The notes below the pieces were generated by a model, which worked only from the letters and a program-made list of their open reading frames with translations, searched no databases and was not told the DNA's origin. A stretch of DNA of 45,861 bases from a virus, in IMG/VR virus record IMGVR_UViG_3300028569_000059, positions 1 through 45,861 of that record, one strand, 5' to 3'. The translations under genes were made by a program, and so were the position numbers. Positions 1 to 45,861 of this stretch are shown one piece after another (position 1 is the first letter of the stretch; each line of letters begins with the position of its first letter).

Positions 1-11
1 TCATCTTATTT

Positions 12-290
12 TTATCTTATCTCTATTTTTTCAATGTATGCTTTATTAACCTCCATGATTTGATATGCTCTATTTACTTTTGCATCTAAATGTGCTATCA
101 ACCAAGCATTTTCGGTATCAACTATTTCCTTGTAATATGTTTTCCATTTATTCAACATTGTGTTAAATTTATCTACATATGCTTGTGCCTTGGTTTCATC
201 ATGTGTTACAAATATGTTAATCTTTACATGGTCATCCCATACACCTTGCGAATAATAAACTAAATACATGTATTGTTTGTTATTGCTCAT
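12..290 (-). CDS. Small hypothetical phage protein (MSNNKQ start)
   Basis: I do not recognise this protein of about 92 residues. The start was set at the ATG at 290 because a clear GGAGG lies a few bases upstream and because the longer frame to 356 would run deep into the next gene. It begins MSNNKQ, the same opening as three other genes nearby. It is rich in charged and aromatic residues, with no signal peptide or membrane segment. It overlaps the end of the upstream gene by 11 bases. Another ATG at positions 4-2 suggests the gene series continues past the window edge. Confidence 0.7.
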   Translation of the reverse strand: MSNNKQYMYLVYYSQGVWDDHVKINIFVTHDETKAQAYVDKFNTMLNKWKTYYKEIVDTENAWLIAHLDAKVNRAYQIMEVNKAYIEKIEIR

Positions 291-519
291 TGTTACCTCC
301 TTGTATTTTATTACGCATCCATTTTGCACCAAGTTCCCAATTGGTTTTCTCGTCATAAATTAAACGAGATGTATGTGTTGGTGTTTTTTCTATCTCCTCA
401 TCACTTGGTAGTTCGATGGGGGTTAAGTCTTCCAATGAATAAATAACATCCATTTTATTTAGTAAATTTTTTACTTGTTCTTCTGTGTATAGTTTCATAG
501 TTTGTTTACTATTAATCAT
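280..519 (-). CDS. Small hypothetical phage protein
   Basis: This 79-residue acidic protein matches no family I know. Its ATG at 519 overlaps the TGA of the preceding 56-residue gene (ATGA), which supports this start through translational coupling. An in-frame ATG at 498 would give a protein opening MKLYTEEQV, a common start among small phage proteins, and is a reasonable alternative. The product ends in GNNEQ, a tail similar to that of the gene ending at 673. Confidence 0.65.
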   Translation of the reverse strand: MINSKQTMKLYTEEQVKNLLNKMDVIYSLEDLTPIELPSDEEIEKTPTHTSRLIYDEKTNWELGAKWMRNKIQGGNNEQ

Positions 520-686
520 AAATTTTCTAAATTATAGGTTGAAATATCCTTAACGCAAATAATTTCTTCTCCATTATAAAATCTTTGAAAAATCTCTATG
601 GCTTCTTTTTCATCAATAGCATCAACTATTGAACCATGTTCAACTCCCGTCACGGCATATACGCTACTTTGTTTATTGTTGCTCAT
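516..686 (-). CDS. Very small hypothetical protein (56 aa, MSNNKQ start)
   Basis: A 56-residue open frame reads MSNNKQSSVYAVTG and ends IICVKDISTYNLENL. AGGTAACA stands directly before its ATG, the same leader as its MSNNKQ neighbours. Its stop overlaps the next start (ATGA), and its start overlaps the end of the upstream gene by 14 bases. It fills what would otherwise be a gap of about 150 bases in a tightly packed gene chain. Function unknown. Confidence 0.65.
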   Translation of the reverse strand: MSNNKQSSVYAVTGVEHGSIVDAIDEKEAIEIFQRFYNGEEIICVKDISTYNLENL

Positions 687-870
687 TGTTACCTAAATTA
701 TTTTTATACATTTCTATAAGTAAGTTATACTCTGTAATCCATTCTACAGGAATTTGCATGTTGGCTTGATAATACCTTTCAATTGCTTCAAAAATTTCTT
801 CTAATCTTCTTAGTAAAAATACACTGTGTGGCATTAGTCCTAATGGTGGTTTTTGTTTATTGTTGCTCAT
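673..870 (-). CDS. Small hypothetical phage protein (MSNNKQ start)
   Basis: A 65-residue protein, probably helical, beginning MSNNKQKPP and ending LGNNEQQ. The start codon overlaps the stop of the upstream gene (ATGA). No known domain, signal or membrane segment can be seen. The N-terminal hexapeptide is shared with three neighbours although the remainder is unrelated. Confidence 0.65.
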   Translation of the reverse strand: MSNNKQKPPLGLMPHSVFLLRRLEEIFEAIERYYQANMQIPVEWITEYNLLIEMYKNNLGNNEQQ

Positions 871-1112
871 TTGTTAAATGTTTCGTTATATAGTTGATCA
901 ATACTAACTGGGTTTTGAACATCTTCATCAAGTACCATCCTTACTGCTTTTTCTGCAAAGTCAACGCATTGTTTTTTCTCCATTGCTTTGGCTTGTTCAT
1001 ACGCTTTTTTCATTAGTTCATATTGCGTATCATTACCTGTTACTAATGTTTGTGAAATTTCAAACATATTTTGGAATAACCACTCAATGCTACTTTGTGT
1101 ATTGTTGCTCAT
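867..1112 (-). CDS. Small hypothetical phage protein (MSNNTQ start)
   Basis: An 81-residue, mostly helical acidic protein that starts MSNNTQSS, a near copy of the MSNNKQ opening of its neighbours. It overlaps the upstream gene by 23 bases and the downstream gene by an ATGA junction. No family recognised. Confidence 0.65.
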   Translation of the reverse strand: MSNNTQSSIEWLFQNMFEISQTLVTGNDTQYELMKKAYEQAKAMEKKQCVDFAEKAVRMVLDEDVQNPVSIDQLYNETFNK

Positions 1113-1338
1113 CTTCTAAATAATGTTGTATTAGTTTATATGTTGGGGTATATTCACCCATTGAATTAACATAGTGGAATCCACCCTCATCTTTTATATC
1201 ATAATGTTTCAATATCCAAGATGCAAAATCAAGTAGTTGCATTTCTTTATTTGTTTTTTCCATTTCCTCAGGTGTTATCTCATCTAGGAGTTCTTGCAGT
1301 ATTGGTGAGTTATATTTACGTGCTTTATTATTTTTCAT
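1090..1338 (-). CDS. Small hypothetical phage protein
   Basis: An 82-residue acidic protein beginning MKNNKARKY and ending LEDEQQYTK. No domain is recognised. It continues the minus-strand chain of short, overlapping genes that typically hold early host-interaction or accessory functions in large phages; that role is not shown by the sequence. Confidence 0.6.
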   Translation of the reverse strand: MKNNKARKYNSPILQELLDEITPEEMEKTNKEMQLLDFASWILKHYDIKDEGGFHYVNSMGEYTPTYKLIQHYLEDEQQYTK

Positions 1339-1402
1339 TTTTAGTATTAGGTTTAATTAAAAAAATATACCATAATATTATTAAAACAGTTAGTAATTTC
1401 AT
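1328..1402 (-). CDS. Possible membrane micropeptide (24 aa)
   Basis: A 24-codon frame reads MKLLTVLIILWYIFLIKP and ends NTKNEK. It is essentially one hydrophobic helix with a basic and polar tail. Its stop overlaps the start of the next gene. The length is too short for certainty; the support is the overlap pattern and the membrane-helix composition. It could instead be untranslated spacer. Confidence 0.3.
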   Translation of the reverse strand: MKLLTVLIILWYIFLIKPNTKNEK

Positions 1403-1403
1403 A

Positions 1404-1529
1404 TTAAAAATATTCTGATATAAATTGTTTGTATTTGGTTTGATGCCATTTTAAATTCCACATAAAATGAACGAACTGAGTCCAAATATACAGTATGGTT
1501 AAAACTGGTATTCCAAGTATGTATTTCAT
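1404..1529 (-). CDS. Small single-helix membrane protein (41 aa)
   Basis: A 41-residue frame starts MKYILGIPVLTILYIW, one hydrophobic helix, followed by a basic aromatic tail. Its ATG overlaps the TGA of the upstream gene (ATGA), the same coupling used along this whole chain, which makes it a credible gene despite its size. Function unknown; probably inserted in the host inner membrane. Confidence 0.5.
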   Translation of the reverse strand: MKYILGIPVLTILYIWTQFVHFMWNLKWHQTKYKQFISEYF

Positions 1530-1747
1530 ATTAAATCATTAAAATTTTCTGCTATAATTTGAGCATATTCTGGGTCTAGATCTTTCTGGTTGTTAATAAA
1601 TGTGCTTAAGTCTTCAGAAGAAGCATAACTGTAGGTAAAACCGATCATAAATCCATCTATCCAAACTTGTTTGTCGTTTATATTACCGTTACTACTACTA
1701 TCTTCCCAAACCTGTTCTGCAACTTGTTCTAGTTCTTGTGGTGTCAT
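1526..1747 (-). CDS. Small acidic hypothetical protein
   Basis: A 73-residue strongly acidic protein beginning MTPQELEQVAEQVW. Its ATG overlaps the stop of the upstream gene and its stop overlaps the next start. No family recognised; it shows no membrane or signal segment. Confidence 0.65.
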   Translation of the reverse strand: MTPQELEQVAEQVWEDSSSNGNINDKQVWIDGFMIGFTYSYASSEDLSTFINNQKDLDPEYAQIIAENFNDLI

Positions 1748-2211
1748 ACTTTTCTTTTGGCTTTGTTTATTGTTAAAAATCCTTTTCTATCTCCTCTCTC
1801 TATACGTCTTACTTTATTTATGTAATCTTGTTCACTCTGTGCTAATATAATCCAAAACCCATCATAAATTCTTTTGATATGTGTATACCCGTATTCACTT
1901 AAGTCAAAATCATCTATAGTAAGGTTGTAGTTCGGATAATCAACCTCTGGGGTATTATACATTGCTTTATAATAATCTTTAGCATCATCAAATTCAAATT
2001 TACTTTTTGTTCTTCCATTATGGTTAATTGTTAAATCACTAGTTGGTGATTCTGTTCTTGATGCTCCTTTATTTGGAATGAAGGTTTTCTTAATTTGCTC
2101 TACCTTTTCATCAACTTTCCACTGTGGTGAGTTTCCATTTGTTGCTTCAACACTATCAGTATATTGAAATATTGCCCACTGCATTTTAAGCCAGTTAATT
2201 ATTTTTTTCAT
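1744..2211 (-). CDS. Hypothetical phage protein (155 aa)
   Basis: A 155-residue soluble protein starting MKKIINWLKMQWAIF. A polar low-complexity middle is followed by a segment rich in D, Y and F and a basic end (KAKRKV). I do not recognise a domain. It is coupled by ATGA to the next gene and overlaps the upstream 49-residue gene by 17 bases. Confidence 0.65.
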   Translation of the reverse strand: MKKIINWLKMQWAIFQYTDSVEATNGNSPQWKVDEKVEQIKKTFIPNKGASRTESPTSDLTINHNGRTKSKFEFDDAKDYYKAMYNTPEVDYPNYNLTIDDFDLSEYGYTHIKRIYDGFWIILAQSEQDYINKVRRIERGDRKGFLTINKAKRKV

Positions 2212-2344
2212 TTTGATTTGGAGTGCTGAATATTGTTATTTTATTAAACTTTAAACCTCCCCAATATCGTATAATTACTGCTCTGTTCTTAAAACAAAAC
2301 TCCACGCTAGGGAATTTATTTTTTAAATTAAATAGTATTTTCAT
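2195..2344 (-). CDS. Very small hypothetical protein (49 aa)
   Basis: A 49-codon frame opens MKILFNLKNKFPSVEF and ends PNQNEKNN. The ATG overlaps the TGA of the upstream gene (ATGA), and the frame ends inside the next gene's start region, so it fits the coupled chain. It is basic and has no recognisable domain. Confidence 0.5.
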   Translation of the reverse strand: MKILFNLKNKFPSVEFCFKNRAVIIRYWGGLKFNKITIFSTPNQNEKNN

Positions 2345-2571
2345 TTATCTTTTGTGTTAAAAGGTTGACTTCTAATTTGTTCTTCAAGTTGCATCATTTC
2401 TAGAAAAAATTGTCTTTGATCTGAATACATTCTACCTAATTCAAATCCGTACACAACATCATCCTTTTCACCACTACATAAGTCTTTAATTAATTCAGCA
2501 TTGTGTTCAAACATTCTCTTAAAATGCTCAATTTGTTCTAGTTGTTCTTGTGTGATTATATATCCTTTCAT
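2341..2571 (-). CDS. Small hypothetical protein (76 aa)
   Basis: A 76-residue helical protein with heptad-like spacing (EQLEQIEHFKRMFEHN). It is joined to both neighbours by overlapping stop and start codons. It ends in PFNTKDK; the upstream neighbour ends in TFNTKEK, suggesting local duplication of gene ends. Function unknown. Confidence 0.65.
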   Translation of the reverse strand: MKGYIITQEQLEQIEHFKRMFEHNAELIKDLCSGEKDDVVYGFELGRMYSDQRQFFLEMMQLEEQIRSQPFNTKDK

Positions 2572-2762
2572 TTTTCTTTTGTGTTAAATGTTTCTTTTTC
2601 AAATTCATGTCTAAACCTATCTACTAAATTTCCAGCAGTTAGTTTTAATACATCAATTGATAGGCTAGTATCTTCAACCATTTCTTGAGTTACCATAACT
2701 TGTGACTTTTGAAGTGTGTTCATTTCAGGATCTAGTTTTTCTAGTGTAAATTTGTAATACAT
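2568..2762 (-). CDS. Small hypothetical protein (64 aa)
   Basis: A 64-residue soluble protein starting MYYKFTLEKLDPEM and ending FEKETFNTKEK. It is coupled to the downstream gene by ATGA and to the upstream gene by TAATG. No family recognised. Confidence 0.65.
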   Translation of the reverse strand: MYYKFTLEKLDPEMNTLQKSQVMVTQEMVEDTSLSIDVLKLTAGNLVDRFRHEFEKETFNTKEK

Positions 2763-3067
2763 TACTTTTCCTTTGGTTTATATGCTATTGCGTCTTTAAA
2801 ATAATAACCTGAACTTAATTTACCACCTAATTCCCAATTCAAATCTGCTTCCCAATAGTAAACTTTAGTTTTTTGATTGATACCTGTAATTGTAACATAT
2901 TCAAGTCCATGTTCTTCCTTATGCCAATCAAGTGCCTCTAATTTGTCTCCAAATGTGAATTTCATTTCCTCATTGTGAATTAACTTTTGTTGTTCATCAT
3001 GGTAGTATTGTTCTACACTTACTTCTTTTGGTAGTTGATTTAATAGGTCTTCAATTTTTGGTTTCAT
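2762..3067 (-). CDS. Hypothetical phage protein (101 aa)
   Basis: A 101-residue protein with a helical acidic N-terminal half and a C-terminal half rich in beta-forming residues, with repeated Y, W and G around residues 55-90. No known domain is seen. It sits in the coupled chain directly downstream of a two-helix membrane protein. Confidence 0.65.
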   Translation of the reverse strand: MKPKIEDLLNQLPKEVSVEQYYHDEQQKLIHNEEMKFTFGDKLEALDWHKEEHGLEYVTITGINQKTKVYYWEADLNWELGGKLSSGYYFKDAIAYKPKEK

Positions 3068-3072
3068 AACTT

Positions 3073-3330
3073 TTATTCTTCTAATTTAAATTCATAAATG
3101 TATGTTGTGTCGCATTTACCATCAACACATTCAATACGGATGCTTGGTTTGATTGGTTGTTTTGATGTACGTGTAGCTTCCATACCTAATAACATTCCTA
3201 GTATCAGACTAGCACCCATTGATGTTAGTAGTCCCGCTACTATTAAATGGTCATCTTCTTTAGCTGCACCAACAACAACCATTCCTATTCCTATAATAAC
3301 TAATAATGTAAATATAATGTATAATGTCAT
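3073..3330 (-). CDS. Two-helix membrane protein
   Basis: An 85-residue protein with two hydrophobic helices: residues about 3-22 (IIFTLLVIIGIGMVVVGA) and about 29-50 (a GLL/MGA/ILG-rich segment). A polar C-terminal domain follows with two cysteines in ECVDGKCDTTY that could pair. The short loop between the helices (KEDDH) is acidic. Topology suggests an inner-membrane protein with an exposed tail. Family unknown. Confidence 0.65.
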   Translation of the reverse strand: MTLYIIFTLLVIIGIGMVVVGAAKEDDHLIVAGLLTSMGASLILGMLLGMEATRTSKQPIKPSIRIECVDGKCDTTYIYEFKLEE

Positions 3331-3542
3331 AATCTTTTAATTTCTCGTTTAACTTCCTCTAGGTATTCTATAACTGTCCAAGGCATTCCCTTATCATCAA
3401 GCACTACTTTGTGTAATTCATGAGCTGCTATCCAAGCTGCTTGTTTAACAATATGTAATGATGTTTTTTCATCAATATCTTCATTAAAGTAAGCATACTT
3501 AATTTTATCAACTAGATTTGCTGCGTGTTCTTTTGGTGTCAT
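3327..3542 (-). CDS. Small hypothetical protein (71 aa)
   Basis: A 71-residue helical protein starting MTPKEHAANLVDKIKYAYF. This opening is typical of small phage proteins of unknown role. Its stop overlaps the start of the membrane protein gene downstream. Confidence 0.65.
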   Translation of the reverse strand: MTPKEHAANLVDKIKYAYFNEDIDEKTSLHIVKQAAWIAAHELHKVVLDDKGMPWTVIEYLEEVKREIKRL

Positions 3543-3610
3543 TAGTTTTTTAATTTATCGTTTATAGCACCTAAATACAATATTATTACTATTAATAAAA
3601 ATATTACCAT
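3542..3610 (-). CDS. Possible membrane micropeptide (22 aa)
   Basis: A 22-codon frame, MVIFLLIVIILYLGAIN followed by DKLKN, forms a single hydrophobic helix with a short charged tail. Its stop and the next start form TAATG. Together with the micropeptide at 1328-1402 and the small protein at 1404-1529 it may be one of several membrane peptides in this cluster. Evidence is composition and spacing only. Confidence 0.3.
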   Translation of the reverse strand: MVIFLLIVIILYLGAINDKLKN

Positions 3611-3611
3611 A

Positions 3612-4031
3612 TTAATCCTCTATTTGAGCATCCCAATCCACTAATACAAATTTTAAATCCAAAGCATCAACTTTAGTTTTATCTTCATTGCACCAAGCCT
3701 GTGCCTGGAATCCACCAGTGGCACAAATAACACTTTGTTCCCAATGTGTGTCTCTGTAATCATTTAATCTAGCATCAGCAGCTTCTGTAAGCAATCGACG
3801 TGCTGTTTTTTTAAGCATGTCTATAGTAACATACTCACCAGCCCATTTCCACCTTAAAAAGTCCATTGTTCTTTGTACTTTGTCAAAATCAAATGCATCA
3901 AAAATATCGTCAATCATTTTATTGACAGGATCAAAAGTATATGTTACATCTGTTGGATGCATTGGGTTCATTTTGTTAAGCAAGAACTGTAATTGCTTTA
4001 ACTCTGTTGTAGTTAAATTGTTAATCTCCAT
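3612..4031 (-). CDS. Hypothetical phage protein (139 aa)
   Basis: A 139-residue soluble protein. The middle carries a helical segment (KVQRTMDFLRWKW) and the C-terminal half a WEQSVICATGGF stretch. I do not recognise it with certainty. It is separated from its upstream neighbour by 7 bases. Confidence 0.65.
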   Translation of the reverse strand: MEINNLTTTELKQLQFLLNKMNPMHPTDVTYTFDPVNKMIDDIFDAFDFDKVQRTMDFLRWKWAGEYVTIDMLKKTARRLLTEAADARLNDYRDTHWEQSVICATGGFQAQAWCNEDKTKVDALDLKFVLVDWDAQIED

Positions 4032-4038
4032 GATTTAT

Positions 4039-4722
4039 TTATTTTTCTAATTCTTTAATTGATTTTTTTAATCTTTCAATATCACCTTTTGATTTAATAT
4101 TTTGCTTTTTCTTCTCCATTATTTCTTCTAGTTGTTCTTCTAACCGTTGAATACTTCCTCGAATGATTTGTGCTTCTGGATCTGCCTGTTTAATAAAGTA
4201 AATAAGTTCTTCTTGCTTACCTCTAGAGTAATACCCGTGTTCAATGTCATCAGCTAAATCTTGTAAATACCTAGGTGCATTTATTGAAATACGTAAGTCG
4301 TACCCTTGCCATTTAGTTTTGTAATCTACAAATGAAATACCTTTAGTTAACTTACTTGATAAATTATGTAAAGTCCAATTACGAACTCTTACAATAGATT
4401 TGTCATCACCAAATACATGTAAGAATCTTAAAAACCATCTTGGACACCATTTAGGTTTTGCTTCATAATCCATTGCTAACACTAAAGCAACCATAGCTTG
4501 ATCATAGTATTTGTAATCTGGTACGCTACCTAAATAACCATATGTTTCAGAAAAATCTTTAGGAAAGAAAATATATCTGAGATCATCTAAGGTAATATCA
4601 CGGGTATAAATCATGCCTTTATTTCTGCCTTTCCAAAATAGAAAAGTATATTTTAAGTTAGTTAAGCGTTGTTTGAATGTTGGTGGGGTATAAAACTTAT
4701 TCTTCTTCATTTTTCTTTTCAT
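4039..4722 (-). CDS. Hypothetical protein with C-terminal coiled coil
   Basis: A 227-residue protein. The first 30 residues are basic, the middle is rich in W and Y (KPKWCPRWFLRF around 95), and the last 45 residues form a charged coiled coil (LEEQLEEIMEKKKQNIKSK). Two in-frame starts are possible, at 4722 and 4710; the first overlaps the upstream gene by 26 bases. No enzyme motif is visible. Confidence 0.65.
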   Translation of the reverse strand: MKRKMKKNKFYTPPTFKQRLTNLKYTFLFWKGRNKGMIYTRDITLDDLRYIFFPKDFSETYGYLGSVPDYKYYDQAMVALVLAMDYEAKPKWCPRWFLRFLHVFGDDKSIVRVRNWTLHNLSSKLTKGISFVDYKTKWQGYDLRISINAPRYLQDLADDIEHGYYSRGKQEELIYFIKQADPEAQIIRGSIQRLEEQLEEIMEKKKQNIKSKGDIERLKKSIKELEK

Positions 4723-5083
4723 TTATTTTACAAATCATTTTTTCAGCAAGAGCATAAACATCAAAAAAATCTCTCCTTTCTTCTTCATCCAAGTTCAATA
4801 CTCTTGGACCAATAGTTGTTAAGTCACAACATGCTTCATCTTTATCATATTCTAAAACAGCAATAACATAACAAAATTCTTTATTTTCAAAACATGAACC
4901 ATGAACAGTATGTCCAGTACGAGATAAAGCAAAATCTATTAAACCATCCCCAAATGTTGTTTTTACATAACCTTCCATAATCATTTTTTCTTCGGTTCCA
5001 TAATAAGCATTTGGATAATATTTTACAATCTCATTACGACCTTGGGAGGTACGTGCTTCAATGTTGTTGATTCTAACTCTCAT
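4697..5083 (-). CDS. Hypothetical phage protein (128 aa)
   Basis: A 128-residue soluble protein with several cysteines (GSCFENKEFCYV, EACCDLTTIG) in its middle but no regular metal-binding spacing. It starts MRVRINNIEARTSQG three bases from the stop of the upstream gene. Family unknown. Confidence 0.65.
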   Translation of the reverse strand: MRVRINNIEARTSQGRNEIVKYYPNAYYGTEEKMIMEGYVKTTFGDGLIDFALSRTGHTVHGSCFENKEFCYVIAVLEYDKDEACCDLTTIGPRVLNLDEEERRDFFDVYALAEKMICKINEKKNEEE

Positions 5084-5086
5084 AGA

Positions 5087-5440
5087 TTATCTTCCGTAAA
5101 AAATATTATACATTTTATCCCAAAGGTTATTTTTCATCTTAGTAACCCTGATGTAAAATTTACGTCTAACGCAAGTGAATTCATAGAGTTTAGGTCTCTC
5201 TTTTAATGAACGAAGGAACGACTTGACACCCTTATAGAACCCCTGTCTATTCTCATTAAACAAGGTAAGGAATAACTGCCTCTGTTGATGATTTTCAAAA
5301 GACCATTTACCGGCATTAAAACGAGCAATTAAGTCTTGATTACCTCCTTCAGGTTTACTAAAGATTTCAAATTTTGAAACTGTACCGCAGAAAATTAAAT
5401 TTTCAGTATCGGTTAGTGAATAAGTAAATATGTGATTCAT
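5087..5440 (-). CDS. Hypothetical phage protein (117 aa)
   Basis: A 117-residue basic protein of mixed alpha/beta composition with no domain I recognise. It is probably the first gene of the long chain of small genes, because the replication-type promoter motif (GTTCGTATATTTAGC on the minus strand) lies about 13 bases upstream of its ATG. Confidence 0.65.
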   Translation of the reverse strand: MNHIFTYSLTDTENLIFCGTVSKFEIFSKPEGGNQDLIARFNAGKWSFENHQQRQLFLTLFNENRQGFYKGVKSFLRSLKERPKLYEFTCVRRKFYIRVTKMKNNLWDKMYNIFYGR

Positions 5441-5452
5441 AACTTTTATTTA

Positions 5453-5467
5453 GCTAAATATACGAAC
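5453..5467 (-). promoter_or_regulatory. Candidate early/middle promoter motif
   Basis: The minus strand reads GTTCGTATATTTAGC, close to elements before the DNA polymerase, helicase, SSB and coiled-coil membrane genes. The core TATATTTA resembles the Bacteroidota -7 box TAnnTTTG. It would drive the small-gene chain from 5440 downwards. Motif recurrence only; no start site is known. Confidence 0.45.
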
Positions 5468-5485
5468 TAATTTTTTAGAAAACAA

Positions 5486-6628
5486 CTACCAGTATCTTTT
5501 TCCATCACCTTCTTTGCGATATCTGTTTTTGATCTCCTCAATTTTAGATCTTTTACCCCAAGCTGAAAGGTGTTTATCTGATTCGATACTTTGTATTTCT
5601 TTCTCCATGGGTGTGAGTTCTGGTTCTTGTGGTCCGGTATATACTTCGTAAGGTTCAGCAGGTTGCTGCTCTTCATCTTGGATTTCCCAGTCTGTTTGCT
5701 TGGGTTGTTGTTTTAAAGTTTCTTTATACTCTTCAACAGCTTGTTTTAAATCCTCATTAGGTTCTTCATCTAAGTCATCTAGGCCGTCTGCTATAGTTGT
5801 ATCCCAATCTTCAAGCCAGTCCTTTTCTGGGATATCTATTTCCTCATCTTCTGGAAGTTCTTTATGCTTGAAAGCAAAGTTGGCTGCAATGACTAAAGCA
5901 ATTGCTAGAGGATCAAATACAAAAATAATAATCAATAAGAACCAGTTGATAATCTTATCCATTGGATACCCAGTTAGTCCGGAAAGGTATTTTAAAGGTC
6001 CTAATTCAGAACTTGCAGTTGCATTGGTCTTAACTTGTAAAATTTTATTCTCTAAATTAAAAATAGAATCATTCACAATATCAAGTTTACCTGAAAGTTT
6101 ATCGTCTGCTTGAGCTGCTCGTTCAATCTCTTTGTAGCTTGCTTTATTAGATCTCACTACTAGGTTTCCTTGCCGGTCGGTAAACTGAGTGGTAGATGCT
6201 TTAGATAAAGTACCTCGTAGCTCAGATAAGCCTTGCTTTTCTTTTAAAAGACTTTCCCGAGTCTGTTCAAAAAGCTTCTTTTTAGTTTCTAAGGCTGTTA
6301 TCTGCTGAGTTGTAATTTGATCCTGGTTTGCAGTCTCTTGGTAAGCAGCTGATAGAAACCCGTAGATTCCGGCAGAGGTTACCAGGATTAAAATAAAGGC
6401 TGCAATGGTTAGATAGGTTCTCAGAACCTTATTCAGACTATCCCAGTATTGGTATAGGAGAGAGGCAATTACTAGCTTAGAAACTTCTAAAGACCCTGCC
6501 ATGATACCAACAGCAAAAGCTGCTCCGGCAAATAGTTTCATTAGACCTGAAACAGAATAAAAAGCAGCCGAGGCTGAAACTGCCAGGGCTGCTAATGCTA
6601 TAATGTAAGGAAATACTTTTTTACCCAT
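5486..6628 (-). CDS. Membrane protein with central coiled coil
   Basis: A 380-residue protein. Three hydrophobic segments lie near residues 7-28, 32-58 and 68-92, followed by a long charged coiled coil (about 95-205, rich in K, E and L), a fourth strong membrane helix (about 225-250, WFLLIIIFVFDPLAIALVIA) and an acidic, proline-rich tail. This layout suggests an inner-membrane protein with a coiled-coil domain outside or spanning the periplasm. The acidic tail and late position before the lysis genes fit a role in host takeover or lysis control, but I cannot name the family. A replication-type promoter motif lies 5 bases before the ATG. Confidence 0.75.
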   Translation of the reverse strand: MGKKVFPYIIALAALAVSASAAFYSVSGLMKLFAGAAFAVGIMAGSLEVSKLVIASLLYQYWDSLNKVLRTYLTIAAFILILVTSAGIYGFLSAAYQETANQDQITTQQITALETKKKLFEQTRESLLKEKQGLSELRGTLSKASTTQFTDRQGNLVVRSNKASYKEIERAAQADDKLSGKLDIVNDSIFNLENKILQVKTNATASSELGPLKYLSGLTGYPMDKIINWFLLIIIFVFDPLAIALVIAANFAFKHKELPEDEEIDIPEKDWLEDWDTTIADGLDDLDEEPNEDLKQAVEEYKETLKQQPKQTDWEIQDEEQQPAEPYEVYTGPQEPELTPMEKEIQSIESDKHLSAWGKRSKIEEIKNRYRKEGDGKRYW

Positions 6629-6632
6629 ATTA

Positions 6633-6647
6633 GCTAAATATAGGCCG
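6633..6647 (-). promoter_or_regulatory. Candidate early/middle promoter motif
   Basis: The minus strand reads CGGCCTATATTTAGC, ending 4 bases before the ATG of the coiled-coil membrane protein gene. It matches the motif at 5453-5467 in its last ten bases. A small hairpin (TTGCTT/AAGCAA, 6649-6665) between this motif and the holin stop may act as a weak terminator, although no T-run follows it. Confidence 0.4.
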
Positions 6648-6666
6648 ATTGCTTCAGAAAAGCAAC

Positions 6667-7077
6667 TTAACTGTCTTTATGCTTGTCAATCTTTTTTAAA
6701 ATTTGAACTAGTAGCGTATGTTTAATTAGATTAGCAGAAGCTGCATTTTTTAATATACTCATAAACTCAAACACAATAAATGGAACTACTATTGTTTCTG
6801 AAAGCCATGATGTTCCGGCAAAGCCTTTCTCTACCATCAATAACCCTGTAAGTAAAATAACCCATGTTGCGGCTGTTTTTATAACTTTTAATGCTTTGTA
6901 TGTTTTGAAACCCTCTCTCTTGATCCCGGCAATAATGCCAAAAAATCCGTCCATAAATACCAAAGCTACTATAGCTAGGTACTGTTCTACATTATCCATT
7001 GCAAGGTTAAAGAAGTAAGTGCAAATAAATGTAATTGCTGTTGTAAAAGTTATAGTCAATGTCAGGCCTGTTTTCAT
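6667..7077 (-). CDS. Phage holin (toxin-secretion/lysis holin type)
   Basis: A 136-residue membrane protein with three or four hydrophobic helices (about 5-25, 33-50, 67-83 and 93-110). The central MDGFFGIIAGIKREGF with a following T/S-rich helix is typical of the phage holin 4 (phi29-type) family. Holins oligomerise in the inner membrane and open it so that endolysin reaches the peptidoglycan. The gene lies five bases downstream of the amidase gene, the standard lysis pairing. The fold call is by motif and context; family length (about 120-140) fits. Confidence 0.85.
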   Translation of the reverse strand: MKTGLTLTITFTTAITFICTYFFNLAMDNVEQYLAIVALVFMDGFFGIIAGIKREGFKTYKALKVIKTAATWVILLTGLLMVEKGFAGTSWLSETIVVPFIVFEFMSILKNAASANLIKHTLLVQILKKIDKHKDS

Positions 7078-7081
7078 ATTT

Positions 7082-7717
7082 TTAACTTAGCGATTTTAAC
7101 ATTTCAATTAAACCGGGGTGTGGGTATACATCTACCTTATCTGTTCTAACAGAATTATGAGTATAAACACCGGGTTCCCCTTTGAGAGCTCTTGTTGTTA
7201 ATCCCCAAATATCCTCATTATAAGTTAAAGGAATGTTATATTTTTCTTTCCATAAAACTAATAATTCTTTTGTAGAATCTATTTGTGCTTGAGTGTAGTT
7301 ATGGTAGTATTTAAAACCTCTGTGTGGTTCTGCTAATTCACAAACTTCTGAAGCGGGCACTTCTTTATTTACATAATTGTAGAACTTACCATTCTTTAAT
7401 GTAAGCTGACCCCAGTTTGTTAGTTCAATACCGATTGAAATCTTATCTAAGTTTTTATAAGGTAGTCCATGTACACCGAAGTGTTTAGATTTTAAACCTA
7501 AATGATAAGCCCAGAATTTAGAACTAAATCCTTGTACCACTTCTCCACTATCATCCACAACTACACAGGTAGCAATAGGAGTTGTATCGGTAATCCACCA
7601 TTGCCAAACTTGATCAGCATTAGGTGCACCAGCGGTATGATGTAAATAAATTTGTGTTTTTGGAAATACTTCTTCAAAATATTGTCCTTTTGGGAAAGTT
7701 ATTTGTCTTAACTTCAT
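7082..7717 (-). CDS. Endolysin: N-acetylmuramoyl-L-alanine amidase
   Basis: A 211-residue Amidase_2 family protein that cuts the bond between N-acetylmuramic acid and L-alanine in peptidoglycan. Visible signatures are the zinc-binding LHHTAG near residues 25-30, the SIGIELTN strand near residue 120, and the C-terminal GVYTHNSVRTDKVDVYPHPG (183-202), which carries the second histidine and the conserved lysine. There is no signal peptide, so export should depend on the adjacent holin. It is coupled to the upstream thioredoxin-like gene by ATGA. Confidence 0.92.
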   Translation of the reverse strand: MKLRQITFPKGQYFEEVFPKTQIYLHHTAGAPNADQVWQWWITDTTPIATCVVVDDSGEVVQGFSSKFWAYHLGLKSKHFGVHGLPYKNLDKISIGIELTNWGQLTLKNGKFYNYVNKEVPASEVCELAEPHRGFKYYHNYTQAQIDSTKELLVLWKEKYNIPLTYNEDIWGLTTRALKGEPGVYTHNSVRTDKVDVYPHPGLIEMLKSLS

Positions 7718-8091
7718 CGGATATTTAACATTATGTGTTGTGTAACTAAAATTTTCATCGGAAGTCCACCCTCGTATCTTCTTTTTTCTTGTCCATTTTC
7801 ATAAATAATAATAGTTGGTAGTGAATTAATTTTCACCGCTTGTTTATAAAAAGGATTTTTATCTAAGTCAACCTTAAAGTATTCTACACCGGGGGTTGGT
7901 CTCCAAACAAATTCATTGTGTTTATTCCACTCACTATTAAATTGAACAACTACTTTAGGTCCTTTTATTTTATTTGAATAAACATGCAAAGGAATAGATT
8001 CACTGGTTGTGGGTTTTGGCTGAGAGTAGGGTATTGTAGCTACTCCTAAAACACTCCCTACTACTAAAAATAAAGGTACTATAAATTTCAT
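7714..8091 (-). CDS. Exported thioredoxin-fold protein lacking the CxxC site
   Basis: A 125-residue protein with a hydrophobic N-terminal signal or anchor (FIVPLFLVVGSVLGVAT). A thioredoxin-like fold follows: KVVVQFNSEW is the strand before the active site, YFKVDLDKNP the next strand, and LPTIIIYENGQEKRRYEGG the cis-proline loop and final strands. Where thioredoxins have WCxxC this one reads EWNKHNEF, so no redox cysteines are present. A structural or binding role in the periplasm during lysis is the likeliest reading. Both gene junctions are ATGA overlaps within the lysis cassette. Confidence 0.7.
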   Translation of the reverse strand: MKFIVPLFLVVGSVLGVATIPYSQPKPTTSESIPLHVYSNKIKGPKVVVQFNSEWNKHNEFVWRPTPGVEYFKVDLDKNPFYKQAVKINSLPTIIIYENGQEKRRYEGGLPMKILVTQHIMLNIR

Positions 8092-8372
8092 TTTGCTTTT
8101 ATTAACTCTTTCAATTGTAAAATTTCCTGGCGGGTTAACTCATCCTTCATTTGGTATTCTTGCCTAGATGGAGGGTAGGTTTCTTTTGCTGCTGGATCGG
8201 AGGGGTCCACTACGTAGATACCTTTTCCGATTTTAGGCAAGGATTTTGCATCTTCAATCTCCCCCATCAACCAGTAATGGTATCCAACAGCGGTTGAAAT
8301 TAAAGCAGCAATTCCTGCTAAGGTCTTTAAGCTTATTTTGAAGCTTAGGTTTTCATCTAGTTGTTTTTCCAT
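8088..8372 (-). CDS. Small single-helix membrane protein of the lysis cassette
   Basis: About 94 residues from the ATG at 8372; the longer frame to 8429 would overlap the upstream gene. One membrane helix lies near residues 15-36 (TLAGIAALISTAVGYHYW), followed by a charged, probably coiled-coil C-terminal part (MKDELTRQEILQLKELIKAK). Position beside holin and amidase fits a spanin-like or antiholin role, but nothing diagnostic is seen. Confidence 0.65.
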   Translation of the reverse strand: MEKQLDENLSFKISLKTLAGIAALISTAVGYHYWLMGEIEDAKSLPKIGKGIYVVDPSDPAAKETYPPSRQEYQMKDELTRQEILQLKELIKAK

Positions 8373-8373
8373 T

Positions 8374-8607
8374 TTATATCTCAGAAGTGTTGTTTTTCTT
8401 TCCTGCAAACTTTTCCACAACAGTTCCAAAAACAGTAGCGATAGTTATGTATTCGACAGCAGACACAGCTTCTGCCTTGTGTGCTTCATCTGATGTGAAT
8501 AAAAATACAATTAGCGTAATAAATCCAATAGTTCCCAAAACTCTTTTATGGGAGGTACCTTCACTATTGGAAAACATGGTTATAAAAAATTGTTTCATAC
8601 TTTTCAT
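8374..8607 (-). CDS. Small two-helix membrane protein
   Basis: About 77 residues from the ATG at 8607 (MKSMKQFFITMFSNSEG). Hydrophobic stretches lie at VLGTIGFITLIVFLF and VEYITIATVFGTVVEKFAG. Such proteins often accompany phage holins. The open frame continues upstream to a possible Met at 8676, and without a start codon further still through a hydrophobic stretch (IIVIIALLGMLAFV), so the true N-terminus is uncertain. Confidence 0.6.
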   Translation of the reverse strand: MKSMKQFFITMFSNSEGTSHKRVLGTIGFITLIVFLFTSDEAHKAEAVSAVEYITIATVFGTVVEKFAGKKNNTSEI

Positions 8608-8746
8608 AAAATTAATTTTATAACCTGAACTGACATGCTTTTTTTGCTTCTTATCTTGGGTGACAAAAGCTAACATTCCTAAAAGTGCTATGATAACTAT
8701 GATCGCCCCAAGCTTTATTTATTAAAGAGTGTCCTATTCTATTATT

Positions 8747-8754
8747 AATAAATA
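8747..8754 (-). promoter_or_regulatory. Candidate late promoter motif for the lysis cassette
   Basis: The minus strand reads TATTTATT within CTATTTATTAATAATAG. It matches the TATTTAT(A/T) motif found before virion genes and lies in the short gap upstream of the lysis genes, which would place lysis under late control. Confidence 0.4.
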
Positions 8755-8760
8755 GTTACT

Positions 8761-8964
8761 TTATTGCGAAGGGTGTGGGGATTCTGTATTTTTAGTTACT
8801 CCTTTGGTATGTTTAGGATTATAAGGACAATGTCTACACCCATTACCACAGCAATGACCTCTCTTTAAATGAAAAGAGGCGGTAAATACATACCGCCCGT
8901 TCTCAATATAATACTCTAACTCTTTAGTATTAACGTACTTCACAGGCTCCACCGGCACAAGCAA
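8761..8964 (-). CDS. DUF5522-type cysteine-rich small protein
   Basis: A 67-residue protein with the core YYIENGRYVFTASFHLKR followed by GHCCGNGCRHCPY. This is the signature of DUF5522, a short family I know mainly from Bacteroidota. Cysteines at 38, 39, 43 and 46 form a likely metal or iron-sulphur site. The start is a TTG at 8964 with AGGAG just upstream, lying inside the end of the reductase gene (35-base overlap). Its function is unknown; the overlap suggests expression with the reductase. Confidence 0.75.
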   Translation of the reverse strand: MLVPVEPVKYVNTKELEYYIENGRYVFTASFHLKRGHCCGNGCRHCPYNPKHTKGVTKNTESPHPSQ

Positions 8965-9955
8965 CTTCTCCTGCTAAATCTGTTAGGTCCTCTAACTCAA
9001 CGACCTTACTTAAATCAATATCAGCTAACACAGACATCAATCTTTCATAAGTTTCTTTATCACAATCCTCAAAAGGAAGCTGTGGGTAATTAGGATCACT
9101 GTACGCAAGTACTGAAAGTCCGTTATAGAATTTTCTATTTTCCCAAAACCATTCACCAACTGATTCCCATTCATGGTCTTTGATAGAAATAGTAGCTGAA
9201 ACGTTGTGCGTATTATTTCCTTTTCTATGCCCGGGTTTAATCCAATCTTTAGTCACTCTTTTTACTCTTTCTAAAAGATCAAAAGGTGATTCTGTTCTTA
9301 GGATTGCACCTTCTGGTGCTTTTTGAGGCACAGTAATGATTGCAGTATCATGAGGACGATTCTCACAATCCTCCACTAGTTCCGGGTGGTAGATTGAAAG
9401 ATAGGTGTAGATTGCTTCATTCTTTCCTACTCTTATTCTACGAAGGTAGTAGTCATTATGCCAGGCATGAATTCCACTAGAGGTTCCAAGTGTTAGAGAG
9501 GTTGTCCCTGCAGGCTTTACAGTCGTAGTCCTAGCCGAGCAGTTAATGCCGATCAGTTTAGCAACCCTTTCATTCTCCTGTTTTACTATTTCTGCAGCCT
9601 CAGACATATCGTAGTTTAAAACTGCACCTGATCCGATACCGGTCATTGATACTCCAATCAAAGCTTCTTTCTCAGTAGTGCGTTTCCAAACTTCTCTAAG
9701 ATAGTGAAAGTCTGTATAGCCGGCTTGTAAAGTTCCAATAAGGGCTGCTGCCTTAACTCTATTGTTATAATCTTCCTGAGATTCAATATCAGAGACATTT
9801 ACCTCACATAAGTTACAAAATTGGAAAGGGCGCAAAGCAATTTCACAGTTATGCGCTAAGATTCCATTTGCAAAGAAGTTGTGGTTGTTTTCCACTTCAA
9901 GATCATATACATCCTGTGTATGCTCCTGTACTGTTATTTTTATTAGTTTTGCCAT
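8930..9955 (-). CDS. nrdJ: Class II ribonucleotide reductase, C-terminal half with split-intein C-fragment
   Basis: The 341-residue product starts with a 36-residue intein C-fragment ending in ILAHN, followed by C-extein beginning CEIALRPFQFCNLCEVN. That segment is the conserved stretch just after the thiyl-radical cysteine of B12-dependent reductases (NPCxEI...FCNL.EV). The extein continues through the barrel (GVSMTGIGSG, PAGTTSLTLGTSSGIHAWH) and ends in a CAGGACEVR tail, whose cysteine pair (333, 338) fits the redox-shuttle cysteines. It must be joined to the N-half encoded at 10840-12102 to make an enzyme of about 618 residues that reduces ribonucleotides to deoxyribonucleotides for phage DNA synthesis. 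Only four bases separate its start from the endonuclease gene upstream. Confidence 0.9.
   Translation of the reverse strand: MAKLIKITVQEHTQDVYDLEVENNHNFFANGILAHNCEIALRPFQFCNLCEVNVSDIESQEDYNNRVKAAALIGTLQAGYTDFHYLREVWKRTTEKEALIGVSMTGIGSGAVLNYDMSEAAEIVKQENERVAKLIGINCSARTTTVKPAGTTSLTLGTSSGIHAWHNDYYLRRIRVGKNEAIYTYLSIYHPELVEDCENRPHDTAIITVPQKAPEGAILRTESPFDLLERVKRVTKDWIKPGHRKGNNTHNVSATISIKDHEWESVGEWFWENRKFYNGLSVLAYSDPNYPQLPFEDCDKETYERLMSVLADIDLSKVVELEDLTDLAGEVACAGGACEVR
9848..9955 (-). other. Split intein C-fragment (reductase), 36 residues
   Basis: Residues 1-36 of the reductase C-half. VYDLEVENNHNFFANGILAHN carries intein blocks F and G: the DLEV strand, the NHNFFANG turn and the terminal HN, with Cys as the +1 nucleophile. 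The size and split position match canonical naturally split inteins such as NrdJ-1. Boundaries were set by the HN/C junction. Confidence 0.9.
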
Positions 9956-9959
9956 TTTT

Positions 9960-10769
9960 TTAGTTTTTTGTTTTATTAATTTTCTTTTTATGTTGTCCGT
10001 AACCGGGGGTGTTAGTAAAGTTCCATTTTCGTGAACATTGTCCGTTGCAAAATTCCCGGGTGCTTTTCTGCTTACATGTAAAGGAGTTCTGACACTGTTT
10101 ACACTCTCTTACAACTGTTGGGTTTTTTTGTTTGGCGAGTTCTAGTTTTTGCAATCTTACTAACTCTCTCCGCTGCTTACCCTCCTCAGTCGACCAGTAA
10201 GCTTTTTGCTTTTTAGAGTTCATCTCCCTATATTCTGGTGTTTGTCGCTGCCTTGCTTTTTGTGCAATTAGAGCTTTAGTCTCCAGTGTGTGTTTTTTAC
10301 CGTACATGGAGTTATGTTCCCCTGCAGTGCTTTTTACGTGTTCGTAGTCGGTGATCGACCTTTTAACCCACTCTTGTATATCTGCTTGCAGGTTGTACTG
10401 GTTTACTAGTCTCTGGTACTTCCAAACAACTTCATACTCTACACCTATTTTTAAAAAATATTCTGCAAACTTTTCTTTGTATTCTACTGAGATAGCTTTT
10501 GCATCCCATCCTTTAGTCTCAACTATTTTATATAGCTGCCCTGTTTGATTATATAAGAAAAAATCTGGCTTGTAATTCTTACCATTTATACAGTATGTCA
10601 TACTTTCCACCTTGTACTCTATTTTTTGATGATCTAGGGTTCTTGCATAAATAAACTCAACTTTGCTTCGCAGAAAAACTTTGCTTCCGGTCCAAGTTGT
10701 ATGGTAACCAATATACCCTCGGCTTTTGTTATTCCCTTTCTTTACTTTTCCTCCGTTTTTATTTTTCAT
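9960..10769 (-). CDS. Free-standing homing endonuclease, PD-(D/E)xK type with NUMOD3
   Basis: A 269-residue protein lying exactly between the two halves of the split reductase. Residues about 30-90 form a PD-(D/E)xK nuclease core: YKPDFFLYNQ supplies the Asp and IVETKGW the E-x-K pair. A NUMOD3 DNA-binding motif follows (NSMYGKKHTLETKALIAQKA, about 155-175), then basic helices and a four-cysteine zinc finger (CKQCQNSF...FCNGQC, about 223-248). It probably cuts the uninterrupted reductase gene and so spreads the split-intein insertion. A hairpin with an internal promoter-like motif sits right before it. The exact family is inferred from motifs. Confidence 0.8.
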   Translation of the reverse strand: MKNKNGGKVKKGNNKSRGYIGYHTTWTGSKVFLRSKVEFIYARTLDHQKIEYKVESMTYCINGKNYKPDFFLYNQTGQLYKIVETKGWDAKAISVEYKEKFAEYFLKIGVEYEVVWKYQRLVNQYNLQADIQEWVKRSITDYEHVKSTAGEHNSMYGKKHTLETKALIAQKARQRQTPEYREMNSKKQKAYWSTEEGKQRRELVRLQKLELAKQKNPTVVRECKQCQNSFTCKQKSTREFCNGQCSRKWNFTNTPGYGQHKKKINKTKN

Positions 10770-10778
10770 AGTGCTTAT

Positions 10779-10827
10779 ACTTTAGTGCTATTTCCTTTAT
10801 TATAAATAGTCGAAATAGCACTAAAGT
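10779..10827 (-). promoter_or_regulatory. 15-bp perfect hairpin with promoter-like loop before homing endonuclease gene
   Basis: On the plus strand ACTTTAGTGCTATTT (10779-10793) is the exact inverse complement of AAATAGCACTAAAGT (10813-10827). The 19-base loop holds TATTTATA (minus strand, 10808-10801). The 3' arm ends 9 bases before the ATG at 10769. Read-through RNA would fold the start region into the stem; RNA begun about 6-7 bases after the motif would lack the 5' arm. The arrangement mirrors the T4 I-TevI leader. Confidence 0.75.
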
Positions 10828-10839
10828 TGTTGCAGCTCT

Positions 10840-12102
10840 TTACTTTTCTTTGTTAAATATTACAAGATCATCTTCGTGTGTTAAGTTCATACATTCAACC
10901 CACCCTCTATTTGTTGTATAGAACCTATGATCCGGTGTACAACTAACACGGTAAACCACTCCATCTTCTTCTACTTCAAGTTCAACAACTACACTGTCTT
11001 TTCTTGAAAGTATTCCCGCTCTAACAGTTTGAAGCTCTATTTGACGTGTTTCCTCGTTGTAGGTTTGTACTTTATAGGTCTCTCCTTTTTCCAAACCTTC
11101 AACAATCTCTAGAATACTCTTTTTGCCATTCTCCAACTCTATTTGAGTGTCGGCAACAAAGCAGCAAGGATTAGTACCCCACTCCAAATTATTAGTAAAA
11201 TAGATTCCTGGCTCTCCTGCTCCTGATTTTTCAATTCTTTTCCAAATATCTAAGAACTGTTCTTTCTCAGTAGTTGATCTTAAAAGAACTGCTGAGTTAT
11301 TAGCTCTTCCACGTTGAGGGTTCAATTCCCACCATGCTCCAGACTTAGCAGCAATCATCTCATCATCTTCAGCTGAGAATAAAGAAATCAAAGCAGCTCT
11401 TCTAATACCGCCTGCCAATACTGCATCAGCAATGTGACAAACCATATCGTGAACTTCGATAGTTGAAAGTTTTTGACCGTCCTTCTTAGACTCTAACATA
11501 CCCTGTAGCTTAACTAAACACTCTCTCAAAGGAGCAGGTCCTGGTGCTTTACCACCAGCAGTAATCAATCTTGCACCTTTAGGTCTGATATCTGAGTAAT
11601 CAAATTCAATAGTAGAAGTTCCGGTAAAGTAGGATTTCATTAATATCTTAACAGCATCTGCCCATCCTTCAATAGAATCGCCGATCAAGAATCTCTTCTT
11701 TCTATTAGGGTTAGGTTTTCTAATCTCAGGTAGTTTCTCAATATGATCGAACTGTACTGAGTATCCAACCCCGGTTCCTCCTAAAAGTAAAAACATAACC
11801 TCACCAAAAGCTCTAATATCATCGATAGGTAAATATGCACAGTTATAGATACGTGCAGGATTTACTTCAATAGGCTTTCCAGCAAACTGCATAGACCTCA
11901 TTGAAGGTAGAACCTTCCTGTCGTATACTAGTTGGTAAGCAGATTCAATCTCCTCATGTAATTGAGGATACTTCTTCTGATGCATCTCTTTGTTTCTTGA
12001 AACCAACTCTTCCCATGTTTCTCTTCTGTTTAAATGCGGTTGGTATTTCGCATATTTTAAAAACACTGTGATGTCGCTTAGAATTTTTTGACTTATATTC
12101 AT
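10840..12102 (-). CDS. nrdJ: Class II ribonucleotide reductase, N-terminal half with split-intein N-fragment
   Basis: The 420-residue product has a 313-residue N-extein and a 107-residue intein N-fragment. The extein shows reductase features: RETWEELVSRN, DRKVLPSMRSMQFAG, the redox cysteine in NCAYLP, LLLGGTGVGYSVQ, and the terminal GTNPC that holds the radical cysteine. No ATP-cone is present, and the overall pattern is nearer to monomeric B12-dependent reductases (RTPR) than to NrdA. The intein starts at the second cysteine of NPCC. Splicing to the C-half gives NPC-CEI, matching the family pattern NPCxEI. The split at the catalytic cysteine leaves neither half active alone. Confidence 0.9.
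   Translation of the reverse strand: MNISQKILSDITVFLKYAKYQPHLNRRETWEELVSRNKEMHQKKYPQLHEEIESAYQLVYDRKVLPSMRSMQFAGKPIEVNPARIYNCAYLPIDDIRAFGEVMFLLLGGTGVGYSVQFDHIEKLPEIRKPNPNRKKRFLIGDSIEGWADAVKILMKSYFTGTSTIEFDYSDIRPKGARLITAGGKAPGPAPLRECLVKLQGMLESKKDGQKLSTIEVHDMVCHIADAVLAGGIRRAALISLFSAEDDEMIAAKSGAWWELNPQRGRANNSAVLLRSTTEKEQFLDIWKRIEKSGAGEPGIYFTNNLEWGTNPCCFVADTQIELENGKKSILEIVEGLEKGETYKVQTYNEETRQIELQTVRAGILSRKDSVVVELEVEEDGVVYRVSCTPDHRFYTTNRGWVECMNLTHEDDLVIFNKEK
10843..11163 (-). other. Split intein N-fragment (reductase), 107 residues
   Basis: Residues 314-420 of the N-half product. It begins CFVADTQIELENGKKSILEI (block A with Cys1) and carries block B as SCTPDHRFYTTNRGWVE (TxxH pattern), ending in LTHEDDLVIFNKEK. 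Length and motif order fit canonical split inteins cut at the usual endonuclease insertion point. Confidence 0.9.
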
Positions 12103-12165
12103 TTCTGTTTTATTTGTAATGTACTTAATAACTATCTAGTTTTTTTAAAAAATCCCCTGTTTTTT

Positions 12166-13344
12166 TTAAGAAAAGGATGAAAGTTGGGTGAATTTTTTAG
12201 CTAGCTCTCGTCTGTCAAAAGAGTCAACTTGAGAGAAGCTAGTAGTGGTAGTTGGGGTACTATCTTCATATGTAGGTAGATCCTCGGTAAGTTCGATGTG
12301 TCCATTGTTAGTATCAATCTTTGCACCGTAAGTCATACCATCCATCCCGTATCTGTTTTTCATAACATGCACTCGGCCGGTCCCATTCACCTTATCCTCT
12401 TTTTTTCTTGATAAGGAAAGGCAGAAGTCTGCAACCATAATCTTATCGTAAGATCCGGCAGCTTTATCTCCCTCGATGATATCATCTTTTGCACCCATCC
12501 TGTTTACCTGAGAAGGAGATAGAACGGTTACTTTATATTCTTTTGCCAACCCTTTACATGCTACATAAACGTCATCGATTTCATCTTTGCGTTCAGCAAA
12601 CTTTTTAGACATTGATCTTAAGTAGTCAATGTAATCTATAATTACTAAATCTGGTTTAATATCAGCATCAATACATTTCTGCAAATGTGACTTAATGGTT
12701 GAGATAGTAGCTGATTTAGGTGGGTATTCTTTTACTACTAGTTTTCCGGCTAGGTTTGCAACAAGTGCTTCTACTTCAGGCCTGTGGTGTTGAACTTCCT
12801 CAATACTATGTCCGGTAAAGTAACAGTCAAATCGCTTACCGACATAATCTTCCCCTAACTCTAAGGTGTAGTATACTACATTGTATCCTAGCTTGACTGC
12901 ATGTGCGGCCATGGCAACCATCATCCAAGAGTTGTGTGAAAGTATGCCGTTACTGTAGTAACAAAACACATCTGCTACTGAAAGGTCGTACATTACTTTT
13001 TCTTTTTTATTAACTATTTGCTCTTCTACCCTGGTTACCCCTTCTTCTGTAAGTATTAAATCATCGGAAGTTAGTTCATCAGCCTTTACCCAATCCCTAT
13101 TGTCTGTTTTAAATAGATGGTGCCCTGATGTGTTTAACGACTCTCCGTTACTAAAAGTTGTCGTAATGGATGGCTGTCTCTCTGTTGTAAACAGTGTTAC
13201 GATTGGTTTAAATCCATAGGGTGTTTTTACCTTAAGGTCAAATTCCGTAAGGTATATATTTTCCGGCCGTGGTTCAATTCCTAACTTGAAGAATAAATCC
13301 CCGATCTTAATTTTTTCTGTTTTTGTTCGTGTTTGTATTTTCAT
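12166..13344 (-). CDS. Replicative DNA helicase (DnaB/gp41 type), C-terminal half with split-intein C-fragment
   Basis: The 392-residue product starts with a 138-residue intein C-fragment ending ILSHN, then a 254-residue C-extein starting SWMMVAMAAHAVKLGYNVVY. The serine completes the Walker A P-loop GNPGGGK-S begun in the other half. The extein carries Walker B (DLVIIDYIDYL), SPSQVNRMG and AGSYDKIMVADFCLSLSR, all RecA-fold helicase core motifs, and VHVMKNRYGMDG near the end. The rebuilt helicase of about 456 residues would be close to T4 gp41 in size and would unwind DNA at the phage fork as a hexamer. The endonuclease gene upstream overlaps its start by 38 bases. Confidence 0.9.
   Translation of the reverse strand: MKIQTRTKTEKIKIGDLFFKLGIEPRPENIYLTEFDLKVKTPYGFKPIVTLFTTERQPSITTTFSNGESLNTSGHHLFKTDNRDWVKADELTSDDLILTEEGVTRVEEQIVNKKEKVMYDLSVADVFCYYSNGILSHNSWMMVAMAAHAVKLGYNVVYYTLELGEDYVGKRFDCYFTGHSIEEVQHHRPEVEALVANLAGKLVVKEYPPKSATISTIKSHLQKCIDADIKPDLVIIDYIDYLRSMSKKFAERKDEIDDVYVACKGLAKEYKVTVLSPSQVNRMGAKDDIIEGDKAAGSYDKIMVADFCLSLSRKKEDKVNGTGRVHVMKNRYGMDGMTYGAKIDTNNGHIELTEDLPTYEDSTPTTTTSFSQVDSFDRRELAKKFTQLSSFS
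12931..13344 (-). other. Split intein C-fragment (helicase), 138 residues, atypically long
   Basis: Residues 1-138. It contains an intein strand set normally found in the N-half (IKIGDLFFKLG, LKVKTPYGFKPI), block B (SLNTSGHHLFKTDNRDW), then block F and G (VMYDLSVADVFCYYSNG and ILSHN) with Ser as the +1 residue. Having block B on this side means the split falls between blocks A and B. Confidence 0.85.
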
Positions 13345-14224
13345 AACTTATGTATTTTTTAATTTTTTCTATTTCTTGCTGTTTATCTTTTTTCCAATCT
13401 GCCTCCCATATAATATACGTACTATATCCCAACTCTGCAAATTTAGCAGTTCGTTTTCTATCTCTGTCATGTATTCTTTGTGCTTTTCCTATAAGGGGTA
13501 GAGTGTCCTGCGTAAAGACCCTAGGATTAGCATGCCAAAAATCACCGTAGTATTCTATAATAATATTCTCGTATAACATATCCACGATGTAGTTCTCGAT
13601 AGTGGTATTGGCCTTCAGACCTGGAAGGTGTTTCTGCAACTCCATATAACAGTTAATTTCCCCTGTTGATCTTAATCCCTCTTTGCCTTTATAGAACTTA
13701 TTAACCCATTCTCTAGCTCCAAACTCCAGCACTCTTTTCTGCATTGTTTCTGAGATTCTCTGTTTACTCTCTGCTGTGTGTTGCTTCCCTGTAAATTTGC
13801 TCGACTGTACGCTATACTTACTTTGTTCAACAGCACGTAGATTCTTTGCTTCTTGTTCCGAATAGCCTCTCTTTTTCCAATATTCTAAAGATCTTTTGGA
13901 ATTGCTTGCTTGTTTGTCGTTCCACTTTTTCTGCATCTCTTCTTGAGCTTTTCCCTCCCCTATTCCTTTTTCTAAAAACCGTTGCTTTGCTAGACTTTGA
14001 AAATTTTTAACCTCTATTTGCGCCTGTTCTAATGAACATCCTTGAAGCATCCAATAATCGATTGTTCTTTTGCTATGGCCGGTCATTGTTTTTGCTTTCG
14101 GGTACTGCTTTTTATATTCTGTGGTTCTTAAGTTGTGTTTTTCTCTTAGGTGGCTGTTCAAGGCTTTTTGCTCCCAGTGTCCGCAGATCTGACAAACTAA
14201 CCCCGGTGGTTTTTCTCTATTCAT
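13307..14224 (-). CDS. Free-standing homing endonuclease, Vsr/EDxHD-like
   Basis: About 305 residues from the ATG at 14224 (MNREKPPG); this start follows a TATTTATA motif by 12 bases, whereas the ATG at 14257 would put the motif inside the gene. An N-terminal MucR-like zinc finger (CQICGHW...HLREKH) and a basic middle with a NUMOD3-like stretch (FTGKQHTAESKQRISETM) lead to a C-terminal nuclease: IVDMLYENIIIEYYGDFWHA, then RDRKRTAKFAELGYS and IIWEADW. This pattern matches the Vsr-like endonucleases described beside fractured phage genes. It lies between the two helicase halves and probably mobilises the split intein. Confidence 0.82.
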   Translation of the reverse strand: MNREKPPGLVCQICGHWEQKALNSHLREKHNLRTTEYKKQYPKAKTMTGHSKRTIDYWMLQGCSLEQAQIEVKNFQSLAKQRFLEKGIGEGKAQEEMQKKWNDKQASNSKRSLEYWKKRGYSEQEAKNLRAVEQSKYSVQSSKFTGKQHTAESKQRISETMQKRVLEFGAREWVNKFYKGKEGLRSTGEINCYMELQKHLPGLKANTTIENYIVDMLYENIIIEYYGDFWHANPRVFTQDTLPLIGKAQRIHDRDRKRTAKFAELGYSTYIIWEADWKKDKQQEIEKIKKYISYENTNTNKNRKN

Positions 14225-14236
14225 AAAGTACTTTCT

Positions 14237-14244
14237 TATAAATA
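14237..14244 (-). promoter_or_regulatory. Candidate late promoter motif before Vsr-like endonuclease
   Basis: The minus strand reads TATTTATA within GCCTATTTATAAGAAAG, 12 bases upstream of the chosen ATG. A 10-base palindrome AAAGTACTTT lies between the motif and the start codon and could fold over it. Confidence 0.5.
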
Positions 14245-14274
14245 GGCTTGCCACCACCGGGATTTTAACTTTTT

Positions 14275-15060
14275 CTAATTCTTTTTTAAGTTTGTTAGTA
14301 GGTTATAAACCTGCCACCCGTATAGGTGGTGTCCGTCAATGTTAAACTCTTCCCACGGCTGTACCCACATTGTGTAAGGTTCTCCTTGACTATTAACTAA
14401 CTCTAAACCATATTCCGGGTATTCTATTTCAATTATTGCGTTTTCATCTAGGCATTTACCTCCGCCTGGATTACCGAATACTATACCTAAGTCGCCAGGA
14501 CCTAAACCGCCTTGTGTTAATTGATTAATCATAGGCCAAGGGGTTGGTATAACAGGTCTGTAATCTTCCCTGTAACGTGTTTCAATATCCTTGTTGTACT
14601 CGTGTCCAATGTTTCTATCCTCACCAGCTTTTAATGCATTATCAATCAAACCTCTAATTGAGTCATAATCTCCTACATTTAATAGATCTACTGAGTTTAG
14701 TAATGCTGTTTTTAATTGCTGGTTTTTGCAGAAAGCAGTAAACTCTTCTTCTACATACTGTAGTTCATCATCTGAATGTCGGTAAGCTTCTTTAACCTGC
14801 TCGATGATAGAAGTTCTAAGTACCTCATTATCTAACCTCTTAACCTCTATCTTAAGGGTATCCATAGAGATGACTGTGTGGTATTTATGCCAGTATCTTA
14901 AAATCTCATTTATAATCCATTTATGGGCTGGGTTTTGGAAATGCTCATCTGATAGTATATCGTAGATGTTTTGTAGAAATTCCTTCCTAGTTAATAAAGC
15001 CCCGATTGTTTTAATCTGAAAGGCTGGTCCGTAATCACTTAATGCTCTTAATGATGCCAT
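14275..15060 (-). CDS. Replicative DNA helicase (DnaB/gp41 type), N-terminal half with split-intein N-fragment
   Basis: A 261-residue product: a 202-residue N-extein plus a 59-residue intein N-fragment. The extein has the helical N-domain of DnaB-like helicases (LTRKEFLQNIYDILSDEHF, WIINEILRYWHKY) and ends in the start of the P-loop, GDLGIVFGNPGGGK. The intein begins at the next residue (CLDENAIIEIE). The break therefore separates Lys from Ser within Walker A, so ATP binding depends on trans-splicing with the product of 12166-13344. A replication-type promoter motif lies 31 bases upstream of the ATG. Confidence 0.9.
   Translation of the reverse strand: MASLRALSDYGPAFQIKTIGALLTRKEFLQNIYDILSDEHFQNPAHKWIINEILRYWHKYHTVISMDTLKIEVKRLDNEVLRTSIIEQVKEAYRHSDDELQYVEEEFTAFCKNQQLKTALLNSVDLLNVGDYDSIRGLIDNALKAGEDRNIGHEYNKDIETRYREDYRPVIPTPWPMINQLTQGGLGPGDLGIVFGNPGGGKCLDENAIIEIEYPEYGLELVNSQGEPYTMWVQPWEEFNIDGHHLYGWQVYNLLTNLKKN
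14278..14454 (-). other. Split intein N-fragment (helicase), 59 residues, block A only
   Basis: Residues 203-261. Cys1 and block A (CLDENAIIEIEYPEYG) are followed by a non-conserved stretch rich in W and H, ending YNLLTNLKKN. No TxxH block B can be found in it; that block lies in the C-fragment. This resembles atypically split inteins with a short N-part. Confidence 0.82.
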
Positions 15061-15091
15061 AACTATAACTTATTTTTGTATAACTTGTTGC

Positions 15092-15106
15092 TGTAAATAT
15101 ATGAAC
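15092..15106 (-). promoter_or_regulatory. Candidate early/middle promoter motif before helicase
   Basis: The minus strand reads GTTCATATATTTACA, nearly identical to the element before the SSB gene (GTTACATATATTTACA). It lies between the exonuclease and helicase genes. Confidence 0.45.
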
Positions 15107-15107
15107 T

Positions 15108-16154
15108 TTATTTGAATCTTCCAAGTTGAAAGAAACATTCTGTGATCCATTGTTGGATATCCTTAATAAAAAATCCGATCTGATCTAATTCGTAAAGCTC
15201 TAAAAATTGCTTCTTGTAGAATCCATTATTCTCAGACTCAATTAACTCTTCAATGTACTTGACCTGTCTATCATCCAGGATTGGATTTTTTAAATCCATC
15301 AGCTTATAGTGATTCTCTAAGTTATTCCTCCGGAATAAAATCTGAGGGTACACCTTATGTTCTGATAGATGATCTTCGCAGTGTTGGAAAATATCCTGCA
15401 AGGTCATAGGAACGGTCATAATATCTGGGAATAATTTAAGCAGGGTTTTAGGTCCTAAGCCTTTTACTCCCTCAATCTTATCTGATTGATCCCCGAGCAT
15501 AGTCTTATAGATAATAAAGTTACTTGGGTGAATTAAAAATTCCTTCTTAACATCCTTAGGTCCGTAGAAGACCTTAGTCACCGGACGGTATAAAGTTACC
15601 TTATTCGAAACTAGCTGTAGGTAATCCTTATCTGAAGAAACAATAACAACCTCGGAATCAAACCTAGTAGGTAATTCTGCTGCCATGTATGCAATCATAT
15701 CATCAGCCTCTGCCTTATCAATCATACCTACTTTGATAGGTAAACACTGGAGGTAGTGAATAAATCTAGTAATCTGACTAACCTTAGCATCATTTTCTTC
15801 TTCCAGGTCATCAAAAGTATCCCAGTTTGTAATTCTGTTTATCCCTCGGTTTGATTTATACTCCGGTAACAGATTTTTTCTATTTGTAGAAGATCCTACT
15901 CCGTCAAAGATTACATACACTCCGGTTGGTTGTACAAGCTGTACTAAAGATCCTAATGATCTAATTGAACCTGCCAGCCCTCCAATATGTGCACCGTCCT
16001 TATTAATCATATTGATAGTTGCAAAGTTCCTAAAGAATAAATTCAGTGCATCAATGATTAATACCCGGGAGTGGAAGTTTTCTTCTATGTGAACGGCAGG
16101 TGTGTCTTCCTGCTGGTTTATGGAATCAAGCATGGCTTGAAAGTCTTTTCTCAT
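15108..16154 (-). CDS. 5'-3' exonuclease / flap endonuclease (T4 RNase H-like)
   Basis: 348 residues from the ATG at 16154 (MRKDFQAM); the longer frame from a TTG at 16190 would lie within a terminator hairpin and is rejected. FEN-family motifs are in order: LIIDALNLFFRN, YVIFDGVGS, KAEADDMIAYMA, VIVSSDKDYLQL, then the helix-3-turn-helix GDQSDKIEGVKGLGPKT. The acidic residues in these motifs bind two metal ions. It removes RNA primers or 5' flaps during lagging-strand synthesis. It sits downstream of a terminator in the replication cluster. Confidence 0.9.
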   Translation of the reverse strand: MRKDFQAMLDSINQQEDTPAVHIEENFHSRVLIIDALNLFFRNFATINMINKDGAHIGGLAGSIRSLGSLVQLVQPTGVYVIFDGVGSSTNRKNLLPEYKSNRGINRITNWDTFDDLEEENDAKVSQITRFIHYLQCLPIKVGMIDKAEADDMIAYMAAELPTRFDSEVVIVSSDKDYLQLVSNKVTLYRPVTKVFYGPKDVKKEFLIHPSNFIIYKTMLGDQSDKIEGVKGLGPKTLLKLFPDIMTVPMTLQDIFQHCEDHLSEHKVYPQILFRRNNLENHYKLMDLKNPILDDRQVKYIEELIESENNGFYKKQFLELYELDQIGFFIKDIQQWITECFFQLGRFK

Positions 16155-16169
16155 AACATTTAATATATG

Positions 16170-16190
16170 AAAAAAGCCCCTGCAAGGCAA
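16170..16190. repeat. 21-bp direct repeat, copy 1 (terminator half)
   Basis: AAAAAAGCCCCTGCAAGGCA plus one more A. This is identical to 16696-16716. This copy lies within a complete terminator hairpin; the other lies at the stop codon of the HNH endonuclease and lacks the matching arm. The two copies flank the gene at 16220-16660. Confidence 0.85.
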
Positions 16191-16195
16191 GGGCT
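16175..16195 (-). terminator. Rho-independent terminator
   Basis: The minus strand forms AGCCC-t-TGC-CTT-GCA-g-GGGCT, eight pairs with one mismatch, followed by six T. It ends the transcript of the gene at 16220-16660 just before the exonuclease gene. Confidence 0.85.
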
Positions 16196-16219
16196 CTTAT
16201 GTGTTTATTTTTAGTCTTG

Positions 16220-16660
16220 TTACTTTAAGTATGTTCTCCACATTGCAGTTACTCGATTGGAGATCGACTGTAATGCTTTAGATGCTTCCTGTCCTGTTGC
16301 TTCGACTGTTTTTAAGAATGCAAAATCCTCTTCCGTAGTTGGGTTGATAACATCTTTAATTGTAGCTTCAGGATCACTCCTAAGTTCTGTTAGGTAGTGT
16401 CTACATAGTTCCATAACGTTTTCTAATCCTTCTGCTATATCGCGGGTGGTGCCTGGTTCTTGATCGTAATAATAGGAAGTATCAGATAGTAGGTAGAGTA
16501 GCTCGTCAAGAGCTTCATCGTACTCAGGATTATTACTTGAAGGTACTTTTGCAAAGTCTTTTAAGTTACCCTCAGGTGAAACGTATGCTTCTTCTAACAG
16601 TTTAGAATTAGTAGTAACCTTATTCTCTACTAAGTACTTCCTTAAATCAAAATTATCCAT
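16220..16660 (-). CDS. Candidate internal head protein with N-terminal LxE propeptide
   Basis: A 146-residue protein starting MDNFDLRKYLVENK. The first 12 residues are almost identical to those of the protein at 19518-19847 and end in LVE, the (L/I)xE pattern cut by T4-type prohead proteases. The rest is acidic and helical (about 30-146) with no enzyme motif. Although it sits among replication genes it has its own TATTTATA late-type motif 12 bases upstream and a strong terminator downstream, so it is a separate late transcript. I infer packaging into the capsid by a targeting peptide; the function of the mature part is unknown. Confidence 0.6.
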   Translation of the reverse strand: MDNFDLRKYLVENKVTTNSKLLEEAYVSPEGNLKDFAKVPSSNNPEYDEALDELLYLLSDTSYYYDQEPGTTRDIAEGLENVMELCRHYLTELRSDPEATIKDVINPTTEEDFAFLKTVEATGQEASKALQSISNRVTAMWRTYLK

Positions 16661-16672
16661 TTTTCTTTTAGT

Positions 16673-16680
16673 TATAAATA
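16673..16680 (-). promoter_or_regulatory. Candidate late promoter motif
   Basis: TATTTATA on the minus strand within CATATTTATAACTAAAAG, 12 bases before the ATG of the candidate internal head protein gene. Confidence 0.5.
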
Positions 16681-16695
16681 TGCCCTAAAGATAAT

Positions 16696-16716
16696 AAAAA
16701 AGCCCCTGCAAGGCAA
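16696..16716. repeat. 21-bp direct repeat, copy 2 (truncated terminator)
   Basis: Identical to 16170-16190. On the minus strand it directly follows the TAG of the HNH endonuclease gene. The GAGCCC arm that completes the hairpin in copy 1 is absent, replaced by the endonuclease coding end. This suggests that insertion of the endonuclease gene cut into or copied a terminator. Confidence 0.8.
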
Positions 16717-17373
16717 CTAGATTCTTATTAGTTCCCCTCGTTTTAATTTTCCGTAGAGTCCTGTCATTGATATTCCTAAAGCTTCTGTTGCTTGAGTCTG
16801 AGAGGTGTATGTAGTACCTGTTATTGGATCTAATATTGTTTTTCCTTTTAATCGCTTCCCTAGCTTTGCTTTTGCTAGATTCTCTCTATGCTCCTGTGTT
16901 CGCAGGTAGTGGTAACTTCCATTTGCTTTCCTAGTCTCAATTCCTTTCTGAATTGCTTCTTGGCTTCTACTGTAATTGCCTTTTTGCTTTCTTGTTGCTG
17001 TTCGTTTTTCAAGGGCCTGTTTTGATTTCGGAACTCCTTTGATAGTCTGTATGTATGCTTGCTTGGTTCTTTCATAAACCCTAGCAGATACTTTGTACCG
17101 ATTATCTTTTGTTGCATTAACTAACGCCCAGAGAGCTTGTTTTAGTTTTTCATTGTGAGGGTATATTGCACATAGTAGTAGGTGGGCAATAAAATGCTCT
17201 TTTGCTGTTAATAAGACTAGGTTGGGATGGGTTCGCCACTGGTGATTCTTCCCAGTACCTCCTAACGATCTAGGTTTTATATGATGAATTTCGTAGTAGC
17301 ATTCTTTGCTTTTTACTCTTTGTTGTGTTTTTGCTTTTGCAATTAGGTTTTCGTAAATTAGTTTGTAATTCAT
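16717..17373 (-). CDS. Free-standing HNH homing endonuclease with NUMOD domain
   Basis: A 218-residue protein. The HNH core is YEIHHIKPRSLGG followed by NLVLLTAKEHFIAHLLL (about 27-70), the pattern of phage intergenic HNH nucleases. Basic repeats (KSKQALEKRTATRKQ, SRSQEAIQKGIETRKANG) resemble NUMOD3 helices, and the end (TYTSQTQATEALGISMTGL, about 187-206) is a NUMOD1 helix-turn-helix that should bind DNA. It sits between uvsX and the gene at 16220-16660 and probably targets one of these in phages lacking it. A 127-base structured leader lies upstream. Confidence 0.87.
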   Translation of the reverse strand: MNYKLIYENLIAKAKTQQRVKSKECYYEIHHIKPRSLGGTGKNHQWRTHPNLVLLTAKEHFIAHLLLCAIYPHNEKLKQALWALVNATKDNRYKVSARVYERTKQAYIQTIKGVPKSKQALEKRTATRKQKGNYSRSQEAIQKGIETRKANGSYHYLRTQEHRENLAKAKLGKRLKGKTILDPITGTTYTSQTQATEALGISMTGLYGKLKRGELIRI

Positions 17374-17500
17374 AAAATAAAAAACTCCTGGCTTTCAGGG
17401 TCGAGGTCCTTACTCACCAAGAGTTTCTTTAGTGTTCAAATCAGTAAAACGTAGCCTCGACTCTACTATTATAAATAGAGCTAAAAACTGTTTTTTTTTA
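17374..17500 (-). promoter_or_regulatory. Structured leader of HNH endonuclease gene
   Basis: The gap holds a TATTTATA motif (17477-17470, minus), a 10-pair long-range stem between 17397-17406 and 17455-17464 (one G-T pair; core GTCGAGG/CCTCGAC), and a small CCTG/CAGG hairpin (17387-17399) overlapping the AGGAG ribosome site. The long stem and the small hairpin share bases 17397-17399, so they exclude each other, a layout seen in RNA switches and attenuators. Confidence 0.5.
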
Positions 17501-18580
17501 CTATTCTGGTTCGCTCTGAAAGAAATCTGAAGATGTATTTTCGAAGCTCTCTTCAACCACGTCGAAATCACTTCCACCTAAAATGGCAGACCATTCTTTT
17601 GAGTGAGCATCTTTATACTGCTTAAGATCTTTTTCAGTATCGTTGATGAAACCGTGGGGGGTCATAATAATCCTACCCCGGGTTGTAATTCCATTAATGT
17701 GGTTTTTGTCAATTTGCAAGTTTGTTCTTTTGGCGAATTCCACTTGCTTTCCATTTTTGATTGCTTTAATTTTTGAAGTACCGGCATTCATAACATTTCC
17801 GAATGTAACAACGAATGTTGCATCATACCACATCGCAAACCCTCCTTTGTTCATCAGTTTAGGCTGTCCCATAGGTGATTCAGGTTTTTGAGTCCATACT
17901 TTATTTACAACCACTAACGTGTTTGTGAATGGATAGGATTCTTTTCTAGACATTACTATCTTCTGATTAACCAGGTTGCCGAACTGTGTAGACATTGCAC
18001 CTGCATTCCATTCTGCATTGTTTTTATTAGAACGTACTGAAAGTTCACAAGGCACTGAACCGATTGAATCCCATAAGAATAGCAAGTCGTAAGGTAGGCT
18101 TCCTTTCTTCTGTTCGTCAATTAGATCTAGAATGAATCCAGCAACATCTTCGATTGTGTTTAAAGTTTCTCTATCTACATAAACAAACTGTCCGACATAA
18201 TCAACAATCTCACCGGTCTTTTCATCGACTTTTTCTGTTACCTGTAAGCCCATCTGCATGGCATGTTCCCAGTTCCATTTCATTTCCGTAATAATGAATA
18301 CCGGAAGTACGCCTGCTTTCTGTGCAGATACTGCTGCCTCAAGTAATGCTGTGGTTTTTCCTGTATCGGAATGACCTCTCAGCATTACGATGTGCCCCAT
18401 TGGTATACCTGGAATAGAGGTTACTTCTTGAAAAGAGGGTGATAAAGGAATCCACTGTTGGTCTTTAAAACGAACGTTACCTGTCAATAATTTCTTCTCT
18501 TTAAACTTATCTAAAGAGAATCCTTTCTTAAGTTCGGCAGACACTGCCTCCGTTAATGATGAATTTTTTTTCTTAACCAT
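17501..18580 (-). CDS. uvsX: UvsX/RecA-like recombinase
   Basis: A 359-residue RecA-fold ATPase. The Walker A motif GHSDTGKT lies at 69-76, a FIITEMKW strand near 95, the Walker B-like DLLFLWDSIGSVP near 165, and a DNA-binding loop region with SVRSNKNNAEWNAGAMS follows. Length and motifs fit T4 UvsX. It forms filaments on single-stranded DNA and drives strand exchange for recombination-dependent replication. It lies eight bases downstream of the SSB gene, its usual partner. The acidic C-terminus (FDVVEESFEN) is also typical. Confidence 0.9.
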   Translation of the reverse strand: MVKKKNSSLTEAVSAELKKGFSLDKFKEKKLLTGNVRFKDQQWIPLSPSFQEVTSIPGIPMGHIVMLRGHSDTGKTTALLEAAVSAQKAGVLPVFIITEMKWNWEHAMQMGLQVTEKVDEKTGEIVDYVGQFVYVDRETLNTIEDVAGFILDLIDEQKKGSLPYDLLFLWDSIGSVPCELSVRSNKNNAEWNAGAMSTQFGNLVNQKIVMSRKESYPFTNTLVVVNKVWTQKPESPMGQPKLMNKGGFAMWYDATFVVTFGNVMNAGTSKIKAIKNGKQVEFAKRTNLQIDKNHINGITTRGRIIMTPHGFINDTEKDLKQYKDAHSKEWSAILGGSDFDVVEESFENTSSDFFQSEPE

Positions 18581-18587
18581 GCTTTAA

Positions 18588-19469
18588 TTAGAAAGGTAAG
18601 TCGTCGTCGTCTGAAAATAAAGATTCAAACTTGTCTGCTTTAGATTCAACCTTTTTACCTTGTGTCTCTAAAGTGAACTTAGTTTCCTGCGGTGCTTTCC
18701 ATTCAAAGTTTGCAGCAGGTGTAGCTGGTGTAGCAGCTTTAGGAGCAGCAGCTTCGTCATCAAAGTTTGTAGCAGGTTCAGAAGAAATTACTCCTTCCTC
18801 TTCCTCAGGTGCAAGCCATTTTTGCAAAACTGATTTCATGTCATCAAAAGACATTCTAGAGAATGCTTTTAAAGGATCTGGTTGATCATCTAAAAGTGCT
18901 TTTAACATTGCTTCATCTTCGGCCAAAGGTGATTGTTTGGTTCTTGCTCTAACAGTAGTCTTGTTAAAGTTAGTTCCAGTTACATCAGCACCCACTGTTG
19001 TTAGATTTAGATCACGTCCGGCAACGATGTCGGTGTAATCTCCAATGTCCTCATCTTCTACCATAGAAAGTAATTCCATGTAGATCTCTTTACCAAAGCC
19101 CCAAAGTTTAACTCCGTCTGCTTCTTCACCCCTAACAATAATAGGAACAAATACACGCATTTTAGGATCTAGCTTTTTGGCCAATCTCCAAGATTCTTTA
19201 TCTTTAGATTGACGTAGTTGTTTGGCGAACTCCACGATAGGGTCTTTCTCACCCCAGTTTGTTGGTGAAATGATTGGATTCTTGTCTATTCCATAATGGA
19301 AATAGAGCTCAGAAAAAGGATTTGATTTATTGTACTTAGATGGTACAATACGAATAGTCTGCTTGCCCACGGCAGGTTTCCAGAAGGCATTCTTACGTGC
19401 CTCACCGGAAGGACGGCTTTGCTGAGTTTGTAGAGCGTTTAGTTTCGCTCTGATTGCATTAATATCCAT
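18588..19469 (-). CDS. Single-stranded DNA-binding protein (T4 gp32-like)
   Basis: A 293-residue protein. The N-terminal part has a basic RPSGEARKNAFWKPAVGKQ and the oligonucleotide-binding strand pattern of gp32 (TIRIVPSKYN, FSELYFHYG, MRVFVPIIVRG, KLWGFGKEIY). An alanine/proline-rich linker (about 230-260) leads to an acidic tail, FESLFSDDDDLPF, the usual SSB tip that recruits partner proteins. It coats single-stranded DNA at the fork and during recombination. It is the upstream partner of uvsX. Confidence 0.88.
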   Translation of the reverse strand: MDINAIRAKLNALQTQQSRPSGEARKNAFWKPAVGKQTIRIVPSKYNKSNPFSELYFHYGIDKNPIISPTNWGEKDPIVEFAKQLRQSKDKESWRLAKKLDPKMRVFVPIIVRGEEADGVKLWGFGKEIYMELLSMVEDEDIGDYTDIVAGRDLNLTTVGADVTGTNFNKTTVRARTKQSPLAEDEAMLKALLDDQPDPLKAFSRMSFDDMKSVLQKWLAPEEEEGVISSEPATNFDDEAAAPKAATPATPAANFEWKAPQETKFTLETQGKKVESKADKFESLFSDDDDLPF

Positions 19470-19474
19470 AACGA

Positions 19475-19490
19475 TGTAAATATATGTAAC
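19475..19490 (-). promoter_or_regulatory. Candidate early/middle promoter motif before SSB
   Basis: The minus strand reads GTTACATATATTTACA, ending 5 bases before the ATG of the SSB gene. It nearly matches the element before the helicase at 15092-15106. Confidence 0.45.
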
Positions 19491-19517
19491 TTATTATTGA
19501 GAGGCAACTTTAATTTC

Positions 19518-19847
19518 TTATTCTGGCAGGTTGTTAGGTTTTCCTAATATACCATGAATAACTTTTCGGAATGTTTTTTGAAATTCTTTTTGTAAGGTCA
19601 GCATAACTGCTTGTTGTAGTTCCGGGTTATCTTTTAGGATTTCCATCTTACCGTTAGAACCATCATGGTACATTGCGCTCATCTTAAAAAACACCATTGG
19701 TGAACTGCTACCTCCATCATCTATAATTTGCATCTTTATAGAAGGTACATCATCAAATTCATTATCATCCTCTAATTTGTTAAAATCAACAGATTCTCGA
19801 CGTAGTCTATTTTCAATTAGGTATTTTTTTAAATCAAAGTTGTCCAT
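19518..19847 (-). CDS. Candidate internal head protein with N-terminal LxE propeptide
   Basis: A 109-residue protein starting MDNFDLKKYLIENR, matching the start of the protein at 16220-16660; the (L/I)xE site falls at LIE, residues 10-12. The remainder (IKMQIIDDGGSSSPMVFFKM and a helical, basic end QKEFQKTFRKVIHG) shows no known domain. A TATTTATA motif lies only three bases before its ATG, unlike the replication genes around it. I infer a virion-packaged protein; the evidence is the shared leader peptide and the late-type motif. Confidence 0.6.
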   Translation of the reverse strand: MDNFDLKKYLIENRLRRESVDFNKLEDDNEFDDVPSIKMQIIDDGGSSSPMVFFKMSAMYHDGSNGKMEILKDNPELQQAVMLTLQKEFQKTFRKVIHGILGKPNNLPE

Positions 19848-19850
19848 GTG

Positions 19851-19858
19851 TATAAATA
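19851..19858 (-). promoter_or_regulatory. Candidate late promoter motif, very close to ATG
   Basis: TATTTATA (minus) within TTCTATTTATACACATG. With only three bases to the ATG, a transcript begun at the usual distance would be leaderless or start inside the gene, so its role here is uncertain. Confidence 0.4.
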
Positions 19859-19861
19859 GAA

Positions 19862-20326
19862 TTAACTTGCAGGTAAGTTAAAAACCTTGTGTATTTTAGT
19901 TTTTAAGAATCGTAACTCCCCTTGCTGGGTTAGTAGGATTGTATTTTTATAATGCTGCCAGTCTATTTTAAACCTAGTATCTACCACTCCTCCGTTAAGG
20001 CTTTTAATTAATTCATTCAAAGCATTAATAGTGTATAGAGTGTTTGATTCTTTTTTTCTATGAACCAGGATTGTATTCCCTGGAATGTTTGTAATGTTTG
20101 GCTGGTCTACATTGTAGGTACAAACAAATTCATCATGTGCTTTCACATGCAATACAAAAATCTTATCGTATAAGATCGTATACTGAGAGGTTATCTCTTG
20201 TATAAAGGAGTCTATTCCTTCTTCTGGCACAAAAGTGCATAGCAACTTATTATTCACGTTTTCAATATCTAGGATGTCTCCATCATAAATATCATAAGGC
20301 ACTAAGGTTGTTGTAGTCTGTTCCAT
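19862..20326 (-). CDS. Conserved-looking hypothetical protein of the replication cluster
   Basis: A 154-residue soluble protein starting MEQTTTTLVPYDIYDGD. Its second half has SNTLYTINALNELIKSLNGG and DWQHYKNTILLTQQGELRF, a pattern I recall loosely from marine T4-like phages without a function. It overlaps the DNA polymerase gene by 35 bases and is likely co-expressed with it. A regulatory or polymerase-associated role is possible but not shown. Confidence 0.65.
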   Translation of the reverse strand: MEQTTTTLVPYDIYDGDILDIENVNNKLLCTFVPEEGIDSFIQEITSQYTILYDKIFVLHVKAHDEFVCTYNVDQPNITNIPGNTILVHRKKESNTLYTINALNELIKSLNGGVVDTRFKIDWQHYKNTILLTQQGELRFLKTKIHKVFNLPAS

Positions 20327-21575
20327 AACTTATTTTAATTTTTAATTTTCTTTTTTCAAATACGCTTAATATTTCTCTAATTATTTCTTTGTCTTGTTTA
20401 CTTATATCCAGAAGTACTGCATCGTAGGTGTAGAGTACCACCTTACTCGCCCTCTTATCCAAAAGATAATGAATTTCCTTCAATAAGGCAACATTATTGA
20501 AAGTTTCCCAATGCTGAATTATATAATTAAATAACTTTTGAGGGTTCATATTAGGTAATTCAGCCTTACTGAATACCTTTCCTGACTCTATAACTACGTA
20601 TTTACCTTTGGTTTCAAAAGTCTTCCAGATTTTTTCTATTAACCAGGTTGTTAATTGAAAGAATTCAAAATCTTTATATTGGTCAAAAACATTCCCGTAT
20701 AGTTGTTTAAAGACTAAGCTTTTAGCTTCTGTTCGATCCATCCCATACTTGCTGGCAAAATCCTCGTAAATATCCCCTGTTGGTGATTCGTACCCAACTA
20801 TTTGTGCAATTAAAGTAGGATGGTAGGCTGTTAAATCAATTTCCATAAGAAAATCATTCCTAGGAATAAAAACCGATCTACACCCATTATCTTTGTTTAA
20901 AGCTGCAAAATTTAAACTATTAAACGTATTAGAAGGACGTCCGGTAGTTGTATTTAGGTTGTATTGTGTAAAAATCCAAGTAGTATAGAGGGATAGAAAG
21001 GGTCTCTTTAACTCAAAGTATCTTTCAAAGGCACTATTAACCTTTAGGGCGTTCTTTTCTATAAACCAGAAAACATCACTTAAATCATTGCGGTAGGTGT
21101 TAGGTGTGTATTTTTCTATAACCGGTTTATAAGCCTGGTACACCTCTTGACAATATTCCAAGTGCTTGACTAACGGTATAATGTTGTTTAAGTCAATATC
21201 ATCGTAAAATTTCTGAGTATAGTAGTTAATTGTATGGTTATTCTTTTTAAGATCTACTATCTTAACTAAGTTTAGATCTCTTGTATTTTCACTGTAGCAG
21301 AAATGACTAAATGCCTTCCTATCCGGTGTATAGACTGTTTCTACTGTTTTGACCCATTCCTTAACTAAAAGTAAATCCACCGTAAGTGCTTCTGAATGGT
21401 AAAAGTTAATTATAAAGTCTTGCTGGTATTTTAGATCATAAACATAAAGAAACAACGGAGCAAAGATGCCTGGGTGTATTTCTGGGTGTCTATAAACCGG
21501 GAGCATGAATAGCTCTTGAGAGCATTCCTGAGGGAGTCTTTCAAACTGCTGTTGGGTTTCTACTAGCCAAAACAT
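20292..21575 (-). CDS. DNA polymerase, family A, no evident proofreading domain
   Basis: A 427-residue protein. The family A palm and fingers are visible: TTTGRPSNTFNSLNF (about 209-223), motif A FLMEIDLTAYHPTLIAQ with Asp247, motif B as R281-x3-K285-x3-F289-x3-Y293-G294, and motif C as TYDAVLLDI with Asp385. The first 190 residues show no DxE exonuclease motif, so a 3'-5' exonuclease is absent, degenerate or encoded elsewhere. Motif C reads YD where most family A enzymes have HDE. T4 itself uses a family B enzyme; a family A polymerase separate from its exonuclease is known in Rhodothermus phage RM378. A replication-type promoter motif lies upstream. Confidence 0.85.
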   Translation of the reverse strand: MFWLVETQQQFERLPQECSQELFMLPVYRHPEIHPGIFAPLFLYVYDLKYQQDFIINFYHSEALTVDLLLVKEWVKTVETVYTPDRKAFSHFCYSENTRDLNLVKIVDLKKNNHTINYYTQKFYDDIDLNNIIPLVKHLEYCQEVYQAYKPVIEKYTPNTYRNDLSDVFWFIEKNALKVNSAFERYFELKRPFLSLYTTWIFTQYNLNTTTGRPSNTFNSLNFAALNKDNGCRSVFIPRNDFLMEIDLTAYHPTLIAQIVGYESPTGDIYEDFASKYGMDRTEAKSLVFKQLYGNVFDQYKDFEFFQLTTWLIEKIWKTFETKGKYVVIESGKVFSKAELPNMNPQKLFNYIIQHWETFNNVALLKEIHYLLDKRASKVVLYTYDAVLLDISKQDKEIIREILSVFEKRKLKIKISYGTDYNNLSAL

Positions 21576-21582
21576 AACCTTT

Positions 21583-21599
21583 GCCTAAATATACGAAAC
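21583..21599 (-). promoter_or_regulatory. Candidate early/middle promoter motif before DNA polymerase
   Basis: The minus strand reads GTTTCGTATATTTAGGC, ending seven bases before the ATG. It is close to the element at 5453-5467. Confidence 0.45.
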
Positions 21600-21617
21600 C
21601 TTGCTTAAGATACCAAC

Positions 21618-22301
21618 TTACTTGTAAAATTTTAAGTAGTCTTGCCGTAGGTACTTATCAAAGCTAGTCAGTCCTAAATTTTGTATTCTTCTTTTAACTA
21701 TTGCTTGGTTGGTTTTAAAAACCTGCTGAGGATCTCCGGTTAAGGTCCACGGTAAAGAAAATGCTATATACTGCTCCCAGAAGTATTTAGGGTCTTTTTG
21801 TGAAATTGCAGTGAACTGAATCTGGTCAAGCTCTAAGTATAATAACTCGTTTGCCTTTTTGCAAAAGTATCTAATATACTCCCCTACCTTGTAATCGTTT
21901 TCATCCGGTGTAGGAGTTACTCCGTAAGGTAATATCCGTACATTGTAATATGAATCTGAATACTGTTTTACTTTAAGGTAATCATCTACTAATTTTGGTT
22001 GTGAGATTTGAAAGGCTTGTTGGTTTTGTATTAGGTTTGAGCTTTCTCCCGGTGTTAGAGTTTTCACATCTAAATTAAAAGCTATTGAAACTTGCTGGTA
22101 GCCGGTTCCTGGTGCTTCAGCATCGCCAAAAGGTATAATTTCTACAGTGTTTGGATCCTGCGGTCCAGTACCAGTGAAGTACTGTCCGGTTGCAATTTGG
22201 TAATAAGGCCCAGAGTATGGTTGATTAGAGTTTCTTTCCAAGTAATTCCCTGGGTTAGCAAACAAGCCGGTCTTTACGTAGTGTTTAGGTAGGTATGCCA
22301 T
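21618..22301 (-). CDS. Baseplate or tail structural protein (unassigned)
   Basis: A 227-residue protein starting MAYLPKHYVKTGLFANPGN, with a Y/G/T-rich N-terminal third (GPYYQIATGQYFTGTGPQD) and a helical C-terminal half (GEYIRYFCKKANELLYLE). It follows the hub gene with a four-base gap, so it is part of the baseplate operon. I do not have a secure family; baseplate wedge or hub accessory is the most likely role. Confidence 0.6.
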   Translation of the reverse strand: MAYLPKHYVKTGLFANPGNYLERNSNQPYSGPYYQIATGQYFTGTGPQDPNTVEIIPFGDAEAPGTGYQQVSIAFNLDVKTLTPGESSNLIQNQQAFQISQPKLVDDYLKVKQYSDSYYNVRILPYGVTPTPDENDYKVGEYIRYFCKKANELLYLELDQIQFTAISQKDPKYFWEQYIAFSLPWTLTGDPQQVFKTNQAIVKRRIQNLGLTSFDKYLRQDYLKFYK

Positions 22302-22305
22302 AATG

Positions 22306-25300
22306 TTAGAAATTTGTATTAAGTTCTATTACTTTATCATACCACCGGGCATTGGCATTTGGTTTTCCATATTCAGCAGTAGGTACTGCAAAAACAAAAC
22401 GTCCTTTAACTTGATTGAGTCTATTAATTTCAGAAACAAATAATTTTTTATGGTCTGGGGTTAGACTGCTTAAAGGCAATTTGTTTTGCCATACCGGACG
22501 TGGTCGGTTGGTCAATATCTGAATATTAAATAACTGCTTTATACGGAGAACAGCTGTAGCTTCATCATCATCCAAAATACCTTTTAAGCTTTTTAATAAA
22601 GGTTCTCGCCGGTCCCCAAAATCATCCTTCAGTTCAAAAATAGATTTTAATTCTTGAACGTAGAATTTATAGTTTTTAATTGAGGTCTGCTCCTGAACGC
22701 TTGGACCTTCTAACCCGGGGTTTTGATATACTCTATCGTCACGTACATCTATATAAGCCTGCCCAGGTACTCCGTATACTTCTAAGGTATAAGTCTGCGG
22801 TGTTGCTCCGGCGGGATATAAAGTATCTATGATCTGTTTCATAGCCCCTCTCGATCCTCCGGATTTAAGTTGAGGTAAGATACAGCCTTCAGAGTCTGTA
22901 GGCTTGTTTCCTACATGTACTAAAACTCCTTGCCTGTACGGCGGATCACTAAGACGTAACACCTCTCCTAATCCGGGATTGTTGGTTGCTTTAGATTTAG
23001 TAAACCGGTAAGTACCCGGAGGTATGCAGCTTACTCTGCTTGCATTTCCTTTCCACGGTCTTTCTACTGTATCATAACTGTAAATTACTTTGCCGGCACT
23101 GTCTAATAATTGTAATTCACCGCTTGTTTGAACTCCGTTATCTTTCAAACGTTTAAGTCTCAAACGAAGTCCGGAAGAACTTCCCACCGGCCATGCCAGA
23201 GTTCCTGTGTTTTGTGTGGTAGCTGTCCCTGTTCCGGTTCCGGTTGTGTTTGTCCCTTGACCGACTCCTGTAAAATCTTGAGCGGCTGTAGTTGTTACTG
23301 TCTCCGGTACAACATTGGTATCTATTTTGGTTATCCATTTATTATCAAAAACTTCATGAGTTATACCGGTTATGATAAACTGCAAGGTATTTGGGTAGTT
23401 GTATGGAAGGAAATCTTGGTTTATTTTAAACCTCTGGTAAATTTTCATTCCCGATAGTCCGTCGAAGGTTAGATTTAAGTTGATAGGTATAAATCCTAAG
23501 GAACCTCCTTTGGTACTTTCAGCTGATATTCCGGAAGCAGCTTCGGTAAATTCAAGCATGTTGTTCATAATAGTACCCATCTCTTCTGTTTTTTGCAAAT
23601 CCCAAGAGTATGCTACTATTCCTTCCAGGTATGCTTTATACTCTTCCCGGAGATTATTATTTTTCCTTTCTAGTTTTTTAAAATCTTCTTCTGTTTGTTC
23701 AGAAGTGCCTTGATTTTGTTTTTTAATAAGTACTCTATCTACCAGTCCTTGGTTCCAGGTAGCAAATGCAGTTGCATCAGCTCCTTTAACTGCACCATTA
23801 GCTTGTGCACCTATTGTTACTGTGCTTGCTAGGGCATTAGTAATGCTTGTTCTAATACCAAAATCAGTAACAAAAGTTCCTTTGCTTCCGGGGGTCAATC
23901 CGTAGATAGAGAATTCAGCCAATCGTCGTTCTGTGGCCTGTATAGAGGGTATTGGATGCTGGTCTAGAATATAAAGACGGCTTTCCTGCTCATCCACTAC
24001 AGGTTCTAGAGTATTAATACCACCTAAGCTTTGGCTAATACCATCGCAGATTTTTTGTATAAGGTCGTAAAAATTTACTTTGTTAGATTTATCACGTATT
24101 TCGAAAGCTTGCCTTAAGAGAAAAGCAAGGTTAACATATACGTTCATTAAAAATCCAACATCTGGGTAGGTTGCTCGGTCTGTAGCTTTAGGAATAAAGC
24201 TACCGGCTTCCGGTATTTCATTAAATACTTTATAAGTGACCGGTGTATCGTTTTCTTGAAGAGTTACCTCTGTTTTAATAATACAGACACTCGGGTTGAC
24301 CGATATTGTGTAAGGTGTTCTGTAAATAAGATTACTTGCTACGTCTGTGTCTACTTTAAGTAAGGGGACTTTAGCATCTGTATCTACATACAACATACCC
24401 TTTTCCCATAAGTAATTTAAAAGTGCCCCAAACCTGATATAATAAGCTTCTTTAGAATCCCCATAAGCTGACCCTATTATCCCAACAGCATCATGGTCGG
24501 AGCCGTTAAGGAGTCTTACACTCACCTCGGTGTTAGGCACCGGTATAGATTCGCTATATAAAAGTAAATTTTCTTTGAGCTTCCAGGCTAGGTTACCTAT
24601 GGCATCTAAGTTACGGAGCAAGTCGATAACCTGTGCATCTGTTGTTGCTTTGTCTAAAGCAGATTGTGTGTTTTCTAAATTCTTTTTTTCCTCTTCTGTT
24701 AATACTATTCTATCATCGTCTGCTTGAACATTAGCTTTCAAAGATTCAATAACATCCCCGTAACTAATTACTGAAAGAGTGATATCATAGTAACCGTCCG
24801 GAGTGAAAGACCAATCAAAGTTTCTAATCTGGCCAAACACTGCATCATAGTTTCCAGCAGTCTCTTGTCGTTTTTTCTCAATTGCATCAATTAATGCATA
24901 GTGATCTCCTTTGTATTTGGATCCTCCATTACCTAAAAAATCACCTGTTACTGTGTTAGATTCTACAAACTGTTGGAAGTTTTCATTATTATCAAAATAA
25001 AGACTATGTCCAAATTCAACTAAGACTGAATATCCAAGTCTAAGGTAGAGTAGGTCTATATAATAGAACTGCTCCCTTGAGTAGGCTCTCATTTGAATAG
25101 TAGTCTCTCTAACAGATCCTCGGTTGCGGTTCTTAGTTTCTAAAGAAAGTATACCGGGTGCTGGCCTGTAACCTTGTTCAAAACCAAATTTGTCATAAGC
25201 TCCTAAACCCCCTAACGGTGCTAGGTTTAAGGACGTTCCTCCAAATAAAGTATAGTATTTTGCAATATCATCAATCCCAGATGGTACATCGAACTTTGCT

Positions 25301-25464
25301 CTTTCAGATACCAGAATAGAGGATGTTAATTTAATCCAGGCAGATTTAGCATTTTGTTCTAATAAGGTCTGTGTATTTCTTTCCTGTAGAGCTAATTTCT
25401 TCTGCCGTACGTTAATTTGATCTATTACGTAGTCTTTAAAACCTTCTCCTATAATATTTCCCAT
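22306..25464 (-). CDS. Baseplate hub protein with DUF5675 cell-wall domain
   Basis: A 1052-residue protein. The N-terminal 700 residues have features of a baseplate hub or spike protein: FEQGYRPAPGILSLETKNR, RLGYSVLVEFGHSLYF, DWSFTPDGYYDITLSVISYGD, and LNLTFDGLSGMKIYQRF before a beta-rich stretch. A Gly/Thr-rich linker (about 735-760) joins a domain at about 760-900 that resembles DUF5675, with SCIPPGTYRF and LVHVGNKPTDSEGCILP; its H...S-x-GC pattern recalls the L,D-transpeptidase (YkuD) active site. The final 150 residues are unassigned. I infer that it forms the tail tip and attacks peptidoglycan during DNA entry. Confidence 0.75.
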   Translation of the reverse strand: MGNIIGEGFKDYVIDQINVRQKKLALQERNTQTLLEQNAKSAWIKLTSSILVSERAKFDVPSGIDDIAKYYTLFGGTSLNLAPLGGLGAYDKFGFEQGYRPAPGILSLETKNRNRGSVRETTIQMRAYSREQFYYIDLLYLRLGYSVLVEFGHSLYFDNNENFQQFVESNTVTGDFLGNGGSKYKGDHYALIDAIEKKRQETAGNYDAVFGQIRNFDWSFTPDGYYDITLSVISYGDVIESLKANVQADDDRIVLTEEEKKNLENTQSALDKATTDAQVIDLLRNLDAIGNLAWKLKENLLLYSESIPVPNTEVSVRLLNGSDHDAVGIIGSAYGDSKEAYYIRFGALLNYLWEKGMLYVDTDAKVPLLKVDTDVASNLIYRTPYTISVNPSVCIIKTEVTLQENDTPVTYKVFNEIPEAGSFIPKATDRATYPDVGFLMNVYVNLAFLLRQAFEIRDKSNKVNFYDLIQKICDGISQSLGGINTLEPVVDEQESRLYILDQHPIPSIQATERRLAEFSIYGLTPGSKGTFVTDFGIRTSITNALASTVTIGAQANGAVKGADATAFATWNQGLVDRVLIKKQNQGTSEQTEEDFKKLERKNNNLREEYKAYLEGIVAYSWDLQKTEEMGTIMNNMLEFTEAASGISAESTKGGSLGFIPINLNLTFDGLSGMKIYQRFKINQDFLPYNYPNTLQFIITGITHEVFDNKWITKIDTNVVPETVTTTAAQDFTGVGQGTNTTGTGTGTATTQNTGTLAWPVGSSSGLRLRLKRLKDNGVQTSGELQLLDSAGKVIYSYDTVERPWKGNASRVSCIPPGTYRFTKSKATNNPGLGEVLRLSDPPYRQGVLVHVGNKPTDSEGCILPQLKSGGSRGAMKQIIDTLYPAGATPQTYTLEVYGVPGQAYIDVRDDRVYQNPGLEGPSVQEQTSIKNYKFYVQELKSIFELKDDFGDRREPLLKSLKGILDDDEATAVLRIKQLFNIQILTNRPRPVWQNKLPLSSLTPDHKKLFVSEINRLNQVKGRFVFAVPTAEYGKPNANARWYDKVIELNTNF

Positions 25465-25465
25465 A

Positions 25466-25762
25466 TTATGAGTTTATTTGATTGAATGTATTTACTACAT
25501 CTACTGGGTTGAAAGGAATTCTAATCTGGGTTCCTGAAGGAGGTGTAAGTGAGTTTTGAGGTAAGTTTCTATTAGCAATTGAAATAACCCACCATAGTGA
25601 ACTATCTCCGTAGTATTGCTGGGCTAGATTATCAAAACGACCTTCTTCTGAGACGATCACGTAAATGTCGTTTTCATCAAAAGGTATCTCCGGATAGCGA
25701 ACTGTTTGATAGGCCCGCTTACCGTTATATTTTGTTTCTGGTATATTTTGGTATCTATTCAT
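25466..25762 (-). CDS. LysM-like baseplate wedge protein (gp53 type)
   Basis: A 98-residue protein whose C-terminal part IYVIVSEEGRFDNLAQQYYG, then LWWVISIANRNLP and GTQIRIPFNP, is a LysM-type fold as found in T4 gp53 and P2 gpX. In such phages this protein joins the wedge to the central hub. It lies directly between the hub gene and a large tail gene, with one-base contacts at both ends. Confidence 0.8.
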   Translation of the reverse strand: MNRYQNIPETKYNGKRAYQTVRYPEIPFDENDIYVIVSEEGRFDNLAQQYYGDSSLWWVISIANRNLPQNSLTPPSGTQIRIPFNPVDVVNTFNQINS

Positions 25763-27867
25763 TAACTGCTATAATTGTTATTGTATCCGTTGTTAAGTGC
25801 AATATAGCGTTGATTTCCAAAAGTTGCAACGTTTCCGTCTGCTGCGTAAGTATTTTTTTGTAGTTCTGGGATAAATGTATGTATTGGTGTGAATTGGAAT
25901 CCAGATACTTTAATCATGTGTGGCAATTCTTTTACTAAATCATCTCCTCTGTTTTCAGGATCTGTAAATCCTTTATCATTTATTCCGATCTCCCAGGTCG
26001 ATTGGTCTGTAAGTTCATAAGTCAGGCCTTTAACAAACCCGGGCTGTTCGTAAACATAACCTCCGATTGTTAACTGGCATAAAACCCCTCTCATAAATCC
26101 ATTATTATAATCAGGAGCCAGGCTTGAGGCTAGGTAATTTAGTTTCTTATACATTGGTATAAGCTCTTCCCTAGATTGAGCATATACTGTCCACCCTAAA
26201 GAAATGCTTCTATCAAATCCTTGGTATGTCCAAAAATTTTCTCCTCTACCTACATAACGGTGGGGAGTCCATTCTGAACTGTAATTGTCGGTAATACCGT
26301 CTAAGAATGCTCTGAAATGAATAAAGGTTTTTCTATTGCTTCCTCCGGAATCAAGAACAGCTATTCTAAACTTAACTAAGTCGTTAACGTCTTTTTCACT
26401 ATCTTGTGCAACATTAGCTGATTGGTATAAAGGAAGTGCATTTATAGTATCTAAAGCTCCTAAATTTTGACCGGTTACTAAACTAACCTTACCTTTAGTG
26501 TAGTCGCTTACATTACCCTTTAGTCCAGGATCTCCTAAATGAACCCGTTGTTCAATATTCTCTTCAGTGTAAGAAGGTGCTAGTACGTCAGCACCGACTG
26601 CTTTTGCATCATTTCCCCTATTTCTAAAAGCAGTTCTAAAGTCTTGAATTTGTCCGGCGGTTCTATAACTAGGTGCATCTTTAAGTTCCTGCTGGGTGTA
26701 GGTAAAGGATTCTAAGTTATCTAAAATCTCTTCCTGATTTCTGCCTCCTAGTTCTAAATCCTCAGTAGGTCTAGATGTAAAATCAAATTCAATGCTACTA
26801 TTTTCAATTTGAATTCTAGTAGATGTTAAAGGACCTGATATTGGTTGATATAAAGTCCTGTCTAGTTTATTTTCTTTTGCATACTTTGAGTTTGCATTCT
26901 GATCTATACCAGAAGCCCAGGTTCCAGATGGTGCTGTTTTTAAAGTAACTAGCTTGTTGCTTCCAATAACTAAATTATTACGGACCTGCTCAGATTGTTT
27001 ATCTGCCAGTCCGGCATTATAACTTAATGAAAGGTATCTGCGATAATCAATATCCAGCTGTCTAGGATTAACAAAAGACTTATACTTTAAAGCCGGTATT
27101 GGATTTACTATATACTCCGGTACGTTTGAAGGTATTTCAATATCCGGCGGTGCTAGTAAATCGTAAGTTTCGTATAATGGGTTTTTAATTCCATCTTTTC
27201 CAAAATACCCATCTAAAGTACTTCCGGCAGTATTAACACCGGTTCTTTGATCATCCGGGATATTAATGTTTGTTAAACCTAATCCTAAAATAGATCCGGG
27301 TCCTCCTGGGTATGAATATAAGGTATTATTTAAGGTTTTTTTATTTACAAAATTATCTGTAAATTTTAAAAGTCTGTTATTCTCTAAAGACTTAATGCCA
27401 GGGCTAAAAAAATTACCCTCTATTATATCTGAATAGGCGGTTAAACTTCCCGGTGCTCCTGGTATTGGATTTTTACCTTGTTTATTAAAATGAAGACCGG
27501 TTGCTGAAACTGCAACCTGTGCTAAAGTATTAGTAGGTAAATAAGCTCCCTCATTTAAACCTTTGGGACTGGTTTGAGTTTGTACTCCCTGTCTTGAAAG
27601 TACATTTTGCTTAATAGTAAAAAAAGGACCCTGGAATGTATTACCGGTTAATAGTAGCTTGGTTAACCTAGAAACATCATCAGCTGTTCTGCTGATAGCC
27701 AGAGTACCTCCTCTAGTTAGTACATCCAACCCTCCGGTATTTCCGACCGCACTGAAGCTGTCAGGTATAGGTTTTTGAACAAACGGTTGATTGCTTGATC
27801 CTCCACCTATCCTGTCCTTGCCGTATTTTAACGACTTAAGGTCAGTTTGCAGGTCGATTAATGCCAT
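25762..27867 (-). CDS. Large baseplate/tail protein (tube-initiator-like, uncertain)
   Basis: A 701-residue protein. The N-terminal 450 residues are low in charge and rich in N, G, L and P. The C-terminal part (about 500-670) has the look of tail-tube-fold baseplate proteins: FIHFRAFLDGITDNYSSEWT, YVGRGENFWTYQGFDRSISL, GYVYEQPGFVKGLTYELTDQ. T4 gp48 and gp54, which nucleate the tube, are possible counterparts, but that match is from fold impression and position only. Translationally linked to its neighbours by TAATG. Confidence 0.6.
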   Translation of the reverse strand: MALIDLQTDLKSLKYGKDRIGGGSSNQPFVQKPIPDSFSAVGNTGGLDVLTRGGTLAISRTADDVSRLTKLLLTGNTFQGPFFTIKQNVLSRQGVQTQTSPKGLNEGAYLPTNTLAQVAVSATGLHFNKQGKNPIPGAPGSLTAYSDIIEGNFFSPGIKSLENNRLLKFTDNFVNKKTLNNTLYSYPGGPGSILGLGLTNINIPDDQRTGVNTAGSTLDGYFGKDGIKNPLYETYDLLAPPDIEIPSNVPEYIVNPIPALKYKSFVNPRQLDIDYRRYLSLSYNAGLADKQSEQVRNNLVIGSNKLVTLKTAPSGTWASGIDQNANSKYAKENKLDRTLYQPISGPLTSTRIQIENSSIEFDFTSRPTEDLELGGRNQEEILDNLESFTYTQQELKDAPSYRTAGQIQDFRTAFRNRGNDAKAVGADVLAPSYTEENIEQRVHLGDPGLKGNVSDYTKGKVSLVTGQNLGALDTINALPLYQSANVAQDSEKDVNDLVKFRIAVLDSGGSNRKTFIHFRAFLDGITDNYSSEWTPHRYVGRGENFWTYQGFDRSISLGWTVYAQSREELIPMYKKLNYLASSLAPDYNNGFMRGVLCQLTIGGYVYEQPGFVKGLTYELTDQSTWEIGINDKGFTDPENRGDDLVKELPHMIKVSGFQFTPIHTFIPELQKNTYAADGNVATFGNQRYIALNNGYNNNYSS

Positions 27868-28097
27868 TATTCAGGTAGGTTATCTAAATAAGGAAATTTG
27901 CCGATAATAGTTGGTGTTTTACCATCCCAGTCTAAAGTAGAAGGTTGTGGGTTGCCTGGTAATCTTGGATTTCCATTAATTGAATATTCATTATGAAGCT
28001 TTGATTGTTTGGCTACATTCTGAAACTGTGGTGGAGTCTTACCGTCATACTGAGCAAGTACTGAACCTTGTCCTTGAAGTTTATCTAATAGTCCCAT
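27867..28097 (-). CDS. Small tail-associated protein
   Basis: A 76-residue proline- and glycine-rich protein starting MGLLDKLQGQGSVLAQYDGK and ending GKTPTIIGKFPYLDNLPE; the phrase DGKTPP/DGKTPT occurs twice. It lies first in the baseplate operon with a TATTTATA motif 15 bases upstream. Role unknown, probably a virion component. Confidence 0.6.
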   Translation of the reverse strand: MGLLDKLQGQGSVLAQYDGKTPPQFQNVAKQSKLHNEYSINGNPRLPGNPQPSTLDWDGKTPTIIGKFPYLDNLPE

Positions 28098-28112
28098 GGT
28101 CTTTTAATTTAT

Positions 28113-28120
28113 TATAAATA
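28113..28120 (-). promoter_or_regulatory. Candidate late promoter motif (baseplate operon)
   Basis: TATTTATA (minus) in AAATATTTATAATAAATTAAAAG, 15 bases before the ATG at 28097. It would serve the run of baseplate genes down to 21618. Confidence 0.55.
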
Positions 28121-28125
28121 TTTGG

Positions 28126-30444
28126 TTATTGTAGTTTAGAAGTACCGACAGCAAAGGCTGTTCCTGCTGCTGTAGTTCCAATACGTACTGTACCTTCTTT
28201 CTGGTTAATTTTGCTGAGTAATCCGGTCATATTTTTCAATTCCTGCATAACAGCATCTCCAGAAAGTCCTCCTTGTCTGGCTGCTGCAGCCGACTGTCCT
28301 ATACCGGTTCCGGCAACTACTGTATCTCCCCGATCTAAAGAATATGTTCCTTTTGGACCTGATACAATCAAACCTCCATCTGGGGAAATCATACCGTCCT
28401 TTATCGATGTAGCACTTGCAGCCAGCATGCTTAAAAGTCCAGCAACTGCTATACCTCCTAAAGCCAGTCCTACAGGCCCTCCTAATGCAGAAGAAGCAAA
28501 GATATTACTTATGGCTGTTGCTAAAGCCCGACGTGCTAGTATGGCAGTAACTCCTGCCAGAGCAATGGTTAGAGGTATGCTATCCCTAAGTCCCTGTACT
28601 AGGTAACCTATGCCTTGTCCAATTAGGTCAAAACCTGCGATTAACGGGGATAACAAGAAATTAATAGCCGGTAATACGTTGGTGACTAAATCAACCAAGG
28701 GTGATACTATTTTTAAGATTGGTTCTGCTAGTCCTACAAATAAATCCTGTAGTTTTGTTATTGCTGCATTAAACCGTTCCTGTACTGTTTGAGTCTGTAG
28801 CATATTAGCTAAAGATTCATTTCCTAGTTTATTAGCAATCTCATCTTGAGATAAACCTTGGGCTACTAATTTATTATATTCTTCTTGAAGATTTCCTTCT
28901 ACAGCTCCTAGTTTTGCTAGAGCCTCTCTCTCCATTAAAGACTTAGCTAGGTCCTCTCTACTCAATCCTACAGCTTTGGCTAAAGCCTCTTGCTGTAAAA
29001 CATTCATTGCAGCAAAATCAGCTGCAGTACCTACTTGTTTTGCAATCTCCTCTGAGACTGTTGCTAGGTCGTTATTTAAAGCCGCTTGTCTTGCTTTTTC
29101 TAGAGTAAGGTCCTTACCTACTAGTAGTTCGGCTTCAAGTTCTGATGTTATTGAATCTTCAAATTGTAGAAGAGAATTGCTTATACTTGCAACCTCTTCT
29201 AAAGTTAAACCTAAAGCCTTTGCTTGAACTATTGCCTTAGCTAGGGCATTAGGCTGTGCACCAATAGAAAGTAAAGTTGCTTTAGAAACCTGACTGATGG
29301 ACTCTAAAATTTCCCTTTCGTTTAATGCTAGGTTATTCTGAAGTGCTAGAGCCTTGGCTTGTCCTAAGAAGTTTTTGGTAACATCCTCAGTATTTTGTCC
29401 GGTAACTACACTAATATCAGAAAGAGCTCCTAAAGTTTCTGCTGTTAACCCGACAGTGTCTTTTAACTGCTGGAAGGTTTCTAAGTTCTCTTGACTAATT
29501 TGAGCAAAAGTACCGTACCTATTATTAATATCAATAAAAGCATCTCCAAGTCCGGCTGTACTAACATTAAGTAAGTATGCAGTATTTGCTGCTTGAGTTA
29601 ATTCTGAGGTTATTCCTAGAGCTTGATCATAAGATATTCCAAAGTTCTTAGCAATTTTACCTGCTTGATCATCAACAGCTACTAATGCACTTACTAGTTG
29701 CTCTCCTAAAAATACAGGATCTGCTAATCCTTTAACTAAATTTTTGCCTAGTGTAGCAGCTCCTTGACCGGCTATCTTAAATTTCTGACCTAAAGTTGCT
29801 GCCATGCTACCGCCGTCGGTTAACTCGTCGGCTAGGTCAATCATAGCATCCTTAGATTCTGTTAAGGCATCATTAACTATACCAAAATCAAAACCTAATT
29901 TTTTAAGACCTTCTCCTATACCTCCAACTATACCTCCGGCAAGACCTAAGGACTTATTGTAGTTTTGAGCAATCTTTAGATTCTCTCTTGCTTGTTCTGT
30001 ATTTTCTTTCTGTAAATCGTAAGCATCAGCCAAAGCAACTACAGTTGCAATATCGTAATCCAGTGCAGCACTAGTGGTGTATAGGTATTGTTCTCTTTCA
30101 GTCTGGGTTTTGGCTAAAATTTCACGAATTTGCTCTTGAGTAAAGCCTTGATTGCTTAACTGTTTGTTAATCTCGATTGTGAGTTTTTGCTGGGCTTTTC
30201 GAGACTTTACAAATTCTTTCTGTGCTTCTGTTGTTGATTTTAAACCACGGCTAACATCCTGAAAGTTTCCTAAAACCTCTTTAGAGCTAGCAGCAACATT
30301 CTTTAAAGCAGTCTGTAAGGCTTTAGCATCTTCAGATGTAAGTGAAGTAAGCCTTGCAATGTCCTGAAAATATTGTACAATATCTCGGGATTCACTGAGT
30401 CTTTTTATAATTTCTTCGACTTTTCTATCAATAGCATCTGTCAT
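28126..30444 (-). CDS. Tail tape measure protein
   Basis: A 772-residue protein. The first 180 residues are coiled-coil-like, the long middle is helical and alanine-rich (repeated LA.A, QA.AL), and several hydrophobic helices lie around 600-700 (LLSPLIAGFDLIGQGIGYLV, GPVGLALGGIAVAGLLSML). The C-terminus is glycine-rich. This composition, with the position directly after the tail assembly chaperone pair, is typical of a tape measure, which sets tail length and leaves the tail during DNA entry. A TATTTATA motif lies 10 bases upstream. Confidence 0.85.
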   Translation of the reverse strand: MTDAIDRKVEEIIKRLSESRDIVQYFQDIARLTSLTSEDAKALQTALKNVAASSKEVLGNFQDVSRGLKSTTEAQKEFVKSRKAQQKLTIEINKQLSNQGFTQEQIREILAKTQTEREQYLYTTSAALDYDIATVVALADAYDLQKENTEQARENLKIAQNYNKSLGLAGGIVGGIGEGLKKLGFDFGIVNDALTESKDAMIDLADELTDGGSMAATLGQKFKIAGQGAATLGKNLVKGLADPVFLGEQLVSALVAVDDQAGKIAKNFGISYDQALGITSELTQAANTAYLLNVSTAGLGDAFIDINNRYGTFAQISQENLETFQQLKDTVGLTAETLGALSDISVVTGQNTEDVTKNFLGQAKALALQNNLALNEREILESISQVSKATLLSIGAQPNALAKAIVQAKALGLTLEEVASISNSLLQFEDSITSELEAELLVGKDLTLEKARQAALNNDLATVSEEIAKQVGTAADFAAMNVLQQEALAKAVGLSREDLAKSLMEREALAKLGAVEGNLQEEYNKLVAQGLSQDEIANKLGNESLANMLQTQTVQERFNAAITKLQDLFVGLAEPILKIVSPLVDLVTNVLPAINFLLSPLIAGFDLIGQGIGYLVQGLRDSIPLTIALAGVTAILARRALATAISNIFASSALGGPVGLALGGIAVAGLLSMLAASATSIKDGMISPDGGLIVSGPKGTYSLDRGDTVVAGTGIGQSAAAARQGGLSGDAVMQELKNMTGLLSKINQKEGTVRIGTTAAGTAFAVGTSKLQ

Positions 30445-30454
30445 ACCTTATAGG

Positions 30455-30462
30455 TATAAATA
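30455..30462 (-). promoter_or_regulatory. Candidate late promoter motif (tape measure)
   Basis: TATTTATA (minus) in AACTATTTATACCTATAAGG, 10 bases before the ATG of the tape measure gene. Confidence 0.5.
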
Positions 30463-30468
30463 GTTTAA

Positions 30469-30729
30469 TTACTTGTATTGTACCTTACCGGGGTTCAGTT
30501 TAAAAGCTTCTGCCTTATTAACATTGCCTTCAGAATCCATTAAGGTAGTCTTGTTAGAATTTTTACCCGAGGAAGCAGCTTTCATCTGCTCATTCTGGCT
30601 TTTATAATGTTCAGCAATTTTTGTGTAGGTAAATTTCCTAAGCCATATAGGCATACTATAGACTGAGTGCCAATCATACCCTCCCTGGCCGTGAAACACA
30701 ATTTCGTGAATCTCGGAAAACAGGAACAT
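30469..30729 (-). CDS. Candidate tail assembly chaperone extension (GT-type)
   Basis: An 86-residue frame starting MFLFSEIHEIVFHGQGGYDW, ending in a basic, polar tail. It lies just upstream of the tape measure and just after the gp26-like gene. The same frame stays open upstream of the ATG, back through the end of the gp26-like gene and across a T7 run. It may therefore be made both from its own ATG (AAGG upstream) and as a fused product by +1 or -2 frameshifting. This matches the G/GT chaperone layout that precedes tape measures in most tailed phages. Confidence 0.65.
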   Translation of the reverse strand: MFLFSEIHEIVFHGQGGYDWHSVYSMPIWLRKFTYTKIAEHYKSQNEQMKAASSGKNSNKTTLMDSEGNVNKAEAFKLNPGKVQYK

Positions 30730-30748
30730 CCTTGCCTGACTGCTATTG

Positions 30749-31474
30749 TCAGGCGTCAGGCCAAAAAAAGGAAAGATTAATCGGTAAATCGATTGACTGT
30801 CCGGAAGGCAGTACGTAACTTAGATCAACATCTGGTTGAATCTGACGGATATATTCTCTCAAGGCTCTAGAATCTCTAGCCAGTAATCCATTATCTACAA
30901 AATCTCTAATTACTTTCTGATCCCTCTGTCCATTAACCGAGGTAATCATATATTTTAACCTAGTTGAAAGTTCTGGAGATGCATCTTTATTGATTTTTTT
31001 ATAACCTTGGATCTCCTGGTTGATTTTCATTTCATCACCGTGGGTTAAAAGTTTAAAGGTTATAGTGTTGTCTGTAACCGGAAGCTTGTAAGTAAATTCG
31101 TTTATACCCCTAGTTACTAAAGACTCATTAAAAGGCTTATTACCTACTGTAGAAAGGTCTACTGTATGGCTTTCCCCGTTATACAGGAATTTATATTCTG
31201 ATCCATAACCCAATACTCTGGCTGCTACCATGATTGCATTTTTATCTCCTACTATTAAATCATTATAGTCTATTTTAGAAACTATTAAAGACTGCAGAAG
31301 TTTATCAATCACAGTTCCGTTTTGAATGTAAGACTGGTTAGTAAGGATATCCTCCTCCTTAGCAGTCATATACTTCATCTCAAGTTTACCTGATGATAAT
31401 GGGTTGGATTCTGGGTAGAGTAAGCCTTTAGATGGAAGGTCAACTACCTCTGTTGGCATTTTAAATTCTGACAT
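30749..31474 (-). CDS. T4 gp26-like baseplate/tail assembly chaperone
   Basis: A 241-residue protein beginning MSEFKMPTEVVDLPSKGLLY, then MKYMTAKEEDILTNQSYIQNG and LLQSLIVSKIDYNDLIVGD. This is the signature of the T4 base plate protein family (gp26/gp51 type). Its place directly before the tape measure makes a tail assembly chaperone role likely. It ends SFFWPDA with a T7 slippery run six codons before the stop. A late-type motif lies 27 bases upstream of the ATG. Confidence 0.8.
   Translation of the reverse strand: MSEFKMPTEVVDLPSKGLLYPESNPLSSGKLEMKYMTAKEEDILTNQSYIQNGTVIDKLLQSLIVSKIDYNDLIVGDKNAIMVAARVLGYGSEYKFLYNGESHTVDLSTVGNKPFNESLVTRGINEFTYKLPVTDNTITFKLLTHGDEMKINQEIQGYKKINKDASPELSTRLKYMITSVNGQRDQKVIRDFVDNGLLARDSRALREYIRQIQPDVDLSYVLPSGQSIDLPINLSFFWPDA
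30763..30769 (-). other. Candidate slippery site for programmed frameshift
   Basis: Seven consecutive T on the minus strand (codons TTT TTT TGG of the gp26-like gene), 12 bases before its stop. A shift of +1 or -2 joins it to the frame of the downstream 86-residue gene, reading FFGLTPDNSSQARMFLF; a -1 shift meets a stop after two codons. Confidence 0.5.
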
Positions 31475-31501
31475 ATACTGGTTTTGTTGTAACTATTCTA
31501 T

Positions 31502-31509
31502 TATAAATA
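31502..31509 (-). promoter_or_regulatory. Candidate late promoter motif (gp26-like gene)
   Basis: TATTTATA (minus) in ATATATTTATAATAGAATAG, 27 bases upstream of the ATG at 31474. Confidence 0.5.
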
Positions 31510-31524
31510 TATATGAATCAAGTT

Positions 31525-32031
31525 TTATACATCAACCAGGACGTATTTTCCTCTATATTTCATAACATTGTAAGGAGACCAATCAATCTCATCTGGTTCG
31601 ATACCGGCCTGTAAAAATGCTCTTTTAATTCCTATAACAAAACTATGTAGCTGTTCCGGTATTTTTTCTAAAGCATCTTCCTGGTCATACACAATATAAT
31701 CTTCAGCAGCAGAACCAGCTTGCCCTATCATATCTTTTTCTGCATTATCTAGCTCCATAGCATTGGGCATATCTAGGATTGCAAGGTTATCAGAGAGTTT
31801 CTCCAAGTTAAAAATAGGAATGATATAAGGTGATGTATGCCCTAAAAGCTTTTGTGTATGCCTTATTTCGTCAGGGTCGGTAGTTACTTTTTTAACCCGG
31901 TTTCCTTTTTCTAAAACCATACCCCAATTTCCTTGCCCTACTCGTCTATAACCTTCTTTTTCAAGTTTATAGATTTGAGCTTTAAAGGCCGGGGTTGTGA
32001 TTATTTCTTTTAAAATATTTAAGAGTTTCAT
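31525..32031 (-). CDS. Minimal protein-kinase-like protein, candidate packaged effector
   Basis: A 168-residue protein with protein-kinase landmarks in order: a glycine loop (VGQGNWGMVLEKG, Gly32, 34 and 37), a lysine strand RVKKVT (Lys47/48), a hinge-like NLAILDMPN, a catalytic-loop match IDWSPYNVM with Asp150 and Asn155 at the right spacing, and YVLVDV with Asp167 as the DFG aspartate. It stops there, so the activation segment and C-lobe are missing; it could be a minimal kinase or a pseudokinase. The N-terminus MKLLNILKE has an LxE site at residues 7-9, like a capsid-targeting peptide. It has its own late-type motif overlapping the end of the upstream endonuclease gene. Confidence 0.65.
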   Translation of the reverse strand: MKLLNILKEIITTPAFKAQIYKLEKEGYRRVGQGNWGMVLEKGNRVKKVTTDPDEIRHTQKLLGHTSPYIIPIFNLEKLSDNLAILDMPNAMELDNAEKDMIGQAGSAAEDYIVYDQEDALEKIPEQLHSFVIGIKRAFLQAGIEPDEIDWSPYNVMKYRGKYVLVDV

Positions 32032-32048
32032 ATAAAAAAAAGCCCTCT

Positions 32049-32759
32049 CTAATAAATAGACCAGCCCTTAAACATCTGCCCTTTCTTATGAACGTAACGG
32101 TACTGCAGGGTTACTAATGGTATCCCGACTGCTTTTGATAATTGCGGATAGCTTCCTTCTGTATATTTTCTCCCATCTTGAAATTCTACTGTATAAGGTC
32201 CTTTTGCTGCTTGAGCAGAGAGTCCTGTTTTCCCTGTCTGCCCTCTTCTCCGAGCTTCTGCTAATTTCTGGCTACCTGCTTCTGATATAAGTCCGGTACG
32301 TCCTTTTTTATAATTTGTATTTTCCCATCCTCTACTTACCCACTCTTGTAACTCTTCTGCCAATACATACTTAATCTCATTAGTTTCTGGATGAACTATT
32401 GTTTTTTTACCTGCCCGGGTTTTTCGAATATTCTCTTTATGTGTTGCTGTTTTATCAGCTTTCCATAGCTTCTGCAGTATTCTCCTAGCTTCTCCAAACT
32501 GCTCCTCTGTTAACTCACGCCTGCCGTCATAACTCATTCGATGAAAAGCCCACAGCATTTTTTTTCCGTAGGTTGAATGATGTTTAAAATACTCTGCAAG
32601 TAGCCTGTGGCATCTGTAATGCTCTTCCGGTGTTAATAACACTGTGCTTGACTGTTTCCCAAAGCTCCTAGGAATTATATGATGTGCTTCGTAATAAGTA
32701 CTTCCTTTCTCTCTACCTTCGGAAAGAGCTTGTCTAATGATTTGAAAATATTCGTACAT
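32049..32759 (-). CDS. Free-standing HNH homing endonuclease
   Basis: A 236-residue protein. The HNH core is YEAHHIIPRSFGKQSSTVLL followed by TPEEHYRCHRLLAEYF (about 22-60). Basic NUMOD-like helices follow, and the end (SYPQLSKAVGIPLVTLQYR) is a NUMOD1-like helix-turn-helix. It sits between the tail tube gene and the kinase-like gene. A hairpin that hides its ribosome site lies directly upstream, and GAGGGC plus eight T follows its stop codon, possibly half of an interrupted terminator. Confidence 0.87.
   Translation of the reverse strand: MYEYFQIIRQALSEGREKGSTYYEAHHIIPRSFGKQSSTVLLTPEEHYRCHRLLAEYFKHHSTYGKKMLWAFHRMSYDGRRELTEEQFGEARRILQKLWKADKTATHKENIRKTRAGKKTIVHPETNEIKYVLAEELQEWVSRGWENTNYKKGRTGLISEAGSQKLAEARRRGQTGKTGLSAQAAKGPYTVEFQDGRKYTEGSYPQLSKAVGIPLVTLQYRYVHKKGQMFKGWSIY
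32051..32058 (-). promoter_or_regulatory. Candidate late promoter motif (kinase-like gene)
   Basis: TATTTATT (minus) in GTCTATTTATTAGAGAGGGC, 19 bases before the ATG at 32031; it overlaps the last codons of the HNH gene. Confidence 0.4.
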
Positions 32760-32766
32760 AAAAAAA

Positions 32767-32793
32767 CCTCCTATCTTTATTATAAATAGGAGG
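32767..32793 (-). promoter_or_regulatory. RBS-masking hairpin with internal promoter motif; also a terminator
   Basis: CCTCCTAT (32767-32774) and ATAGGAGG (32786-32793) form a perfect 8-pair stem with an 11-base loop. On the minus strand the 3' arm contains the GGAGG ribosome site of the HNH gene, followed by T7 and the ATG. TATTTATA (32788-32781) overlaps the 5' arm and loop, so a transcript from it would begin near 32775 and expose the ribosome site. For read-through from the tail tube gene the same hairpin plus T7 should act as a terminator. Confidence 0.75.
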
Positions 32794-32823
32794 CTTTTTA
32801 AAAAGTAGAAGTTTAAGATTGCA

Positions 32824-33312
32824 TCAAAAGTTAAGTATGCAATAATCCATTCCGATACCTAACTCAATATTCTGAGCTTCAGCATCAGTATCCCAGTTTA
32901 GGTCTGCAAATTTGGTAGATTTGATAAACGCTCCTTTTATAATCCATTCAGAAACAATATCACCTACTGGTCCTAGAATATCGATAGTTAAATCTTTTTT
33001 GTAGAAATCAGAGTAACCATCACGCCCAGTCACCGATTCGTGGTGAAGACGTACCCACTCCATTACAGCTTGTGCTCCTGAAGGAGTAATGGGATCATAC
33101 AAGGTCATTGAAATATCAGACCAAGAATTTCTTCCCTTTACCTTGCGGTAAACGTTAATATGATTTAATTTAATTTCATCAGCTGTTACCTCAACCCCAC
33201 TTACTCCTTTTATGAAGTAAGAAGGAATACCGTCAACATACATGATGAAGCGGTTAACTACCTTTGGTTCAAACGCTGTGAAAAATATCTCATTTGGATT
33301 TAATACTGCCAT
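32824..33312 (-). CDS. Tail tube protein (T4 gp19-like)
   Basis: A 162-residue protein with NPNEIFFTAFEPKVVNRF, YFIKGVSGVEVTADEIKL, WSDISMTLYDPITPSGAQ and GAFIKSTKFADLNWDTDAEA, the recognisable strands of the gp19 tail tube family. It stacks as hexamers to form the inner tube of the contractile tail. It is placed convergently to the plus-strand endonuclease and is followed by a strong hairpin terminator at 32767-32793, consistent with a separate, abundant late transcript. Confidence 0.92.
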   Translation of the reverse strand: MAVLNPNEIFFTAFEPKVVNRFIMYVDGIPSYFIKGVSGVEVTADEIKLNHINVYRKVKGRNSWSDISMTLYDPITPSGAQAVMEWVRLHHESVTGRDGYSDFYKKDLTIDILGPVGDIVSEWIIKGAFIKSTKFADLNWDTDAEAQNIELGIGMDYCILNF

Positions 33313-33329
33313 AGTCTTGTTATTTTACT

Positions 33330-33337
33330 AATAAATA
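33330..33337 (-). promoter_or_regulatory. Candidate late promoter motif (tail tube)
   Basis: TATTTATT (minus) in CCGGTTATTTATTAGTAAAA, 17 bases before the tail tube ATG. The 103-base gap up to 33415 also holds the leader of the divergent plus-strand endonuclease gene. Confidence 0.5.
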
Positions 33338-33415
33338 ACCGGAGACAACATTTTAAGTTGCTTTTTATAAAAAAAAATATAATTATAAGGGACATTTGAG
33401 ACTAAAATACTATTT

Positions 33416-34861
33416 ATGGTAAAATTAAAGAAAATTATTTGTAAAACTTGTAAGTCAGAGTTTGAGATTGAAAATTACAAGAAAAGAACCTACTGCAGTA
33501 AATCTTGCAAAAACAAGGACCCGGAACTGGTTTCTAAAGCTAACCACAAACGTAAGGAAACTTGGGACAATTTATACGACGGTCATCCTATGAAGTCCCC
33601 AGAAATTCAAAAAAAACATGTAGAGTCTATGGTGGAGCATTACGGTGTGTCTCATGCCCTTCAGTCAAATACTCTGCAAGAGCGTGCAAAAAAAACCAGG
33701 TTAGAGCGGTACGGTGATCCTAACTTTTCTAATATCGATAAGGCTATGGATACTAAATTGCAAAAGTACGGGTCTTATAACAACCACCAAAAAAGAACTC
33801 TATCTACTTTGCAGAGAAGATTTGAAACCTATTCTAATATCCGCTTGTTGGATATTAACGAACATTCTCAGATTAACGGTAATAAGTTTGAAGTTGAGTG
33901 CCTAAAATGCGGCCGGGTCTGGAGCTGTACTTTAATGAATAACTACCATCCTCAATGCAAGCAATGTTCTACTAAGTATACTAAAACCTCTAAAGGTCAT
34001 TCTGAAATTTTATCTTTTCTGTCTGACTACCTCCCTGGTATTGATATTCTTAGCAACTCTAGATTACTTTCTCCAAAGTTTGAATTAGATATTTATATCC
34101 CATCTCTTAATCTTGCAATCGAATTCAACGGTTTGTATTTTCATAACGACCAGTTGAAGGATAAAAAATACCACCTTAAAAAAACCCGGTTCTGTCTTTC
34201 TCATGGAATTCAGCTGATTCATATTTTTGAACATGAGTGGTTATATAAACGAGAGATTGTAGAATCTATGCTACTTAGTAAAACCAAAAAACTAAAAACT
34301 TCCACCTATGCCAGAAAATGTACAGTTGTTGAACTAACTAGCAAAGATAAGAGACGTTTTTTCGATCAAAATCACCTACACGGAGATGTTAGAAGCTCTC
34401 TCTGTTTGGGGTTACTCTTTGATGGTACCCTTGTTTGCGCTTTATCTTTAGGTAAGCCCAGATTTTCAGACCGGCATGAATGGGAGATTATTAGGTTTGC
34501 TAACCTAAGGTACACTAACGTTGTTGGCGGTTTTTCTAAACTCTTTAAACATTTTATTACTTCTAGGAATCCACAGTCAGTCTTGACCTTCGCTGATCGT
34601 TCTTGGAGTTCTGGCCTATTGTATTTAAGCGCCGGTTTTCAATTTCTGGAGTTTACTCCTCCTAATTATTTTTATTTTAAAAACACAACAGTATATCCTA
34701 GACAAGTGTTCCAAAAACACAAACTACAAAAGCTACTTGCAACGTACTCCCCTAACCTCTCCGAGTATGAAAATATGTTACAGAACGGCTATCTACGTAT
34801 TTGGAATTCGGGCAATGTAAAGCTCCAATGGCTCCCTGGTAACAAAAAAGGTGCTGTTTAA
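33416..34861 (+). CDS. Plus-strand homing endonuclease with zinc fingers and Vsr-like nuclease core
   Basis: A 481-residue protein, the only gene on the plus strand. It has an N-terminal zinc finger (CKTCKSEF...YCSKSCK), a NUMOD-like helical region (about 50-130), a second zinc ribbon (CLKCGRVW...QCKQC, about 162-190), and a nuclease core at about 218-275: LDIYIPSLNLAIEFNGLYFH, then FCLSHGIQLIHIFEHEW. This matches Vsr/EDxHD-type phage endonucleases. The C-terminal 200 residues are an additional domain seen in that group. It interrupts the sheath-tube gene pair. The ATG is embedded in CTATTTATGG, almost the late motif itself, so its message may be leaderless. Confidence 0.82.
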   Translation: MVKLKKIICKTCKSEFEIENYKKRTYCSKSCKNKDPELVSKANHKRKETWDNLYDGHPMKSPEIQKKHVESMVEHYGVSHALQSNTLQERAKKTRLERYGDPNFSNIDKAMDTKLQKYGSYNNHQKRTLSTLQRRFETYSNIRLLDINEHSQINGNKFEVECLKCGRVWSCTLMNNYHPQCKQCSTKYTKTSKGHSEILSFLSDYLPGIDILSNSRLLSPKFELDIYIPSLNLAIEFNGLYFHNDQLKDKKYHLKKTRFCLSHGIQLIHIFEHEWLYKREIVESMLLSKTKKLKTSTYARKCTVVELTSKDKRRFFDQNHLHGDVRSSLCLGLLFDGTLVCALSLGKPRFSDRHEWEIIRFANLRYTNVVGGFSKLFKHFITSRNPQSVLTFADRSWSSGLLYLSAGFQFLEFTPPNYFYFKNTTVYPRQVFQKHKLQKLLATYSPNLSEYENMLQNGYLRIWNSGNVKLQWLPGNKKGAV

Positions 34862-34872
34862 TGCAGCACCTT
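34848..34872. terminator. Bidirectional terminator between endonuclease and sheath genes
   Basis: AAGGTGCTG (34848-34856) pairs with CAGCACCTT (34864-34872) around a 7-base loop. A T-rich run follows on the plus strand (CTTTTT), and a T run follows on the minus strand. The stop codon of the plus-strand gene lies in the loop. It can end transcripts of both converging genes. Confidence 0.85.
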
Positions 34873-34896
34873 CTTTTTGTACGTGTGTATTATCTA

Positions 34897-36627
34897 TTAA
34901 CCTGGGAATGTTGCTCCTGTTGGTGTAATATTAAAGTCTAAGTAAATGAATTCAGCAGTCTTAGTAGGTTGAATGTAAATTTGACCGATTAATTGATTTC
35001 TGTCAATTACGTCTGCGGTGTTATTACTATCATCCATTACTACTTTGAAGGCAAAAAGACCTTGTCTCTGTTGTACAGAAGTTAAGTAAGGGTTAACCTG
35101 TGCTAGGAATGAATTTCTAGTTGCAATTGTATTTTGGTCAAACACCAAAGTATCTGCAATCTGAGAAATATATCCTTTCAATTCGATTAACAATCTTCTT
35201 ACATTTACTCTATCCAAAGCAGAAGCTCTTTTTTGCAAAGTCTTTTGTCCAAATACCACTACTCCTTGATTTGGGAAAGTAGCAATCGGGTTAACATTTG
35301 CAATATAAAGAGTATCTCTGTCCCCTTGAGATAATTTTCTCTCGGCTCTAGTTACTGTTGACATTCCACCTCTGTTAAATCCAGCAGGTGCAAACCAAGC
35401 CTCAGAAGCGTTATCGTTAAATGCATAAACTGCAGGAATCAAAGTTGAAGCAGGAACCCAAACATTACCTCCTAATTCAGGATCAATTGTCTGTACCCAA
35501 GGCCAGTAAGTAGCAGCATATGAAGTATCGTAAGCAGCTGCATTGGTGGTTGTAGTTGAGATTGAAGTTCCGTAAGGAGCTACATCGATTACTGCAATAT
35601 TGTCACCTCTGTTCTGTGCATTATTAATCACAGTAGTCAAAGCAGAAGGTGCTGAAGTGGTATTCAAACCAGGTACTGAAATAATGTTAAACTGGTATTC
35701 GTCAGGATTTGCTAAAAGATTCAACATTGTATCATAATCTGAACCTGTTACTCCTTGAGAATCTGCATTTAAAGTCAAACCTGCACTTTGGTAGAACTTA
35801 CCTTGTCTTTCTGTGAAAGGAGTTCCTGTAGCGTTTCCAAAAGTTCCAGAAGCTGCTGTTGGTAAAGAACCAGTGTAAGCTGCCTTAGCTGTTCCATTGT
35901 TATCAAAGTAATCAGGAGTTAAGTAGTTAACAGCCGATACTCTTACATAAGAAGATGCATTGGTGTAAGAACCAGTAACATCAATATAGTAAGAAGAACC
36001 ATCTGTTCTAACAACCTGTGTTTGGTCTCCAATTACTCTTGAAATGAAGTTAGAAGCTTTAGGATCTAAAGAAAGATTATTCCAAGTTTCTAATACTGTC
36101 TTTGCATTCTGAGTGTCGTTACCTTGTCTAACTAGTAATGAGAAGGTTCCGTTTGCTGTATTAACCCCAGTAACTTCCCATCTAATATTATCAGCAGATC
36201 CAGAAGCCAATGTTCCATTAGCACCTGTAGGTCCTGTGCTGTTCATGATAGTACCTTTAGATAAGGTCTCTAACACAAAAGGAGACAATCCGGTAGTAGG
36301 TCCACCAGATCCAGTTGGGATTGTAGATGAAGTAGCTGATGTGTAAGTGCCGTTAGTAATTCTAGCTACTAAAAGCGAATCACCTCCTTGTTGGAAGTAA
36401 TTATAAGCTGCTATGTTTGTGAAGTAAGTGTAATAGTCTGAACCTGATAGCACAGATCCTCCAAATACGTTTTTAAACTGAGAGTAAGAAGTTACCACTG
36501 TTGGAACTGTAGGACCTTTTGCTGTAGGGCCTAAGATTGCAGCACCTGCTTGAACAGGTTGTGCGGTTACAAACGAGGTATCGTTCTCTCTTGCTAAAAC
36601 GCCAGGACTCAATAAAATTTCTGCCAT
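34897..36627 (-). CDS. Tail sheath protein (T4 gp18-like)
   Basis: A 576-residue protein. The start MAEILLSPGVLARENDTSFV and GPTAKGPTVPTVVTSYSQF are the standard N-terminal sheath motif. The C-terminal domain has FNRGGMSTVTRAERKLSQGD, GVVVFGQKTLQKRASALDRV, NVRRLLIELKGYI and the final strand region that hooks neighbouring subunits. The middle is a variable, T/S/G-rich domain. It forms the contractile outer tail. A late-type motif lies 28 bases upstream. Confidence 0.95.
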   Translation of the reverse strand: MAEILLSPGVLARENDTSFVTAQPVQAGAAILGPTAKGPTVPTVVTSYSQFKNVFGGSVLSGSDYYTYFTNIAAYNYFQQGGDSLLVARITNGTYTSATSSTIPTGSGGPTTGLSPFVLETLSKGTIMNSTGPTGANGTLASGSADNIRWEVTGVNTANGTFSLLVRQGNDTQNAKTVLETWNNLSLDPKASNFISRVIGDQTQVVRTDGSSYYIDVTGSYTNASSYVRVSAVNYLTPDYFDNNGTAKAAYTGSLPTAASGTFGNATGTPFTERQGKFYQSAGLTLNADSQGVTGSDYDTMLNLLANPDEYQFNIISVPGLNTTSAPSALTTVINNAQNRGDNIAVIDVAPYGTSISTTTTNAAAYDTSYAATYWPWVQTIDPELGGNVWVPASTLIPAVYAFNDNASEAWFAPAGFNRGGMSTVTRAERKLSQGDRDTLYIANVNPIATFPNQGVVVFGQKTLQKRASALDRVNVRRLLIELKGYISQIADTLVFDQNTIATRNSFLAQVNPYLTSVQQRQGLFAFKVVMDDSNNTADVIDRNQLIGQIYIQPTKTAEFIYLDFNITPTGATFPG

Positions 36628-36655
36628 TTTTTATATTATTTAATAAGTAGTCTGT

Positions 36656-36663
36656 TATAAATA
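36656..36663 (-). promoter_or_regulatory. Candidate late promoter motif (sheath)
   Basis: TATTTATA (minus) in TTACTATTTATAACAGACTA, 28 bases upstream of the sheath ATG, leaving room for a normal 5' leader. Confidence 0.55.
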
Positions 36664-36687
36664 GTAATCAAACAAGCAAAAAAATGC

Positions 36688-37581
36688 TTATGGAATACTA
36701 TTAATATCACTAGTAACCTCTGAAGTTATTGTGATTTTTCCTTTGGTAAAGTCTTTTTTTACAGAGACTAGATCTTGATTGATAACATCTGGGATAATAT
36801 AACCGTGTAGCTTTATGCTGAAATTGGTTTTTATTAATCTTTCCTCTCCCTGGTTCAAGGTTTCATTGTTGGTGAAAGTATCAATCCGGGCATGGAATTT
36901 AAACCTAGCAGGATCTCCCCAATATGCATTAGATGCATAATTGATAGACTCGACTATTTTATTCATCTGTTCAATATAGTAAGTCCAGATGATACAATCA
37001 TACTGCAAGGTTACATAATCAGGTATTACCACTATCTCCCGGGTTTCTACAGGTTTTCTATTATTTAGTATATCGAAGTTACTATAAGCATTTCCCTTTT
37101 GGTAACCCTTGGATACTACTGCATAATTAAGAGGATTATTACTGTCTAGTTTATTACCGATGGTGTAATTTTTTTCCATAGAAGCCCGACGGTACATAAT
37201 GACTGGTGCCATTATCTTGCCGTTTTTGTCTCTAAAGTAACCGTCCTTCTGAACAGAATTCCATCTTTCCGGATTTCCGTAAATTAATGGAATAGAGATC
37301 ATAGCACCGTTCTGAAAAACTTGTGGTTTGATTACATTCTCAAAATAGTACTTAATAGATTCATCAATATCCTGAATCCCAACATTATAAGGTTTTACTG
37401 TATTCCCTCTTTGTGAGAGTTGCTGGGCCCGGTAGGTGTTCATTACTGCCGGGTCTGTTGTGTTTTTAAACTGTGGTAAAGGAATAACCGCACTGTTTGG
37501 ATTTTGCAATAGAGGGTCCTGGTGATCTACTGAGATCTGCCTTTGGTTTTTAGGTACTGGTTTTCTAATTTGATCACTCAT
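36688..37581 (-). CDS. Neck/tail terminator protein (gp15-like, probable)
   Basis: A 297-residue protein. It has MISIPLIYGNPERWNSVQKD, KIMAPVIMYRRASMEKNYT, and YVTLQYDCIIWTYYIEQMN. Similar proteins stand between the neck genes and the sheath in marine T4-like phages. T4 gp15 (272 residues) ends the tail and stabilises the sheath, and position and length fit that role. The identification rests on gene order and partial motif recall. It is coupled to the gp14-like gene by TAATG. Confidence 0.65.
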   Translation of the reverse strand: MSDQIRKPVPKNQRQISVDHQDPLLQNPNSAVIPLPQFKNTTDPAVMNTYRAQQLSQRGNTVKPYNVGIQDIDESIKYYFENVIKPQVFQNGAMISIPLIYGNPERWNSVQKDGYFRDKNGKIMAPVIMYRRASMEKNYTIGNKLDSNNPLNYAVVSKGYQKGNAYSNFDILNNRKPVETREIVVIPDYVTLQYDCIIWTYYIEQMNKIVESINYASNAYWGDPARFKFHARIDTFTNNETLNQGEERLIKTNFSIKLHGYIIPDVINQDLVSVKKDFTKGKITITSEVTSDINSIP

Positions 37582-38069
37582 TATCTTTCTATTGAAATTC
37601 CTAACTTATCTGCCGGCACTAAATGACCTGAGCATATGATTGAAATAGAAGAGCCGTAATTTTGTAGACCTTCTGAGTATGAATATTCTGGTATCTTTCC
37701 TACAAAGTACTGGTTCTCTTTTACTCCATCTACTTCGTAGTAATTTTCATAGTAAAAAATGTAATCCCCAACCTCGGGTACTAATTCAAGATCTACTAAG
37801 TCTTGACGGAAGAATGCAAACTCTAAGGTACGGTTAACATCAGGACCCCATTCGTCAGAAGACCATGTCTGCTCTCCTCTGGTTATCAAACAGTTTAGTA
37901 ATGCAGGTTCTGAAAGGTATTTGCTAGTAGATTCTCCATACATATTGGTAGTTGAGCTTTCTAAAGAAACTCTGTAGTACCCTATCTGCTGGGTTATAAT
38001 ATCCGGCAGTAACTCGCGGTTTACGGAGTTAAACAGTAAAATATCTCTAGACCTTCCAAATAATGCCAA
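37581..38069 (-). CDS. Neck protein (gp14-like)
   Basis: A 162-residue protein with DIITQQIGYYRVSLESSTTN then MYGESTSKYLSEPALLNCLI, LEFAFFRQDLVDLELVPEVG and YYEVDGVKENQYFVGK. These match the conserved strands of T4-type gp14 neck proteins, which form part of the portal-proximal neck and close the head. Shorter than T4 gp14 (256 residues) but like marine relatives. Confidence 0.75.
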   Translation of the reverse strand: MALFGRSRDILLFNSVNRELLPDIITQQIGYYRVSLESSTTNMYGESTSKYLSEPALLNCLITRGEQTWSSDEWGPDVNRTLEFAFFRQDLVDLELVPEVGDYIFYYENYYEVDGVKENQYFVGKIPEYSYSEGLQNYGSSISIICSGHLVPADKLGISIER

Positions 38070-38071
38070 GA

Positions 38072-38389
38072 TTAAATCTCCTCTACTTTATGTAATTGCT
38101 TTACGCTGTATTTAAATTTTTTAAGATCTGGTATCCCGCTTAGGGCATTTTTCTTAATTAATTCAAAAGTTTCCATCCCCGGTTTGGTGGTAACTGCTTT
38201 AATTTCTAAAAGGCCTCTAGGTTCTAGATCTTCCTTGTCAGTTTTATTGTTCACAACAGTAACATATTGAACTCCTCTGATAAGTTGTGCAATATCTGTG
38301 ATATTGGTATTGTCAGAAAATTCTACATATACCAGAGTCTGGTACATAGAGAATGTTACTTCATTTAAAAGTGATTCTAGTTTAATCAT
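38072..38389 (-). CDS. Small virion-region protein with N-terminal LxE site
   Basis: A 105-residue protein opening MIKLESLLNEVTFSM; an LxE site at LNE (residues 8-10) suggests a cleaved leader like those of the genes at 16220 and 19518. The rest (QTLVYVEFSDNTNITDIAQL, EPRGLLEIKAVTTKPGMETF) looks like a small alpha/beta ferredoxin-like fold. I recall similar proteins in marine T4-like phages without known role. It lies between gp13-like and gp14-like genes. Its late-type motif overlaps the end of the gp13-like gene. Confidence 0.6.
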   Translation of the reverse strand: MIKLESLLNEVTFSMYQTLVYVEFSDNTNITDIAQLIRGVQYVTVVNNKTDKEDLEPRGLLEIKAVTTKPGMETFELIKKNALSGIPDLKKFKYSVKQLHKVEEI

Positions 38390-38390
38390 T

Positions 38391-39545
38391 TTATCCTATA
38401 AATATTGGTAGCGGGACCATGTTTAATTCTTTCTGTTTATAATCTGCCTCGGCTGCTCTTCTTTCTAGAAGTTTCTCTCTTGAAGTTTCTTCTAGATATG
38501 ATCTTAGTCTTTCTATCAAGGCAACTTTTTCTGCCGTTCCGGCTGCAATTAAATCAGCATGGTTTAGAGTAACCTCTGCTCCTGGGATTGGAACAGTGCC
38601 GTATTTTCCTCTAACATACCCAAGCATTTCTTTTGCTAATGCTAAAGTATATTCATAAACCCACTGCCTACCTACTGAGTTTATTTGTGTGTAGTTTGGA
38701 TTGGTATAAGGTACGTTTGATACGTTAGAAACTACTCCTGTCGGTCCGGGAGCTGCAACGCTATTCCTTTCCGAGTTTTTAATATATTCAAAGAAAATTT
38801 TACCTCTATCTACAACAGGTATTGGGAAAATCCTTAAACTATTATTTACTAATTCAAAAGAGTACTGCGACTTTCTAATTTGATCGTTAAACTCAATTGC
38901 TTGAATCTTTTGAAGATCGTAGTTGATAGGCATCAACAAGAAGTTAATAGCCGGTGAATAATTGCCCCAACCGAAAGTATCTAGTAGGTTCATCATCCCG
39001 GTACCTGTTCCTGCATAAGGATCAAAGTAACGAACAATGGCCGGTGGTGCTTCGTAAAATACCCTCTTAACCTCAATAGTATCTCCCGGTGCTAAAGAAG
39101 CTGAAGCATTAGCCCAGGCTTTTAAATCGTAATTTTGACGATTGGCAATAGTCTCAATAGATCCGGTATAGTAGGTTACTGTTCCTCCTACTCCGGCTTC
39201 TTCTCCGTACTGCTGGGAGAGTCTTACCATCCCTGCAAAGTTAGGCTGTATGACGGTATTGTTTAAGGCCGATCCTGTGGAAGATCCTTCCATGGAAAGA
39301 TAATCCTGCCTTACTTTGTAAGCATAAACTTCATTTCCGTAGGTTGTGACTGCTTGTTCAAAAGCAGTGTAAAAATTAACAGGTTGTAATTCAACATCTG
39401 TTAACGGATACCCTAACCTGTTTGCACAATAGGTTGCTACTTTATCAGCATCTATTTGAAACTGATAGTCATAATCATAAAACCCAAATGGAGTATCTCC
39501 GGGAAAAAATGTAGAGGTGCCTGTCCAAATTACAGCATTTGCCAT
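38391..39545 (-). CDS. Neck/head completion protein (gp13-like)
   Basis: A 384-residue protein with NFYTAFEQAVTTYGNEVYAY, NFLLMPINYDLQKIQAIEFN, SFELVNNSLRIFPIP, then PYTNPNYTQINSVGRQWVYE and YTLALAKEMLGYVRGKYGTV, ending VPLPIFIG. This set is typical of gp13-type neck proteins of marine T4-like phages, which complete the head after DNA packaging. A late-type motif lies upstream. Confidence 0.72.
   Translation of the reverse strand: MANAVIWTGTSTFFPGDTPFGFYDYDYQFQIDADKVATYCANRLGYPLTDVELQPVNFYTAFEQAVTTYGNEVYAYKVRQDYLSMEGSSTGSALNNTVIQPNFAGMVRLSQQYGEEAGVGGTVTYYTGSIETIANRQNYDLKAWANASASLAPGDTIEVKRVFYEAPPAIVRYFDPYAGTGTGMMNLLDTFGWGNYSPAINFLLMPINYDLQKIQAIEFNDQIRKSQYSFELVNNSLRIFPIPVVDRGKIFFEYIKNSERNSVAAPGPTGVVSNVSNVPYTNPNYTQINSVGRQWVYEYTLALAKEMLGYVRGKYGTVPIPGAEVTLNHADLIAAGTAEKVALIERLRSYLEETSREKLLERRAAEADYKQKELNMVPLPIFIG
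38397..38404 (-). promoter_or_regulatory. Candidate late promoter motif
   Basis: TATTTATA (minus) in CCAATATTTATAGGATAAAATG, seven bases before the ATG at 38389. It lies over the last codons and stop of the gp13-like gene. Confidence 0.45.
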
Positions 39546-39550
39546 ATACT

Positions 39551-39558
39551 AATAAATA
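39551..39558 (-). promoter_or_regulatory. Candidate late promoter motif (gp13-like gene)
   Basis: TATTTATT (minus) in GCCTATTTATTAGTATATG, five bases before the ATG at 39545. Confidence 0.45.
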
Positions 39559-39574
39559 GGCTTAGAACTGCCTA

Positions 39575-40099
39575 TTAGTAATATAGGATATGGTATGTAA
39601 AGACTGTGTTTGGATTTTGACTTACAAAAGTAATCGTAGGAGCGGCAACCGGTGTTTGTACACTGATTGAACCAGCAGTAGCACCTGCTGATGTTGCTGT
39701 TACAAAGAAATCCTGTCCGTAGGTTTTTCCTGCAAGTTCGTTTATAGTTACAATAGCTGTACTTCCGGCAGTTGTTTGATCTCCTCCGGCTATAAACTTA
39801 AAACCTACTGTTGGAACAGCAGGTGATCCTGAAGGATAAGCAGCTCCGGTTACTACTGCTGTTGATGCAACATAAGAGGCTGTCTGTGCAGTCTCTGCAT
39901 CTGATGCCCAGGAAGCAGTACCTGTTAGATTTCCAGTAAACCCATTATAAGATGAAACTGAACCGGTTAATATTAAAGATCCTGATATTTTAATATCATA
40001 TGCTGAAAGGCCGGTGAAAGCATCTACTGATTGAGTAACATGCCCGGCTTGTATAGTCTGGGAGGTTGTTATACCGGTTTTGGATAATGTATTTGCCAT
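39575..40099 (-). CDS. Fibre-like structural protein
   Basis: A 174-residue protein, almost all S, T, A, G and V, with repeated phrases such as ISGSLILTGSVSSYNGFTGN and GTASWASDAETAQTASYV. The 'LTGTASWA...AQTASY' phrase is typical of phage tail-fibre and virion decoration proteins of Bacteroidota and marine phages. A beta-rich domain forms the C-terminal half. Probably exposed on the virion. A late-type motif lies five bases upstream. Confidence 0.6.
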   Translation of the reverse strand: MANTLSKTGITTSQTIQAGHVTQSVDAFTGLSAYDIKISGSLILTGSVSSYNGFTGNLTGTASWASDAETAQTASYVASTAVVTGAAYPSGSPAVPTVGFKFIAGGDQTTAGSTAIVTINELAGKTYGQDFFVTATSAGATAGSISVQTPVAAPTITFVSQNPNTVFTYHILYY

Positions 40100-40104
40100 T
40101 TATG

Positions 40105-40112
40105 TATAAATA
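40105..40112 (-). promoter_or_regulatory. Candidate late promoter motif
   Basis: TATTTATA (minus) in AAAATATTTATACATAAATG, five bases before the ATG at 40099. Confidence 0.45.
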
Positions 40113-40114
40113 TT

Positions 40115-40807
40115 TTAAGTAAACCTAGTTCTAGTAGCATTGTAGTTATTTTGAACTTCTGTAGAACTTAAGGCTCGGCTATATATTTTTAGATTATAAA
40201 AAGATCCTGATAATGGGCTCCCTAGGGATGCTGTGTTTGATCCTATAAACAAAGAAGAGGTAGATGTTAAACTGCCGCTAGAAGATCCTGTAGCCGCTCT
40301 GTCCAAGCCTCCGTTTATGTAAAGAGTTGAGGAACTTACAGATGGTTGGACTACCCATGTTACTTCGTAGATACTCCCGGTACTTATCTGCTGTGAGCTT
40401 GTAACAAGACAACTAGTTGTTGATGTTGCTCTATACTCTGTCCATAGTTTACCTGTTTGGCCAGATCCTGAAATATACATAAACCAGCTTGGAAAAGATC
40501 CTGAGTTTTTACTTATTAAGAAGTGTCTACCTTCAATTCTAGTAGGTTTTACTACTAAGTCAATAGAAAAAGCCCCGGTAGCGTAATTAGATACAATACC
40601 TGAGTTGATATAAGTATCGGAAGATGTTAACTGTAATTCTCCTTTACTTGAGGTTGTGTATCCTATTCCTCCGTTTAGTGTAGATTGCCTACGGGTAATT
40701 AAATCAAAAAGCACAGTACCTGCACCGCTGTATGAATTTAAATCTGCCACATCTACTAAAAAATCTAAATTATTTAATATGATTCTAGGTCCGTTTGTTG
40801 TTGCCAT
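40115..40807 (-). CDS. LamG/concanavalin-like adhesin protein
   Basis: A 230-residue protein. The N-terminus MATTNGPRIILNNLDFLVDV, then a LamG-type beta-sandwich: FSIDLVVKPTRIEGRHFLIS, YEVTWVVQPSVSSSTLYING and SGSFYNLKIYSRALSSTEVQ, ending NNYNATRTRFT. This final phrase closes most Laminin_G_3 domains in phage fibres. It probably binds surface glycans on the host. A TATTTATA motif lies 12 bases upstream. Confidence 0.78.
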   Translation of the reverse strand: MATTNGPRIILNNLDFLVDVADLNSYSGAGTVLFDLITRRQSTLNGGIGYTTSSKGELQLTSSDTYINSGIVSNYATGAFSIDLVVKPTRIEGRHFLISKNSGSFPSWFMYISGSGQTGKLWTEYRATSTTSCLVTSSQQISTGSIYEVTWVVQPSVSSSTLYINGGLDRAATGSSSGSLTSTSSLFIGSNTASLGSPLSGSFYNLKIYSRALSSTEVQNNYNATRTRFT

Positions 40808-40819
40808 GGTTTTACTTAT

Positions 40820-40827
40820 TATAAATA
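40820..40827 (-). promoter_or_regulatory. Candidate late promoter motif
   Basis: TATTTATA (minus) in TTAATATTTATAATAAGTAA, 12 bases before the ATG at 40807. Confidence 0.5.
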
Positions 40828-40843
40828 TTAAATTAAATTTCTT

Positions 40844-40912
40844 TTATTCGGCTGCATCCACCTCAAGTAATATTCCGGTTTTGGTTATGTTAGGTCCTCC
40901 TGCTACTGGCAT
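40844..40912 (-). pseudogene. 22-codon remnant of a LamG fibre gene start
   Basis: A short frame reads MPVAGGPNITKTGILLEVDA then AE and a stop. It has its own TATTTATA motif four bases upstream. The peptide has the start pattern of LamG-type phage fibre proteins (compare NGPRIILNNLDFLVDVADLN next door and the usual GGPNI...GLVLxLDAA), but it ends where the domain should begin. I read it as the cut-off head of a lost fibre gene, or a recombination scar. Confidence 0.5.
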
Positions 40913-40916
40913 ATGT

Positions 40917-40924
40917 TATAAATA
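40917..40924 (-). promoter_or_regulatory. Candidate late promoter motif (fibre remnant)
   Basis: TATTTATA (minus) in CCAATATTTATAACATATG, four bases before the ATG of the 22-codon remnant. Confidence 0.45.
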
Positions 40925-40943
40925 TTGGAGTGGGGTGGAATGG

Positions 40944-43900
40944 TTATACTGGATTACCGTCTGTTATATTCCAACCGTAACCTGTGATTACTAGTCCGTT
41001 GGTTGCTGATGGGTCATAAGGTACCCCTGTTATAGTTAATGTTGTAGCTGATCCTGTTGCAAATACTATTTGTACCCCGTTTATTCCTGGGTATGAACTG
41101 CCGGAGATGAAAATTTTATTTCCTGCCACTACATTATGATTTGCCGAACAAGTAATTGCTATTTGACCAGTATCATCATTTGAACCAATAATACTTGCTG
41201 TATTGTAGGTTCTTTCAAGCAATGCTTTACCTTCGACTGCAGATGATGAGTAGTTGATTGTGGAAAAATTGATTGTTCTATTAGGTTGTAGTTTATTGTT
41301 AATCCAACCGTCGTAAATAGTATGAAGATAGGAGTAGTCAGCTGATGATTTACCGCTCATAAAACTGCTAAAATCAGTAACTTTTCCTACATCCCATGAT
41401 CCTATATTTTGGTTGAATGCTGTAGCACCATTAAACATATTTCTCATAGTAGTAACTGATGATACATTCCATAAATTTAAAGGTTGGTTAAATCCTGTAT
41501 TAAATTGAAACATACCTGACATATTAGTAACTTTTGAAGTATTCCAGGTATTTATACTCTGGTTAAAAAGATTAGCTGCATAAAACATTTGAGACATATT
41601 AATATTACTAGCAGATAATGGCCAATTTCCAATTGGCTGATTAAATGCTGTAGCTGCTTCAAACATACTAGAGAAATTACTACATGAAATTGGTCTCCAA
41701 TTGTTTATGTCTGATGAACCTGAGTTATTGAATACTCCATTACTGGTGAACATAAAGCTCATATTAGTAACTCTAGATACATCCCATGATCCCAAATTTT
41801 GATTAAATGAATTTGGTGCTCTAAACATACTTGATAAGGTGATATTACTAGCAGATAATGGCCAATTTCCAATTGGTTGATTGAAAGCCGGTGCATTGTA
41901 GAACATACTAGAGAAATTACTGCATGAGACTGGTCTCCAATTGTTTATGTCTGACGATCCTGAATTGTTGAATCCGCTATTATCTTGGAACATGGCAGCC
42001 ATGCTAGTTACTCTAGAAACATCCCAAGATCCTATATTTTGATTAAATGCATCAGCATCGCGGAACATACTTCCCATATCAATACTGCTAGCAGACAAAG
42101 GCCAGTTTCCTACTGGCTGGTTAAATGCTCTAGCTGATTGGAACATACTAGCAAAACTACTACAAGAAATTGGTCTCCAATTGTTTATGTCAGGCGAGCC
42201 GCCATTATTGAATGATGTAGCATTAGAAAACATACCACCCATACCTGATGCTTTTTCAACATTCCATGCTCCTATGTTTTGATTAAACGGAGTACCCGCA
42301 AATGTACTAGTAAATAGGTATGTTGATGATGTTGTAAATCTCCAATTTCCGATTGGCTGGTTAAATGCAGATCCATTAAATGCTAAAGAAAATGCAGTTA
42401 CTTTAGATACATCCCATCTGTCTAATGGAGAATTAAAACTAGATGCATTTCTAAAAGCTTGATTTAATCCACTTAATTGACTAGTATTCCAGTGATTAAC
42501 GTATCCTTTAAATCTAGATGCATCTAAAAACACCCATTGTAAATCTGTGGGTGCAGCAGGAGCATCAGCTGCAGTACCTACTAAATTAAAACATCCGGCA
42601 TATGCTGATAATCCCCCATTAATGGCATTACTACCCCATTGAGTGATGTCTATTATTTTTGCTCTATCACCTGTGGTATTGAATCTAAATCCTGAATGGT
42701 TACCGGTGACAGTTACTGTATAAATACCTGGAGTAGTATATGAATGTGTCACTGCTAGTTGAGTGGATTGTGAAATAAAAGATACTGTACCATCACCCCA
42801 AGAGGCTGTTACTAAAGGTGTTCCTACAAAAGGAAGTACAATACTTGAGGTATTTGAGATTGTACCTGTACCGGTTTTTGTAGTATCCCATACAGAAACA
42901 AATGCTGTCGGATCAGCTACTCTTTTATTTAAACCGGACTGTAAATTATCCACTAGTTCATAGTAGGTATAAACCTCATCATCGGTTAGGCCTGCACCCA
43001 CTGAGGCATATGCAATATTGTTTTGTGAGGAAGAAAATAATGTATTATTTACATTGGCGGCATTCAAATATAGTTCTGAATCAATAGATGAGGATGCTCT
43101 TGCTGTTATGGTAGTCGGTACTCTATTTTTCCATAGCTTAAAATTATTAGAGCCTGTCCGCGAAACAGTAATTAATCCTATAGGACCCCCTGTTACTAGA
43201 CTTCCTGTAAGTATATTATTAGCAGAACTTGATATTTCGGTAGGTGAAATAAAAATAGCAGATCCGGATTCTATTCCAGTAGAACCGGTAACCGCCCCAA
43301 TTGCAAATCCACCAGATACTGGTGTATCATAAGACAAATAAGATAAATGAATTGATTGAGAACTAATTAAAGGATGATAATAATCCCCTTTTACATTCGA
43401 TAATATCCCGTAAGATGCGGTATTATTGTTCCTAGAACCTGACAATGAGGTAGACCAAGAACCAGAATAATTTACCTGTGTTGTATTTAAGGATACATCC
43501 TTTAGATTTAGTCTTGAGGCCGATGGATTTGTTCCAATGAATGGATAGATGGCAACCATCTTGTCCCACAAGGAGGCACTCTTTAAACCTTGTACAAAGG
43601 TATTTAAAGCATTTAAAGTTACTGTATCGGTAATACCGGCTGCCTGACTATAAACATAAACTGAGGAATCCACAGTGTATGGTTTGGGTGCCTCTGATAA
43701 TCCGTAACGGCGGGCCTGTATTAAATAATTTGAATAAATTTCATCATCAGATAATGGTCTGGTGTATACCATTAATTGTCCTAAAGAACCTGATAGGGAA
43801 CCAGTCCAACTGGTTAAATAATTTCCCCCTATTTTAAAATCGGTAAAAGTGGAGGAGGAAGGTACTGTTGGGAATATTCCCGAGGCAGAAATTGGTAACC

Positions 43901-44336
43901 CGTTTACAAAACAGTCTACCGATGCGGTAGAGAATCTTAAAGCAACGTGATCAAATCCTGTGTTAGGGAAATTTCTACCAACATTGCCTGCCGGTACCCC
44001 GTATCCAATGGAGGAGGTAGTACCAACTACCGCAATTTGACCGTCTTGGGTAAACAAGACAGCATTATTTTTTATCTCCCCAGAAAACATAATTGTTAGG
44101 TTTCCGGTGTTTGGATTGAATCCGGGAAAGTTTTGGAAGGATCTTAATACACTACCTGTGGCAAATTGAACTTGTCCATTTACTAGGTTGGGAACAGATC
44201 CGGTAAATTGGGATGCTGTTGGAAAGTATAATATAGGATTAACAGTACTACTACCGGAGGTGTAGTTGTTGTTAAAATCTATAATGTAGGCTAGTCCGTT
44301 GGTTGATGGTGTATTTTGTCCTCCTATTACTGACAT
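40944..44336 (-). CDS. Large tail adhesin: LamG-like domains plus BspA-type (DUF285) repeats
   Basis: A 1130-residue protein. A LamG-like domain spans about 1-215 (GNLTIMFSGEIKNN, SLGQLMVYTRPLSDDEIYSN). A second lectin-like module lies at about 225-470 (SIHLSYLSYDTPVSGG, GLITVSRTGSNNFKLW). A PKD-like module (WGDGTVSF, VTHSYTTPGIYTVTVTG) is followed by about fifteen repeats of roughly 25 residues (about 580-1010) of the type FNQPIGNW...MFxxAxxFN, the BspA/DUF285 surface-repeat pattern. A small beta domain ends the protein. It is probably the main host-binding fibre. Three 80-residue super-repeats are nearly identical, also in DNA. Confidence 0.82.
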   Translation of the reverse strand: MSVIGGQNTPSTNGLAYIIDFNNNYTSGSSTVNPILYFPTASQFTGSVPNLVNGQVQFATGSVLRSFQNFPGFNPNTGNLTIMFSGEIKNNAVLFTQDGQIAVVGTTSSIGYGVPAGNVGRNFPNTGFDHVALRFSTASVDCFVNGLPISASGIFPTVPSSSTFTDFKIGGNYLTSWTGSLSGSLGQLMVYTRPLSDDEIYSNYLIQARRYGLSEAPKPYTVDSSVYVYSQAAGITDTVTLNALNTFVQGLKSASLWDKMVAIYPFIGTNPSASRLNLKDVSLNTTQVNYSGSWSTSLSGSRNNNTASYGILSNVKGDYYHPLISSQSIHLSYLSYDTPVSGGFAIGAVTGSTGIESGSAIFISPTEISSSANNILTGSLVTGGPIGLITVSRTGSNNFKLWKNRVPTTITARASSSIDSELYLNAANVNNTLFSSSQNNIAYASVGAGLTDDEVYTYYELVDNLQSGLNKRVADPTAFVSVWDTTKTGTGTISNTSSIVLPFVGTPLVTASWGDGTVSFISQSTQLAVTHSYTTPGIYTVTVTGNHSGFRFNTTGDRAKIIDITQWGSNAINGGLSAYAGCFNLVGTAADAPAAPTDLQWVFLDASRFKGYVNHWNTSQLSGLNQAFRNASSFNSPLDRWDVSKVTAFSLAFNGSAFNQPIGNWRFTTSSTYLFTSTFAGTPFNQNIGAWNVEKASGMGGMFSNATSFNNGGSPDINNWRPISCSSFASMFQSARAFNQPVGNWPLSASSIDMGSMFRDADAFNQNIGSWDVSRVTSMAAMFQDNSGFNNSGSSDINNWRPVSCSNFSSMFYNAPAFNQPIGNWPLSASNITLSSMFRAPNSFNQNLGSWDVSRVTNMSFMFTSNGVFNNSGSSDINNWRPISCSNFSSMFEAATAFNQPIGNWPLSASNINMSQMFYAANLFNQSINTWNTSKVTNMSGMFQFNTGFNQPLNLWNVSSVTTMRNMFNGATAFNQNIGSWDVGKVTDFSSFMSGKSSADYSYLHTIYDGWINNKLQPNRTINFSTINYSSSAVEGKALLERTYNTASIIGSNDDTGQIAITCSANHNVVAGNKIFISGSSYPGINGVQIVFATGSATTLTITGVPYDPSATNGLVITGYGWNITDGNPV
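41620..42300 (-). repeat. 240-bp tandem super-repeat within the adhesin gene
   Basis: TTGTTTATGTCTGA or a near copy recurs at 41701, 41941 and 42181, exactly 240 bases apart, with adjoining blocks such as GGTCTCCAATTGTTTATGTC and TCCCAAT/GATCCTATATTTTG also repeated. Each unit encodes 80 residues, made of three shorter repeats. The remaining short repeats on both sides are more diverged. Such arrays can gain or lose units by recombination. Confidence 0.85.
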
Positions 44337-44352
44337 TGTTTGTTTGGTTTGT

Positions 44353-44360
44353 TATAAATA
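44353..44360 (-). promoter_or_regulatory. Candidate late promoter motif (large adhesin)
   Basis: TATTTATA (minus) in AAAAATATTTATAACAAACC, 16 bases before the ATG at 44336. The surrounding 98-base gap shows nothing else. Confidence 0.5.
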
Positions 44361-44434
44361 TTTTTTATTAATAGATCTGATAGTAGTTGTTAATATCATT
44401 TTCTATAAAATTTCTATCTAAAGATTTATCCGAG

Positions 44435-45861
44435 TTAAAATATATTATTTCTACCTAAGTTGTATTGTAGTTGTAATACTAATGTAGAATATCTGGTGAT
44501 CTCACTATTACTCAACCCAGTCCCAACAGATGCAAAACTAATTCCCAACGGTGAATTTCCTAATGCTATTCCATTATTATTTATTGCACCCAAATAAATT
44601 CCTGTTGATAAAGCACCGGAGGCCGGTACGGCAAACGAGGAGGTAACCCCGTTACGGGCAATAGTTAAACTATTGGAACCTGTTCTAGAGACGGTAATTA
44701 GTCCTAAGGGACCAGAGGTTGAAATTCCGGAGGTTAGTTTGTTGTTGATAGCACCTGAAATAGCGGTGGGTGTGGCTTGGATGGTGAAGGATGAGGTTGT
44801 GAATGAGGATGTTTGAGGGTAGATGTTGTAGTAGTTGTTTATGTTGTATTCTATTGGGCCTCTGTTTAAAGATTGGTCGGATGGATAAAAAATAAGTTCT
44901 TGTAAATCGTATAAATTAAAATCAGTTGCTGAATAGCCTAATCGATTTATTTGTCTGTTAATATTACCCCAATACAAGGAAATTAAACTTTGATTATCTA
45001 CTTCTGCTGCTAATAATTGTCTATCAGTTATGGATGTTTTGTCAACATTGTTAATAAAGGCATAATTTGGATTTACGGTGTTTGCAGAAAATGACTGTAA
45101 TGCATCTTCTGCATAAAAATAACCTAGACTAGGTGAGGTAGAGGTCCATAATACACCTCTTGCCTTTCCGGCTGCTGTATTTACTACAGTAGTACCTCTT
45201 GCAACAGCAAATGTTGAAATATTAGTGTGAGTAGATGGATTTTGAACTGTATAAGCCTGTCCTCCTATAGCTACTGGTTTAGAATTTAAAGTTAGTATAC
45301 TCCCACTTTCTACAATTATTTGCTGTGACCCAGTTGCAGTTCGAGTAGCATGTCTATTATTTCCAGACTGGTCATACCACCGGGCAACAAATCCAGAACC
45401 TGTTCCATCAGATCCTGTCACAAAAGCAAGTAAGGATCCTGTATCTAAGTTACCGAAAGCATCAAATCCGAAAGACCCTGTTGTGTTGTCCGAATCTCTT
45501 CTAACATCCATTAATGCACCAGTATAAGCCGTTCTTACCTTTCTTACCGAATAGGCGGCAGCCGGGGTACCATAATCACCGGCTAGGGTGGTAATGGCTA
45601 GATCCTCGGTCATACCTGTTCCCATTAGGTAGGAATTGGATACTGGGGTATCGTAGGAAAGGATTGAGATATGGGCCGATTGTGTATTAAAAAATGGATA
45701 ATACTGGGATGGTGTTATTCCACCTACTGTAATATTGGTTCCTGATCCTGATGAGGTTGAACCTGAGGTAGATCCATTCCATGATCCTGTAAATGATAAT
45801 GGGTATGTTACTAAGGATGGTTCCTTAAGATTCCAACGGTGTGATCCGGTTAGGTTTGTCC
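44435..45861 (-). CDS. Partial tail adhesin with arabinofuranosidase-like domain
   Basis: The frame is open from the window edge to a stop at 44435, so the gene is 5'-truncated here; a Met at 45625 is internal. The first visible part (NLKEPSLVTYPLSFTGSW, HISILSYDTPVSNSYLMG) and the end (GPLGLITVSRTGSNSLTIAR, SFASVGTGLSNSEITRYSTL) are homologous to the second module of the 1130-residue adhesin. Between them lies AAYSVRKVRTAYTGALMDVR, then FGFDAFGNLDTGSLLAF and ARWYDQSGNNRHATRTATGS, the fold of the alpha-L-arabinofuranosidase B catalytic family, often used as a sugar-binding or structural module in phage fibres. Enzyme activity cannot be judged. Confidence 0.78.
   Translation of the reverse strand, partial: TNLTGSHRWNLKEPSLVTYPLSFTGSWNGSTSGSTSSGSGTNITVGGITPSQYYPFFNTQSAHISILSYDTPVSNSYLMGTGMTEDLAITTLAGDYGTPAAAYSVRKVRTAYTGALMDVRRDSDNTTGSFGFDAFGNLDTGSLLAFVTGSDGTGSGFVARWYDQSGNNRHATRTATGSQQIIVESGSILTLNSKPVAIGGQAYTVQNPSTHTNISTFAVARGTTVVNTAAGKARGVLWTSTSPSLGYFYAEDALQSFSANTVNPNYAFINNVDKTSITDRQLLAAEVDNQSLISLYWGNINRQINRLGYSATDFNLYDLQELIFYPSDQSLNRGPIEYNINNYYNIYPQTSSFTTSSFTIQATPTAISGAINNKLTSGISTSGPLGLITVSRTGSNSLTIARNGVTSSFAVPASGALSTGIYLGAINNNGIALGNSPLGISFASVGTGLSNSEITRYSTLVLQLQYNLGRNNIF

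What the first reader, a model, noticed from the sequence alone, without database searches (positions are those of the whole stretch)
12166..15060. Replicative helicase broken inside its P-loop by an atypically split intein with an endonuclease gene in the gap
The N-half ends GNPGGGK followed by CLDENAIIEIE; the C-half reads ILSHN followed by SWMMVAMA. Joining the exteins restores Walker A GNPGGGK-S, so ATP binding depends on trans-splicing. The intein N-part is only 59 residues and has block A; block B (NTSGHHLF) is in the 138-residue C-part. Most natural split inteins are cut after block B. The Vsr-like endonuclease gene between the halves repeats the 'fractured gene' layout known from marine metagenomes, but the combination of split point and P-loop insertion may be a new case.
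Basis: partly seen in the sequence, partly recalled or inferred. Interest (0 to 1): 0.9.

Follow-up and report, generated by a model that had tools for sequence, protein, structure and literature searches.

The report
Helicase gene broken by split intein
In a T4-like phage the gene for the DNA-unwinding motor is cut in two inside its ATP-binding loop by a self-splicing protein element that carries a DNA-cutting gene in the gap; the same element, in whole, split and half-decayed forms, turns up in many related phages and shows how such splits arise and spread.

Summary
Observation confirmed. Window 12166-15060 (-) holds a DnaB/gp41 helicase in two ORFs. Joined, they give 456 residues, 87-89% identical and ungapped at GNPGGGK|SWMM to intein-free helicases. 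The N-half ends in a 59-residue IntN, the C-half begins with a 138-residue IntC carrying block B, and a Vsr-like homing-endonuclease gene lies between. It is not unique. IMG/VR holds at least 25 distinct helicase relatives at this GK|S site: contiguous (187-193-residue mini-inteins), split with the endonuclease, split with a remnant of it, split without it. Near-identical phages have the empty site. A contiguous member models as a complete Hint fold (pLDDT 96), closest to VidaL. The endonuclease family sits at GK|S/T junctions in at least five ATPase families. A cultured Vibrio phage has an unrecognised analogue. Both ingredients had precedents: P-loop inteins (DnaB site b) and atypically split inteins (VidaL, AceL-TerL). 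The combination, the cis/split/endonuclease-loss series and the long IntN are new. Unreported extra: a Walker-A-site mimic lies between IntN and the endonuclease start (10/13 loci, 8/11 held-out), beside a late-promoter-like element inside an RNA hairpin, resembling the I-TevI operator. Splicing itself is inferred, not shown.

The parts
14455..15060 (-). Helicase N-extein, 202 aa, ending VFGNPGGGK (Walker A up to the Lys)
14278..14454 (-). IntN, 59 aa, Cys1 (CLDENAIIEIEYPEYGLELVNSQGEPYTMWVQPWEEFNIDGHHLYGWQVYNLLTNLKKN)
   Evidence: conserved in all relatives
14244..14264 (-). Walker-A-site mimic AATCCCGGTGGTGGCAAGCCT (left half of the homing site, no TGG right half)
14237..14244 (-). TATTTATA, late-promoter-like element shared with structural-gene upstream regions
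14199..14264 (-). RNA hairpin, 12-bp outer stem (14264-14253 with 14210-14199), enclosing promoter element and endonuclease AUG; dG -29.4, z -5.6
13307..14224 (-). Vsr-like (EDxHD-type) homing endonuclease, 305 aa: N-terminal Cys2-His zinc finger, NUMOD-like middle, nuclease domain with EYYGDFWHANP
12931..13344 (-). IntC, 138 aa, with helix-1 segment KIKIGDLFFKL, block B TSGHH, C-terminal SHN
12166..12930 (-). Helicase C-extein, 254 aa, beginning S(+1)WMMVAMA; the Ser is both splice nucleophile and Walker A Ser
10840..12102 (-). Second fractured gene: NrdJ-type RNR N-half with canonical IntN at GTNPC|C (NrdJ-1 class)
9960..10769 (-). NUMOD3 endonuclease in the RNR gap; its late-promoter element also lies in a hairpin (z -5.7)
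8930..9955 (-). RNR C-half with 36-aa IntC ...ANGILAHN|C

Best explanation
This is a mobile, atypically split class-1 intein at the Walker A GK|S site of the phage replicative helicase. The two half-genes are translated separately. IntN (59 aa) docks on IntC (138 aa) to complete a Hint fold. Cys1, the block-B His, the terminal His-Asn and Ser+1 then excise the intein and join the halves into a 456-aa helicase whose ATP-binding loop exists only after splicing. The Vsr-like endonuclease gene between the halves is the homing enzyme: it cuts intein-free Walker A sequence in a co-infecting relative, and repair copies the IntN-endonuclease-IntC block across. The split probably arose when an endonuclease gene entered a contiguous mini-intein. 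It persists after the endonuclease decays because the protein halves still splice. The endonuclease is probably held to late infection by a late promoter inside a hairpin, and may repress itself through a Walker-A-site mimic next to that promoter. Shown here: gene structure, conservation, fold of a contiguous relative, empty/cis/split/remnant states, horizontal transfer, mimic and hairpin as sequence features. Inferred: splicing, cutting, regulation.
For: Halves abut in the helicase profile and in 40 of 40 intein-free helicases. IntN and IntC are conserved in at least 25 distinct helicase loci with dN/dS well below 1 and catalytic His, SHN and +1 Ser/Thr kept. Contiguous members L109, L114, L120, L121 have the same two parts in one ORF. 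L114 folds at pLDDT 96.4, pTM 0.88, and its best PDB match is VidaL (TM 0.81 over the target), then other inteins. Extein tree: occupied and empty alleles interleave with at least 7 forced changes; L096 (occupied) is sister to L014 (empty). L131/L132: IntN 96% identical in DNA (dS 0.09) while exteins are saturated. L106 keeps only the last codons of the endonuclease; L115/L131, L103/L112 and L123/L145 are endonuclease +/- neighbours. Endonuclease fold nearest I-Bth0305I and Vsr. Mimic: best hit of the whole gap in the 5' flank in 10/13 loci (2.1 expected) and in 8/11 held-out loci (1.9 expected). Hairpins at all 4 minus-strand endonuclease genes of the window (z -3.4 to -5.7), at none of 10 other TATTTATA sites.
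Against: No expression, splicing or cleavage data. The window is a 45.9-kb fragment, so a second helicase elsewhere cannot be excluded. The Hint model is of a contiguous relative (56% and 48% identical to the window's IntN and IntC), not of the two window chains docked. The mimic could be a scar of endonuclease invasion rather than an operator; it lies inverted in L102, L110 and L106 and was not found in L103. Single-site identity tests are weaker than the PWM test (W 14/20, p=0.06). Direction of cis-to-split change is not fixed by the tree.
Confidence: 0.9

Rival explanations
1. The helicase gene is simply broken (pseudogene or assembly artefact) and the phage uses another helicase.
For: The window is an incomplete metagenomic contig; no expression data.
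Against: Same arrangement in many independent assemblies from different samples; purifying selection on all five segments; no decay of helicase motifs; complete-size relatives carry a single DnaB_C gene.
Confidence: 0.04
2. The gap is an intron or other RNA element, so the halves are joined at RNA level and the intein is contiguous.
For: Endonucleases with NUMOD-like and Vsr-like domains also occur in group I introns (I-Bth0305I is the nearest fold).
Against: No Rfam group I or II intron in 8900-15200. The endonuclease starts about 50 nt after the N-half stop and overlaps the C-half by 38 nt, leaving no room. L099, L112 and L119 have gaps of 12, -4 and 13 nt.
Confidence: 0.02
3. The Walker-A mimic beside the endonuclease is a scar of how the endonuclease entered the intein (it carried the left half of its old target site), not a working operator.
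For: Only the left half of the site is present, abutting the cassette; in L138 it is 18/20 identical to that locus's own site.
Against: Found in different reading frames and, in L102, L110 and L106, in inverted orientation; absent from most endonuclease-less loci (Fisher p 0.0005 on related loci); same layout as the proven I-TevI operator and the putative I-TevII/III ones (PMC2988022).
Confidence: 0.3
4. The intein is an old, immobile resident kept for post-translational control of replication (conditional splicing), and the endonuclease is a passenger.
For: Endonuclease-less split and cis forms persist; P-loop inteins such as M. smegmatis DnaBi1 respond to oxidation (PMC6195587).
Against: Occupied and empty alleles interleave among closely related phages and intein DNA moved between diverged exteins, as expected of a mobile element; the endonuclease is under purifying selection (dN/dS 0.10-0.23).
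Confidence: 0.1

Closest known systems
VidaL intein (PDB 6vgv); PolB16 OarG intein
   Same: Split at the S1 position, after beta-2 and before helix 1, with block B in IntC; VidaL is the best structural match and a strong sequence match.
   Different: IntN is 16 and 15 aa there (PMC13014065, PMC10189870), 59 here because of a conserved beta/helix segment also present in contiguous relatives. PolB16 sits in a DNA polymerase gene; the VidaL host gene was not checked.
AceL-TerL / GOS-TerL atypically split inteins
   Same: Cys-dependent phage split inteins with long IntC; Cat (consensus TerL) is matched by the profile.
   Different: Split after helix 1 (S2; PMC13014065), not before it.
Fractured genes with split inteins and EDxHD endonucleases (Dassa et al. 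2009, PMC2677866; text not held, content from own knowledge)
   Same: Order N-half, endonuclease, C-half; Vsr-like endonuclease.
   Different: Those recalled (gp41-1, gp41-8, NrdJ-1) have canonical splits after block B; IntN/IntC sizes 88/37, 94/50 and 110/46 are given in PMC11766414. Their gp41 sites are, from memory, not in the P-loop.
DnaB site-b inteins, e.g. M. smegmatis DnaBi1 (PMC6195587)
   Same: Insertion in the DnaB P-loop with the P-loop Ser as +1 nucleophile.
   Different: Contiguous, class 3, no endonuclease gene; here split and class 1 (Cys1).
Regulation of T4 endonucleases I-TevI/II/III, SegB, MobE (PMC2988022)
   Same: Homing-site-like sequence upstream of the endonuclease at its promoter; late promoter inside a hairpin that sequesters the start region.
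   Different: Those are intron-encoded or free-standing; here the gene lies between halves of a split intein. Function untested.

Membership tests
Class 1 intein | Complete Hint (horseshoe) fold from IntN plus IntC | tested here: met
   Contiguous relative L114 with the same parts: pLDDT 96.4; VidaL, gp41-1 and RadA inteins as top matches. Not modelled for the two window chains themselves.
Class 1 intein | Cys1 or Ser1, block-B His, terminal (His-)Asn, Cys/Ser/Thr +1 | tested here: met
   Cys1; block-B His invariant in 14 of 14; SHN invariant; +1 Ser or Thr.
Class 1 intein | Splicing activity | not testable with these tools
   Needs co-expression and mass spectrometry.
Atypically (S1) split intein | Natural break before helix 1/block N2 so that block B lies in IntC | tested here: met
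   KIKIGDLF and block B in the C-half; break falls between model helix 46-52 and strand 58-68.
Fractured gene (split intein with endonuclease gene between halves) | N-half, free endonuclease ORF, C-half in one locus | tested here: met
Fractured gene (split intein with endonuclease gene between halves) | Vsr-like/EDxHD endonuclease | tested here: met
   Profile hits Vsr 1odg E 7e-4; Foldseek best I-Bth0305I 3r3p, E 1.1e-3, and Vsr 1cw0. Modest significance, consistent between methods.
DnaB site-b intein | Insertion at P-loop GK|S | tested here: met
   Exact empty site in 40 of 40 relatives.
DnaB site-b intein of M. smegmatis type (DnaBi1) | Class 3 mechanism, contiguous | tested here: not met
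   Cys1 present and gene split; not filed as DnaBi1-type.
gp41-1 type intein | Canonical split with IntN about 88 aa containing block B | tested here: not met
   IntN 59 aa without block B; not filed as gp41-1-type, though IntC is related.
T4-type endonuclease regulation | Late promoter inside hairpin over the endonuclease start | tested here: met
   z -5.6 for this gene, -3.4 to -5.7 for the other three, none at 10 control sites; promoter identity is inferred from sequence.
T4-type endonuclease regulation | Endonuclease binds an operator that mimics its homing site | tested here: inconclusive
   Mimic present and enriched; binding not testable.

The most novel reading that the evidence does not exclude
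There is a Walker-A-seeking mobile system in T4-like phages: Vsr-like endonucleases specialised on P-loop codons carry mostly atypically split inteins into the GK|S/T junction of unrelated ATPases (replicative helicase, SbcC/gp46, UvsW-type helicase, terminase, clamp loader), and repress themselves through a promoter-proximal copy of the Walker A DNA.
Probability: 0.4. Interest if true: 0.82.

Novelty: new variant of a known kind. Interest (0 to 1): 0.7.

Why it matters
How split inteins arise, and why some split near the N-terminus, is open. Here one insertion site offers empty, contiguous, split-with-endonuclease, endonuclease-decayed and endonuclease-less alleles among related phages, so the order of events can be tested by phylogeny and by splicing assays on natural pairs. 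The link between one endonuclease family and Walker A junctions in at least five ATPase families suggests that the strong conservation of P-loop DNA is itself the niche. For applications, it supplies a new set of natural, probably orthogonal, atypically split inteins.

Tried and rejected
Intron in the gap: Rfam search negative. Relatives in bacterial genomes: 41 pattern matches, none confirmed. IntN in GenBank phages: no match; IntC only 28-34% to TerL inteins. Single-site identity test of the mimic: mostly not significant, so the claim rests on the PWM and held-out tests. Mimic in the RNR endonuclease and the SbcC loci: none found; in Vibrio phage gp41 15/20, p 0.013. P-loop copy as a protein feature (GSGKTT*, GIGKTS* at the ends of some IntN): rejected because other loci have it out of frame. 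Folding the two window halves as one chain was not possible, so a contiguous relative was used. Dassa et al. 2009 is not in the library, so its gp41 insertion sites could not be checked.
Full report
WHAT IS THERE. The window is a 45,861-base virus record from a T4-like phage: tail sheath, gp41-type helicase, UvsX-like recombinase, exonuclease. Its nearest cultured relatives by helicase are the Flavobacterium phages 'immuto' (77% over the C-extein, intact helicase, no intein). On the minus strand, 15060 to 12166 holds a helicase N-half, an endonuclease ORF and a helicase C-half. PHROG 19 continues from profile position 366 in the N-half to 367 in the C-half. The joined extein is 202 + 254 = 456 residues and aligns without a gap across the junction with 40 of 40 intein-free helicases, 87-89% identical to the nearest seven.

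THE INTEIN. IntN is 59 residues after GNPGGGK; IntC is 138 residues ending SHN before Ser+1. IntC matches Intein_splicing and PT-HINT in Pfam and gp41-1, NpuDnaB and VidaL inteins in PDB. Four relatives (L109, L114, L120, L121) carry the same two parts in one uninterrupted ORF, giving mini-inteins of 187-193 residues. AlphaFold of L114 with 42 rows gives pLDDT 96.4 and pTM 0.88. Foldseek ranks VidaL first (E 1.3e-8, TM 0.81 over the target), followed by other inteins. The natural break lies between the IntN helix (model residues 46-52) and the strand that precedes canonical helix 1, i.e. the S1 position of VidaL and PolB16 (PMC13014065). IntN is longer than the reported 15-37 residues because of a segment (strands and a helix, consensus PWEEFNIDG.HLYGWQVYNLL) that the contiguous forms also have. 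Shorter natural versions exist: 33 aa in L141, 45 in L119, 29 in the SbcC group. So the core IntN is probably about 33 residues (inference).

THE ENDONUCLEASE. 305 aa, N-terminal zinc finger (Ros-like), NUMOD-like repeats, and a C-terminal Vsr-like domain with EYYGDFWHANP. The family profile finds Vsr (1odg, E 7e-4). The model's best structural match is the I-Bth0305I catalytic domain (TM 0.74 over the target), then Vsr. Vsr-like is therefore supported by two methods of modest significance each.

NATURAL HISTORY. At this one site IMG/VR shows empty alleles, contiguous inteins, split inteins with an endonuclease gap of 0.7-1.2 kb, a split intein with only the endonuclease's last codons left (L106...WESDWKSRKQEI), and split inteins with gaps of -28 to 171 nt. 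On the extein tree the occupied and empty states interleave, with at least seven forced changes; window relative L096 is sister to an empty allele. Intein DNA is 96% (IntN) and 89% (IntC) identical between L131 and L132 while extein synonymous sites are saturated, which is direct evidence of horizontal transfer. Endonuclease-bearing and endonuclease-less loci are close neighbours three times. Contiguous forms do not form one clade, so fission, fusion or both happened more than once; direction is not resolved. Both intein parts and the endonuclease are under purifying selection.

WIDER FAMILY. A scan with the endonuclease profile returned loci of which 35 of 52 inspected have the intein at a GK| junction by an automated rule; seven more are seen by eye in the earlier outputs. 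The exteins are DnaB-type helicase, SbcC/gp46-like, UvsW-type SF2 helicase, terminase large subunit and clamp loader; the clamp-loader junction (L231) was read from its C side only. One SbcC locus (L127) has a GIY-YIG endonuclease in the same gap. Independently, cultured Vibrio phage vB_VmeM-32 has gp41 fractured at GVN|TGKS with a short intein tail of about 26 residues after MAGVN, a Vsr-like ORF and a C-half; the record's annotation does not name any of them as helicase or intein.

Between the IntN stop and the endonuclease ATG lies AATCCCGGTGGTGGCAAGCCT, a near copy of the left half of the Walker A homing site (17 of 20 to intein-free alleles L036 and L080). A PWM of helicase P-loop DNA finds such a mimic there with shuffle p of 0.03 or less in 12 of 13 endonuclease-bearing loci; 2 of 11 endonuclease-less or contiguous loci pass p<0.05 (L106, with an endonuclease remnant, is left out and is positive). 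As the best hit of the whole gap it falls in the 5' flank in 10 of 13 loci (2.1 expected by length) and in 8 of 11 held-out loci (1.9 expected). It occurs in different frames and, in three loci, inverted, and it lacks the TGG right half. In several loci TATTTATAAT follows at once. In the window this element (18 hits of its complement against 7.2 expected) stands before many structural genes. All four minus-strand endonuclease genes of the window have it inside a strong hairpin (z -5.6, -5.7, -4.8, -3.4), while ten other sites do not (z -0.8 to +2.3). T4's I-TevI has exactly this pair of devices: an operator mimicking its homing site (15 of 20) and a hairpin that is absent from late transcripts (PMC2988022). 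I therefore prefer an operator over a scar (about 55 against 30), but binding is untested.

KNOWN OR NEW. P-loop insertion with the P-loop Ser as +1 is known for DnaB site b (PMC6195587). Atypical splits are known. The fractured layout is known (Dassa 2009, cited from memory; not held). New here, as far as I could check: an S1-split intein fracturing a replicative helicase at Walker A, its long IntN, its contiguous siblings and endonuclease-loss series, the link of this endonuclease family to Walker A junctions in several ATPases, and the homing-site mimic.

LIMITS. No wet data. Fragmentary contig. The trees have long branches. Loci are related, so shuffle and Fisher values are not independent tests. 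The modelled protein is a relative.

Noticed in passing
window 8930-12102 (-): Second fractured gene in the same window: NrdJ-type RNR split at GTNPC|C by a canonical split intein (PDB match NrdJ-1, E 2e-15) with a NUMOD3 endonuclease between the halves.
   Followed up: partly
window 14237, 10801, 32781, 17470 (TATTTATA on - strand): All four minus-strand endonuclease genes have a late-promoter-like element inside a strong RNA hairpin; ten other sites of the element, most just before late genes, have none.
   Followed up: yes
L157 (Vibrio phage vB_VmeM-32, KU160494) 1529-4604: Cultured phage with an unrecognised fractured gp41 in the P-loop (GVN|TGKS); its UvsX is also fractured, with a SegG-like gene in the gap.
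   Followed up: partly
L127-L130, L197, L205, L206, L209, L213, L221, L228, L233, L236: Split inteins with endonuclease genes at or next to the Walker A GK|S/T of SbcC/gp46-like ATPases; L127 has a GIY-YIG enzyme instead of the Vsr-like one.
   Followed up: partly
L196, L200, L204; L203, L220, L234; L231: Same kind of fracture in UvsW-type helicase, terminase large subunit and clamp loader genes.
   Followed up: partly
L138 598-849: An extra small ORF (about 83 aa) sits in the gap beside the endonuclease gene; function not examined.
   Followed up: no
L015 5463-8393: RNR of a relative carries a contiguous large intein at the same NP(S/C) region where the window's RNR is split.
   Followed up: no
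window 33416-34861 (+): Lone plus-strand putative endonuclease gene (weak DUF7487 and MTES_1575 matches) within the structural genes.
   Followed up: no
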